From positions 1 through 41,835 of the forward strand of contig JAGVZA010000024.1 in NCBI GenBank assembly GCA_018302985.1: 41,835 bases of DNA. The letters are read 5' to 3'. Source of the DNA: Candidatus Woesearchaeota archaeon. GTDB lineage: Archaea > Nanobdellota > Nanobdellia > SCGC-AAA011-G17 > UBA489. The notes beneath the pieces were generated by a model. The model saw only the letters and a list, made by a program, of their open reading frames with translations, had not been told where the DNA came from and did not search any database. Numbering within the stretch: position 1 is the stretch's first letter; each line of letters begins with the position of its first letter. Positions 1 to 41,835 of this stretch are shown one piece after another. A program made the position numbers and the translations under genes.

Positions 1-501
1 AATGTAGAAATCGCGCAATTATTGCAATATGTTAAAGGTCCAGATTTCCCAACTGGAGGTATTATCTCTGGTTTAAGCGGATTAAAAGAAGCCTATGAAA
101 AAGGAAAAGGAAAAATAATTGTCAAGGCAAAAACTACTATTGAAGATCATAAAATTATTATTACAGAAATTCCGTACATGGTGAATAAGACTATGTTGAT
201 TGAAAATATTGTCGAGTTAGTCAAGGAAGGTACTGTAGAAGGTATCTCTGATATTCGCGATGAAAGTGATCGTGAAGGATTGCGTATTGTTTTAGAATTA
301 AAGAAAAGCGCAGATCCTAATCTGGTGTTAAATCAGCTATTTGCACAAAGTATGTTAAAAACAACTTTTGGTATTATTCTCTTAGCAGTGCATGAAAACC
401 AGCCAGTCATTTTCAATCTCAAAGACGCGCTCAGACATCATATTGCTCATCGAAAAATAGTAGTCACAAAAAGAACACAATTGATCAAATCGATTCAGTA
501 G
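1..501 (+). CDS. gyrA: DNA gyrase subunit A, middle part (5' end outside window; broken at 3' end)
   Basis: The frame is open from base 1 and reads into KGPDFPTGG, a motif found roughly 210 residues into bacterial-type GyrA, so the catalytic tyrosine domain lies upstream of the window. GyrA with GyrB introduces negative supercoils using ATP. This part covers the end of the breakage-reunion domain, ending in the usual HRKIVVTKRTQ stretch. In intact GyrA a helix of the FELRKA...RAHILE type should follow. Here the frame instead runs into a TAG stop at 499-501. The rest of the protein continues in another frame immediately downstream, so this is one gene carrying a small deletion plus frameshift, or an assembly error, rather than a normal gene end. 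The family call is firm; functional status is unknown. Confidence 0.9.
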   Translation, partial: NVEIAQLLQYVKGPDFPTGGIISGLSGLKEAYEKGKGKIIVKAKTTIEDHKIIITEIPYMVNKTMLIENIVELVKEGTVEGISDIRDESDREGLRIVLELKKSADPNLVLNQLFAQSMLKTTFGIILLAVHENQPVIFNLKDALRHHIAHRKIVVTKRTQLIKSIQ

Positions 502-1763
502 TGAAGTTGATCAAAGAAGCTGACAATGTGGATGTTGCTCGACAAGGATTAATGCAGCAATATCAGTTATCAGAACTGCAAGCAAACGCTATTTTAGACA
601 TGCGATTGCAAAAATTAACTTCCTTGGAAACATCCAAATTAAGAGTGGAACATGAAGAGTTGAAAGTAAAAATAGGAGAACTTAAAGAAATCTTAGCTTC
701 TGAAAGTAAAATCTACAGCATTATCCGTCAAGAATTTATTGAGCTCAAGGAAAAATATGCTGATAAGAGAAAAACAGAAATTATGCAGGATGAAGAAATT
801 ATTGAAGATGAGGATTTAATCAAGGAAGAAAAAGTAGTAGTCACTATCACACACGCAGGATACATTAAGAAGTTACCAGTAGAAACGTATAAGCAACAAA
901 AACGCGGTGGTCAAGGTATTATAGGCGCTGAAACTGGAGAAGATAATGATGTAGTCAAGAATGTATTCACAACCTCTAATCTCAATTATTTATTATTCTT
1001 TACAAATCAAGGAAAAGTACACTGGTTGAAAGCCTATGAAGTACCGACAGCATCACGCTATGCAAAAGGAAAAGCCATTGTCAATTTAGTGCGTCTAGCA
1101 GAAGGAGAAAAAATATCCACGATCTTGCCAGTAGCTAAATTCAACGATCAAGAATGTATTACGATGGTTACGAAGAAAGGAGTTATTAAAAAAACTAATC
1201 TCAATGAATTCGCAAACCAAAGACAAGGCGGTATTCGTGCAATTAGTCTTATAGAAAATGATGAACTCGTTGCAGTAGAATTAACTCCAGGTACTTTAGA
1301 TATTATCATCGCAACCAAAAAAGGAATAGCAAGTCGCTTTAACGAAAAAGATGTTCGTGCTATGGGAAGAAGTGCAACTGGTGTTCGTGCTATTAAGTTA
1401 GAAGAAGGAGATGAAGTCATTGGCATGCAAACCACAGCAGAAGGAACAACCTTATTGACTATCAAAGAAGACGGCTATGGTAAGCGTACAGCAATTGATG
1501 AATATAGACAGATCCATCGGGGCGGTAAAGGAATAATTAACATTAAAACTGAAGGTACAGATGATAATGTAGTAGGTATTTTAATGGTCAAGGATGATGA
1601 TGAGATTATTATGATGTCGCAAAAAGGTATTGTCATTAGAACTGCTGTCAAAGATATTTCTATCATTGGACGTAATACACAGGGTGTTCGTTTGATGAAA
1701 ACAAAAGAAAAAGATAAAGTAATGACTGTAGCAAAAGTAATGAAAAGTGATATTGTACAATAA
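501..1763 (+). CDS. gyrA: DNA gyrase subunit A, C-terminal part (out of frame with the preceding part)
   Basis: This 420-residue stretch starts at a GTG that is probably not a real start, because the same frame reads back upstream as IDQIDSVV, matching the normal GyrA context. It holds the end of the breakage-reunion domain (ILDMRLQKLT near residue 30) and then the beta-pinwheel C-terminal domain that wraps DNA. The GyrA box is QKRGGQG near residue 134, and blade repeats such as AMGRSATGVRAI and IIGRNTQGVRLM follow. The box marks gyrase rather than topoisomerase IV ParC. About 20 residues expected between KRTQ of the upstream piece and IDSVV are missing. No other frameshift is visible, so the lesion is recent or artefactual. 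Confidence 0.9.
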   Translation: MKLIKEADNVDVARQGLMQQYQLSELQANAILDMRLQKLTSLETSKLRVEHEELKVKIGELKEILASESKIYSIIRQEFIELKEKYADKRKTEIMQDEEIIEDEDLIKEEKVVVTITHAGYIKKLPVETYKQQKRGGQGIIGAETGEDNDVVKNVFTTSNLNYLLFFTNQGKVHWLKAYEVPTASRYAKGKAIVNLVRLAEGEKISTILPVAKFNDQECITMVTKKGVIKKTNLNEFANQRQGGIRAISLIENDELVAVELTPGTLDIIIATKKGIASRFNEKDVRAMGRSATGVRAIKLEEGDEVIGMQTTAEGTTLLTIKEDGYGKRTAIDEYRQIHRGGKGIINIKTEGTDDNVVGILMVKDDDEIIMMSQKGIVIRTAVKDISIIGRNTQGVRLMKTKEKDKVMTVAKVMKSDIVQ

Positions 1764-1775
1764 AGAATTACTCCA

Positions 1776-2297
1776 ATGACAACTTTAGAAACAACAGTAC
1801 ACCAAAGCATGCAAACTTATCTCCTTTCAGAGGCAGAAAAAGAAGAGAGAAATCAGGCATGTGAATATGTAGCTCAATTTATAGGACATCCTGATGAAGG
1901 ATCAGAATTTGGTAAGAAGCTAAGATTCTTGAAATATGCATTCAGAATTCCCAGGGTAGGAAAACAGCTAGTTACTTTAGCTATGCCGATGTTTGAAAAA
2001 AGAGGATACGATGCATTGATGTTAAGATGTACTCGAGGAGTGATAGGACTTACCGCATTCCAAGTGCATAATGAGCATGATTTACATGTCTTCTCAGTTA
2101 AAGTTAATCCTGCATATCAAAATAATGGTTTAGCTTTTCGAATGCAAACAGAACTCATAGAAAAAGCAAGAACAAGAGGTATGAGGAGAATAAGGCTTAG
2201 TGCTGGTGGTCATGAAGTATTAAGAAGAATATATGAAAAAATTGATGAAGAAAAACAAAAGGTAAAAAAAGTAGACGGGTATTGGTTAGAACTTTAA
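1776..2297 (+). CDS. GNAT-family N-acetyltransferase
   Basis: A 173-residue protein whose second half has the GNAT fold pattern: a beta strand with VFSVKVNPAYQ, then the acetyl-CoA pyrophosphate-binding motif A seen as QNNGLA (Q-x-x-G-x-A) near residue 117, followed by a helix and the strand RRIRLSAGG. GNAT enzymes move an acetyl group from acetyl-CoA to an amine; the substrate cannot be told from the sequence. The N-terminal 60 residues are helical and unassigned. It starts 12 bases after the gyrA stop and may be co-transcribed with it. Its stop overlaps the convergent aIF2 gamma stop by four bases. Confidence 0.72.
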   Translation: MTTLETTVHQSMQTYLLSEAEKEERNQACEYVAQFIGHPDEGSEFGKKLRFLKYAFRIPRVGKQLVTLAMPMFEKRGYDALMLRCTRGVIGLTAFQVHNEHDLHVFSVKVNPAYQNNGLAFRMQTELIEKARTRGMRRIRLSAGGHEVLRRIYEKIDEEKQKVKKVDGYWLEL

Positions 2298-3646
2298 GCA
2301 CCCATAATTTTAGCGACACCAATCAAACGCCATCTATTGCCTAGCATTCTGCTGATAACTAAGCGATCATCTTTGCTGCAGCAAACAGGAATTTTCAATT
2401 TCACATGAACCATATCTTTTTTGAGTTCAGTAACAATGCCCACAGTAACTGCAGAATTCACATTAATCATTAAAGGTTCTAGTTTTTTAATAGGTTCTAC
2501 ATTCAAGTCTTCTTTGGATCCAACAACTCTCTTCAAAAGTTGAGGTTTGAGTAATAAGGTAGACCAAACATCAGGTAATTTTCCTTTCTTGCCAACAACA
2601 TTGCCTGTTAAAGTATCTGCTTTGACATAAAAAGGATCTAAAGTAGTCATGATACCAAATGAGCCACCGGGGTGAACTTCCTTCAGCAAATGTCCGCCGC
2701 TATGCATGCCTAAGATTTTTGTGGTGATAGAATTCCATTGTTTCTTGCCTTCACGTTCAATACCTAAGCCAGGACGAATTTCTATTTCATCACCTTCATG
2801 GAAAACACCTTGTTTCAATGCTCCGCCTAGAACACCTCCATGTAATGCTTCAATCTCTGTGCCTGGTCGATTAATATCAAAGCTTCGTGCAATAAAAAAT
2901 AAAGGATCTTTAGTCACATCTCTAGTTGGAGTAGGAATAGTTTGTTCTAGTGCAGCGATCAATGCAGAAATATTGACGTTGTGTTGTGCGCTAATAGGAA
3001 TAATAGGTGCTTTCTCAGCAATAGTTCCTTTAACAAATGCTTGAATTTGTTCATAATTTTTAACTGCTTGTGCTTCGTCTACTATATCAATTTTATTTTG
3101 AACTATGACTATATTTTTGATGCCAAGAATTTCTAAAGCCATTAAATGTTCTCTAGTTTGTGGTAAAGGACATTCTTCATTAGCAGCCACTAATAAAAGT
3201 GCACCATCAATAATAGAAGCTCCACTTAACATCGTTGCCATTAAACTTTCATGACCAGGAGCATCAATGAAGCTGACTTTTCTCAAAAATGCTGCTGTAC
3301 CACCACAAGTTGGACAAGTAGCACTAATAGTATACATATCAACATCCTTGCATTGTGAACAAGTATAGAAATCTGCATCAGCATACCCAAGGCGAATAGT
3401 AATACCTCGTTTCATTTCTTCAGAATGAGTGTCTGTCCACTTGCCAGTTAAAGCTCTAGTTAAAGTAGTCTTACCATTATCAACATGACCAAATAAACCA
3501 ATGCTAACTGCAGGTTGTTCTTGAGAAAGTGCTTGTTTTTTCTTTGACTCTTTAGCAGCAGCTGGTTTTGCAACTGGTTTCTCCCCAGTCTTCTCTGTAG
3601 GGGTTTTTGCTGATTTAGGTGTTTTTTTAGCAAGTGTTGTAGCCAT
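2294..3646 (-). CDS. Translation initiation factor aIF2 subunit gamma
   Basis: The GTPase core subunit of archaeal aIF2, which carries initiator Met-tRNA to the small ribosomal subunit. G1 is GHVDNGKTT (residues 53-61), G3 is DAPGH and G4 is NKID. A zinc knuckle typical of the gamma subunit lies between G2 and G3 (C96, C99, C111, C114). The two C-terminal beta-barrel domains end with GNRWRLIG. At 450 residues it is longer than the usual 410-415 because of a 43-residue Lys/Ala/Pro-rich N-terminal extension with no internal Met, so the start looks right. The His normally seen in the G1 loop (VDHGK) is Asn here. It is the last gene of the S6e-cupin-aIF2 gamma run. Confidence 0.97.
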   Translation of the reverse strand: MATTLAKKTPKSAKTPTEKTGEKPVAKPAAAKESKKKQALSQEQPAVSIGLFGHVDNGKTTLTRALTGKWTDTHSEEMKRGITIRLGYADADFYTCSQCKDVDMYTISATCPTCGGTAAFLRKVSFIDAPGHESLMATMLSGASIIDGALLLVAANEECPLPQTREHLMALEILGIKNIVIVQNKIDIVDEAQAVKNYEQIQAFVKGTIAEKAPIIPISAQHNVNISALIAALEQTIPTPTRDVTKDPLFFIARSFDINRPGTEIEALHGGVLGGALKQGVFHEGDEIEIRPGLGIEREGKKQWNSITTKILGMHSGGHLLKEVHPGGSFGIMTTLDPFYVKADTLTGNVVGKKGKLPDVWSTLLLKPQLLKRVVGSKEDLNVEPIKKLEPLMINVNSAVTVGIVTELKKDMVHVKLKIPVCCSKDDRLVISRMLGNRWRLIGVAKIMGA

Positions 3647-3683
3647 TAAACAGATTGGTAGAAAGTGAATTTATAAAGGTTGC

Positions 3684-4310
3684 TTATAATCCTAATTGAG
3701 TGCGTAAACGTGTTCGTTCTTCTTCATCAGGAACCATCCAGAGTAAAGCATATGCTAAGGCTTCATCACTAGTTTTAGGAGTAGCTTGCATGAGTCTTAA
3801 AAGATCTTCTGCATTTTTTCCTTCGACAAGACCATCAAAAGTAATGTATTCTACAAGTGCTCCATCACGAGTGAGTGGTCTATGTGTAGATCCTTTAGAG
3901 TAAAAAACTGTAGATCCTTGCTGATAAAAACGAAAAGGATTTCCATCCAAATCAGCATCAAAATATTCTCCTACAAGAACCTTAGCTATTTCTCCCCCTG
4001 GATGAAAATGGGGAGGTTCAGGATCTTCAGGAGCTAAACAGGCTCGTGCAATATTGAGTTTTGGTCCCTGGCGAAAATAATTAGTAGCAAAAAGTCCAAC
4101 AGATTGATAAAGAGTTTTAGGTGGCTGCCGAAATTGTTGAACTGGAAAATCCTCAGTTAGGCCTACACCAGAATTAAGAAAGTGAATTTTACCACTAAAT
4201 TTAGGATAAAGTAAACAGAGTAGACCATCTTTCTTTTCAAGACCTGTAATCTCAGTTAAGGTTTGAGGAAATTCTTTTCTTGATGGTTCAGATGTAGGTG
4301 GAGAAGTCAT
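3684..4310 (-). CDS. Cupin-fold protein of unknown substrate
   Basis: A 208-residue protein with one clear cupin half. Metal motif 1 is seen as HFHPGGE (residues about 102-108), followed by a conserved Gly, and motif 2 is represented by GSTVFYSKGSTHRPL (about 132-146). The two His and the Glu of motif 1 and the later His would form the metal site. The N-terminal 90 residues and the acidic C-terminal tail are unassigned. The gene sits between S6e and aIF2 gamma, which are usually adjacent in Euryarchaeota, with gaps of 12 and 37 bases, so it is probably co-transcribed with translation genes. I cannot name a reaction; cupins include dioxygenases, isomerases and non-enzymatic sensors. Confidence 0.65.
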   Translation of the reverse strand: MTSPPTSEPSRKEFPQTLTEITGLEKKDGLLCLLYPKFSGKIHFLNSGVGLTEDFPVQQFRQPPKTLYQSVGLFATNYFRQGPKLNIARACLAPEDPEPPHFHPGGEIAKVLVGEYFDADLDGNPFRFYQQGSTVFYSKGSTHRPLTRDGALVEYITFDGLVEGKNAEDLLRLMQATPKTSDEALAYALLWMVPDEEERTRLRTQLGL

Positions 4311-4322
4311 AGGAAAAAGAAA

Positions 4323-4748
4323 TTATTGCTTAGCAGGTGCTGGAGCAGCTTCAACAGGTTTTTCTTCTTTCTTGATGCCCCATAAATCTTCGATGCTCTT
4401 AGAGCCATGTTGAATAACTTTCAAGTTGAGTTGTGCTGTAATATCACTCACAGTATTGCCTGAAACAGTCTTGCGATAAATAGTGCCACGAATAGCTTTG
4501 CGAATGCCTACGTCGCCTTTGCGAACAAGTAATTTTTTTCTAGTGTTCATATTTAAATCTTGACGCATAGGAAAGCCAGCAATATCACTGCCACCCATGA
4601 TTTGTAATTCATAACCTGGTAGATCTACAATTGAGCCAGTTACTTTATCGCCTATCTTGCGACCGCTAACTCCTGTATTGTCTGTTAAAGGCTTAGTATA
4701 GCTTTTGCCAGTTTTAGTGTCATTGACTACGCATTTGATCTCTGCCAT
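4323..4748 (-). CDS. rps6e: 30S ribosomal protein S6e
   Basis: This is a small-subunit ribosomal protein shared by archaea and eukaryotes. The N-terminus MAEIKCVVNDTKTGKSY and the central IGDKVTG and GGSDIAGFPMRQDL motifs are typical of S6e. The archaeal form is about 125-140 residues; this one is 141 and ends in an Ala/Pro/Lys-rich tail from about residue 125. It is the first gene of a minus-strand run with the cupin and aIF2 gamma. A TATA-like TTTAAAAA lies near 4770-4778, about 25 bases upstream of the start, so the leader is very short. Confidence 0.97.
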   Translation of the reverse strand: MAEIKCVVNDTKTGKSYTKPLTDNTGVSGRKIGDKVTGSIVDLPGYELQIMGGSDIAGFPMRQDLNMNTRKKLLVRKGDVGIRKAIRGTIYRKTVSGNTVSDITAQLNLKVIQHGSKSIEDLWGIKKEEKPVEAAPAPAKQ

Positions 4749-4811
4749 AGCAAGTCAGGGTTTTGGTCGATTTTTAAACCTTTCTAAAGAGTTATTAAGA
4801 GGAGTAAAGTG

Positions 4812-5129
4812 ATGCTTAGTATGGTAAAACTACAAATAAGTGATACTGCTCCAGAAGGTGCGTATACTAGAGAGAATTTTAGACAAGTGATGGAAAAGGC
4901 AACTGAAGAATTAGAAAAAACTTTAGGCTATGCTGTACTTATCGTAAAAAATAAACCGCCTAATATTCAATTTAATATTCAAGGACCTAATGTGAACGTA
5001 GAGTATCATATGTTCGGGCATCATGTACAAATTCAAGCAGTTGGTAAAGACGAATATAACGTAGGATTAGTAAAAGAAGCAGTCGAAAAAGAAATAGCAG
5101 GATTAGAAGCAAAAATAGCTGCTGCCTAA
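4812..5129 (+). CDS. Conserved-looking small protein, function unknown
   Basis: I do not recognise this 105-residue protein. It has a ribosome-binding site GAGGAG ending about seven bases before ATG 4812; a GTG lies one codon upstream and cannot be excluded as the start. The sequence looks like a compact alpha/beta domain: an N-terminal helix (about residues 20-40, with EELEKTLG), a strand AVLIVKN, two short strands with alternating hydrophobics (IQFNIQG, NVEYHMFG), and a C-terminal helix rich in Glu, Lys and Ala. There is no signal peptide, membrane segment or Cys pair. It is the only plus-strand gene between S6e and infB. Its stop overlaps the infB stop by four bases on opposite strands. 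Confidence 0.6.
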   Translation: MLSMVKLQISDTAPEGAYTRENFRQVMEKATEELEKTLGYAVLIVKNKPPNIQFNIQGPNVNVEYHMFGHHVQIQAVGKDEYNVGLVKEAVEKEIAGLEAKIAAA

Positions 5130-6847
5130 ATACCCCAAGTAGGTTGTTCTTTGCGTTTAATTTCTGCGATCTCTTTCAGCACTTCAATCTCATCTTTTTT
5201 CAAATACTTTTTGAGTTGTTTGTATTTGATAAATTCTTTCTCTGTTAAATCTGAAAGTAAAATATCATCTTCCTTGATCTGTCTGCCAACAATAACACCA
5301 GGAATGGCTAGAGCAACCTCTTTGCCTTTGTCAGCTTCTTGAATGGGTTCACCTTCTAATTGAAGACTTTTGCTGCTGCCAGCTTTGCTTCCATCTCTTT
5401 TAATCAAAGGAACATTAGTTTTCAGAGTGCCAGCTTCTACTCTCACACCAACAACAGCAGGATTGCTTTGTCTAAAAACACAGCCCGGTAAAATATGAAT
5501 TCTGCAAGGTCTAGTCATGTCTGCTAATTCATTCATCTCTTCTTTCTTGGAGACTTGCAATTTCCAAGCAACATATTCTTCAATAACTTTGTAGATGACA
5601 GGATGGCAAATAGTTTTGACTTCAGTTTTCAAAGGTTCAATATTAAAACCAAGAACAATTTTGTAGATAGGATCTTGTTCTGCTTTCGCGTCGGCGATGT
5701 CTTTCTTTGAAATAGGACCCAATGCTGCGCGTTTGATAGGAATCTCTTGTTGTCGTAATAATACTGCTAATGCTTCCAAGCTGCCAAGAGTATCAGCTTT
5801 GATAATGACACCTTCTTGATCTGCTTCAATCACGACTTCTTCAATTTCTGCTTGCACTTCTTCAATAACAGGTTCGACAGGACCAACAGCAACACGAAGA
5901 GGCATGCCACCAACAACACCAGTAAAGTCTGGAGCAACAACACGAACGCCAGCAGCAGCATGCACTTCCTTCACAGATTTTAATTTAGTGTTGCTGCCCT
6001 TTTCTTGTTCAAATAAAGCACGCACTTTTGTTACTAGAGGTTTATCCAGAGTGCCAAGAACAATAGTATCATTTGTTTTCAAAGAACCATCATAAATGAC
6101 TACATCTAAAAAAGTTCCTAAACCAGCTTCATCTTTGACTTCAAGAATAGTGCCTTTACCAGGACCGCTAACTTCTGTTTGTAAACTTTTTTCTAAATAT
6201 TTTTGTGCTAATCCTATCAACACCATCAAGAGTTCTGGTAATCCTTCTCCAGTTTTTGCGCTGACAGGCACAATAGCCACTTGATTGGTATAATCATTTA
6301 TTCTATCAAAGCGTTCTGCTTGAAAACCTAATTCACTTAATTTTGCAACTGCAGTATAAAGTATATTGTCTAATTGTTGTTGAGTGCGTTCGTTTTGAGA
6401 TTTAAGCGTCTGTAAAAGTCCAGAAGATCCTGTTCTCCAGCCATCAACCAAATCAACTTTATTGAGGACAAGAATGAAAGGAGTTTTATATTGGCGTAAA
6501 ATGTTAAGAGATTCTAAAGTCTGTTCTTGAAGTCCTTGATGAGCATCAACTACTAACAAAGCAATATCTGCTAAGTTTCCTCCGCGTTTTCTCATGTTGT
6601 TAAATGCAGCATGTCCTGGAGTGTCCAAAAACAAGAGACCTGGTAAAGTAATTTTAAAAGAAACGTTCTTCAAAAGAGGACCACAAAATTTGTCCAGAGC
6701 TGAAAAAGGAACATTATAGGATTTGAGTGATTGGGTAATGCCTCCAGCTTCTCCCTTGGTGATAGAAATGCCTTTAATACGCTCTAAGATACTCGATTTT
6801 CCATGGTCGATATGACCAACAATAACCACAATAGGCTGACGAATCAT
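5126..6847 (-). CDS. infB: Translation initiation factor aIF5B (IF-2 homologue)
   Basis: The ribosome-dependent GTPase that promotes subunit joining. All G motifs are visible: GHIDHGKSS (residues 10-18), DTPGH near 75, NKVD near 131 and SAKTG near 197. The distinctive archaeal/eukaryotic aIF5B segments follow, including ADTLGSLEAL in domain III and LPGCVFRQSNPAVVGVRV in domain IV. The 573-residue length suits archaeal members, which lack the long eukaryotic N-terminus. In the conserved euryarchaeal order infB directly follows ndk; here about 4.1 kb of other genes intervene. The next upstream gene on the same strand is the NUDIX-like gene, 48 bases away, so read-through from that pair is possible. 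Confidence 0.97.
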   Translation of the reverse strand: MIRQPIVVIVGHIDHGKSSILERIKGISITKGEAGGITQSLKSYNVPFSALDKFCGPLLKNVSFKITLPGLLFLDTPGHAAFNNMRKRGGNLADIALLVVDAHQGLQEQTLESLNILRQYKTPFILVLNKVDLVDGWRTGSSGLLQTLKSQNERTQQQLDNILYTAVAKLSELGFQAERFDRINDYTNQVAIVPVSAKTGEGLPELLMVLIGLAQKYLEKSLQTEVSGPGKGTILEVKDEAGLGTFLDVVIYDGSLKTNDTIVLGTLDKPLVTKVRALFEQEKGSNTKLKSVKEVHAAAGVRVVAPDFTGVVGGMPLRVAVGPVEPVIEEVQAEIEEVVIEADQEGVIIKADTLGSLEALAVLLRQQEIPIKRAALGPISKKDIADAKAEQDPIYKIVLGFNIEPLKTEVKTICHPVIYKVIEEYVAWKLQVSKKEEMNELADMTRPCRIHILPGCVFRQSNPAVVGVRVEAGTLKTNVPLIKRDGSKAGSSKSLQLEGEPIQEADKGKEVALAIPGVIVGRQIKEDDILLSDLTEKEFIKYKQLKKYLKKDEIEVLKEIAEIKRKEQPTWGI

Positions 6848-6895
6848 AGGTTGCTTTCCTTCACCTCTTAACTGCTAATGAGAAGGTAAAATCGT

Positions 6896-7570
6896 TTAAA
6901 AAGGTTTGGAAGCTATAAGATAGTTAAAAGAAGGGGCTATAGCAATGTGACCTTTATAATCGCCACAGCGTATTTCACGATCAGTTATGCCACGGGCAAT
7001 TTCTTCCCTGGTAAGAAGATGAACAAAGGGGTATTTTTGTTTAATTCCTCTTTCAAGAAGTCTGCGTGAAACATGGGTAAGTTGAGCTTCAAATATCTCC
7101 CAGAAATATTCCGTTAATTCTCCTTTTTGTCCGCCTCGTGAAGTTTGTAATTGTATACGGGCAGTACCAATAAAATGAAGTTTAGGAAATCCATGACGTT
7201 GAAGAGAAAGAACTTGTTGCTCGTCTATAAGTTCTTCATAAAGTTCTCGAGAAGGAGTAATTTCCCTACGTTTGCGACGTGAAAACCAAGTAGCAAAAGA
7301 TTCTAAAGCAACTCTTCGTCGTTCAACAGTCTCAGGCAATAACAAACGCAAATCTTTTTTATTTTCTTGAAAAATTAAACCTAATTCTTTTTCTAAATAA
7401 TCCCTCGTCGTTTTTCCAAAATAATGAAAGCTGCCTCCTGGAGGAGTATAAACAAACCTCCCTTGGCGTAAGCTATTTTCATTAAGAGTTCCTAAAAACC
7501 TATCTTCTTGGAGAACAATTTTAATAAGACCTGCGCAACTTATCCTAATTGGAATAGTTGAAGAATTCAT
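6896..7570 (-). CDS. NUDIX-like hydrolase with a split NUDIX box, coupled to a kinase-like gene
   Basis: This 224-residue protein has YTPPGG at residues 41-46 and SRELYEEL at 107-114. In ordinary NUDIX hydrolases PxGG is followed within about 15 residues by RExxEE; here about 60 residues separate them. A similar arrangement is, to my recollection, described for the SMODS-associated NUDIX family linked to nucleotide signalling, but I cannot confirm membership. The acidic RELYEEL residues would bind the metal for pyrophosphate cleavage. The C-terminal half (FIGTARIQL, FWEIFEAQL) looks like the remaining strands of the fold. Its start overlaps the stop of the upstream kinase-like gene by four bases (ATGA), so the two are translated together. 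The substrate is unknown. Confidence 0.55.
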   Translation of the reverse strand: MNSSTIPIRISCAGLIKIVLQEDRFLGTLNENSLRQGRFVYTPPGGSFHYFGKTTRDYLEKELGLIFQENKKDLRLLLPETVERRRVALESFATWFSRRKRREITPSRELYEELIDEQQVLSLQRHGFPKLHFIGTARIQLQTSRGGQKGELTEYFWEIFEAQLTHVSRRLLERGIKQKYPFVHLLTREEIARGITDREIRCGDYKGHIAIAPSFNYLIASKPF

Positions 7571-8988
7571 GAAGTACTAATGCCTGAAGAAAGACGTTCA
7601 GAAAGACGCTTTCCTCTTTGATAGAGTCTAAGTAAAATATGTGAAGGGTCGTCTTTTCTTAAAGGATTAGAAAGTGGGTTGATAATTTTAGGTCGACTTT
7701 GTTCAGGAATAAATGAGAGTGCACCTGCATATAAACGAGGAAATTGTTGTCTGGAGTTCTTTAAAACTTGAAGCAAAGAAAGATATTGTGCTACAAAATA
7801 ATGTTCAGGTGTTCCAAGAGGAAGATGAGAAATGCCAGAGGGAGGATTTTTAGAGACGTTAGATACTCCGGAAAGATAAGTAAACACCCTTCCTATATTG
7901 TTGAAAAGAACCGCTGTAGATCCTAAATCAAATCGTTGTTCTCTAGTAAGATGAATCATCAATTCAGGAGAATGTCTTGAAACTAAAGTATCAAATTGTT
8001 TGTTATAAATGTCAAAACGCTGATCTAGTGAAAACATAGCTTTGAATCGAGGATCCATCAAGAGAGAGATCATATCTAAATCAATAGGCCCCCAACTCAT
8101 GTCTGTAAGATCGCAGAGTGCAAAAGAAGTTGGTGAGTCAGAGCCATCTCTTGAACGATAAAGAATATTATCCGGACGGAAATCTCGATGAATGACTCCT
8201 TCAGAAGCACCTAAGTAATCTGCTAATGCTGGACGTTCACGAGTATATCTATTTCTCCATCCAGTTAAACGATTATCCCGAGCCAGAGAATTAGTTAATA
8301 ATTGAGTGAGTATTTTTTTATCTTCATGAGGGAAAGCAAGATGGTCTGCAGTTCTAAAAAAAGCATTGAAATTTTCATCCAAAATATTAAGAAAATCGAA
8401 ATAATCATGTGATCGAAGACAAACATCGCCAGGTTTTGATCTGGCTAATTGTGAAATTCCTGCCAGAGTGGTATGGGCTTGATCCAGAACAGTTTCCAAA
8501 TCATGCTGTACTTCCTGAACTAAACTTTCTCTTTTTCTCTGACTTCGCATTCGTTTAAAAGCCCGATATTGTGCTTCGAAACGTTTATTATAGGATCCGT
8601 TAAGAGCTTCCATAACAACTAAATGATCTGAAGAGTTATGCAAAAAAGGTTCAGGTTGATTAGGATCAATCTCATGAAGACGTGTAAGATTAATATATTC
8701 CCATTGATCTAAAGGTTTTGCTGAAGTAGGAACACCAGGGTGCATAGGTATGCTCTCATCTGGAGAAAGAAATCGTTTAACAACAAAAGCTTTGCTTTCA
8801 CGGAGGCGATCAGAAGATTTAACAGTAACTTTATAGACTTCTGAGTGTGTGCCGCAATAAATTAGTTCAGGGTTAATTCGAGCATCTGAAGAAAGATCAA
8901 AAGATTTAGGGAGAACACTTTGAAGAAATTTAGGAGTTACTAGAGATCTAATCCACTTCAAATCCGGTGTAGTTTCGACAGGTACCAT
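7567..8988 (-). CDS. Aminoglycoside-phosphotransferase-like (APH/choline kinase fold) kinase
   Basis: A 473-residue protein with the catalytic core of the APH-type small-molecule or protein kinase fold. The Brenner motif is HRDFRPDN at residues 267-274 and the metal-binding segment CDLTDMSWGPIDLDM starts at 292, matching the HGDLHPGN and IDWEDAGLGDPxxDLA pattern of the family. FVVKRF near residue 68 probably supplies the ATP lysine, after a short glycine-containing loop (CGTHSEVYKV). The N-terminal lobe contains an unusually long charged insertion (about 130-160, basic) before the core. The phosphate acceptor is not identifiable. It is the first gene of a pair with the NUDIX-like gene. GGAGAGGTG lies about 12 bases before the start, and a TATA element lies about 46 bases upstream. 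Confidence 0.68.
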   Translation of the reverse strand: MVPVETTPDLKWIRSLVTPKFLQSVLPKSFDLSSDARINPELIYCGTHSEVYKVTVKSSDRLRESKAFVVKRFLSPDESIPMHPGVPTSAKPLDQWEYINLTRLHEIDPNQPEPFLHNSSDHLVVMEALNGSYNKRFEAQYRAFKRMRSQRKRESLVQEVQHDLETVLDQAHTTLAGISQLARSKPGDVCLRSHDYFDFLNILDENFNAFFRTADHLAFPHEDKKILTQLLTNSLARDNRLTGWRNRYTRERPALADYLGASEGVIHRDFRPDNILYRSRDGSDSPTSFALCDLTDMSWGPIDLDMISLLMDPRFKAMFSLDQRFDIYNKQFDTLVSRHSPELMIHLTREQRFDLGSTAVLFNNIGRVFTYLSGVSNVSKNPPSGISHLPLGTPEHYFVAQYLSLLQVLKNSRQQFPRLYAGALSFIPEQSRPKIINPLSNPLRKDDPSHILLRLYQRGKRLSERLSSGISTS

Positions 8989-9014
8989 ATTTCATCATTT
9001 CACCTCTCCCATAT

Positions 9015-9031
9015 CTTTCCCGTTAGGAAAG
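9015..9031. repeat. Short perfect inverted repeat in the kinase-gene leader
   Basis: CTTTCC and GGAAAG flank a five-base spacer. The repeat lies between the TATA element of the kinase gene and its ribosome-binding site, so it covers the expected transcription start. It also follows the stop of the AbrB-PhoU gene at 9049. It could be an operator, a leader hairpin or part of the upstream gene's 3' end; chance is also possible for arms of six bases. Confidence 0.35.
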
Positions 9032-9033
9032 CA

Positions 9034-9041
9034 TTTATAAA
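9034..9041 (-). promoter_or_regulatory. TATA box for the kinase/NUDIX pair
   Basis: TTTATAAA, an archaeal box A, lies 46 bases upstream of the kinase start. Transcription would begin near 9010-9012, giving a leader of about 22 bases that holds the GGAGAGGTG ribosome-binding site. The box sits just past the stop of the upstream AbrB-PhoU gene, so the kinase/NUDIX pair has its own promoter. Confidence 0.55.
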
Positions 9042-9048
9042 ACTTGCC

Positions 9049-10017
9049 TTAAGCCATATATTTTCCTTCTTCCCTATAGACTAAACGAACAAGATTGCGA
9101 ATAAGGACTACCGTCGTCTTAAGACGTTCATACGCTGAAAATAAGTAAGGATCCTTGCATCTTTTAAGAGCAGCATTGCACATATCTAGAACTTTTTCAC
9201 GTTCTCTAGCAAGAAGATATGCAAGACTTTCATCATGAGTATAGATAGATTTCATAACTTCAAGATAAAGCTTATGAATTTTCTCAAAAATAGAAAAATA
9301 ATCTGGCAGTTTTTTAGCAGTCTGTCCTGACTGTAAGATACTTCTACCAATACGTTTAATCTCATCACCTATGAGCTCTAATTGTTGGATTATTTCTCTA
9401 TAGAACAAAAGCTGGGAAGTATTCATTTCTAATCGTTTTGCAAGAGGAGGATATGCAATGCACTTTTTAACGATACGTTCAGAAAGATAAGCTAGGCGAT
9501 TGATGTCTTTATCTCTGCGAAGTAAATCAGAAGAATCATCTTCCAAGGAAAGGTTTTGAAGATCTTCAAACATAGAACGCAAAATAGTGTCAATTCGCCT
9601 TACAATGGTCTTAAAAGAGATTTCTGAAGGGTTAAGAAAATCTTTGGCGACAATCTTATTTTTTGTTTGTTCTATAATTTCCAAAGCCATCAAGTTATTG
9701 AGTAAAGCACGAATAAAAGTTTGTTTTTCACGAAGTGTTTTTTCTCCTTGGAGAATAAAAGTGTCATACCCAGCAAGATATTTGGATGTCACGCGACGTT
9801 CAATATCCGTCTCATCAAAAGAATCAATATCGAGAGTAATAGTTAAAGACTCTGGCCCAGTTTCTTCTATCTTAGAGGTAAGAACAATTTCATTATTGCT
9901 GTTCTCATTCATGTAAATCATATCACCTTTTTCCAAATTATTTTTTTTCAGCCAGTCTTTTGGAATGGATACTACATAAGAACTATTGCCAAATTTGATG
10001 AGTCGTCTATAATCCAT
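9049..10017 (-). CDS. AbrB-domain plus PhoU-domain regulator
   Basis: The N-terminal 45 residues (MDYRRLIKFGNSSYVVSIPK start, then KDWLKKNNLEKGD) form a SpoVT/AbrB swapped-hairpin DNA-binding domain. Residues about 125-320 form helical PhoU-like bundles with ERIVKKCIAYPP and EIIQQLELIGDEI. Archaeal proteins of this architecture are annotated as PhoU-like phosphate uptake regulators. I chose ATG 10017 rather than the upstream in-frame start at 10092: it follows a GGGGG ribosome-binding site by about seven bases, the AbrB domain begins exactly there, and the TATA element overlaps the longer start. No phosphate transporter is in the window. It diverges from the acidic small-protein gene. Confidence 0.8.
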   Translation of the reverse strand: MDYRRLIKFGNSSYVVSIPKDWLKKNNLEKGDMIYMNENSNNEIVLTSKIEETGPESLTITLDIDSFDETDIERRVTSKYLAGYDTFILQGEKTLREKQTFIRALLNNLMALEIIEQTKNKIVAKDFLNPSEISFKTIVRRIDTILRSMFEDLQNLSLEDDSSDLLRRDKDINRLAYLSERIVKKCIAYPPLAKRLEMNTSQLLFYREIIQQLELIGDEIKRIGRSILQSGQTAKKLPDYFSIFEKIHKLYLEVMKSIYTHDESLAYLLAREREKVLDMCNAALKRCKDPYLFSAYERLKTTVVLIRNLVRLVYREEGKYMA

Positions 10018-10095
10018 GCATATTCCCCCAAATGAATATAGTTTCAAAATATTTTCTGAAAGTATATCCTTGATATATAGAATATCAGACACCTA

Positions 10096-10103
10096 TATAT
10101 AAA
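10096..10103. promoter_or_regulatory. TATA element shared by two divergent genes
   Basis: TATATAAA on the plus strand reads as TTTATATA on the minus strand, so one element could serve both directions. Leftward it predicts a start near 10071 and a leader of about 54 bases for the AbrB-PhoU gene. Rightward it predicts a start near 10125 and a leader of about 33 bases for the acidic gene at 10158. No second good TATA box is seen between the two genes. AbrB-type proteins often regulate their own promoters, so autoregulation affecting both sides is plausible inference. Confidence 0.5.
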
Positions 10104-10157
10104 TCTATCTCCTATATCCCTCTATCAAAGAAATCACCGAACAGGGGGGTGGAGTCA

Positions 10158-10325
10158 ATGACTATAAAAAATGAAAAATTAGAACGTGGCGAAAGCGAGT
10201 TATTTGACGAGCTCGACGACGACTTTTATAGCGAAGAGGAAATCGGATCTTTATTAGAAGACGATGAAATCTCAGATGAAGAAGAAGCCTTTATGGTTGG
10301 TTACATGGGCTTTGATGAGGGATAA
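10158..10325 (+). CDS. Small highly acidic protein with an EEAFMVGY motif
   Basis: A 55-residue protein with 22 Asp/Glu and only three basic residues. It is preceded by a strong G-rich ribosome-binding site (GGGGGGTGGAG ending about four bases before ATG). After an acidic body it ends with EEEAFMVGYMGFDEG. The motif E-(A/G)-F-M-x-G-Y recurs in the 91-residue protein at 21310-21585, where it is followed in the same chain by a Cys-pair zinc motif. Here the zinc module is instead the next gene, one base after this stop. I do not know its function. The acidity and partner suggest a protein or nucleic-acid-mimic interaction role, which is speculation. Confidence 0.62.
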   Translation: MTIKNEKLERGESELFDELDDDFYSEEEIGSLLEDDEISDEEEAFMVGYMGFDEG

Positions 10326-10326
10326 G

Positions 10327-10470
10327 ATGGGCAAATACAGAAGGTGCCTAACCTGCATGTCACCAGTAATGAAAAGCGCTCGTTCGAATCCATATATGTG
10401 TAGGGAATGTGAGCGAGAAACTGGAAAAGAAGTAGTTGTGCCAATCTATCACCGACAATTTGAAGGATAA
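10327..10470 (+). CDS. Small zinc-ribbon protein
   Basis: A 47-residue basic protein with two CxxC pairs (C7, C10 and C25, C28) spaced as in a zinc ribbon. The start at ATG 10327 is preferred over an in-frame upstream ATG at 10264, because the latter lies inside the acidic gene and the motif begins here, with GAGG about six bases upstream at 10317-10320. It follows the acidic gene with one base between stop and start, so the two are translationally coupled. Such ribbons bind nucleic acid or partner proteins; nothing more specific can be read. The isolated T-loop-like GTTCGAATCC inside it is coding coincidence. Confidence 0.65.
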   Translation: MGKYRRCLTCMSPVMKSARSNPYMCRECERETGKEVVVPIYHRQFEG

Positions 10471-10471
10471 C

Positions 10472-10576
10472 ATGCAACAAGATAAACTAAATAGCAAGAA
10501 AGAAGCGCTGAAAAAAAGAAGGAATGTTGGGGAAAAACCTTTATATCCTATAGATATAGAAATTATTCACGAGTAA
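10472..10576 (+). CDS. Possible small basic peptide downstream of the zinc ribbon
   Basis: A 34-codon open frame starts one base after the zinc-ribbon stop, with GAAGGA four bases before its ATG. It is Lys/Arg-rich in the middle (KKEALKKRR) and ends by overlapping the convergent Hsp20-like gene by 14 bases. If real it would complete an acidic / zinc-ribbon / basic trio. The short length and lack of a recognisable motif make this only a candidate. Confidence 0.25.
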   Translation: MQQDKLNSKKEALKKRRNVGEKPLYPIDIEIIHE

Positions 10577-10943
10577 AAGACTGTGGAACCCTGATAAAAA
10601 GAGTTTCACCTATATATTTTGCTGAGGCATTCAGAATATCTGCAGTTGAAGGCAAATCTATAGAGCGATAATAAGTTTTGACATGTTTGCCATTGTTTTT
10701 TTGTTCTGCTAGAATTTCTACACTCTTGCCAATCATCTTCAAAGTTAAATATTTTTTTTCAATATCAGGCAAGGTGACTTTAATGAAAATCTCTCTGAAG
10801 TTTTGTGACATTTCACTATAAGGTTCTTCGAATTGACCCATAGCTTTGCGTATAGTGTTGATATTCTTTTTAACTATTTTAACAAATCTATTAAGATCTG
10901 TTTGTTCGAGAAATGATAGTCCCTTTTTTGTACGCTTTCCCAC
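10563..10943 (-). CDS. Hsp20/alpha-crystallin-like small protein
   Basis: A 126-residue protein whose second half follows the alpha-crystallin pattern: REIFIKVTLPDIEKKYLTLK (strand, Leu-Pro, then a strand), a loop, YYRSIDLPSTAD and ETLFIRVPQ as the final strand. The usual GVL/GIL motif is replaced by ETLFI, and the flexible C-terminal I-x-I tail is absent, so chaperone activity is uncertain; a CS-domain co-chaperone is an alternative. The start is GTG with GAGG about eight bases upstream. It follows ndk by 21 bases on the same strand and is probably the last gene of the L7Ae operon. Confidence 0.6.
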   Translation of the reverse strand: MGKRTKKGLSFLEQTDLNRFVKIVKKNINTIRKAMGQFEEPYSEMSQNFREIFIKVTLPDIEKKYLTLKMIGKSVEILAEQKNNGKHVKTYYRSIDLPSTADILNASAKYIGETLFIRVPQSFTRE

Positions 10944-10964
10944 AGTAATGCCTCTATTTTGGAA

Positions 10965-11528
10965 TTAATAAAGGTGATGGTCATGTAATCCAGTATAGGA
11001 ATACAATTCTTGTTGTGTAAACCAAAGTGCAATTTCTCTGTCTGCTTCTGCTGGTGTTCCAGAGGCATGCACTAAATTGCGAACACTTCTCTTTTTCTTG
11101 TCGCTTACAGCATAGCTGTCTAAGGAATAATCTCCGCGAATAGTTCCAGGTAAAGCTTGTCTAGGTTCAGTAGAGCCAACAATTTTTCTGCCAAGGTCTA
11201 CAGCATGAGGTCCTTCTAAGACGATAGCAACAATAGGCCCTTCTTGTAAGAATGTTTTGTTCATGCGTTGAACACGATCTGCAATTTGCTTCGGCGTTTC
11301 TTTCATCTCAATGCCTTTTTCAGCATAGCTTTTCTTAGTTTTTTCTGCCAAAGCATTCGCCCATTCATCAGTAACCACATAATGATTGCCAGCAATATGA
11401 TCTGTAGCCTTGACCATTTTCAAGCCAACTATTTTTAAGCCGATATGTTCAAAGCGTTTAAGAATTTCTCCTATTAATCCTCTGACAACACCGTCGTGTT
11501 TGACAAGAATTAAAGTGCGTTCAATCAT
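10965..11528 (-). CDS. ndk: Nucleoside diphosphate kinase, long form
   Basis: It transfers the gamma phosphate between nucleoside tri- and diphosphates through a phosphohistidine. The catalytic His is H154 in NLVHASGT. The N-terminal RTLILVKHDGVVRGLIGEI corresponds to the usual KPDG region, with His in place of Pro. At 187 residues it is about 40 longer than most NDKs. The extra length is an insertion at about residues 52-88 (before FLQEGPIVAIVLEG) and a shorter one just before the catalytic His (VSDKKKRS). It belongs to the L7Ae-S28e-L24e-ndk cluster, eight bases after L24e. Confidence 0.93.
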   Translation of the reverse strand: MIERTLILVKHDGVVRGLIGEILKRFEHIGLKIVGLKMVKATDHIAGNHYVVTDEWANALAEKTKKSYAEKGIEMKETPKQIADRVQRMNKTFLQEGPIVAIVLEGPHAVDLGRKIVGSTEPRQALPGTIRGDYSLDSYAVSDKKKRSVRNLVHASGTPAEADREIALWFTQQELYSYTGLHDHHLY

Positions 11529-11536
11529 TTTGTCTT

Positions 11537-11734
11537 TTATTTTGTTTTTTCTTTTACTGGAGCAGTTGTTTCTTTATGTTGTGTCCATCGAGTACGTAAA
11601 GCTTTTCTGCCTAAAACAAGTTCATGTTTCCTGCATTTAGAGCCACAAAAATGAAAGATCTTCGCGTCATTGCGCACATACATAATGCCCGTTCCAGGAG
11701 TAATCTCGCCGCCGCAAAAGCTGCAAAAAGTCAT
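11537..11734 (-). CDS. rpl24e: 50S ribosomal protein L24e
   Basis: A 65-residue large-subunit protein with the L24e/TRASH-like zinc motif CSFCGGEI ... FHFCGSKC and a basic C-terminus ([10 protein letters not shown]). The four Cys residues bind zinc. Its start overlaps the S28e stop by four bases, so the two are translationally coupled. Length is normal for archaea. Confidence 0.96.
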
Positions 11735-12081
11735 GTTTTTCTGCCACCTTTAGAATTTTGTGTTAAGCTGCGAGCTTCAATTTCTGTTTCTCGTAAAAGA
11801 ATAATATCATTTTCTCTGATAGGTCCTTTGACATTTCTTCTCATGACTTTTCCTTTATCAATACCATCGAGTAATTTGCAACGAACTTGAATAATGCCTC
11901 CTCGAGTGCCTGTTCTCCCTACAATTTCTTCAACTACTGCAGGTAAGGCTGGAGTAAAATTAACAGTGGTTCCTTTTTGTTGTGCAGCAGGTTGTTGCTC
12001 TGGAGCTTGCGCTGATGGAGCTGGCTTCTTGCCTTGAGCTGCTGGTGGAGCTTGTTTTTGTTCAGGTTGTTTTTCAGCCAT
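11731..12081 (-). CDS. rps28e: 30S ribosomal protein S28e with N-terminal extension
   Basis: The S28e core begins near residue 42 ([20 protein letters not shown]) and includes [19 protein letters not shown] and [11 protein letters not shown], an OB-fold that binds near the mRNA exit site. Archaeal S28e is normally about 70 residues. The first 37 residues here are a Gln/Pro/Ala-rich low-complexity extension with no internal Met to give a shorter start. It sits ten bases after L7Ae and overlaps L24e by four. Confidence 0.95.
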
Positions 12082-12091
12082 AGTTTAAACC

Positions 12092-12421
12092 TTATTTTAA
12101 TTTAGCTGCGATTTCTTTAATTAAGTCTGCAGCATCGCCTTCTTGGATAATTGCAACGCTAACAGTTGGAACGCTTAAGCCTGCAGCTGCGCCTAATTCT
12201 TCTTTGCTAGCATCTTTGATAAAAGGAACTTTCTTTTCAGCACATAAGGGTCCCAAGTGCATAACAATTTCAGCAGGATTAGCATCTTTGGCAATTACAA
12301 CAAGTTTAGCTTGACCACGTTCTATGGTCTTAGTAGTTTCATTAGTACCTTTTCTAATTTTTCCCGTCTTGCGGGCAATTTCAACAGCTTCGTAAGCTTT
12401 TTTTAAGAGATCGTCTGACAT
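12092..12421 (-). CDS. rpl7ae: Ribosomal protein L7Ae
   Basis: A kink-turn-binding protein of the large ribosomal subunit that in archaea also serves in C/D and H/ACA RNPs and RNase P. Recognisable segments are [24 protein letters not shown] and the [16 protein letters not shown] loop near the C-terminus. It is 109 residues where about 120 is usual. GGGAGGTAT lies about five bases before ATG, and it is the first gene of the L7Ae-S28e-L24e-ndk-Hsp20-like run. Divergent from gltX, with 120 bases between them holding TATA-like elements for both. Confidence 0.96.
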
Positions 12422-12541
12422 CGTATACCTCCCTCAAACCTTTAAGGTCATTGGTATCAAAAGATTCAGCTTAACGCTTTAAAAAGGTTTCTATAGGAGT
12501 GTGAAGAAAAGAGATATAAACAGTATCAAATTATCAAACTC

Positions 12542-14182
12542 ATGAGTTCCATACAAGAAACTGCATACAAGTACGCTTTGCAAAACGCTGTTAGATATAA
12601 TGGTAAAGCTAATCCAGGTGCAGTTATAGGAAAGCTCTTTCTAGAACATAAAGACATCAAAAAAGAAGAAGTGATTAAAACTGTTAATGAGATAGTCAAA
12701 AAAGTCAACAAGCTCTCAGTAGAAGAGCAAACAAAAGAACTAGACAAGTTAGCTCCAGAGTTATTACATATAGAAACAAAAAAAACTGACTTCAAAGAAT
12801 TACCAAATGCGGTTATGGGTAAAGTAAAAACTCGTATAGCACCAGAACCTTCAAAATATATGCATCTAGGTCACGCCCTAGTATTCATCATCAACAAAGC
12901 ATATGCGGACAAGTACAAAGGAAAATGTTTATTTCGTTTAGAAGATACTAATCCAGAAAAAGCAACACAGGAATTTGTAGATAGTATGGATGTAGATATG
13001 AAATGGCTCCATTTAACCTATGATCAGAAAATTATTTGCTCTGACAGAATGGACATGTATTACAAATCTGCTGAAAAGCTAATTGCTGATAGTAATGCTT
13101 ACGTATGCACTTGTAGTCAAGAAGAAGTAAAAGCAGGAAGAGAGAAAAAAGTCCGTTGTACTTGTCTAAAGAAACTAAAACACAAAGAAGAATGGAAAAA
13201 GATATTAGAAGGTAAATATGAAGAAGGAAAAGCAAATCTAAGACTTGTTGGAGATATGGAATCAGATAATGGAGTGTTACGTGATCCTATTATCATGCGT
13301 ATTTCCAAGAAAAAACATTATGCGAAAGGAAATAAGTATTATGCATGGCCTATGTATGATTTTGAAAATGCTATTGAAGATTCTATTGAAAATGTAACTC
13401 ATATTGTAAGAAGTAAAGAATTCGAATTACGTTTATTTTTACAAAATCTTATCAAAGACATGCTCAAATTACCCAAGCAAGAAGTAATTGAAATAGGACG
13501 TTTTAATATTATAGGACATACAACACAAGGAAGAGAGATTCGTGCGTTAATTGAGTCTGGAAAAGTAAAAAGTTGGGATGATCCTCAATTAGTCACGCTC
13601 AAAGCTCTGCGTCGCCGTGGCTTCGATCCAGAAACCTTCTGGGACTTGGCTAAAGAAGTAGGTTTGTCCAAATCAGAAACTAATATCAGTGAAGAAATGC
13701 TCGAAACATTAAACAGAAAGCGTATCGACAAAAAAGCAAAAAGATACTTTATGATAGAAAATCCTAAGAAAATAATGATTGGGGATCATAAGCTCAAAGA
13801 AACAAACGTGCCATTGCATCCAGAAGTGAAGGAATATGGTCATAAAGTTATCAAAATCAATAATGAGTTTTATATAGAAGATGAAATTAAAAAAGGAAAA
13901 GTCTACAGATTTATGCACTTGTTCAACTTCAAAGATAATAAATTTGTTTCAGAACCTTATGATCAAAAATTAAATGCGCAGTTAATCCACTGGTTGCCTG
14001 TAGCAAAAGAGGTAGTAAATGTAGAAATTCTCATGAAAGATGGAACAACTAAAACAGGATTGGGAGAGCCAGCGTTAAAAGATCTCAAAGTTGATGAAGT
14101 TGTTCAATTCGAAAGAAAGTTCTTCGCTAGATTAGAAAGAAAAGACAAAGATAAACTCTATTTTGTTTATACCCACAAGTAA
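12542..14182 (+). CDS. gltX: Glutamyl-tRNA synthetase, archaeal type, divergent KMSKS
   Basis: It charges tRNA with glutamate. The class I HIGH motif is HLGH at residues 108-111 after RIAPEPSKYM, and the archaeal segment WDDPQLVTLKALRRRGF follows near residue 345. Two CxC pairs (around 189-191 and 206-208) could bind zinc. The anticodon-binding beta barrels fill the C-terminal third. Two active-site regions are unusual. The place of the archaeal L-S-x-S-K motif reads HTTQGREI (326-333), and the usual RGxxH segment reads VRSKEFELR (289-297). The gene is complete at 546 residues, so loss of function is unlikely, but the active site is atypical. It is divergent from L7Ae. Confidence 0.9.
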   Translation: MSSIQETAYKYALQNAVRYNGKANPGAVIGKLFLEHKDIKKEEVIKTVNEIVKKVNKLSVEEQTKELDKLAPELLHIETKKTDFKELPNAVMGKVKTRIAPEPSKYMHLGHALVFIINKAYADKYKGKCLFRLEDTNPEKATQEFVDSMDVDMKWLHLTYDQKIICSDRMDMYYKSAEKLIADSNAYVCTCSQEEVKAGREKKVRCTCLKKLKHKEEWKKILEGKYEEGKANLRLVGDMESDNGVLRDPIIMRISKKKHYAKGNKYYAWPMYDFENAIEDSIENVTHIVRSKEFELRLFLQNLIKDMLKLPKQEVIEIGRFNIIGHTTQGREIRALIESGKVKSWDDPQLVTLKALRRRGFDPETFWDLAKEVGLSKSETNISEEMLETLNRKRIDKKAKRYFMIENPKKIMIGDHKLKETNVPLHPEVKEYGHKVIKINNEFYIEDEIKKGKVYRFMHLFNFKDNKFVSEPYDQKLNAQLIHWLPVAKEVVNVEILMKDGTTKTGLGEPALKDLKVDEVVQFERKFFARLERKDKDKLYFVYTHK

Positions 14183-14183
14183 C

Positions 14184-14480
14184 ATGGAAAATTTAGGACT
14201 ATTAGCGGATGATGAAATAGAACGTTTAAAGCAAGAAGGAAGATTAATAGGACCAACAAGTAGCGTTCCTGTAGAAGCTATACGCGCATTGCTTAATGCA
14301 TTAGGATCCTATGTAAGGGTTGAAAATCCCACACAAATGCCTCAAGGTGCATCAGTAATGAGGATAGGTACAACACAACAAGAGGGAAAAGGAACAGAAA
14401 ATGTAGTGTTTGGAATAGGGTATGTACAAACTGCTAAAGGTCTACAACAAGTAATTCAGAGTTATAGAACAAAAGAATAA
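14184..14480 (+). CDS. Small protein of unknown function
   Basis: I do not recognise this 98-residue protein. The start at ATG 14184 is one base after the gltX stop, so it is translationally coupled to gltX; an in-frame upstream start lies inside gltX and is less likely. The N-terminus is helical and acidic (LADDEIERLKQEG). The rest alternates short strands (SYVRVENP, SVMRIGTT, NVVFGIGYVQ). No Cys pair, signal or membrane segment is seen. It ends immediately before the convergent uppS stop with no gap. Confidence 0.6.
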   Translation: MENLGLLADDEIERLKQEGRLIGPTSSVPVEAIRALLNALGSYVRVENPTQMPQGASVMRIGTTQQEGKGTENVVFGIGYVQTAKGLQQVIQSYRTKE

Positions 14481-15191
14481 TTAATGACCATATCTTCTTT
14501 GGCGTTTTTGGAATTCGTTAATGCATGCAATAAAGTCTTTCTTCTCAAATTCAGGCCATAAAGTGTCAGGTAAGAAAATAATTTCACTGTAAGTAGATTG
14601 CCAAGGTAAAAATCCGCTTAATCTGGATTCAGAAGTTCTAATAATTAAGTCAGGCTCATCTTGCATATAGAGATTTTCAGAGAAGACTTGTTCATTAATG
14701 TCCTCAACTTTAATTTTGTTCTTTTTAACTTGTTCAGCAATTTTTTTAGTAGCGTCAATAACTTCAGCTCTGCCGCCATAAGCCATGGCAAAGTTGACAA
14801 TATAATCAGTATAATTTTTAGTCAATTCCATAAGTTTATGCATGCGTTCTTGAAGATCTTTAGGGAACATCCAGATGCGGCCAATCATATTAAAACGAAC
14901 TTTTTTCTTGGAAAGATCAGGGTCTTCAATAACACGATCAAACTCTTTTCTGAATAAGTCCATTAAATAAGCGAACTCTTCCTTAGGACGATCAAAGTTC
15001 TCAACAGAAAAAGCATACAGGGTTAATTCTTTAACTCCATATTCTTTGCACCACTCGAATAAATGTTCTAACTTCTTAGCACCCCATTCATGGCCTTTCC
15101 AGGGTTTGAGCATCAAGCGCTGTGCAAAACGTCGATTGCCATCAAGAATAATTCCAATGTGGCGAGGGACGTTATTTAACGTAGGTTTCAT
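14481..15191 (-). CDS. uppS: cis-Prenyltransferase (undecaprenyl/dolichyl diphosphate synthase type)
   Basis: It condenses isopentenyl diphosphate units in cis to make the polyprenyl diphosphate that carries glycans across membranes. The catalytic Asp is in HIGIILDGNRRFA near residue 18. Other family motifs are LTLYAFSVENFDRP, FAMAYGGRAE, DLIIRTSE and FLPWQSTYSEI with the terminal metal-binding Glu. At 236 residues it has normal length. It is probably the source of the lipid carrier for the glycan genes at 25.7-34.8 kb and for STT3-like transfer. A TATA element about 34 bases upstream gives it its own promoter. Confidence 0.95.
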   Translation of the reverse strand: MKPTLNNVPRHIGIILDGNRRFAQRLMLKPWKGHEWGAKKLEHLFEWCKEYGVKELTLYAFSVENFDRPKEEFAYLMDLFRKEFDRVIEDPDLSKKKVRFNMIGRIWMFPKDLQERMHKLMELTKNYTDYIVNFAMAYGGRAEVIDATKKIAEQVKKNKIKVEDINEQVFSENLYMQDEPDLIIRTSESRLSGFLPWQSTYSEIIFLPDTLWPEFEKKDFIACINEFQKRQRRYGH

Positions 15192-15224
15192 AGCTATTAC
15201 CTGCAGAGAGGTCAGAAAGTTACT

Positions 15225-15232
15225 TTAAATAT
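15225..15232 (-). promoter_or_regulatory. TATA box for uppS
   Basis: TATTTAAA on the minus strand lies 34-41 bases upstream of the uppS start, predicting a start of transcription near 15202 and a leader of about ten bases. Confidence 0.45.
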
Positions 15233-15254
15233 CTTTCGTAAGTTGGAAAAGGAG

Positions 15255-16220
15255 TTACACCATGCCTGCAAAGAAAAAGAGGCTAAACAAAAATAATCCG
15301 TAGGTAAAAAAGAGTATAAATCCTGTGAAGAAAGAGGAAGTTTGTTTAGACATAAGATAATGCACTAATAAGAGAGTGAGGAATAAAAGAAGAGGAATGC
15401 TGAAAAATAGATCAAAGGAAGAAAAAGACAAGGGTCCTAGAACAGAAGAAATTCCTAAGATGAGAAGAATATTGGCCGCGTTGGAACCTATGATATTTCC
15501 CAAGAAGACATCAGCTAATCCCTTGCGTGTTGCATTAATAGTTACAAATAATTCTGGCAGTGCAGTGCCGAAGGCTACTAGAGTCATGGAAATAAGTTTT
15601 CCAGATAAGCCAAGTTCAACGCTCAGAGTAAGTACTGAAGAAATAAGATAGTGTGCGCCAAAAATAAGTGCTACAAGTCCAAGAGTAAGGTAAGCTAAGC
15701 TGCGAAAAAAAGAGAGGCTCAACCATGGATGTTCCATGTCTTGAGTGTAAGTTCGTATCTCGCGTACAACACGGCGAGGAGAAGTTTTCATTTGGTAGAT
15801 AAAATAGCAAGCGAACAAGAACAAAAAAGCTACTCCTTCTAAAAAAGAAAGCTCTCCGTCTAAAGCTAAGATTAAAAACAGTGAAGTAATAATAAGCAAA
15901 ATAATGGCATCGTCTAAAAAATAACGGCGCTGAAAAGGTACGGTTAAAAGAAAAAGTCCAAGGGCAAGATTAAATCCTAAGTTGTAGATATTACTGCCAA
16001 GAACATTTCCCAAGCCAATCTCAGGTGTTCCTGCAAAAACAGAAAAAACATTCGTCGCTAGTTCAGGAAAGGAAGTGCCTATGGCTATAACTGTCAGTCC
16101 TATAATAAAGGGAGAAATGCGTAAGGTTGCGGCTAAAGCTGCTATTTCATCAACTACAACATCAGATCCTTTGACTAGAAGAGCTAGAGAAACAATAAGA
16201 ATAAAAAGTGTTAGAAGCAT
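15255..16220 (-). CDS. CaCA-family cation exchanger (Na+/Ca2+ antiporter type)
   Basis: A 321-residue membrane protein with the two alpha repeats of the family. Repeat one has GLTVIAIGTSFPELATN and GNVLGSNIYN (about residues 40-85). Repeat two, in opposite topology, has MTLVAFGTALPELFVT and GNIIGSNAAN (about 205-250). The Glu in each PEL motif binds the cation. Hydrophobic segments account for about ten membrane helices. It exchanges Ca2+ for Na+ or H+ at the cell membrane; the exact ion pair is not decided by the sequence. It is a single gene, divergent from the coiled-coil gene. Confidence 0.92.
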   Translation of the reverse strand: MLLTLFILIVSLALLVKGSDVVVDEIAALAATLRISPFIIGLTVIAIGTSFPELATNVFSVFAGTPEIGLGNVLGSNIYNLGFNLALGLFLLTVPFQRRYFLDDAIILLIITSLFLILALDGELSFLEGVAFLFLFACYFIYQMKTSPRRVVREIRTYTQDMEHPWLSLSFFRSLAYLTLGLVALIFGAHYLISSVLTLSVELGLSGKLISMTLVAFGTALPELFVTINATRKGLADVFLGNIIGSNAANILLILGISSVLGPLSFSSFDLFFSIPLLLFLTLLLVHYLMSKQTSSFFTGFILFFTYGLFLFSLFFFAGMV

Positions 16221-16270
16221 GCTTACAACCTTGTTTATGAACTTTTTAAGAGTTTCGTGAAACCAGAAAA

Positions 16271-16278
16271 TTTATATA
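16271..16278 (+). promoter_or_regulatory. TATA box for the coiled-coil/3-TM genes
   Basis: A perfect TTTATATA preceded by an A-rich BRE-like stretch lies 44 bases before ATG 16322. Transcription would begin near 16300. Confidence 0.6.
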
Positions 16279-16321
16279 CTGTACAATGATAACAAACTAA
16301 TACTATAACTAAGTGATAATA

Positions 16322-17719
16322 ATGGCCTCTGAAATTTTCACAACAATTCAAGAATGGTTAACAGTGATTATGCTCTTAATTGCAGCAGTCATCTGGTATA
16401 AAGTTCGAAAAGAGCGTGACGTCACAGGAATCAGATCTTATCGCATTTTCAATGTTATTTTACTGCTTGCATTGCCATTCTTGCTGCGAGTAATCAAGTT
16501 TATTCCTGCAGATATAAATCATGTTTTACAGGCAACCTTATTTTTCTTAATCTTTTTTGCTTTATTTATTATAGTAGTCAGAGAAAACAAGCGCATGCAA
16601 AGAGAAAGAGTAAAAGACATGCGAGAATTGCTCACTGAATCACAGAAGCATCCTATTAGATATGAGTTCGCTCGTCGTATTGTGCTTCCAGAACTGCAAA
16701 AATACAAGGCAAAGCAAGAAGAAGTAAAAAAGCAAGAAGCCGCACTTGCAGTAAAAATCAAGGAAGTAGAAAAAAGAGAATCCAAAATCAAAGAAGATAC
16801 AGAAATGCTCAAAAATGAACGCGAGGCAGTCAAGCAAGAAGAGCAAAGAAAAATCCAACTGCAAAAAGAAAACGAAGCAAAAGAACGTGAAATGAAGAAG
16901 AAGGAAGAGGAAATAAATCGTCTGCTTGAAAAAACTAAAACTCGTGAAGCAGAGCTTAAGGCTTTCCATGAAAAGTTAGCGCTCCGTGAAGTAGAAGGAC
17001 AGAAAAAATATGATGACACTTTCAGCAAGTTCAGAGCTAAAAAAACTGAAGAGCTTACACAGCTTCGTGCAGAATACAAGGCTATCAAGAATCAACTATA
17101 TGATCGCATTAAGCGTCGTGAAGAAGAATTTGACCGCGTAGAAAAAGATTTAGAGCGAAGAGAGCAAGAGCTTCGTGACAAGGTAAAGCTTTATCAGAAT
17201 ATTGACAAGATTACAGAGCAAAAAAATGCAGAAATGGATAGACGTCGTCAGGCATTGCGAAGAATAGAAGAAAAAACTATGAAAAGTGCTTCAGACTTGC
17301 GCAAGGCAGAACAAGGATTTGTAGAAGCGCGACGCACCTTCAAAGAAGAAGTGGAAGCTTTCAAGGACAAAGAAGATGAAGTGCGTGAAGAGCTAGAAAA
17401 AAGTCAAAAGAGAATAGCTCGTGCAGACAAAACACTTGCTGAATCACAAGAAGTGCGTGAAGCTGCCCGCCTCAAAGAAGAAGAAGTGCAAGCTTGGAAA
17501 AAAGAACTTGACGCTCGCCAAAAAGCAATCGAAAGTGAAGAATACCGCATTGGTAAAGAACGTGCTGATTTAGGAAAGAGAGAAATGGAGATCAGCAAGA
17601 AAGAAGGAGATATCCTTATGGAGAAGTCTGCTTTTGATGAAATGAAAGTAAGTGAAAAGAAGATGCAAAAGGAAAAAACACAGGCGCAGAAAGAAGTTAT
17701 GCCTAGCAAGAGGAAATAA
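16322..17719 (+). CDS. Membrane-anchored long coiled-coil protein
   Basis: A 465-residue protein not recognised as a named family. Three hydrophobic segments fill the first 90 residues (around 8-22, 38-55 and 65-85). From about residue 95 to the end it is an almost unbroken charged coiled coil rich in Glu, Lys, Arg and Gln with heptad hydrophobics, for example KKKEEEINRLLEK and RREEEFDRVEKDLERRE. No nucleotide-binding motif is present, so it is not an SMC or Rad50. The positive-inside pattern suggests a cytoplasmic rod held at the membrane. ATG 16322 is chosen over a GTG three codons upstream. The 3-TM gene follows one base after its stop. A scaffold or cell-shape role is speculation. Confidence 0.75.
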   Translation: MASEIFTTIQEWLTVIMLLIAAVIWYKVRKERDVTGIRSYRIFNVILLLALPFLLRVIKFIPADINHVLQATLFFLIFFALFIIVVRENKRMQRERVKDMRELLTESQKHPIRYEFARRIVLPELQKYKAKQEEVKKQEAALAVKIKEVEKRESKIKEDTEMLKNEREAVKQEEQRKIQLQKENEAKEREMKKKEEEINRLLEKTKTREAELKAFHEKLALREVEGQKKYDDTFSKFRAKKTEELTQLRAEYKAIKNQLYDRIKRREEEFDRVEKDLERREQELRDKVKLYQNIDKITEQKNAEMDRRRQALRRIEEKTMKSASDLRKAEQGFVEARRTFKEEVEAFKDKEDEVREELEKSQKRIARADKTLAESQEVREAARLKEEEVQAWKKELDARQKAIESEEYRIGKERADLGKREMEISKKEGDILMEKSAFDEMKVSEKKMQKEKTQAQKEVMPSKRK

Positions 17720-17720
17720 A

Positions 17721-18062
17721 ATGGCTTACGAAAACATCGCAACAATCTTGAGCGCAGCAACATTAGTATTTACTATTTTTACTCTGATATTTACAGTTAA
17801 GAATCGTGAATTTGAACGAGGAGAAGTAGAGAACGCAGTAAATGCTCTGCTCTTTGGATTCTTTATGACTGTGATTATCGTAGCAATTCGTTTAGTAGAA
17901 AGTCTCAATGAATGGAAGCCGGATGCATTGGCAGCAATAACTCCGGAAGCAACCACTTATATTGGGTATCTCACGCAAATTGAAACATTAGCTCTTGCTC
18001 CTTTATTGGCAGTCTGTTGTTTAGTAGCGATGTTCTTAGCTAAAGATTTGTTAGAAAAATAA
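17721..18062 (+). CDS. Three-TM membrane protein coupled to the coiled-coil gene
   Basis: A 113-residue protein with hydrophobic segments at about 8-26, 43-60 and 90-108. The loop after the first is charged (KNREFERGEVEN). The start at ATG 17721 lies one base after the upstream stop and just behind AGAGGAAAT, so an earlier in-frame start within the coiled-coil gene is unlikely. Its layout (TM, charged loop with an R-E-R cluster, TM ending in Arg, TM) resembles the three-TM anchor of the coiled-coil protein, suggesting a partner or distant paralogue of that anchor. No family recognised. Confidence 0.65.
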   Translation: MAYENIATILSAATLVFTIFTLIFTVKNREFERGEVENAVNALLFGFFMTVIIVAIRLVESLNEWKPDALAAITPEATTYIGYLTQIETLALAPLLAVCCLVAMFLAKDLLEK

Positions 18063-18095
18063 GTGTTAAGAGTTTACAGCTAAAGAATAGGAAGA

Positions 18096-18103
18096 TTTAT
18101 AAA
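18096..18103 (+). promoter_or_regulatory. TATA box for psmB
   Basis: TTTATAAA lies 42 bases before the psmB start, predicting transcription from about 18126. The ribosome-binding site GGTGA lies at 18133-18137. Confidence 0.55.
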
Positions 18104-18144
18104 TAAAGAGTCGGTAGAAAGAATATAATTCTGGTGATAATTTC

Positions 18145-18795
18145 ATGGACACACAACTACAAGATATGGTAAAAAAAGGAACCACTACCCTCGGTTTAGT
18201 ATGTAAAGATGGTGTCGTCATGGCCGCAGATAAAAGAGCTTCAGCTGCTGGACGCATGGTTCTGGATCGTAACATAGAAAAAGTATTTCCTATCACTGAT
18301 AATATTGTCATGACCATTGCAGGTTTAGTTTCTGATGCTCAATTAATCACAAAAATAATCAAGGCAGAATTAAATCTCAAGAAGATGAGAACAGGTAAAG
18401 AGCCTTTAGTAAAAGAAGTCGCTAGTTTATTAGGAGTTGTTGTCTACAATAACATTCGTAAATTTTCAACTATCCCAGGTATTGTTGGTCTTATTTTAGG
18501 GGGAACTGACAAAGATGGATTCCATCTCTATAATATTGGTGTGGACGGCTCAGTAATGAGTTATGAAGACTACACTGCAGATGGTTCTGGTATGATTTTC
18601 GCATTTGGTGTATTAGACACTTTATTCAAGAAAGACCTTCCAGTAAGCGAGGGAGTGAAGTTAGCTATTCGTGCAATCAATGCAGCATTGCAGCGTGATA
18701 CAGCAACTGGTGATGGTATTGATGTCTACACTATAACAAAAGCAGGCGCAAAGAAAGTATTTGCGCACAAGATAGACTATACTGTTAATGTATAA
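18145..18795 (+). CDS. psmB: 20S proteasome beta subunit
   Basis: The threonine-protease subunit of the archaeal proteasome. A 12-residue propeptide ends at KKG, leaving Thr13 as the mature N-terminal nucleophile in GTTTLGLV. The catalytic Asp follows 16 residues later in AADKRAS and the Lys in the IEKVFPI segment. There is one residue more than usual between them. GSGMIFAFGVLD and GDGIDVYTITKAG are typical C-terminal motifs. Length is normal at 216. It precedes fttA, a pairing also known in other archaea. Confidence 0.96.
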   Translation: MDTQLQDMVKKGTTTLGLVCKDGVVMAADKRASAAGRMVLDRNIEKVFPITDNIVMTIAGLVSDAQLITKIIKAELNLKKMRTGKEPLVKEVASLLGVVVYNNIRKFSTIPGIVGLILGGTDKDGFHLYNIGVDGSVMSYEDYTADGSGMIFAFGVLDTLFKKDLPVSEGVKLAIRAINAALQRDTATGDGIDVYTITKAGAKKVFAHKIDYTVNV

Positions 18796-18798
18796 ATA
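18791..18798 (+). promoter_or_regulatory. TATA-like element over the psmB stop codon, for fttA
   Basis: TATAAATA overlaps the psmB stop and lies 54 bases before the fttA start. It predicts transcription from about 18821 and a leader carrying AAGG at 18843-18846. It allows fttA expression separate from psmB. Confidence 0.4.
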
Positions 18799-18851
18799 CC
18801 GCTTCTCAGAGATCATTATTTAGAAGAGAGTGTAAAAAGAGTAAGGTCACT

Positions 18852-20756
18852 ATGGCAACAATTATTGATGAAATCTTAAAAAATTTACCAGAGAACGCTC
18901 AGATTAGTGAAACGATTTTCGAAGGAGCTAATATTATTCTCTACACCAAAAGCAGAGAGTTCTTTCTCAATCATCATGAAGTCATCAGAAACATTGTCAG
19001 CATCATTAAAAAACGTGTTGAACTTCGCGCAGATGCAAGCATTACTGTAGATCCAGAAAAAGCTGAGCCTATTATTCGTAAAATTCTTCCAGAAGATGCT
19101 GGTATCACAAAAGTTATCTTTGATATTCCTCGTTCTATAGTAGTTATTGATGTCGAACGTCCAGGTGTTGCTATTGGTAAGCAGGGAGAACTCTTGCGAG
19201 AAATCAAGCAGCAAATCTATTGGGTGCCTTTAATTCGAAGAACACCAGCTTTACGCTCGCAGATTATCGAAAATATTCATGCGGTGCTCTTTGAAAATAA
19301 TGATTACAGGAAAAAATTCCTCGATAAAGTAGGACATCGTATTTATGATGGTTGGTTAAGAGGAGAAAAAAAGCAAGAATGGATCAGACTAACAGTATTA
19401 GGTGCTGGTCGTCATGTAGGTCGTTCTTGTATGTTTCTGCAAACACCAGAATCACGTATTCTCTTAGATTGTGGTATTAATGTAGCAGCTTCAGAGCAAG
19501 ATGCATATCCGCAATTAGATTCTCCCGAGTTTAGAATAGAAGAATTAGACGCTGTTATTTTGGCGCACTCGCATATTGATCATGGAGGCTTCATTCCTTA
19601 TCTCTACAAAATGGGATATCGTGGTCCAGTCTATGCAACTGCTCCAACACGGGACGTAATCTCTTTGCTCGCTCTAGATTTCATAGGTGTTGCTTTCAAG
19701 CAAGCAAAAAAAGCCTTGTATGCTGCAACAGATATTCGAGAAATGGTCAAACATACTATTTGCTTGGAATATGGTGAAGTCACAGATATTACTCCTGATA
19801 TGAGATTAACATTTTACAACGCTGGCCACATTTTAGGAAGTTCCATGGTGCATTTACACATTGGTAATGGCTTGCATAATTTGCTGTATACTTCTGATTT
19901 CAAATATGTACGAACTGCATTATTAGAAGGAGCAGATGCTAGATTCCCGCGTCTAGAAACAGTAATTATGGAAAGTACTTACGGTGCAAAAACTGATGTG
20001 CTTATTCCAAGAAAGGAAGCTGAGGACGCATTGTTGGACGCTACAAAAAAAACCATAGAGCGTGGTGGAAAAGTGCTCATCCCAGTGTTGGGTGTTGGGC
20101 GTTCCCAGGAAATCATGCTCATCATTGAAGAAGCCATGCGTACAGGCAAATTGATGAAAATTCCAGTCTATATTCACGGTATGGTTTGGGACATCACTGC
20201 TATTCATACAGCCTACCCAGACTTCCTCAACCGCAACATCAGAAAAGCTATTTTCCATAAGGATGAAAATCCATTCTTGTCAGATATTTTCAAGCGTGTA
20301 GGATCAAAAAAAGAGCAAGATCAAATTATCAATGAGGAAGGTCCTTGTATTATTTTAGCTACTGCTGGATTCTTGAATGCTGGTGCTTCTTTAGAATACT
20401 TCAAGGCATTGGCGCACAATCCAAAAAACACAGTTATTTTTGTATCTTATCAATATGAAGGAAGTGTAGGTCGCAAAGTGCAGGGTGGAGATCGAGATGT
20501 GCAATTGCCTAACACTGGTGAGCGTCCAGAAACTGTAAAAGTCAATATGGAAGTCAAAACTATCAGTGCATTAACCGGACATGCAGGTCGTAACGAATTA
20601 ATGCGATTCATCCACGACTTAGTTCCGCGTCCAAAAAAAATCATTATCAATCATGGTGAATCCAGTAAGTGTTTAGATTTGGCTTCTTCTTTGTACAAGC
20701 TCTCCCATATTGAAACCATCGCCCCAAGAAATCTAGATTCTATTCGGTTATTATAA
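18852..20756 (+). CDS. fttA: aCPSF1/FttA, KH-domain beta-CASP ribonuclease and termination factor
   Basis: This is the archaeal homologue of the CPSF73 cleavage nuclease, shown in other archaea to cut RNA and terminate transcription. Two N-terminal KH-type domains occupy about residues 1-150, with VAIGKQGELLREIKQQ as the second KH loop. The metallo-beta-lactamase part has the zinc motif HSHIDHGG near residue 240 and GAGRHVGRS before it. The beta-CASP part has VLIPVLGVGRSQEIML and the closing ALTGHAGRNEL and NHGESSKC motifs. At 634 residues it is full length. It follows psmB, as in many archaea. Confidence 0.97.
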   Translation: MATIIDEILKNLPENAQISETIFEGANIILYTKSREFFLNHHEVIRNIVSIIKKRVELRADASITVDPEKAEPIIRKILPEDAGITKVIFDIPRSIVVIDVERPGVAIGKQGELLREIKQQIYWVPLIRRTPALRSQIIENIHAVLFENNDYRKKFLDKVGHRIYDGWLRGEKKQEWIRLTVLGAGRHVGRSCMFLQTPESRILLDCGINVAASEQDAYPQLDSPEFRIEELDAVILAHSHIDHGGFIPYLYKMGYRGPVYATAPTRDVISLLALDFIGVAFKQAKKALYAATDIREMVKHTICLEYGEVTDITPDMRLTFYNAGHILGSSMVHLHIGNGLHNLLYTSDFKYVRTALLEGADARFPRLETVIMESTYGAKTDVLIPRKEAEDALLDATKKTIERGGKVLIPVLGVGRSQEIMLIIEEAMRTGKLMKIPVYIHGMVWDITAIHTAYPDFLNRNIRKAIFHKDENPFLSDIFKRVGSKKEQDQIINEEGPCIILATAGFLNAGASLEYFKALAHNPKNTVIFVSYQYEGSVGRKVQGGDRDVQLPNTGERPETVKVNMEVKTISALTGHAGRNELMRFIHDLVPRPKKIIINHGESSKCLDLASSLYKLSHIETIAPRNLDSIRLL

Positions 20757-20788
20757 TTATTACTCATAAGTAGGTACAATAAGATAGA

Positions 20789-20796
20789 TTTATATA
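20789..20796 (+). promoter_or_regulatory. TATA box for the signal peptidase-like gene
   Basis: TTTATATA is centred about 26 bases before ATG 20819, so the transcript should be leaderless or nearly so. Confidence 0.55.
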
Positions 20797-20818
20797 CTCT
20801 AGTATATAGATAGAAAGT

Positions 20819-21313
20819 ATGAAAATCTACGGATTTTTGGTTATGTTTGTACTAGGATTAATTGCTGGAATAGTCTTTGTAGCCTATTTTCCGCAAGAAA
20901 AGATAGAAATACCTCTGCTTACAGAACAACGAGAATCTGCCATTCTAGCACCTAAAGACCGCATTGATGATAAAAATATCCACGTATTTAATGACCGTAT
21001 AGAAATCGATCTCAAGGACTTGCAGGGAAGAAAAGTATCTTGGTCTACCTTTGCTGACACTGAGTCTATGGTGCCAACTTTGGATCAAGGATGTAATGGC
21101 TTAGAATTTATTCCTAAGTCTACTCAAGATCTCCACATAGGAGATATGATTGCTTTTGAACAAAATAAGCGATTGATTATCCATCGTATTCAAAAAACTG
21201 GTCAAGATAAAGACGGTTGGTTTGCAATTACTAAAGGAGATAATAATGAATATACTGATGGAAAGGTAAGTTGGTCAGAAATTAAATATGTTACTTTTGG
21301 TATTATCTGTTAA
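20819..21313 (+). CDS. Signal peptidase I-like membrane protease (archaeal/ER type)
   Basis: A 164-residue protein with one N-terminal membrane segment (residues 5-23). The SPase I boxes are visible: SMVPTL with nucleophile Ser83, IIHRI with His122 where bacterial enzymes carry Lys, and GDNN ... D at 140-147. The Ser-His-Asp arrangement marks the archaeal/ER Sec11 group that removes signal peptides outside the cell. It is somewhat divergent and has a long linker between the TM segment and box B, so it could be a specialised peptidase. It is followed convergently by the acidic zinc protein (four-base overlap) and lies near a block of exported proteins. Confidence 0.75.
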   Translation: MKIYGFLVMFVLGLIAGIVFVAYFPQEKIEIPLLTEQRESAILAPKDRIDDKNIHVFNDRIEIDLKDLQGRKVSWSTFADTESMVPTLDQGCNGLEFIPKSTQDLHIGDMIAFEQNKRLIIHRIQKTGQDKDGWFAITKGDNNEYTDGKVSWSEIKYVTFGIIC

Positions 21314-21585
21314 AGTTTAGATAATTTTTTCTCTTCATATTCGTTTAAGCATTCTTGTGAGCAAAATTTATGTTTTTCATCATCAAACTCTTCTTCTATG
21401 CCATCGCCTTCAATCATCTTTTTGCAATTAGCGCATTTGATGACAACTTCGCTGTCATTATAACCCTTCATGAAGCCTTCATCTACATCATCTAGTTCAT
21501 CTTCATCTTCTAGAAGTTCTTCCGGATCAGAATAGACATCATCATCTTTTTCTTCTATTCCTACCGTATCATCGTCCTCTCCCAT
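21310..21585 (-). CDS. Acidic protein with FMKGY motif fused to a TRASH/MYM-like zinc finger
   Basis: A 91-residue protein. The first 45 residues are strongly acidic and end in DEGFMKGYNDSE. The rest is a zinc finger with C51, C54, C75 and C79, in which HKFCSQEC resembles L24e/TRASH/MYM fingers. The motif E-G-F-M-K-G-Y matches the end of the 55-residue acidic protein at 10158-10325, whose neighbour is a separate zinc ribbon. This gene therefore appears to carry both modules in one chain. A TATA-like sequence near 21609-21616 would give a nearly leaderless transcript. Function unknown. Confidence 0.65.
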   Translation of the reverse strand: MGEDDDTVGIEEKDDDVYSDPEELLEDEDELDDVDEGFMKGYNDSEVVIKCANCKKMIEGDGIEEEFDDEKHKFCSQECLNEYEEKKLSKL

Positions 21586-21653
21586 AAATAAAAAGCCAGA
21601 AAAATGCTATTTAAAGTTATCGTTACTGGAAGAGTTGTTTCTCAGAAGTAATA

Positions 21654-22118
21654 TTAGCACTGCATGGAATCTAAAAGAGTAAAAATCTCCTCGGCTCTGT
21701 CTTCATAAACAGCAAGAGTACATCTATAATCTAAGACATAAGTAAAATCATTTGTGCAGGCCATAATGTGCAAGTCACCGCGATAGAATTTTTCATCTGA
21801 AGAAAGTCCATAAGAAAAAAAGACTTCAGTTTCAGAAACAAATTTATCATAGACGGTCAAATTTCCTAAAGAGGAAAAAGAATCCAGTTGTAATTTCGCT
21901 GCTTGTAGTAAAGGTGTTCGGGAAAAAGTAAAGTGAACAGTGCATGAATTATCAGTTGTGCTGATGCCAGTTATAAATCCAAGAGAAGAAGTAGTTACTT
22001 GTTGTTGTTCCCAACGAGGAAGAGAAACAGAAAAACTTTCATGCTGAAAGATATCTGTAGGGGTGCATCCCGTTATAAAAATAAGAAGTACTAAAGAAAG
22101 AAGAGAAACAAGCTTCAT
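21654..22118 (-). CDS. Putative surface lipoprotein
   Basis: A 154-residue protein with a hydrophobic N-terminus ending in the lipobox-like FITGC (Cys18), so it is probably lipid-anchored outside the cell. The mature part has four further Cys and mixed strands; no family recognised. It is the last of four same-strand exported-protein genes, nine bases after the previous one. Confidence 0.6.
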   Translation of the reverse strand: MKLVSLLSLVLLIFITGCTPTDIFQHESFSVSLPRWEQQQVTTSSLGFITGISTTDNSCTVHFTFSRTPLLQAAKLQLDSFSSLGNLTVYDKFVSETEVFFSYGLSSDEKFYRGDLHIMACTNDFTYVLDYRCTLAVYEDRAEEIFTLLDSMQC

Positions 22119-22127
22119 GAGAATTAA

Positions 22128-22589
22128 TTAAGAAGGCAACCCATTTCTCGAGCCACGAGCTTTTGAATTGCCACTGCAAGCAGCATCACAAGGAGTTTTA
22201 CAATCAACAACACAGGCTTGACCTGTAGTTTTCGTAGGTTTTATATCACCATCAGCATCATAAACTATGCAACTAGGATCAGCAATAGTACAGCTAACAG
22301 CAATACCTCCTTTGGTACATGCACAATTATTAGCAGCAGTACAAAGAATAGCACACCAAGCATTTTGTGAAGTAGTGCAAGCAGTAGTGCATTTAGTTTT
22401 ACCATCAGCGATAGCTTGATCCAGAGTATATCCTACTCCAACACAAGTTTTGACATCAGTCTTCGTATTGGCGCAATTACTTGCTGGAGGAATAGAAGCA
22501 CCTTCACTTGGTTGAGAGGTAAGGAAAAAAACAAAAAAGAAGATACTAAGAAAAAAGAAACTGACAAGAAAAAGAGTTTTTCGTTGCAT
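22128..22589 (-). CDS. Exported Cys-rich small protein
   Basis: A 153-residue protein with an N-terminal hydrophobic anchor (residues 5-24) followed by a domain with about 20 Cys, in clusters such as CTTACTTSQNAWC and NNCACTKGG. The number of Cys suggests disulphide-bonded folding outside the cell. The clusters resemble those in the 205-residue protein directly upstream (ACITTCQAAGC, LTCRC), so the two may be diverged copies. Its ATG starts on the base after the upstream stop codon. No function can be assigned. Confidence 0.6.
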   Translation of the reverse strand: MQRKTLFLVSFFFLSIFFFVFFLTSQPSEGASIPPASNCANTKTDVKTCVGVGYTLDQAIADGKTKCTTACTTSQNAWCAILCTAANNCACTKGGIAVSCTIADPSCIVYDADGDIKPTKTTGQACVVDCKTPCDAACSGNSKARGSRNGLPS

Positions 22590-23207
22590 TTAATTTCTCC
22601 TTCCTCTAGGAAGTTCTGTTCCAGCTGGACAATTCAAGCACCAGCAATCACAAACTGCTTGAACAGAAACAGTGCAAGTTCCATCTTTATTAGGAGTAAT
22701 AAGTGCGAGCTCTGGTGGGCAGCGACAAGTTAATTCTCCCGTAGCACAACCAGCAGCTTGACAAGTAGTAATGCAGGCAGCGCTAGAAGTTGTCTGAGCT
22801 GTTGCTTTAGCAGCCTTGCAAGCATCATTAAAACTAGGAGCACAAGGAGAATTCACATCAGCAAGTTGTCCTCGAGGAACTGTAGAGGAGACTCCAGGAT
22901 CACCATTAGCAGGACCATTGCCTGGTGGAAATACATAAATGCCGTCTTGTTGACGATTGCCACCAACTCTTGCTGAAGAGGATTGTGGTGGAGGTGAATC
23001 AGAAGGATTCATAAAACGAAAAAAAGAAAATATACTGCTATCAGTAGGTTCATTTCGTTCTAAAGAGAAAGGCCAAATAAATTGTCCCACTATAGGAAAT
23101 TGTGTTACAACAACAAAAATACTAATCAAAATAATTGCTAAGGCAAGTCGTATCTTAGGAGATTGAAGGAAGTTTTGTTTGTTGTTTATCTTTTTGTTGT
23201 TCATCAT
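22590..23207 (-). CDS. Exported Cys-rich protein
   Basis: A 205-residue protein with a basic start, one hydrophobic segment at about 19-36, a Ser/Pro/Gly-rich linker (about 60-105) and a Cys-rich C-terminal domain with 13 Cys, including ITTCQAAGC and VCDCWCLNCP. The linker plus disulphide-rich head suggests a cell-surface display protein. It lies 48 bases after the large Cys-rich gene and abuts the following one. No family recognised. Confidence 0.6.
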   Translation of the reverse strand: MMNNKKINNKQNFLQSPKIRLALAIILISIFVVVTQFPIVGQFIWPFSLERNEPTDSSIFSFFRFMNPSDSPPPQSSSARVGGNRQQDGIYVFPPGNGPANGDPGVSSTVPRGQLADVNSPCAPSFNDACKAAKATAQTTSSAACITTCQAAGCATGELTCRCPPELALITPNKDGTCTVSVQAVCDCWCLNCPAGTELPRGRRN

Positions 23208-23255
23208 ACACCTTATGCTTGCTGAAAGCGAAATATAAAAGGCTTTCGTCTATAA

Positions 23256-25004
23256 TTATGCTGGATCGCCATTGCCACTGCCTTCACAATTATCAAGACA
23301 CATGCAATTTGCTTGACAAGTACCTGATCCACTTGGGCAACGACTACATTGAGACCCTGGAGGATCGCATTGTTCTCCTGGCTCTACTATATTATTTGGA
23401 CAAATAGGAATTCCGCCACCTCCAGCTATGTAAGTACATTGACAATTAGTACAGTTAGGGATTTGACCAGCGATGGGTGGACACTGTGAGGTAAGTTCGC
23501 ATTGCTCACCTAATTCAACTAGGCCATTACCACAAATAGCAGGTCCACCGCCACCAGAACAGATCCCAGTAGCTGGATTACAAGTGCCACTCGGACAAGG
23601 AACAGTAGTGCTACAAAGAGTGCAAAATCCGCTAGAACAAACATAACCTCCAGCACAACTAGTTCCCGAGCAAGATTGGGGAATACAAACGCTACTAGTG
23701 CATCGATCTGGAGCATTGCATTGAGGATCATTAACACAAGGTTGACAAGCACCGCTAACACAAACTTGAGTCGGATAAGTGCATTGACTATTCGTAGCGC
23801 ATAGAACAGTAACAGTCACATCATCAGAAGAGCTAACCTGATTATCATTTGCAGTAAGTCGTAAGACATAAGTGCCTGGTTGAGAAAATGTCGCAGTCGT
23901 ATCAACAGCGTTCGCATTGCCAAAAGTAACTGTACCAAGTCCGCTCTGCTTAGTCCAGAGAATAGTAAAGAGCCCAGTAGTTTGTGAAATAGTGGTGAGT
24001 CCAGGAGGATTTGGTAATCCATCATCTGTTACTGTGCCGTCTAAAGAAACTTGATTAAGCGGAAGAGTAATGCTTTGGCCAATTCCTGCGTTGACACTAG
24101 GTGGATTGTTGAGACCACCAATTGGAGAAATTCCACACCAAGAAGCAACACCACTACCAGGAATTTGACAACTATGTCCAGGATTGCAATCTTTCAGTGC
24201 ACCTGTAAATAATGGATAAGGAGTTGCAGGAAACACATCGCAAGGTTCGCAACGTCCAGCTTGTTTGTTACAAACTAAATTAGGATAACTGCAATCAGTA
24301 TTTGTAGTACATTCAAGAGTAGGATCAATACATTGTCCGCTCAAACAAACTTTTCCTTCTCCAGGATTAGCAAGTTCACATTGGCTATTAGTTGAACAGG
24401 GAACACAAACATTCTTGGTCAAGTCGCATAGTCCAGTGCTTGCTCTGCAATCTTGATGTGAGAAGCAGAAACAACTGCACGCTTGGGGATGGCTTGGTTC
24501 TGCACATGCTAAAATTGTACCACATGCGCTGCTTTCTGTGCCATCACATTGTTCAAAGGCTTCTCTTCTATTGTTGCCACATTCATAGAGCAGAACATGT
24601 GTTCCATTATTGAAAAGTTGAATATAATGCAGTCCTTCATTCAAAGGAAGAATGCCTTCAACATCTGCCAACACTTGAACATGTAAGTCATTGCCAGCCA
24701 CACGATATTGCAAGAGTCCTGGTTGTCCAGGCAAAGTGCTGCTGGAAAAAGAAGTTATACCTACTTTTTGTTCAGTCACGCCTTTAGGAATGCGAACTAT
24801 AACTACAGAAGAAGTCCCGAAGCCTAAATTATTAACTTGTGCTATGCCTTCTTGTAAAGCATTCAAAGTATCTTGTAATTCTGCGACGCGATTAGTATCA
24901 ATGCGTGTGGTAGAAAAAAAGAGTAAAGGAACAATAACAATTAAGATAACTACTGTTAAAATGAGATAATCGAATGTAGATTGTCCTATTTTCTTGTTCT
25001 GCAT
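23256..25004 (-). CDS. Large Cys-rich surface protein with class III-like signal peptide and PKD-like domain
   Basis: A 582-residue protein. The N-terminus KKIGQSTFDYL followed by a hydrophobic run resembles a class III (archaellin/pilin) signal peptide, with cleavage expected between Gly and Gln and Asp where Glu is usual. Residues about 141-295 and 401-575 are Cys-rich repeats of the form C-x4-C-x6-C-x4-C-x2-C (for example TNTDCSYPNLVC). Three copies of a CGN..E..EQC motif occur (near 142, 491 and 535), like repeats in bacterial surface proteins. Between them, about 301-400, lies a PKD/Ig-like domain (GTYVLRLTANDNQ). It heads a four-gene exported-protein operon and is probably a pilus-like or surface adhesin. 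Confidence 0.68.
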   Translation of the reverse strand: MQNKKIGQSTFDYLILTVVILIVIVPLLFFSTTRIDTNRVAELQDTLNALQEGIAQVNNLGFGTSSVVIVRIPKGVTEQKVGITSFSSSTLPGQPGLLQYRVAGNDLHVQVLADVEGILPLNEGLHYIQLFNNGTHVLLYECGNNRREAFEQCDGTESSACGTILACAEPSHPQACSCFCFSHQDCRASTGLCDLTKNVCVPCSTNSQCELANPGEGKVCLSGQCIDPTLECTTNTDCSYPNLVCNKQAGRCEPCDVFPATPYPLFTGALKDCNPGHSCQIPGSGVASWCGISPIGGLNNPPSVNAGIGQSITLPLNQVSLDGTVTDDGLPNPPGLTTISQTTGLFTILWTKQSGLGTVTFGNANAVDTTATFSQPGTYVLRLTANDNQVSSSDDVTVTVLCATNSQCTYPTQVCVSGACQPCVNDPQCNAPDRCTSSVCIPQSCSGTSCAGGYVCSSGFCTLCSTTVPCPSGTCNPATGICSGGGGPAICGNGLVELGEQCELTSQCPPIAGQIPNCTNCQCTYIAGGGGIPICPNNIVEPGEQCDPPGSQCSRCPSGSGTCQANCMCLDNCEGSGNGDPA

Positions 25005-25035
25005 GTTCTCTTCAAAGGAGTTTGTGAAAGGTCGC

Positions 25036-25043
25036 TATAAATA
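25036..25043 (-). promoter_or_regulatory. TATA box for the Cys-rich surface operon
   Basis: TATTTATA on the minus strand, 32-39 bases before the start at 25004, predicts a transcript with a leader of about ten bases. Confidence 0.45.
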
Positions 25044-25084
25044 GTTTATGAACAACTCAGAAGGAATAACAAAATGAAGTAAAG

Positions 25085-25092
25085 TTTATATA
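25085..25092 (+). promoter_or_regulatory. TATA box for pilin 1
   Basis: A perfect TTTATATA lies 67 bases before ATG 25152. Transcription from about 25112-25118 would leave a leader of about 35 bases carrying the GAGGTGG ribosome-binding site. The upstream in-frame ATG at 25119 would then be at or near the 5' end. Confidence 0.5.
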
Positions 25093-25151
25093 CTACTGCT
25101 ACGTCGGAAATTGTATCCATGTTCAAACAATATAAACGTAGAGGTGGTATA

Positions 25152-25631
25152 ATGATACAGAAAAAAGGTCAGGCAGCCATGGAGTTCTTAATGACTTATG
25201 GTTGGGCATTATTAGTTGTGTTAATCGCGATTGGCGCGTTAGCGTTCTTCGGAGTGTTGAATCCAAGTAAGTTCTTGCCGAACTCTTGTTCATTAGCTCC
25301 AGGATTTGCATGTAATGATTTCAAAGCATCCGCTTCAACAAATGTGATTACCATTGTAGTTCAGAATGGATTAGGTGACAATTTGAATACAGTAAATCTT
25401 TATTTGTCAAATGTCCAAGGAGCAACTTGCCCAGCAACAGCATTTGCACCAGCTTCAACAACTATCAATGATGGTTCATCAGTGCAGTTTACTCTAGGAT
25501 GTACGGCAAATACTTTAGTAAAAGGTACAAAGTTAAAAAGCGACTTGCAAATTGATTACTTTGTAGGTAGTGGTACAAATGCATTATCACATAAAAAAGT
25601 TGGCGCTTTAGTTGTCGGAATTGAAGCTTAA
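25152..25631 (+). CDS. Class III signal-peptide pilin (pilin 1)
   Basis: A 159-residue exported subunit of an archaeal type IV-like pilus. The signal KKGQAAMEFL has the KKG|Q cleavage site with Glu at +5, followed by a hydrophobic helix (WALLVVLIAIGALAFFG) that packs in the filament core. ATG 25152 is chosen because GAGGTGG precedes it and it gives the usual short, basic leader. The head domain is Thr/Ser/Asn-rich with four Cys. The first 110 bases from 25170 are nearly identical to pilin 2 at 34946. It faces away from the Cys-rich operon and is followed by the STT3-like gene. Confidence 0.85.
   Translation: MIQKKGQAAMEFLMTYGWALLVVLIAIGALAFFGVLNPSKFLPNSCSLAPGFACNDFKASASTNVITIVVQNGLGDNLNTVNLYLSNVQGATCPATAFAPASTTINDGSSVQFTLGCTANTLVKGTKLKSDLQIDYFVGSGTNALSHKKVGALVVGIEA
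25170..25279 (+). repeat. Duplicated pilin 5' segment, copy 1
   Basis: By my count 96 of 110 bases match 34946-35055 with no gaps. The segment encodes the pilin cleavage site and hydrophobic helix. Most differences are at third codon positions, so it is a gene duplicate under protein constraint or kept similar by recombination, not a mobile element. Confidence 0.8.
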
Positions 25632-25640
25632 ACGCTTTAA

Positions 25641-25660
25641 TTCTTTTCTTTTTCTTTCTT
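25641..25660 (+). terminator. T-rich terminator after pilin 1
   Basis: A 20-base pyrimidine run with several T3-T5 tracts follows the pilin stop, a typical archaeal U-rich termination site. The TATA-like element of the STT3-like gene starts directly after it. Confidence 0.5.
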
Positions 25661-25681
25661 AAATAAATACCGGTTAGAAAT

Positions 25682-27535
25682 ATGAAAAGAAGAATAGAAT
25701 TGCTGCTCATAGTCCTAATAGTGATAGGAGCTGCACTCTTACGCATAATCTTTTGGCAACCAGATATTTATGGTTCAGATTTTTTCTATCATTATACAGT
25801 TACTGAGCAAGCTATTGCAAATGGAAAGTTGTCTAATGATAATAATTTAGCAATGTGTTATGAGGGCGTAAAGCAAGGACATCCACATGGTTTTTATTTC
25901 TTACCCTATATGGGTGGAAAAATATTAGGTTTAGATAATGCATTTATAATCTTACCAGTACTATTAGGTTTAATTTCATTAATATTAACGTATATGTTGC
26001 TGAAAAAACTATTTAGTAAAAGAGTAGCTATGGTTACCTTACTTTTTTTGGCAATATCAGTAGGCCATATATCAAAATCATTTCCATTTTCATGGCGGGG
26101 CGAAAATCTAATTTATCCATTATTATTAGGAGCATTACTAACGTTATATACTGCGCTATTTGAAAAAAAGAAAATATATGCTATCATAAGTGGAATAATT
26201 TCTGGAGCAAGTATATGGTTCTGGAATGGATACCCTCTATTGATCTTAATATATTTAGGCACCATATTACTAACAATTAGCTGGAAATGGATAAAAAAAG
26301 AAAAAGATATGCTTGAGTGCATACATATAAGTGTATTAAGCATGGTAACACAAGCCATAGTGCTTATTTTTCTGAGTAGAACCATAGAATTAGCAGGAAA
26401 GGGGCTTGTGTTTGGCAGATACTATTATCCCATTATAATAATAGTCACAATAGCAATAAGTGGGGTTATTTATTATGCACAAAAGAAGCGTTCAATAAAA
26501 CCATTAGTAGTTGCTTTTTTCATAGCAGGGGCAGCTATTCTATTTTTTATGCCTTATATAAAACAGATTCTGATAGGTTTTGGTTCAATAGATTCACTTA
26601 TGGGAACAGTAACACCTACTGAGTTACAGACTACTAAATGGTATCAATATCTATTTGCATTCCACATACTATTAATCACAAGTCTGCTAGGGCTATATAA
26701 GTATATAAAAAATTTCACTGCTCAAAAAGCGTTCTTTTTGGGACTATTAATTCCTTCTTTATATCTTATTGGAAGTGCCTCTCGTTATATTTATTTTGCG
26801 AGCATACCTATTTTAGCATTGACAGGAATTTTCCTTGAGCAAAGAAAAAAAGTAAGGGAAAAATTTGATATTTTTATCTTTTTGACTATAGTGCTGATAA
26901 TATTTATGTCAGTTTATAGTTTATATGCCATACCAAAATATTTATCAGAAGGCCATCATGTACAAAACAAGGAGCCTTATCAATTTTTACGGGAAAATAC
27001 AGAAAAAAACGCATGTATAATAGAAATAAGTGATCAAGGAGCAACTACAGAATTCTTGGCAAAAAGATATTATTATTTCCATTCATTAGGAGCAGATTAT
27101 ACGCGTTTAAAAAAAGTGCATAACTTTCTTCTTGATGAAAACGAGAACAACTTTGGAATTGAATATCTATACATATTAGTAAGTTATAATGATTTGGCAA
27201 AGATAAGATTCATAAGTCAAAATACGGACGTCAAAACAGAAGAGATAGGATTCTATCGAACAATCACCTATGGTGATGAAGAAGAAATAAATGAGACAGA
27301 ATTAAAAGAAGGGCTAGACTTCATGAAACAGGTTTTTGTAAATAATAAGTTATATGTAAACGAAACAGGAAGAGGTTGTGCTTATGCCGGAAAATATGAC
27401 ACATTTTATCTAAAGGATGGCGTTTGTAACACTACTTTATTTAAAATGCTAACTAATCAAACAATTACAGAGTTTAAGAATGTGTACTTTAAAGAAGGAT
27501 ATGCAATATATAAATATGAACCTAATGCTTCCTAA
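25682..27535 (+). CDS. STT3/AglB-like membrane oligosaccharyltransferase homologue without WWDYG
   Basis: A 617-residue protein with about 12 hydrophobic segments in the first 420 residues and a soluble C-terminal part. Residues 31-43 (GSDFFYHYTVTEQ) match the first acidic motif of STT3/AglB, where Asp binds the catalytic metal, and SWRGENLIYP resembles the later acidic loop motif. In STT3/AglB, WWDYG follows a segment such as R-E-N-T; here FLRENTEKNACIIEISDQG (about 434-452) has ISDQG in that place. It is therefore either a divergent N-glycosylation enzyme or a related GT-C transferase. It lies between pilin 1 and convergent glycan genes, overlapping the next by 14 bases. A TATA-like AAATAAAT just upstream implies a leaderless transcript. 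Confidence 0.6.
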   Translation: MKRRIELLLIVLIVIGAALLRIIFWQPDIYGSDFFYHYTVTEQAIANGKLSNDNNLAMCYEGVKQGHPHGFYFLPYMGGKILGLDNAFIILPVLLGLISLILTYMLLKKLFSKRVAMVTLLFLAISVGHISKSFPFSWRGENLIYPLLLGALLTLYTALFEKKKIYAIISGIISGASIWFWNGYPLLILIYLGTILLTISWKWIKKEKDMLECIHISVLSMVTQAIVLIFLSRTIELAGKGLVFGRYYYPIIIIVTIAISGVIYYAQKKRSIKPLVVAFFIAGAAILFFMPYIKQILIGFGSIDSLMGTVTPTELQTTKWYQYLFAFHILLITSLLGLYKYIKNFTAQKAFFLGLLIPSLYLIGSASRYIYFASIPILALTGIFLEQRKKVREKFDIFIFLTIVLIIFMSVYSLYAIPKYLSEGHHVQNKEPYQFLRENTEKNACIIEISDQGATTEFLAKRYYYFHSLGADYTRLKKVHNFLLDENENNFGIEYLYILVSYNDLAKIRFISQNTDVKTEEIGFYRTITYGDEEEINETELKEGLDFMKQVFVNNKLYVNETGRGCAYAGKYDTFYLKDGVCNTTLFKMLTNQTITEFKNVYFKEGYAIYKYEPNAS

Positions 27536-28856
27536 AAAAGATTAACTTAAGAGTTCTCAAGATAATCTTAATATCTAATAATAAAGACCAATTTTCAATA
27601 TAAAAAACATCACATTTAATGCGCTCTTCAAGAGACGTATTCCCATAATAGCCATTAACTTGTGCCCAGCCAGTTATACCTCCTTTTACTGCATGTCGTT
27701 CAAGATAATGAGGAAGTTGATCTTTGAATTGTTGAATAAAGAAAGGTCGCTCAGGACGTGGTCCAACCAAAGACATGTGCCCTAAAAAGACATTAAGAAG
27801 TTGCGGAAGTTCATCTAAATTAGTTCTGCGTAAAAACTTTCCCAGAGGATAAATACGAGAGTCATTATTGTCAGCCCATTTTGGTCCTGTCAGGTGTTCT
27901 GCATCTGGAATCATGGTACGAAATTTATAGAGTTTAAAAGGTTTATAGTTATAAGAAACTCGCTCTTGTTTATAAAAAATATGCCCTTTAGGAGAAAGGA
28001 GTTTTATAAATATACTAATAAAAAGAAAAAGAGGTGAAAGAAAAATAATAAAGAAAAGAGAAAGGAAGAAATCAAAAAGGCGTTTAAGCAATGCGTTTGA
28101 TCCGTGAAGTTGACTGGTTTCAAGTTTCAAAACAGAAATGCTGCCAATACTAGAGGGCGTAATACGTTTAGTCAGTATATCAGTATAATGGGGAATAAGA
28201 GTATAAGCAACCCGATAGCCTGCTCTATGAATAATGTCGAGAAGCTTGGATTGTTGTTCACGAGGTAAGTGGATGATGATTTCATCAATAAATTTTTCAC
28301 GAACTACTGACTCAAGACGCTTAAGTGATGATAAAGATAGTTTTTCCACCAACAAATAGCCAGTATTACGCGTAATGTGTTGAAAAAGATAAGATAAAGA
28401 ATGTTGATCGCTAATAAGAAGCGCTCGTGTTAAAAAATAGCCTCTGTAATAGAAAAAACGCTTAAAGCGATTCAAGATAAAACGACCAGAGCTAATAAAG
28501 AAAAAACTAGAAGCGAAGCTAAGAGCGATAAAGAGACGTGAATAAGAGATCTCTCGTTGAATAAAAGTGAAAGTCATAAAAACAAAGAACACGAATAAGG
28601 CAGATTTGAAAAGGCCATAATATTCTTCAAAAATTTGTTCTTTTTTATAGAGATGAAAAAAGTGAAAGACAATTAAATATACTGCAACAATAAGTACTAA
28701 ACTTTCAACATAATCAGACAATAAAGGAGTACCTTTAGAAACATCAAAAATTCCAGAATAGAAGCGAAACCAAAAAGAGAAAAGATAGGCTGCTAAAAGA
28801 AAAATTATATCTATAAAATGCATTACTAAAAGAAACCAAGAGTCTTTGCGAATCAT
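27522..28856 (-). CDS. Polyprenyl glycosylphosphotransferase (WcaJ/WbaP type)
   Basis: It starts a lipid-linked glycan by moving a sugar-1-phosphate from an NDP-sugar to polyprenyl phosphate. Four N-terminal membrane segments (within residues 10-120) and a Rossmann-like middle domain precede the transferase domain, which has the re-entrant hydrophobic helix near 255-285, FKLYKFRTM, RTNLDELPQLLNV and SLVGPRPERP. At 444 residues it is a full-length long-form member. It is the last gene of a three-gene run with two glycosyltransferases, each overlapping the next by four bases. Confidence 0.93.
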   Translation of the reverse strand: MIRKDSWFLLVMHFIDIIFLLAAYLFSFWFRFYSGIFDVSKGTPLLSDYVESLVLIVAVYLIVFHFFHLYKKEQIFEEYYGLFKSALFVFFVFMTFTFIQREISYSRLFIALSFASSFFFISSGRFILNRFKRFFYYRGYFLTRALLISDQHSLSYLFQHITRNTGYLLVEKLSLSSLKRLESVVREKFIDEIIIHLPREQQSKLLDIIHRAGYRVAYTLIPHYTDILTKRITPSSIGSISVLKLETSQLHGSNALLKRLFDFFLSLFFIIFLSPLFLFISIFIKLLSPKGHIFYKQERVSYNYKPFKLYKFRTMIPDAEHLTGPKWADNNDSRIYPLGKFLRRTNLDELPQLLNVFLGHMSLVGPRPERPFFIQQFKDQLPHYLERHAVKGGITGWAQVNGYYGNTSLEERIKCDVFYIENWSLLLDIKIILRTLKLIFFRKH

Positions 28857-29611
28857 TGTCTGAAACCGTATTTTCGATAATATTTGTACATGCTCATGAG
28901 GTGATAAAAAAATGGCTTGCTAAAAAGACGATGACTAGCCTGTTGATAAAGGTGTGTTGCTACTGCTTTCGGATAATAAACAACTCTCCAGCCGGCTTGT
29001 TTAGCTCTTCTACATAAATCAATATCTTCAAAATAGAGAAAAAAACGTTCATCGAATCCTCCTATTTGATCAATAACCTGCTTACGAACAAGAAGAAATG
29101 CTCCTAAAGACCAGTCTATATCCTGAATAAGAGTATGATCTTTATCAAGCATCAAATAATCAGAAGTTAATGGTGATCGTGAAAAGAGTATTTTAGCAAA
29201 GTGTGAGGGGAATCTTGGATATCTTCTGCAAGAGTATTGTAAACTGCCATTAGCAAAACGTAACTGAGGTGCTAAAATTCCTATATTTCTATGGTTCTGT
29301 AAGTAAGAAACCATTTCACTAAGAGTAGTTGGATGAACTCTTACATCTGGATTCATGAGAAGAAGATATTCTCCCTTTGCTTGGCGTAACACTTGATTGC
29401 AAGCAGCACCAAAGCCAATATTAATCTTATTAAGTATGAGGCGGACTTTAGGAAAAAAAGTCTTAACTAAATCAGCAGAAGTATCTTGAGAATTATTGTC
29501 TACAACAAAGAGTTCAAAAGTGCTATTTTTAAGAGAATCATAAAGTGAGTGTAGACCTGCTTCTAAAAAAGGTGCTGAATTATAACTAACAATAATAATG
29601 GAGAGTTTCAT
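28853..29611 (-). CDS. Glycosyltransferase family 2 (rhamnosyltransferase-like)
   Basis: A 252-residue GT-A enzyme. It has the nucleotide-sugar motif SIIIVSYNSAPFLE at the N-terminus, VVDNNSQD, then NPDVRV as the metal-binding motif near residue 93, and FFLYFEDIDLCRR with the catalytic acidic residues near 190. This pattern matches the rhamnosyltransferase-like group. It adds a sugar to the lipid-linked oligosaccharide on the cytoplasmic face; donor and linkage are not readable. It is coupled by four-base overlaps to both neighbours. Confidence 0.9.
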   Translation of the reverse strand: MKLSIIIVSYNSAPFLEAGLHSLYDSLKNSTFELFVVDNNSQDTSADLVKTFFPKVRLILNKINIGFGAACNQVLRQAKGEYLLLMNPDVRVHPTTLSEMVSYLQNHRNIGILAPQLRFANGSLQYSCRRYPRFPSHFAKILFSRSPLTSDYLMLDKDHTLIQDIDWSLGAFLLVRKQVIDQIGGFDERFFLYFEDIDLCRRAKQAGWRVVYYPKAVATHLYQQASHRLFSKPFFYHLMSMYKYYRKYGFRQ

Positions 29612-30618
29612 GATTTAAAAAATTTCCTTAATTCTAGTGGTTGAACTAATCTAGATTTGATTATTAGTTTTCTTTTTTTGAGCATTCTAGGGATTCTCCT
29701 TATAAGCACTGGGAATTCTAAGAAGACATAAGGTTCAATGAACAGAATATATATGAGTCTTTTACACCAATAAAAAGATATATGAAAAAAATCTAAAGAA
29801 ATTCCACAGAGAGAATCATTTTTAAGAAGAATCCAGAAAGAATTGCGAAAGCTCAATCGTCGTATAAAAGAGTCGGATGGTTTCTTCAATCTAAAAAGTC
29901 GTTGTCGAAGAAATGTAAAAAACGGAAGAGTATCATGTCTCGCTAAATCATGTCCTCGTTGATGATAAACAAGAGCTTTAGGACAATAAGCCCCTTTCCA
30001 TCCACGTAGCCGCATTCTCCAGCAAAGGTCAACATCTTCCAAATAAGCAAAAAAATCTTCATCTAAGTATTCTTTATCTATTTTAATGTCCTCAAGTGCC
30101 TTTTTTCGAAGGAGAAGAGCAGCTCCACAACCAGCAAAAATATTGGTTTGCTTATCATATTGTGATTTATCTATCTCTAATCTTCCGCGGTCAAAAAATC
30201 TGCGCTCTGGTGTTGCTTGAATGCCTGTAGAATCAATGATATGTTTCTTACCCGGCTTCAGAAGTTTTGGGCATACAAATCCTAATGAAGAATCAGATTG
30301 AATATAATAAATAAGTGTTTTCAAAGAAGAAGAGGTTGCAAAAGCATCGGGATTGAGTAGAAGAATGAAGTCTCCAGAAGCTTGTTGAATGCCTTGGTTA
30401 TTGGCCTTAGAGAATCCAAGGTTTTTTGCATTTTTTATAAGTTTTATCCAAGAATAGTTGCTAAGAATTCGAAGAGTTGTATCAGAAGAAGCGTTATCGA
30501 CAACTATCGCCTCATAGGAATTATAATTTTGTTTTTTGATATGATTAAGACAACTAGAAATAACCCCTTCAGAGTTATAAGTTACTACAATAATGGATAA
30601 TAGAGGGAGCTTTTTCAT
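29608..30618 (-). CDS. Glycosyltransferase family 2
   Basis: A 336-residue paralogue of the downstream GT2: SIIVVTYNSEGVISS, VVDNASSD, NPDAFA (metal motif near 93) and FFAYLEDVDLCWRM near 200. It carries about 70 extra C-terminal residues with a hydrophobic stretch (SLDFFHISFYWC and LIYILFIEPYVFL) that probably associates with the membrane. It is the first gene of the run, with a TATA element 23-30 bases upstream, so the mRNA should be leaderless. Confidence 0.9.
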   Translation of the reverse strand: MKKLPLLSIIVVTYNSEGVISSCLNHIKKQNYNSYEAIVVDNASSDTTLRILSNYSWIKLIKNAKNLGFSKANNQGIQQASGDFILLLNPDAFATSSSLKTLIYYIQSDSSLGFVCPKLLKPGKKHIIDSTGIQATPERRFFDRGRLEIDKSQYDKQTNIFAGCGAALLLRKKALEDIKIDKEYLDEDFFAYLEDVDLCWRMRLRGWKGAYCPKALVYHQRGHDLARHDTLPFFTFLRQRLFRLKKPSDSFIRRLSFRNSFWILLKNDSLCGISLDFFHISFYWCKRLIYILFIEPYVFLEFPVLIRRIPRMLKKRKLIIKSRLVQPLELRKFFKS

Positions 30619-30640
30619 AAGTAAAGCTAAGGAAAAGGCA

Positions 30641-30659
30641 TTATAAAAGCATTTATATT
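30641..30659. promoter_or_regulatory. Back-to-back TATA boxes for divergent GT2 and methyltransferase
   Basis: TTTTATAA on the minus strand (30641-30648) is centred about 26 bases from the GT2 start at 30618. TTTATATT on the plus strand (30652-30659) is centred about 26 bases from the methyltransferase start at 30682. Both transcripts should be leaderless. The boxes are three bases apart, so the two promoters probably compete for the initiation factors. Confidence 0.5.
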
Positions 30660-30681
30660 CGATAGAAAAAGAGAATAAGCA

Positions 30682-31314
30682 ATGAACTGGTTAAAAAAAG
30701 CATATCATATAGTGTTTAAACAATGGGGTCAAATTGTAGAAAAAGAGCTTAAAGAGTGTGAAAATATATTGGATGTAGGTTGTGGTGCTAACTCACAGAT
30801 ACAATTCTTTAAAATAAAGAGATATACTGTAGGTATTGATATAGATAAAAAATCACTTGAAAAATCAAGAGACAAAAAAATTCATAACAAATATATCCAT
30901 AAAAATATTCTTGAAATAAATAAAATATTTTCTCCAAAAAGTTTTGATGCAGTAATTGCTTTAGACGTTATTGAACATTTAAAAAAAGAACAAGGTTTTC
31001 AACTTATAAAAAAGATGGAAAAAATAGCAAAGAAAAAAACAATCATCTTTACTCCTAATGGTTTTCTAGCACAAGAAGCATATGATAATAATAAGCACCA
31101 AGAACATCTGTCTGGCTGGGAAATTGAAGAATTGAAAGAAAGAGGGTATAAGGTTATAGGAGCAAACGGTCTAAAATTTCTTAAAACCACACGAGGTCTA
31201 ACAAAATACAGGCCAGCACGTTTTTGGCAAGTCATAGGAGATATAACCCAATTATTTGTTAAAAACCATCCAAAATACGCATTTCAATTAGTAGCTGTTA
31301 AAAAGCTAAAGTGA
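30682..31314 (+). CDS. Class I SAM-dependent methyltransferase
   Basis: A 210-residue protein with motif I ILDVGCGANSQIQFF (about 30-44), the ribose-binding acidic residue in VGIDIDKKSL and motif IV SFDAVIALDVIEHLKKEQ. The order matches Methyltransf_11/25-type enzymes. It lies in the glycan region but on the opposite strand from its neighbours. Methylation of a sugar or lipid-linked glycan is a reasonable inference, with no direct evidence for the substrate. Leaderless. Confidence 0.82.
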   Translation: MNWLKKAYHIVFKQWGQIVEKELKECENILDVGCGANSQIQFFKIKRYTVGIDIDKKSLEKSRDKKIHNKYIHKNILEINKIFSPKSFDAVIALDVIEHLKKEQGFQLIKKMEKIAKKKTIIFTPNGFLAQEAYDNNKHQEHLSGWEIEELKERGYKVIGANGLKFLKTTRGLTKYRPARFWQVIGDITQLFVKNHPKYAFQLVAVKKLK

Positions 31315-31329
31315 AACAAAGAATAAAGA

Positions 31330-31335
31330 TTTTTT
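31330..31335 (+). terminator. T6 tract after the methyltransferase gene
   Basis: Six consecutive T bases follow the methyltransferase stop by 15 bases in the 58-base gap before the convergent glycosyltransferase stop, consistent with an archaeal U-tract terminator. Confidence 0.35.
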
Positions 31336-31372
31336 ATACCTTAGAACATTTGATAAAATGGAAAGTATTATG

Positions 31373-32536
31373 TTAAAGAGGAGCTTTTTTTTCCTGAAAC
31401 TTTTCGACAAGAACATCAATTTTCTTAGACCATGTATTGTTTTGAGCGATATTCTTGCATAGAGCAATAAAACGTTTATTCTTTGCTAAAATAAGGGCTT
31501 TATATAAATTTTGTGCAAATTCTTGATAAGTTTTCGAAGGAAGAATACCGACATATTGTTTCCAGGAAGGGATATCCAAAGTGACGACAGGTTTTCCTAA
31601 AGAAAAAAATTCAAAAAGTTTTACAGGTGAAGCGGCATTTGCTAATGAATCATTCTTAAAAGGAATAAAACAAATATCAAAGCAAGAGAGATAATTTTTT
31701 AACTCAAAATAATCCTTATAACCTAAATTAAAAACATTTTCTGATTGCTTTATCTTTGATAGAAAAGAACCATCGCCAAGAAATACAAAGTTTAAGTCTC
31801 TACAGACATCTGTTAAGTAGTTAATGAGATCGTAATCCAACCATTTGCCAAAAGATCCATAAAAACCAACAATAGGTTTTTTATTAAGAAACACTTTTTC
31901 CATATCTTTTGGTTTTCTATAGGGTGGTTTAAAATCAGATAAAGTAACGCCATTCGAAACAAGAAGAGCATCAGATCTATCTTTTTTCAGTTCTTCATGA
32001 AGTCTTGGGGAAACTGATGCAACTATATTCGCTTGTCGAATTAGACGGTGATGTAATTTTTCTAGACGGGTAATATCTTCACCAAAGATATTTAGATCAT
32101 CAACATAATCATAAAAGACAAATTTTGTTTGAAAAAGTTTTAAATACCTATAACAATTTGGAGAAATTAGGTATATGATAGGATTTGTGAGGTTTTTAAG
32201 ATATAAAACATTATTGCAAAGATAAATATTTTCTTGCACCTCCTTAAGTTCAAAATTATTATGACTAAAAAAAGGTGTACAAAAAATACAAGTAAACCCA
32301 CGTTTAGATAACTCTACTAAGAAATGTTGTGGTCTTTGAAAGAAAAGGTCCCATTCTAAAATTGGAAGAAAGACTAAGATGGGCTTTTTATCTTTTAATG
32401 TTGAAGTAATGATAAATTGTATATTCTTATTAAAAGAAAGATTCTCCAAAATAAAATAGTAGAAAGGCCTAAATAACAATCTTAGTTTATATGGAATAAT
32501 TTTCTTTAATATGATGTGGTAAAGAGGTTCTTTCAT
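31373..32536 (-). CDS. Glycosyltransferase, GT-B fold (TuaH-like/GT4 type)
   Basis: A 387-residue enzyme with a two-Rossmann layout. The N-terminal part has DLFFQRPQHFLVELSKRG and FVFYDYVDDLNIF, which recall TuaH-like surface glycan transferases. The C-terminal domain has KPIVGFYGSFGKWLDYDLI, FIPFKNDSLANAASPVKLFEF (nucleotide-binding E-x7-E-like region) and FSLGKPVVTLD. It probably adds a sugar to the exported glycan. It is the last gene of the permease-ATPase-methyltransferase-GT run, overlapping the methyltransferase by four bases. Confidence 0.85.
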   Translation of the reverse strand: MKEPLYHIILKKIIPYKLRLLFRPFYYFILENLSFNKNIQFIITSTLKDKKPILVFLPILEWDLFFQRPQHFLVELSKRGFTCIFCTPFFSHNNFELKEVQENIYLCNNVLYLKNLTNPIIYLISPNCYRYLKLFQTKFVFYDYVDDLNIFGEDITRLEKLHHRLIRQANIVASVSPRLHEELKKDRSDALLVSNGVTLSDFKPPYRKPKDMEKVFLNKKPIVGFYGSFGKWLDYDLINYLTDVCRDLNFVFLGDGSFLSKIKQSENVFNLGYKDYFELKNYLSCFDICFIPFKNDSLANAASPVKLFEFFSLGKPVVTLDIPSWKQYVGILPSKTYQEFAQNLYKALILAKNKRFIALCKNIAQNNTWSKKIDVLVEKFQEKKAPL

Positions 32537-33411
32537 TTTTTTGTTGCATACACAATCATAGTATGACCAAAATTTAATTTCTTTAATAAACTACTGAATG
32601 GAATAAATAATCTTCTAGTAATGCCTCTTAAATAGTACTTAGTGGGAAATTTATTGATATAGTATGCAATTATAGCAGGATAACAATAATCATCGTAAGT
32701 TTCAATCTTCAAAAGAGTAAATCCTGACTGTACAAGTAATTGTTTAATAGTATTTGGAGTAAAAAAGTAAAGGTGCTCATGAGAGTTGGTAAATCCAGTC
32801 CATTGCTTTCCATCAAGATAATATTTATATAAATTAGGTGTTGTAATAACTACAAGACCGTCGGAATTTAGTAGAGAGCAAACTTTTTTCATGAGTTGTG
32901 TAGGGCTCTCAACATGTTCAATAACATCGAAAAGAGTTATGAGCTCAAAATGATCTTTAAAATGAACATCCTCAAATTTTTTATTATATACCACTAAATT
33001 CTTTTCTGTTGCTAATTTTGCTGCATAAGAAGAAAGTTCAACGCCATAGCCCACAGCACCATCCCTAGTCATAAGTTGTAAGAAATCGCCAGCGGCACAT
33101 CCTATATCTAAACATTTAGATATCTTCGATTTTAAGATCTTTGAGATTTTTTTCTTCATTATTTGCCAAAACATATTCCCTTGCTGATAACAAAAGTAAT
33201 CTGAATAGCCAATAGTGTTTGTATTATTTTTGAAATAACTTCTCTTCTTATAGATTGAATCTAAATAGCGCTGATCAGGCTTAGGATTAAGATAACAAAA
33301 ACCACAATCTTTACATTGGACTACAGTTTGACCATCATTTCGATCAAAATAGTGATTATAGGCAGAAGAAGCGCAAATATCGCACTGAACAAAAAGAGGT
33401 TTACTTTTCAT
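32533..33411 (-). CDS. Zinc-ribbon SAM-dependent methyltransferase (glycan-associated)
   Basis: A 292-residue protein. The N-terminal zinc ribbon has CDIC and CKDCGFCYLNP, as in sugar C- or O-methyltransferases of surface-glycan clusters. The SAM domain follows with CLDIGCAAGDFLQ (motif I), VEL after motif II, and LITLFDVIEHVESPTQL. I place the start at ATG 33411, which follows the ABC ATPase closely; an earlier in-frame ATG at 33462 would overlap the ATPase by 62 bases. Methylation of the terminal sugar often marks chain ends for Wzm/Wzt export in bacteria; the same here is inference. Confidence 0.85.
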   Translation of the reverse strand: MKSKPLFVQCDICASSAYNHYFDRNDGQTVVQCKDCGFCYLNPKPDQRYLDSIYKKRSYFKNNTNTIGYSDYFCYQQGNMFWQIMKKKISKILKSKISKCLDIGCAAGDFLQLMTRDGAVGYGVELSSYAAKLATEKNLVVYNKKFEDVHFKDHFELITLFDVIEHVESPTQLMKKVCSLLNSDGLVVITTPNLYKYYLDGKQWTGFTNSHEHLYFFTPNTIKQLLVQSGFTLLKIETYDDYCYPAIIAYYINKFPTKYYLRGITRRLFIPFSSLLKKLNFGHTMIVYATKK

Positions 33412-34075
33412 GGTGTAATCGTATAGTTCTATCAGCAAACTTTCGGATAAGCGATTTGTCATGTGATACTAAGAGTATAGTTTTACCTTCTCGTTTGAAT
33501 TTCCTAAATATGCTATAGCATTTTTCTTGAAATGCTTCGTCTCCAACTGCCAATACCTCATCCACTAGCAAAATATCTGCATCCACTTGAATCGCTATAG
33601 AGAACCCTAGTCTTGCAAGCATGCCAGAGCTCAAATTTTTGAGTTTAGTGTCAATAAACCTCTCGAGTTCAGCAAAATGAATAATAGAATCAAATCGTCG
33701 AGCTATCTCTTTTTGTTGAATCCCTAATAAGACGCCATACAGATAAACATTCTCTTTAACTGTCAACTCTCCTTGGAAGCCAACTCCCAATTCCAAAAAA
33801 GGACTTATTTTTCCATGAACAAGAACTCTACCAGTAGTAGGCTGGATAACATTTGCGATAATCTTCAATAATGTACTTTTGCCAGAACCATTAGGACCTA
33901 TTATGCCCAAAAATTCACCTTGTCTGACACGCAAATTAATATTCTTTAAGGCATGAAACCGTTCATAGCAGTGGGTGAGATTGAAAAAACCTAAAAGGTA
34001 AGATTTAATCCCTGCTTTATAATCATGAGGTATTTTAAAAGTTTTACTGACATTCTCCAAAATAATTGCGTCCAT
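33401..34075 (-). CDS. ABC transporter ATPase of a Wzt/TagH-type polysaccharide exporter
   Basis: A 224-residue ATPase with Walker A GPNGSGKST, signature LSSGMLARLGFS and Walker B ILLVDEVLAVGDEAF, which is the wording typical of polysaccharide exporters. The C-terminal carbohydrate-binding domain of some Wzt proteins is absent, so substrate selection may follow the chain-length-independent mode. ATG 34075 overlaps the permease stop (TAATG), indicating tight coupling; a GTG three codons upstream is less likely. Confidence 0.92.
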   Translation of the reverse strand: MDAIILENVSKTFKIPHDYKAGIKSYLLGFFNLTHCYERFHALKNINLRVRQGEFLGIIGPNGSGKSTLLKIIANVIQPTTGRVLVHGKISPFLELGVGFQGELTVKENVYLYGVLLGIQQKEIARRFDSIIHFAELERFIDTKLKNLSSGMLARLGFSIAIQVDADILLVDEVLAVGDEAFQEKCYSIFRKFKREGKTILLVSHDKSLIRKFADRTIRLHHEK

Positions 34076-34830
34076 TAGACCCACTCCGCGAAATACACCG
34101 ACATCTTACGATAAAGGAAATAACCACTAAAGAAAACAACAAGGGAAAAGAGAAGTGAAATAAAGTAAAAATGAAAAGAAAAGATATTCTCTAAAAAAAT
34201 ATTTCTTATGCCTTCCAAAATCAACACAAGAGGATTAAAATAAAAGAAAAATCGATAAGATTCAGGTACTAGTTGTAATGAATAAACTACAGGTGTAAGC
34301 CAAAAAAACAATTGTAACAAAATTCTCCAGATATGCTGAGTATCTATGAAACGTAGATTGAGACCAGCAACAATATAAGATATTCCTAAAGTTAATAAAA
34401 AAAGATTGATGAAAAAAAGTATGCTCAAGAAAGATAAAAAGTGAAGTTCAATTTCACTAAATAAAACAAAGAAAAGAAAGACAATAAAATTAAGCAAGAA
34501 TCCTAAGAAAGTTGTGACATTTGACGCCAAAACTATAACAGTTCTTGGAAAATAGATTTTTTTCATAATATTGGATTTTGTATAAAGGGAAACAAGCGCA
34601 TTAAAGGTAGCTTCATTAAAATACCCCCACAAGATAATGCCTAAAAATAAGAAGAGAGAATAGTTTTCCATCTGGAATCGAACAAAAACGCTAAAGACAA
34701 CGTATAAAATTGCGAAAGTCAGCAAAGGATTCAATAATGACCATAAATATCCTAAAACAGAACCCTGATACTTTAATTTGAAATCAGTCAGAGCAAAGCT
34801 TTTCATTAAATGAAAATAATAGTTATCCAT
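34075..34830 (-). CDS. ABC-2 permease of a Wzm/TagG-type polysaccharide exporter
   Basis: A 251-residue integral membrane protein with six hydrophobic segments. It has the N-terminal amphipathic start FALTDFKLKYQGSVLGYLWS and the family motif LNPLLTFAILYVVFSVF. With the ATPase encoded next it forms a dimeric exporter for lipid-linked glycan. It is the first gene of the run. A palindromic GTTATATAAC 22 bases upstream places the RNA start at or beside the ATG. Confidence 0.92.
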   Translation of the reverse strand: MDNYYFHLMKSFALTDFKLKYQGSVLGYLWSLLNPLLTFAILYVVFSVFVRFQMENYSLFLFLGIILWGYFNEATFNALVSLYTKSNIMKKIYFPRTVIVLASNVTTFLGFLLNFIVFLFFVLFSEIELHFLSFLSILFFINLFLLTLGISYIVAGLNLRFIDTQHIWRILLQLFFWLTPVVYSLQLVPESYRFFFYFNPLVLILEGIRNIFLENIFSFHFYFISLLFSLVVFFSGYFLYRKMSVYFAEWV

Positions 34831-34851
34831 AAGAATACTACTAAAAGAAGA

Positions 34852-34861
34852 GTTATATAAC
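34852..34861 (-). promoter_or_regulatory. Palindromic TATA element for the glycan exporter operon
   Basis: GTTATATAAC is centred 26 bases before the permease start, predicting a leaderless transcript. Pilin 2 diverges from here, with its own TTTAAAAA near 34891-34898. Confidence 0.45.
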
Positions 34862-34930
34862 TTTTGTCATTCTGGAGTGTTAAGAGTATCTTTAAAAAGG
34901 TGTAATAACTCTTAATCAAAGGTGAAAAGA

Positions 34931-35605
34931 GTGAAAAAAAGAGGGCAGGCAGCCATGGAGTTCTTGATGACTTATGGTTGGGCATTATTAGTAGTGTTAA
35001 TTGCGATTGGTGCATTAGCATTCTTCGGAGTATTAAACCCTGCAAAGTTCTTACCTCAAGCCTGTATCTTCGGGCCTGGATTTGCATGTGAGGATTTTAA
35101 AATTACTGCAAGTGATAAAATTATATCTTTAAATGTAAGAAATGGATTGGGAAGAGATCTTGATACATTTTTTGTGTATATAGATAAAAAAACATATAAT
35201 GGAAATGAAGTGTGTGGTGGTATAACTGGCGTTGTTGCTTTGCCATTGACTCCCCCTCTTGATACTCTTTACCCTTCTTTTAAAGACGGAAGTGTAAGAG
35301 CTTTAACGTCTGAGCGAGATGGAGTTCTATTTGATGGTGGGGAAGAAGGTATTAATTGTGATATTGCTAGTCCATATATCGTTCAAAACTGTTGCAGTAC
35401 TAATGGTATAGGTATTGCGGCCTGTCAAAGCGCAACTTGTGTCTGTGCAGATAATGGAGAGGGGTTTAACTGTGCCCTCTCTTCGTCACCACTACCTGCA
35501 AAAGCAGGACAAAGGTTTAATCAAGATATAGTCATAGTCTACAGAGAAAGAGGTTCTTCTATCCTTCATCAACGTATAGGTCGTATGACCACATCTACAG
35601 AGTAA
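34931..35605 (+). CDS. Class III signal-peptide pilin (pilin 2)
   Basis: A 224-residue pilin paralogue. The leader KKRGQAAMEFL has the G|Q cleavage site and Glu at +5, then the same hydrophobic helix as pilin 1. I chose GTG 34931 because AAAGGTGA lies about five bases upstream; GTG 34922 is possible if the mRNA is leaderless. After the shared PGFAC-x-DFK segment the head diverges and is longer, with about 11 Cys including NCCSTNG and CQSATCVC, so it is likely disulphide-rich. DUF192 follows three bases after the stop. Confidence 0.85.
   Translation: MKKRGQAAMEFLMTYGWALLVVLIAIGALAFFGVLNPAKFLPQACIFGPGFACEDFKITASDKIISLNVRNGLGRDLDTFFVYIDKKTYNGNEVCGGITGVVALPLTPPLDTLYPSFKDGSVRALTSERDGVLFDGGEEGINCDIASPYIVQNCCSTNGIGIAACQSATCVCADNGEGFNCALSSSPLPAKAGQRFNQDIVIVYRERGSSILHQRIGRMTTSTE
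34946..35055 (+). repeat. Duplicated pilin 5' segment, copy 2
   Basis: Second copy of the 110-base segment at 25170-25279, about 87% identical by hand count and without gaps. The copies lie 9.7 kb apart in the same orientation and flank the STT3-like and glycan genes, so recombination between them could delete the whole block. Confidence 0.8.
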
Positions 35606-35608
35606 GAG

Positions 35609-35971
35609 ATGTCTTTGTTGGTAAATATTTATAGTGGGAAAAAACAACTAGTTAAAGCAAAAGTCTGTCAGAATATCTTATTGCTTGCTAAGGGCTTGCG
35701 TTTCTCAGCTCCTTTAAAGAAAAATGAAGGTTTGCTCTTAGCTTCCAAAAAAGAAGATCTTGCAGCCATAGATATGTTCTTCGTCTTCTTTTCTATTGAT
35801 GTGCTTTGGCTGGATAAGAACAAAAAGATTATGCATATTGTCAGAAATGTAAAACCTTTCACACCTTATGTTGCTCCACCAAAAAAAGCGCAGTATATTC
35901 TAGAATGTCAGGCTAACTCTACAGGCAAATTAAAGATCAAAGACAAGCTTTCTTTCGTCATCCACCAGTAA
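35609..35971 (+). CDS. DUF192 family protein
   Basis: A 120-residue protein following the DUF192 pattern: an early G-L-R-F segment (AKGLRFSAPL), LLLASK, then FVFFSIDVLWLDKNKKIMHI in the place of the F-W-M-K-N-T strand, KPFTPY and QYILECQANSTGKLKIKD. The fold is a small beta barrel of unknown function, often secreted or periplasmic elsewhere; no signal peptide is present here. It starts three bases after the pilin 2 stop, so it is co-transcribed with a pilin, which is the only clue to its role. Confidence 0.72.
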   Translation: MSLLVNIYSGKKQLVKAKVCQNILLLAKGLRFSAPLKKNEGLLLASKKEDLAAIDMFFVFFSIDVLWLDKNKKIMHIVRNVKPFTPYVAPPKKAQYILECQANSTGKLKIKDKLSFVIHQ

Positions 35972-36002
35972 GTTTAAAAGTGAAGAAAACTCACAAGAAA
36001 CT

Positions 36003-36920
36003 ATGGGAATTATAGAGGTGAAGAATCTAACAAAGAGATTTAAAGATCATGTTATTCTTGATAATGTTAACTTAGACATTCCAGAAAATAAGATTTTAGG
36101 TATTATTGGTATCAATGGATCGGGAAAAACTACTTTACTCAAAACTATTATTGGATTCTACAAAGTCAACAGAGGAGAGATCTTCTACAGGGGAAAAAGA
36201 ATAAATAAAGTGTCTCGGTCAATGAAAAAAGAATTCGGGTACACCAGTCAGGACAGTTCATTCTACAATAAATTAACAGTCAAGGAAAATATGTATTATT
36301 TTGGCACCTTATATGGACTATCGCACAAAGATGTAAAAAATAACACCAAAGAAATCCTGCAGTTCGTAGAATTAGAGGAAGTCAAAAATACCTTAGCGCA
36401 GAATCTTTCCGGAGGTATGCAGAGAAGATTGGATTTAGCTTGTTCCATGATCCATAAGCCGCGTGTCCTCATTTTAGACGAGCCAACTGAAGATCTAGAT
36501 CCCTCATTAAGAAGAGATATTGTCAATGTTATTAAAAAGATCAATAAGCAGGGAACAACAGTTATTATCACTTCACATTTGTTGGAAGATGTGGAAAACT
36601 TATGTGATATCATTGCCGTACTCCACGAACATAAAGTAATGCATATTGGATCTGTAGAAGACTTGAGAAAATTATACGGCAAGCAAGAGGAAATCCATGT
36701 AGAGATAGAGTCAGCTAATTATGACAGGATCATCCAGTTTGCTAATTTAAAGGACTATGAAAAAGAAGAAAATAAATTAATTGTCTACACAGCTGAAGCT
36801 GAAAAGACTTTGCACATGATTTTGCATATTATAGAAAATGACAAAGAGAGATTAGTCTATGCGGATATTAGAAAGCCAAGCTTAGGAGAAGTCTTCAAGG
36901 CTTTGACCAAGAAAAAATGA
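36003..36920 (+). CDS. ABC-2 type transporter ATPase
   Basis: A 305-residue ATPase with Walker A GINGSGKTT, Q-loop SQDSSF, signature LSGGMQRRL, Walker B VLILDEPTEDLDP and the H-loop TSHLLED. About 80 C-terminal residues form the regulatory extension common to DrrA/NatA-like exporters. Its stop overlaps the permease start (ATGA), so the two are translated together as one exporter. The substrate is unknown. Confidence 0.93.
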   Translation: MGIIEVKNLTKRFKDHVILDNVNLDIPENKILGIIGINGSGKTTLLKTIIGFYKVNRGEIFYRGKRINKVSRSMKKEFGYTSQDSSFYNKLTVKENMYYFGTLYGLSHKDVKNNTKEILQFVELEEVKNTLAQNLSGGMQRRLDLACSMIHKPRVLILDEPTEDLDPSLRRDIVNVIKKINKQGTTVIITSHLLEDVENLCDIIAVLHEHKVMHIGSVEDLRKLYGKQEEIHVEIESANYDRIIQFANLKDYEKEENKLIVYTAEAEKTLHMILHIIENDKERLVYADIRKPSLGEVFKALTKKK

Positions 36921-38437
36921 AAAAAATTCTAGCAATCATGGGGAAAAATTTCAAGCTCTTGACAAGAAGCAAGAGTTCTGCTTTGATTATAGTCTTAGGT
37001 CCCTTGCTCTTAATTATGCTCATCGGCGCTGCATTTAATACTGCAAATGTTTATGGAGTTCGTATAGGGACCTATTCTCCAAGTTACAGCGCCTTAAGTA
37101 ATTCCTTAGTTGATGAATTAGGGAAGAAAAAGTTCACAGTCCAGAAAATAGAATCGCAGGAAGCTTGTGTAGAAGGTATTAAACGAGGTATTATTCACGT
37201 TTGTACTCTGTTTCCAGCAGATCTCTCCTTGAAAGAGGGCGGAGATATTGTCTTTTATGTGGATAATTCAAGAATGAATTTAGTCTATATGGTATTGGAT
37301 GCATTAAATACTGTCATTGGCACCAAAACAAAAGAAATTTCCACGCAATTGACAAAGGGAATTCTAGATACTATTGATCAGATCGATAAGGAAGTAACAG
37401 ATAAAAGCAGTTTAGTTAACTCATTAGCAACAGACAATGAAGATATCAACAATAGGATCAACACCATTATAAAAAATGTGCAGGAAATTGACACAGAATT
37501 TTCCATAGCATTGCCGGGTCTAGACATCTTTGAAGAAATGGCTCAAAATAATGATTCAGTCAATGAAGAAGTCAGAACTGCTGTAGATAAAATAAAAAAA
37601 GAACTCGATGAAATTGATTTACAATTCAAAACTATAATCGGAGCAAAAGAACAAACCTTGCTCAGTGCCAATAATATTAAGACAACCTTAGCCAGCGACT
37701 TTAGTTACATTAATGCTATTGATAATAGTATAGGTAAGATCAGTGGTGAAATCAGAAAAGTGAAATCTACCAGTGTAGGAAAAATAGTTTCTCCTTTGTC
37801 GACAAAAATTGAGCCAGTGATTTCAGAAAAAACGCAGTTAAATTATGTATTCCCAACTTTAATGATTCTCATCGTAATGTTTGTCAGCATGATGCTAGCT
37901 TCGACCTTAGAGATTACAGAAAAAACAAGTCGTGTCTATCTCAAGAACTTCATTACGCCTACATCCTACTTAACCTTCTTAATAAGTAATTTCATAACAA
38001 ATATTTTAGTAGTACTGGTTCAGTTAACAGTTATTTTTGGAGTGGCTTTCTACTTCTTCAAAGAACATTTGCTGGCTACAATCGGAAGTATGTATCTAGT
38101 TTTAGTGCTCATTACAACTGTCTTTATCTTGTTAGGAATGATTATTGGAAGCATCTTTAAGTCAGAAGAAACTGGTACTATCGCAACCATATCTATAGGA
38201 TTTGTCTTCCTGTTTTTCTCTTCCAGCATCTTGCCTATTGAAACATTGCCTAATCTCATTAGAACTATTGCCTCCTTCAATCCCTTTTTCATGGGAGAAA
38301 CGTTAATTAACAAGATTTTGCTCTTCCAATTGCCACTTACACTCTTTACGCAAACGTTATATATCCTTAGTGGATACATCCTCGGATTGATGATAATGCT
38401 CATAATCGTAAAAAGACTAACCAAAAGGAGTTTCTAA
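36917..38437 (+). CDS. ABC-2 type permease with large extracellular domain
   Basis: A 506-residue permease with one N-terminal membrane segment (about 20-38), a roughly 270-residue extracellular region and then five to six membrane segments from about residue 312. The outside region is partly helical with coiled-coil character (residues about 145-290, rich in I-D-N-x-I and EIDLQF repeats). This YhgE/NatB-like shape is common in exporters of drugs or lipids. The stop overlaps the RNase J start by one base (TAATG). Confidence 0.87.
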   Translation: MKKILAIMGKNFKLLTRSKSSALIIVLGPLLLIMLIGAAFNTANVYGVRIGTYSPSYSALSNSLVDELGKKKFTVQKIESQEACVEGIKRGIIHVCTLFPADLSLKEGGDIVFYVDNSRMNLVYMVLDALNTVIGTKTKEISTQLTKGILDTIDQIDKEVTDKSSLVNSLATDNEDINNRINTIIKNVQEIDTEFSIALPGLDIFEEMAQNNDSVNEEVRTAVDKIKKELDEIDLQFKTIIGAKEQTLLSANNIKTTLASDFSYINAIDNSIGKISGEIRKVKSTSVGKIVSPLSTKIEPVISEKTQLNYVFPTLMILIVMFVSMMLASTLEITEKTSRVYLKNFITPTSYLTFLISNFITNILVVLVQLTVIFGVAFYFFKEHLLATIGSMYLVLVLITTVFILLGMIIGSIFKSEETGTIATISIGFVFLFFSSSILPIETLPNLIRTIASFNPFFMGETLINKILLFQLPLTLFTQTLYILSGYILGLMIMLIIVKRLTKRSF

Positions 38438-39774
38438 TGGAGACTAAGCTAGCAGCTATAGGTGGATATAGTGAAGTAGGGAAAAATATGTCTGCTTTCA
38501 AGATAGGAGATGAAGCAGTCTTACTAGACATGGGTTTCTATTTGCCAGTTATTGTAGATTTCGAAGAAGAAGGCAATGATCGTTCTTCCTTGTCCACAGA
38601 GCAAATGCAAAAAATGGGCGCGATTCCAAATGATACTATTGTAAGCTCATGGAGAAATAATGTTAAAGGAATCCTCTGTAGTCATGCTCACTTAGATCAC
38701 ACTGGTGCTGTTCCTTATCTAGCTCCAAGATATAATGCTCCTGTTATTGGAACTCCCTTCACCTTGGAAGTGTTAAAAACTATGGCGCATAGCGAAGGCC
38801 TTCCGTTGAAGAATAAATATCTCCCTTTGAATACTGGTTCTAAATATAGAATATCAAAAAATATAGAAGTAGAATTGATTAATGTCACGCATTCTACACC
38901 TCAAACAGCAATCATCGCAGTGCACACTCCTCAAGGAGTTCTAGTCTACACAAATGATTTCAAATTTGATAATGATCCAGTCATTGGAAAAAAGCCAGAT
39001 TATGAGCGTCTCAAGCAATTAGGAAAAGAAGAACGAGTTTTAGGAGTCATCGTAGATTCTCTCTATTCTGGTGCTGCACAAAAAACACCAAGTGAGCGTG
39101 TTGCTAGGGAGATGCTCAAAGATGTCATGCTCGGTACTGAAAATCATAACAACCCAATGATAATTACTTGTTTTGCTTCGCACATTGCTCGATTAAGAAG
39201 TATTATTGACTTTGGTCAAAAGTTAAACAGAAAAGTAGTCATGCTCGGTCGCAGTATGCAAAAATATGCTTCAGCAGCAGAAAAAGTAAATATAGTTAAA
39301 TATTCCAAAGAAGCAGAAATTGTTGCTGGCGCAGATAGAATCAAGAAAAAATTATCCAAAATGGAAAAAGAAGGTCTCAATAACTATCTCATTATTTGTA
39401 CTGGTGGTCAAGGCGAGCCTAATTCAGTCTTAAGTAAGATGTTAAACAATGTCTACCCTTTCTATTTCAATCAGGAAGACACTATGATTTTCTCCAATCG
39501 TATTATTCCAGTCGAACCCAATATCACAAACAGAGGTCGTATGGAAGATAAGTTGAAAAAGTTTGGTGTGCGTATCTACAAAGACATTCACGTCTCAGGT
39601 CATGGTTCTAGAGAAGACATTCGCGATTTAATCAATATGCTGAACCCAGAACATGTCATCCCATCCCATGGTCATCATAAACTTACAGCTCCTACTGCAG
39701 AATTAGCTACTGAAATGGGTTTCCAGAAGAAAGAAATTCACCAGATGAAAAACGGCGATACTATTACGTTCTAA
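38437..39774 (+). CDS. rnj: Ribonuclease J, archaeal type
   Basis: A 445-residue metallo-beta-lactamase/beta-CASP nuclease, with 5'-3' exonuclease activity in characterised archaeal members. It has IGGYSEVGKNM at the N-terminus, the zinc motif SHAHLDHTG near residue 87, a further His in NVTHSTPQ, YTNDFKFD, the beta-CASP segment TCFASHIARLRSI and the end motifs VSGHGSREDIRD and IPSHGHH. It lacks the long C-terminal domain of bacterial RNase J, as usual in archaea. Its start overlaps the ABC permease stop. Confidence 0.95.
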   Translation: METKLAAIGGYSEVGKNMSAFKIGDEAVLLDMGFYLPVIVDFEEEGNDRSSLSTEQMQKMGAIPNDTIVSSWRNNVKGILCSHAHLDHTGAVPYLAPRYNAPVIGTPFTLEVLKTMAHSEGLPLKNKYLPLNTGSKYRISKNIEVELINVTHSTPQTAIIAVHTPQGVLVYTNDFKFDNDPVIGKKPDYERLKQLGKEERVLGVIVDSLYSGAAQKTPSERVAREMLKDVMLGTENHNNPMIITCFASHIARLRSIIDFGQKLNRKVVMLGRSMQKYASAAEKVNIVKYSKEAEIVAGADRIKKKLSKMEKEGLNNYLIICTGGQGEPNSVLSKMLNNVYPFYFNQEDTMIFSNRIIPVEPNITNRGRMEDKLKKFGVRIYKDIHVSGHGSREDIRDLINMLNPEHVIPSHGHHKLTAPTAELATEMGFQKKEIHQMKNGDTITF

Positions 39775-39788
39775 GGCTCAAATATACC

Positions 39789-39796
39789 TTTAAATA
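39789..39796 (+). promoter_or_regulatory. TATA box for the ECF transporter genes
   Basis: TTTAAATA is centred about 25 bases before the ecfT ATG at 39818, so transcription should begin at or next to the start codon (leaderless). Confidence 0.5.
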
Positions 39797-39817
39797 TACT
39801 GAAGCAAGAGAAAGAAT

Positions 39818-40552
39818 ATGCAATTTTATGATTATATTTATAGAAACTCTATAGTCCATAAGCTTGATCCGAGGACAAAAATAGCCTGGTTAGTAGGTCT
39901 AAGTTTTCTAGTATTTTTAACCAATTCAAAAAAGAGTATATTATTTATGTTAGGTTTAGTTCTTTTGATAGTTTTCTTGTCCAAGTTGCCACTAAGAAAT
40001 GTATGGCAGTCTTCTAAAGTGTTTATTATATTTTTTACTATAGCTAATGTAATCTTGTTCAGTCTTCTCCTATGGAGTGTCAAGCAAGGAGTTATAGATG
40101 GAATATTTTTCTCTATAAAGTTTCTCGTGCTAATCATAAGTAGTATTGTTTTTGCTATGTCTACTTCGCCAAGAGATTTAATGCTAAGTCTTACTAAAAT
40201 GAAGGTGCCTTATGAGTTAGCTTTCATGTTAACGCTAGCTATAAGATTTGTTCCAGTTATAGCAAGAGAAATAAATCATGTCATAGATGCGCAAAAAGCA
40301 CGTGCTCATAAGATTAAATTCTCTTTGATGCATCCAATAGATTCCATGGAGACATTTTTGCCAATACTCATTCCAACATTCCACTTGTTGCTTATGAAAG
40401 CATTCGATCTCTCTTTGTCCATAGAAGCAAGAGCATTTCGTTCTAAAAAAGAGAGGACCTATCCGCCAAGACTTAAATTAAGAACATATGATTATATTTC
40501 GCTAATTATCCTTATAGGTATAAGTGTCTATGTTACTGGAGGATTAAGATGA
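39818..40552 (+). CDS. ecfT: ECF transporter transmembrane component EcfT
   Basis: A 244-residue CbiQ/EcfT-family membrane protein with HKLDPRTKIAW near the start and about five membrane segments. The two Ala-Arg coupling motifs that contact the ATPases are visible as AQKARAHK (about 155) and SIEARAFRSKKER (about 205). It joins substrate-binding S components to the ATPase pair for vitamin or metal uptake. No S component is visible in the window. It overlaps the ATPase gene by four bases. Confidence 0.93.
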   Translation: MQFYDYIYRNSIVHKLDPRTKIAWLVGLSFLVFLTNSKKSILFMLGLVLLIVFLSKLPLRNVWQSSKVFIIFFTIANVILFSLLLWSVKQGVIDGIFFSIKFLVLIISSIVFAMSTSPRDLMLSLTKMKVPYELAFMLTLAIRFVPVIAREINHVIDAQKARAHKIKFSLMHPIDSMETFLPILIPTFHLLLMKAFDLSLSIEARAFRSKKERTYPPRLKLRTYDYISLIILIGISVYVTGGLR

Positions 40553-41835
40553 ATACTCTAATCAGTGTAGATAACTTAACTTATTATTATCCTCAAGAAA
40601 AGAATCCTGTGCTTCAAGATATTTCATTTAAGATAAATAAAGGAGATGTTCTCGGAATTATAGGTCCTTCTGGTTGTGGTAAAAGTACTCTCATGTTGGC
40701 ATTGAGTGGCTTAATTCCACACGCCCTAAAAGGAGATATGCATGGCACGATAACTATTCTTGGAGAAGATACTAAAAAATCATCCATGGCTAAATTATCT
40801 CAAATAGTACAGATCTTATTTCAAAGCCCAGATTCTCAACTATTCGCTTTAAATGTGGAAGATGAGATTACATTTGGTTTAGAAAATTTAAATCTACCTT
40901 GGAAACTTATTGAAAGAAGGCTGGAAAATACTTTAAATGAAGTAAATATAATGTCTTTAAGGCATCGTTCCATTGAGGAGCTTAGCTCTGGACAAAAACA
41001 AAGAGTTGCACTCGCAGCAATTCTGGCCATGGAGCCAAAGATATTGTTGTTTGATGAGCCTACTGCAAATCTGGATCAACCATCCATAGAAAGACTTGGA
41101 CAGATAATTAAAAAGCTCAGCAAGAAGCATACCATAATTATTATTGAGCACAATATAGAGTTTCTAAAGAATTTAGCAAATAGAGTACTGTTAATGAACA
41201 AAGGAAAAATAATACTTGAAGACAAATATGACAGGATAATCAATCGGAAAGAGTATAAGGAAATAATGTTGCCTCCGCACAATACTAAGCAAGTACTGCA
41301 AAAGTTAAAAACAATAAGTTTTCAAACAAAGAAAAAACCGATTTTAGAAATACGTGGATTAAATTTTACTTATGCGAATAAAACAAAGGCATTGTCAAAT
41401 GTCAGCTTAACTATAGGCAATGGTGATTTTCTCGGAATTATTGGTCAAAATGGAAGTGGTAAGAGTACTTTAGCGCTGAACATTATAGGAATCCTGAAGG
41501 GAAGTGGAAAGATAATCCTTGATGGTCAAGATATTGCAAAAAAAGATGTCTTTGAGCGTACAAAGTCTATTGGTTATGTCTTCCAAAACCCTAACTATCA
41601 GTTATTTGAAGAAGATTTAGAAAAAGAAATAGCATTTGGACCTAGGAATATAGGTCTAAGTAAAACAGAGATAAAAAAGAGAGTAGAAGAAGTTCTACAA
41701 ATAATGCATCTTACGGAGTTCAGAAAGAATGATCCACATGCGTTGAGTGTTGGACAAAAAAGAAGAGTTTCTATAGCCTCAGTCTTAACTATGGAGCCTG
41801 AAATAATAATTGTTGATGAGCCGGATACAGGTTTA
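40549..41835 (+). CDS. ecfA: Tandem ECF transporter ATPase EcfA-EcfA' (3' end outside window)
   Basis: The frame is open for 429 codons to the window end. It encodes two ABC ATPase domains in one chain. Domain one has GPSGCGKST (about 40-48), LSSGQKQR, ILLFDEPTANLD and the H-loop IIEHN. Domain two starts near residue 262, with GQNGSGKST near 300, LSVGQKRR and IIIVDEPDTGL at the end. Some ECF modules have two separate ATPases; here they are fused. The missing part should be the H-loop end of domain two. It is translated with ecfT through the ATGA overlap. Confidence 0.93.
   Translation, partial: MNTLISVDNLTYYYPQEKNPVLQDISFKINKGDVLGIIGPSGCGKSTLMLALSGLIPHALKGDMHGTITILGEDTKKSSMAKLSQIVQILFQSPDSQLFALNVEDEITFGLENLNLPWKLIERRLENTLNEVNIMSLRHRSIEELSSGQKQRVALAAILAMEPKILLFDEPTANLDQPSIERLGQIIKKLSKKHTIIIIEHNIEFLKNLANRVLLMNKGKIILEDKYDRIINRKEYKEIMLPPHNTKQVLQKLKTISFQTKKKPILEIRGLNFTYANKTKALSNVSLTIGNGDFLGIIGQNGSGKSTLALNIIGILKGSGKIILDGQDIAKKDVFERTKSIGYVFQNPNYQLFEEDLEKEIAFGPRNIGLSKTEIKKRVEEVLQIMHLTEFRKNDPHALSVGQKRRVSIASVLTMEPEIIIVDEPDTGL

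Follow-up and report, generated by a model that had tools for sequence, protein, structure and literature searches.

The window analysed here is a stretch of 41,835 nucleotides from a Candidatus Woesearchaeota archaeon (contig JAGVZA010000024.1). At two places in it, a short acidic protein segment is found next to paired cysteines: at positions 10158-10470 the two are encoded by adjoining genes, and at 21310-21585, on the opposite strand, they are joined in a single chain. This arrangement raises the question of whether one protein has been split at the first locus and fused at the second or one acidic module is used separately at each, and of what such a module might do. The original prediction had described a 55-residue acidic open reading frame, a cysteine-pair protein beginning one base later and a 91-residue minus-strand fusion, and all three were found as described. 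The C-terminus of the acidic protein, which had been read as ...EEAFMVGYMG, is actually ...EEEAFMVGYMGFDEG.

One acidic module beside two zinc modules

The stand-alone gene (10158-10325, plus strand) starts at an ATG, with an in-frame GTG lying upstream at 10149, and encodes a 55-aa microprotein composed of an acidic tail and a predicted hairpin with the signature FMxGY. The hairpin core, as delimited by alignment A1 and AlphaFold, comprises residues 22-49 (DFYSEEEIGSLLEDDEISDEEEAFMVGY; 10221-10304). One base past the TAA of this gene begins the open reading frame of the ribbon partner (10327-10470, plus strand), a 47-aa putative C4 zinc-ribbon protein (C-x2-C-x14-C-x2-C-E) identified by alignment A4, synteny and coding selection. 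The fused protein (91 aa; 21310-21585, minus strand) carries its hairpin core at residues 16-42 (DVYSDPEELLEDEDELDDVDEGFMKGY; 21460-21540), recognized through alignment A2 and the profile match to A1, and a TRASH/FCS treble-clef finger with its core at residues 51-79 (C-x2-C-x20-C-x3-C; 21349-21435), recognized through Pfam and A2. When orthologues from the window's genome (G000) and genome G002 were compared, dN/dS was 0.18 for the hairpin gene, 0.10 for the ribbon and 0.04 for the fusion. That all three are under purifying selection, and that their protein homologues extend well outside the genus, shows them to be real genes.

Stand-alone and fused members of the family were aligned separately (A1, 58 stand-alone members; A2, 17 fused members). 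The shared module spans about 34 residues and reads D(I/V)Y-x-E-E-x3-E-L-L-E-(D/N)-D-E-I-S-x2-E-E-(G/A)-F-M-x-G-Y; the consensus common to A1 and A2 is D(I/V)Y-x-E-E-G-R-E-E-L-(L/V)-E-(D/N)-D-E-I-S-P-E-E-E-(G/A)-F-M-x-G-Y. In both alignments the motif G is invariant or nearly so, and F, M, Y, D and E are near-invariant; the flanking tails vary. When the two independently built profiles were compared, they aligned at 97.9% probability with an E-value of 5.3e-13, so that the stand-alone and fused proteins have this module in common. Moreover, E(A/G)FMxGY arose in none of 100,000 shuffles of either window protein, and the shared motif on which the original prediction rested is thus real. A broader pattern, acidic residues plus F(MLIVA)x(GA)Y, was present in 135 of 180 family genes (themselves selected by similarity to the same hairpin profile) versus 0.165 expected by shuffling, and was absent from 255,995 aa of unrelated neighbouring proteins. 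Chance or low-complexity similarity of the two hairpins was ruled out by the profile comparison and the shuffles.

In the fused protein, the C-terminal half belongs by score to the TRASH, zf-FCS and YHS treble-clef fingers (PF06467, PF24273, PF04945), with matches to zf-FCS (3.1e-8; 33.7 bits, cut-off 22.4) and TRASH_HVO_1752_C (2.6e-7; 31.1 bits, cut-off 27). Unlike known TRASH/FCS proteins, it bears an N-terminal FMxGY hairpin that had no match in any family library used. Four predicted zinc-ligand cysteines are present (C51, C54, C75 and C79), and C51, C54 and F74-C75-S76 are invariant in A2. In the ribbon, C7, C10, C25, C28 and E29 are invariant in 12 aligned orthologues (A4). We infer from sequence that both the ribbon and the finger bind zinc. 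At six other loci (L117, L118, L119, L122, L123 and L124) the fused finger seems to keep its fold without the zinc cysteines, with KDALTGEPL and FVSEENA in place of the Cys pairs.

The proposal that the loci hold split and fused versions of one protein did not survive. The cysteine spacings of ribbon and fusion finger differ, the A4 and A2 profiles of the two gave no alignment by hhalign (probability 4.5%), and the split pair and the fusion coexist in the same genome; fission or fusion of one gene was ruled out on the last two grounds. Given that the zinc modules are, by profile comparison, unrelated, one hairpin has been combined with different zinc modules. The doubt raised at the outset, that the zinc modules might be unrelated and unlinked to the motif elsewhere, was therefore borne out in its first half; the modules are unrelated, yet each pairing recurs. 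Searching for the motif beyond the two loci revealed that it is conserved and linked to zinc cysteines, in fused and in adjacent forms, in many genomes. The wider idea, of a functional link between the acidic module and zinc modules in at least two arrangements, stands.

Predicted fold and distribution of the hairpin family

When the 55-aa protein was modelled by AlphaFold together with 57 relatives, a two-helix hairpin was predicted, with helices at residues 26-34 and 40-54. Mean pLDDT was 96 for residues 31-40 and 89 for residues 41-50, and the acidic N-terminal tail was disordered and of low confidence. The fused 91-aa form was modelled poorly: mean pLDDT was 65.8, and the hairpin region was left unfolded at values below 60. 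Certain family proteins are only 32-37 aa long and consist of nothing but the hairpin, which argues that the hairpin by itself is a functional unit.

The hairpin profile had no match in a sequence search of the PDB, and Foldseek searches with the hairpin model found no significant match in the PDB or among viral models. Among low-rmsd shape matches were a phage Short C-terminal domain (SHOCT) protein (0.8 A over 28 columns, E 5.8) and an XkdX protein (0.5 A over 25 columns, E >5). Like SHOCT (PF09851) and SHOCT-like_DUF2089-C (PF22746), the hairpin is about 30 aa long, comprises a pair of short helices and an (E)I(S/T)xxE turn, and is attached to many different domains, zinc ribbons included; the two-helix fold that characterizes SHOCT is seen in the predicted 55-aa structure, as a matter of shape only. 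Unlike SHOCT, it is strongly acidic, has its own FMxGY signature, and is often N-terminal or the entire protein. No hairpin protein matched PF09851 at cut-off, hhalign of the hairpin against a small comparison set of four (three local SHOCT proteins and a SHOCT-like protein) gave a probability of 0.1, and PF22746 gave weak scores in 4 of 58 members (best, 0.0084). SHOCT membership was ruled out by these profile results, and the hairpin, as predicted, resembles SHOCT in shape without being a SHOCT member. True SHOCT proteins are present elsewhere in the window's genome. For SHOCT itself, a role in oligomerisation was tested and none was seen, and its authors suggested binding to something else (PMC3581485).

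Of 61 genomes searched with the 55-aa protein (60 relatives and the window's own), 55 had a match at E up to 1. Across the phylum, sampled evenly at 194 genomes, 154 genomes had matches to the A1 profile, with one to eight copies each, and 126 had matches to the A2 profile at E 1e-5; in about 75 of the 194, as counted from match coverage, the A2 match spanned both hairpin and finger. Neither Pfam nor NCBIfam contains a family covering the hairpin. The supposition that these proteins form an undescribed small-protein family was thereby upheld. A tighter motif scan of 84,980 species genomes yielded 87 confirmed relatives; the 80 of these that were listed come from DPANN, Woesearchaeota, Nanoarchaeota or Nanoarchaeia MAGs, except for a few labelled "archaeon" or "Euryarchaeota archaeon", which are placed by label only. 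On this taxonomy, drawn from a scan with one strict peptide pattern, the family looks restricted to the nanoarchaeal lineage. Literature searches combining DPANN with microproteins, Woesearchaeota with TRASH domain, or Pacearchaeota with small acidic protein returned no match. Taken together, the existence of an undescribed, lineage-wide microprotein family and the boundaries of its modules are well supported.

Gene neighbourhoods of the hairpin

Divergent to the hairpin gene lies a regulator of 322 aa from its conserved start (9052-10017, minus strand; longest open reading frame, 9049-10092), with an AbrB/MazE-type DNA-binding domain (PF04014; 5.3e-9, 36.3 bits) and a PhoU domain (PF01895; 1e-5, 26.2 bits), both above cut-off. 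A PDB sequence search with this regulator gave no match. The 140 bases between the two genes (10018-10157) contain a TATA-like CTATATATAAATC, common to G002 and nearly so in G001, as well as weak, imperfect inverted repeats, and are probably a shared promoter region. Ahead of the hairpin ATG lies a G-rich, Shine-Dalgarno-like run; the ribbon ATG is preceded by GAGG, which falls within the end of the hairpin gene. Hairpin and ribbon are probably made from one translationally coupled mini-operon (10158-10470), which the AbrB-PhoU regulator probably controls.

Families with a ribbon gene downstream of such a hairpin are f1, f11, f14, f17 and f20, all from the window's order, and f57, from a different one, so that the pair occurs in at least six families and at least two orders. 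For the split pair, this conserved adjacency on a shared strand suggests that the two modules act together, as had been proposed for both loci. The pairing is not obligatory: family f21 has the ribbon beside the regulator yet shows no clear hairpin there, apart from a diverged one at locus L273, and f23 carries its ribbon at another place in the genome. In being a tiny one-domain zinc protein, the ribbon is like the CPxCG-related small zinc finger proteins, defined by at least one CPxCG, CPxCx or CxxCG half, a second Cys/His pair 7-40 residues away, and a length below 100 aa. The window ribbon departs from them in that neither of its halves (CLTCM and CRECE) is strictly CPxCG-like, it is accompanied by a conserved acidic hairpin, and the regulator is of the AbrB-PhoU type; several orthologues do carry CxxCG (e.g., CISCG, CINCG). 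Halobacterium offers a useful parallel: small zinc finger genes accompany its Bat-type regulators or Bat homologues, and Brz controls bop transcription (PMC2253796).

When the window was compared with its counterpart in G002 (L047), the hairpin and ribbon coding regions were 81.5% and 83.3% identical, respectively, versus 100% for the regulator, 98.6% for the intergenic region and 94-97% for the downstream genes. This peak of divergence, exactly over hairpin and ribbon, suggests rapid change or recombination of a cassette. Directly after the ribbon, a 34-aa open reading frame (10472-10576; MQQDKLNSKKEALKKRRN...) is conserved in G002 and was not found in G001.

By locus, 180 distinct hairpin genes were classified; these are a non-random sample, and the numbers are counts rather than frequencies. 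In type A, which includes the window's 10158 gene, 39 hairpin genes lie one or two genes from a divergent AbrB/MazE-PhoU regulator, 36 of them immediately adjacent. Type B is made up of 33 genes located downstream of a Cdc6-like AAA+ ATPase (Cdc6_lid, 1.1e-11), with a calcineurin-like metallophosphoesterase next in 20 of the 33; bare-hairpin paralogues of 32-60 aa are encoded between this ATPase and the metallophosphoesterase. Type C consists of the hairpin-TRASH/FCS fusions, seven of which lie immediately upstream of another metallophosphoesterase paralogue, distinct from that of type B. A further 23 stand-alone hairpins, type D, are encoded next to tRNA synthetases, which by sequence are for the most part ThrRS-like, with some ArgRS. 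Across types, a same-strand metallophosphoesterase follows 29 of the 180 hairpin genes, and most family members are without a zinc module. In L116 (2246-3637), the hairpin is in frame at the N-terminus of a SecF-like membrane protein, also named from sequence. A long branch (length 1.69, support 100/100) divides the two metallophosphoesterase groups, and genomes G023 and G049 each have both paralogues with a hairpin gene immediately upstream of each; the hairpin-metallophosphoesterase pairing therefore arose, or was kept, twice. A PDB sequence search with the metallophosphoesterase gave no match. Homology, selection on coding sequence, recurrent architectures and synteny are established for the family.

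Several further features were seen at individual loci. Seven type D members (L191, L210, L212, L218, L220, L226 and L229) have long Lys/Ala/Pro-rich, histone-H1-like tails and a second short motif, DxYxxAF, several with a terminal FLxRLF-type segment. In L088 (1285-1638) and L090, a conserved gene of about 118 aa (MAVLITSISTGKGTW...) without a Pfam match lies upstream of the Cdc6-like ATPase. A hairpin gene divergent to a multi-helix membrane protein of about 230 aa is a recurrent context (L050, L086, L087).

Possible roles of the hairpin

Hydrophobic residues conserved on a strongly acidic hairpin, together with its tiny size and many different attachments, point to a docking element, which would bind a partner in trans and bring an attached or co-expressed function to it. 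Of the roles considered we regard this as the likeliest, at about even odds. In the predicted hairpin, the conserved Tyr, Leu, Ile, Phe-Met and Gly-Tyr would provide both packing and a contact face. Type A would draw its zinc ribbon in trans, from the operon that encodes the hairpin, and type C would have the different, unrelated TRASH/FCS finger in cis. The partner might be the neighbouring regulator (in the window, the AbrB-PhoU protein) or phosphoesterase, or a common hub. Against a docking role stand the non-significant E-values of the structure matches, the poor model of the fused form, and the non-obligatory pairing of hairpin and ribbon. A wider form of the proposal, that the hairpin is a nanoarchaea-specific docking tag plugging ribbons, TRASH fingers, Lys-rich and SecF-like proteins and bare micropeptides into one hub, is possible and is put forward tentatively, given that no one neighbour (metallophosphoesterase, AbrB-PhoU or Cdc6-like) is common to all members.

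Dispensing with a common hub altogether, the hairpin could instead be a regulatory subunit of its operon neighbours, namely the AbrB-PhoU regulator in type A and the metallophosphoesterase in types B and C. The 36 of 180 genes immediately divergent to AbrB-PhoU, the 29 upstream of a same-strand metallophosphoesterase, and the pairing with two separate paralogues of the latter are in keeping with this; we consider it doubtful, given that many members, the window's fused gene included, have neither neighbour and that conservation of the FMxGY face from one context to the next suggests a common contact. Two-helix hairpins can form four-helix bundles by pairing, and several hairpin paralogues coexist per genome, so that a self-association module, assembling its own carriers or mixing paralogues, might be envisaged. 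This is unlikely, since a highly acidic surface disfavours homo-oligomers and the look-alike SHOCT domain showed no oligomerisation when tested (PMC3581485). Two tiny adjoining genes beside a gene of the MazE/AbrB fold, with both coding regions unusually diverged between G000 and G002, also recall a toxin-antitoxin-like or anti-regulator pair. Such a pair is very improbable here: the chromosomal position is conserved across families and orders, several hairpin paralogues occur without a ribbon, and no known toxin signature was found. The view that both acidic segments are unstructured tails of coincidentally similar low-complexity sequence draws on their very acidic composition and the low model confidence of the N-terminal tails; it is refuted by the conservation data (profile-profile E 5e-13, the shuffle test, the invariant G and the near-invariant F, M and Y), and the high model confidence in the hairpin core also speaks against it.

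Archaeal lineage-defining protein families are mostly without known function (PMC9258230). Proteins of 32-60 aa tend to be missed in annotation, and the hairpin profile makes those of this family findable. With its sharp signature, predicted fold, often multiple copies per genome and conserved neighbours (an AbrB-PhoU regulator, a phosphoesterase and an ATPase resembling replication initiators), the family offers a practical entry point for studying regulation in archaea with very small genomes. If the hairpin does serve as a docking tag for one hub, it would point to a hidden regulatory network in most members of the phylum.
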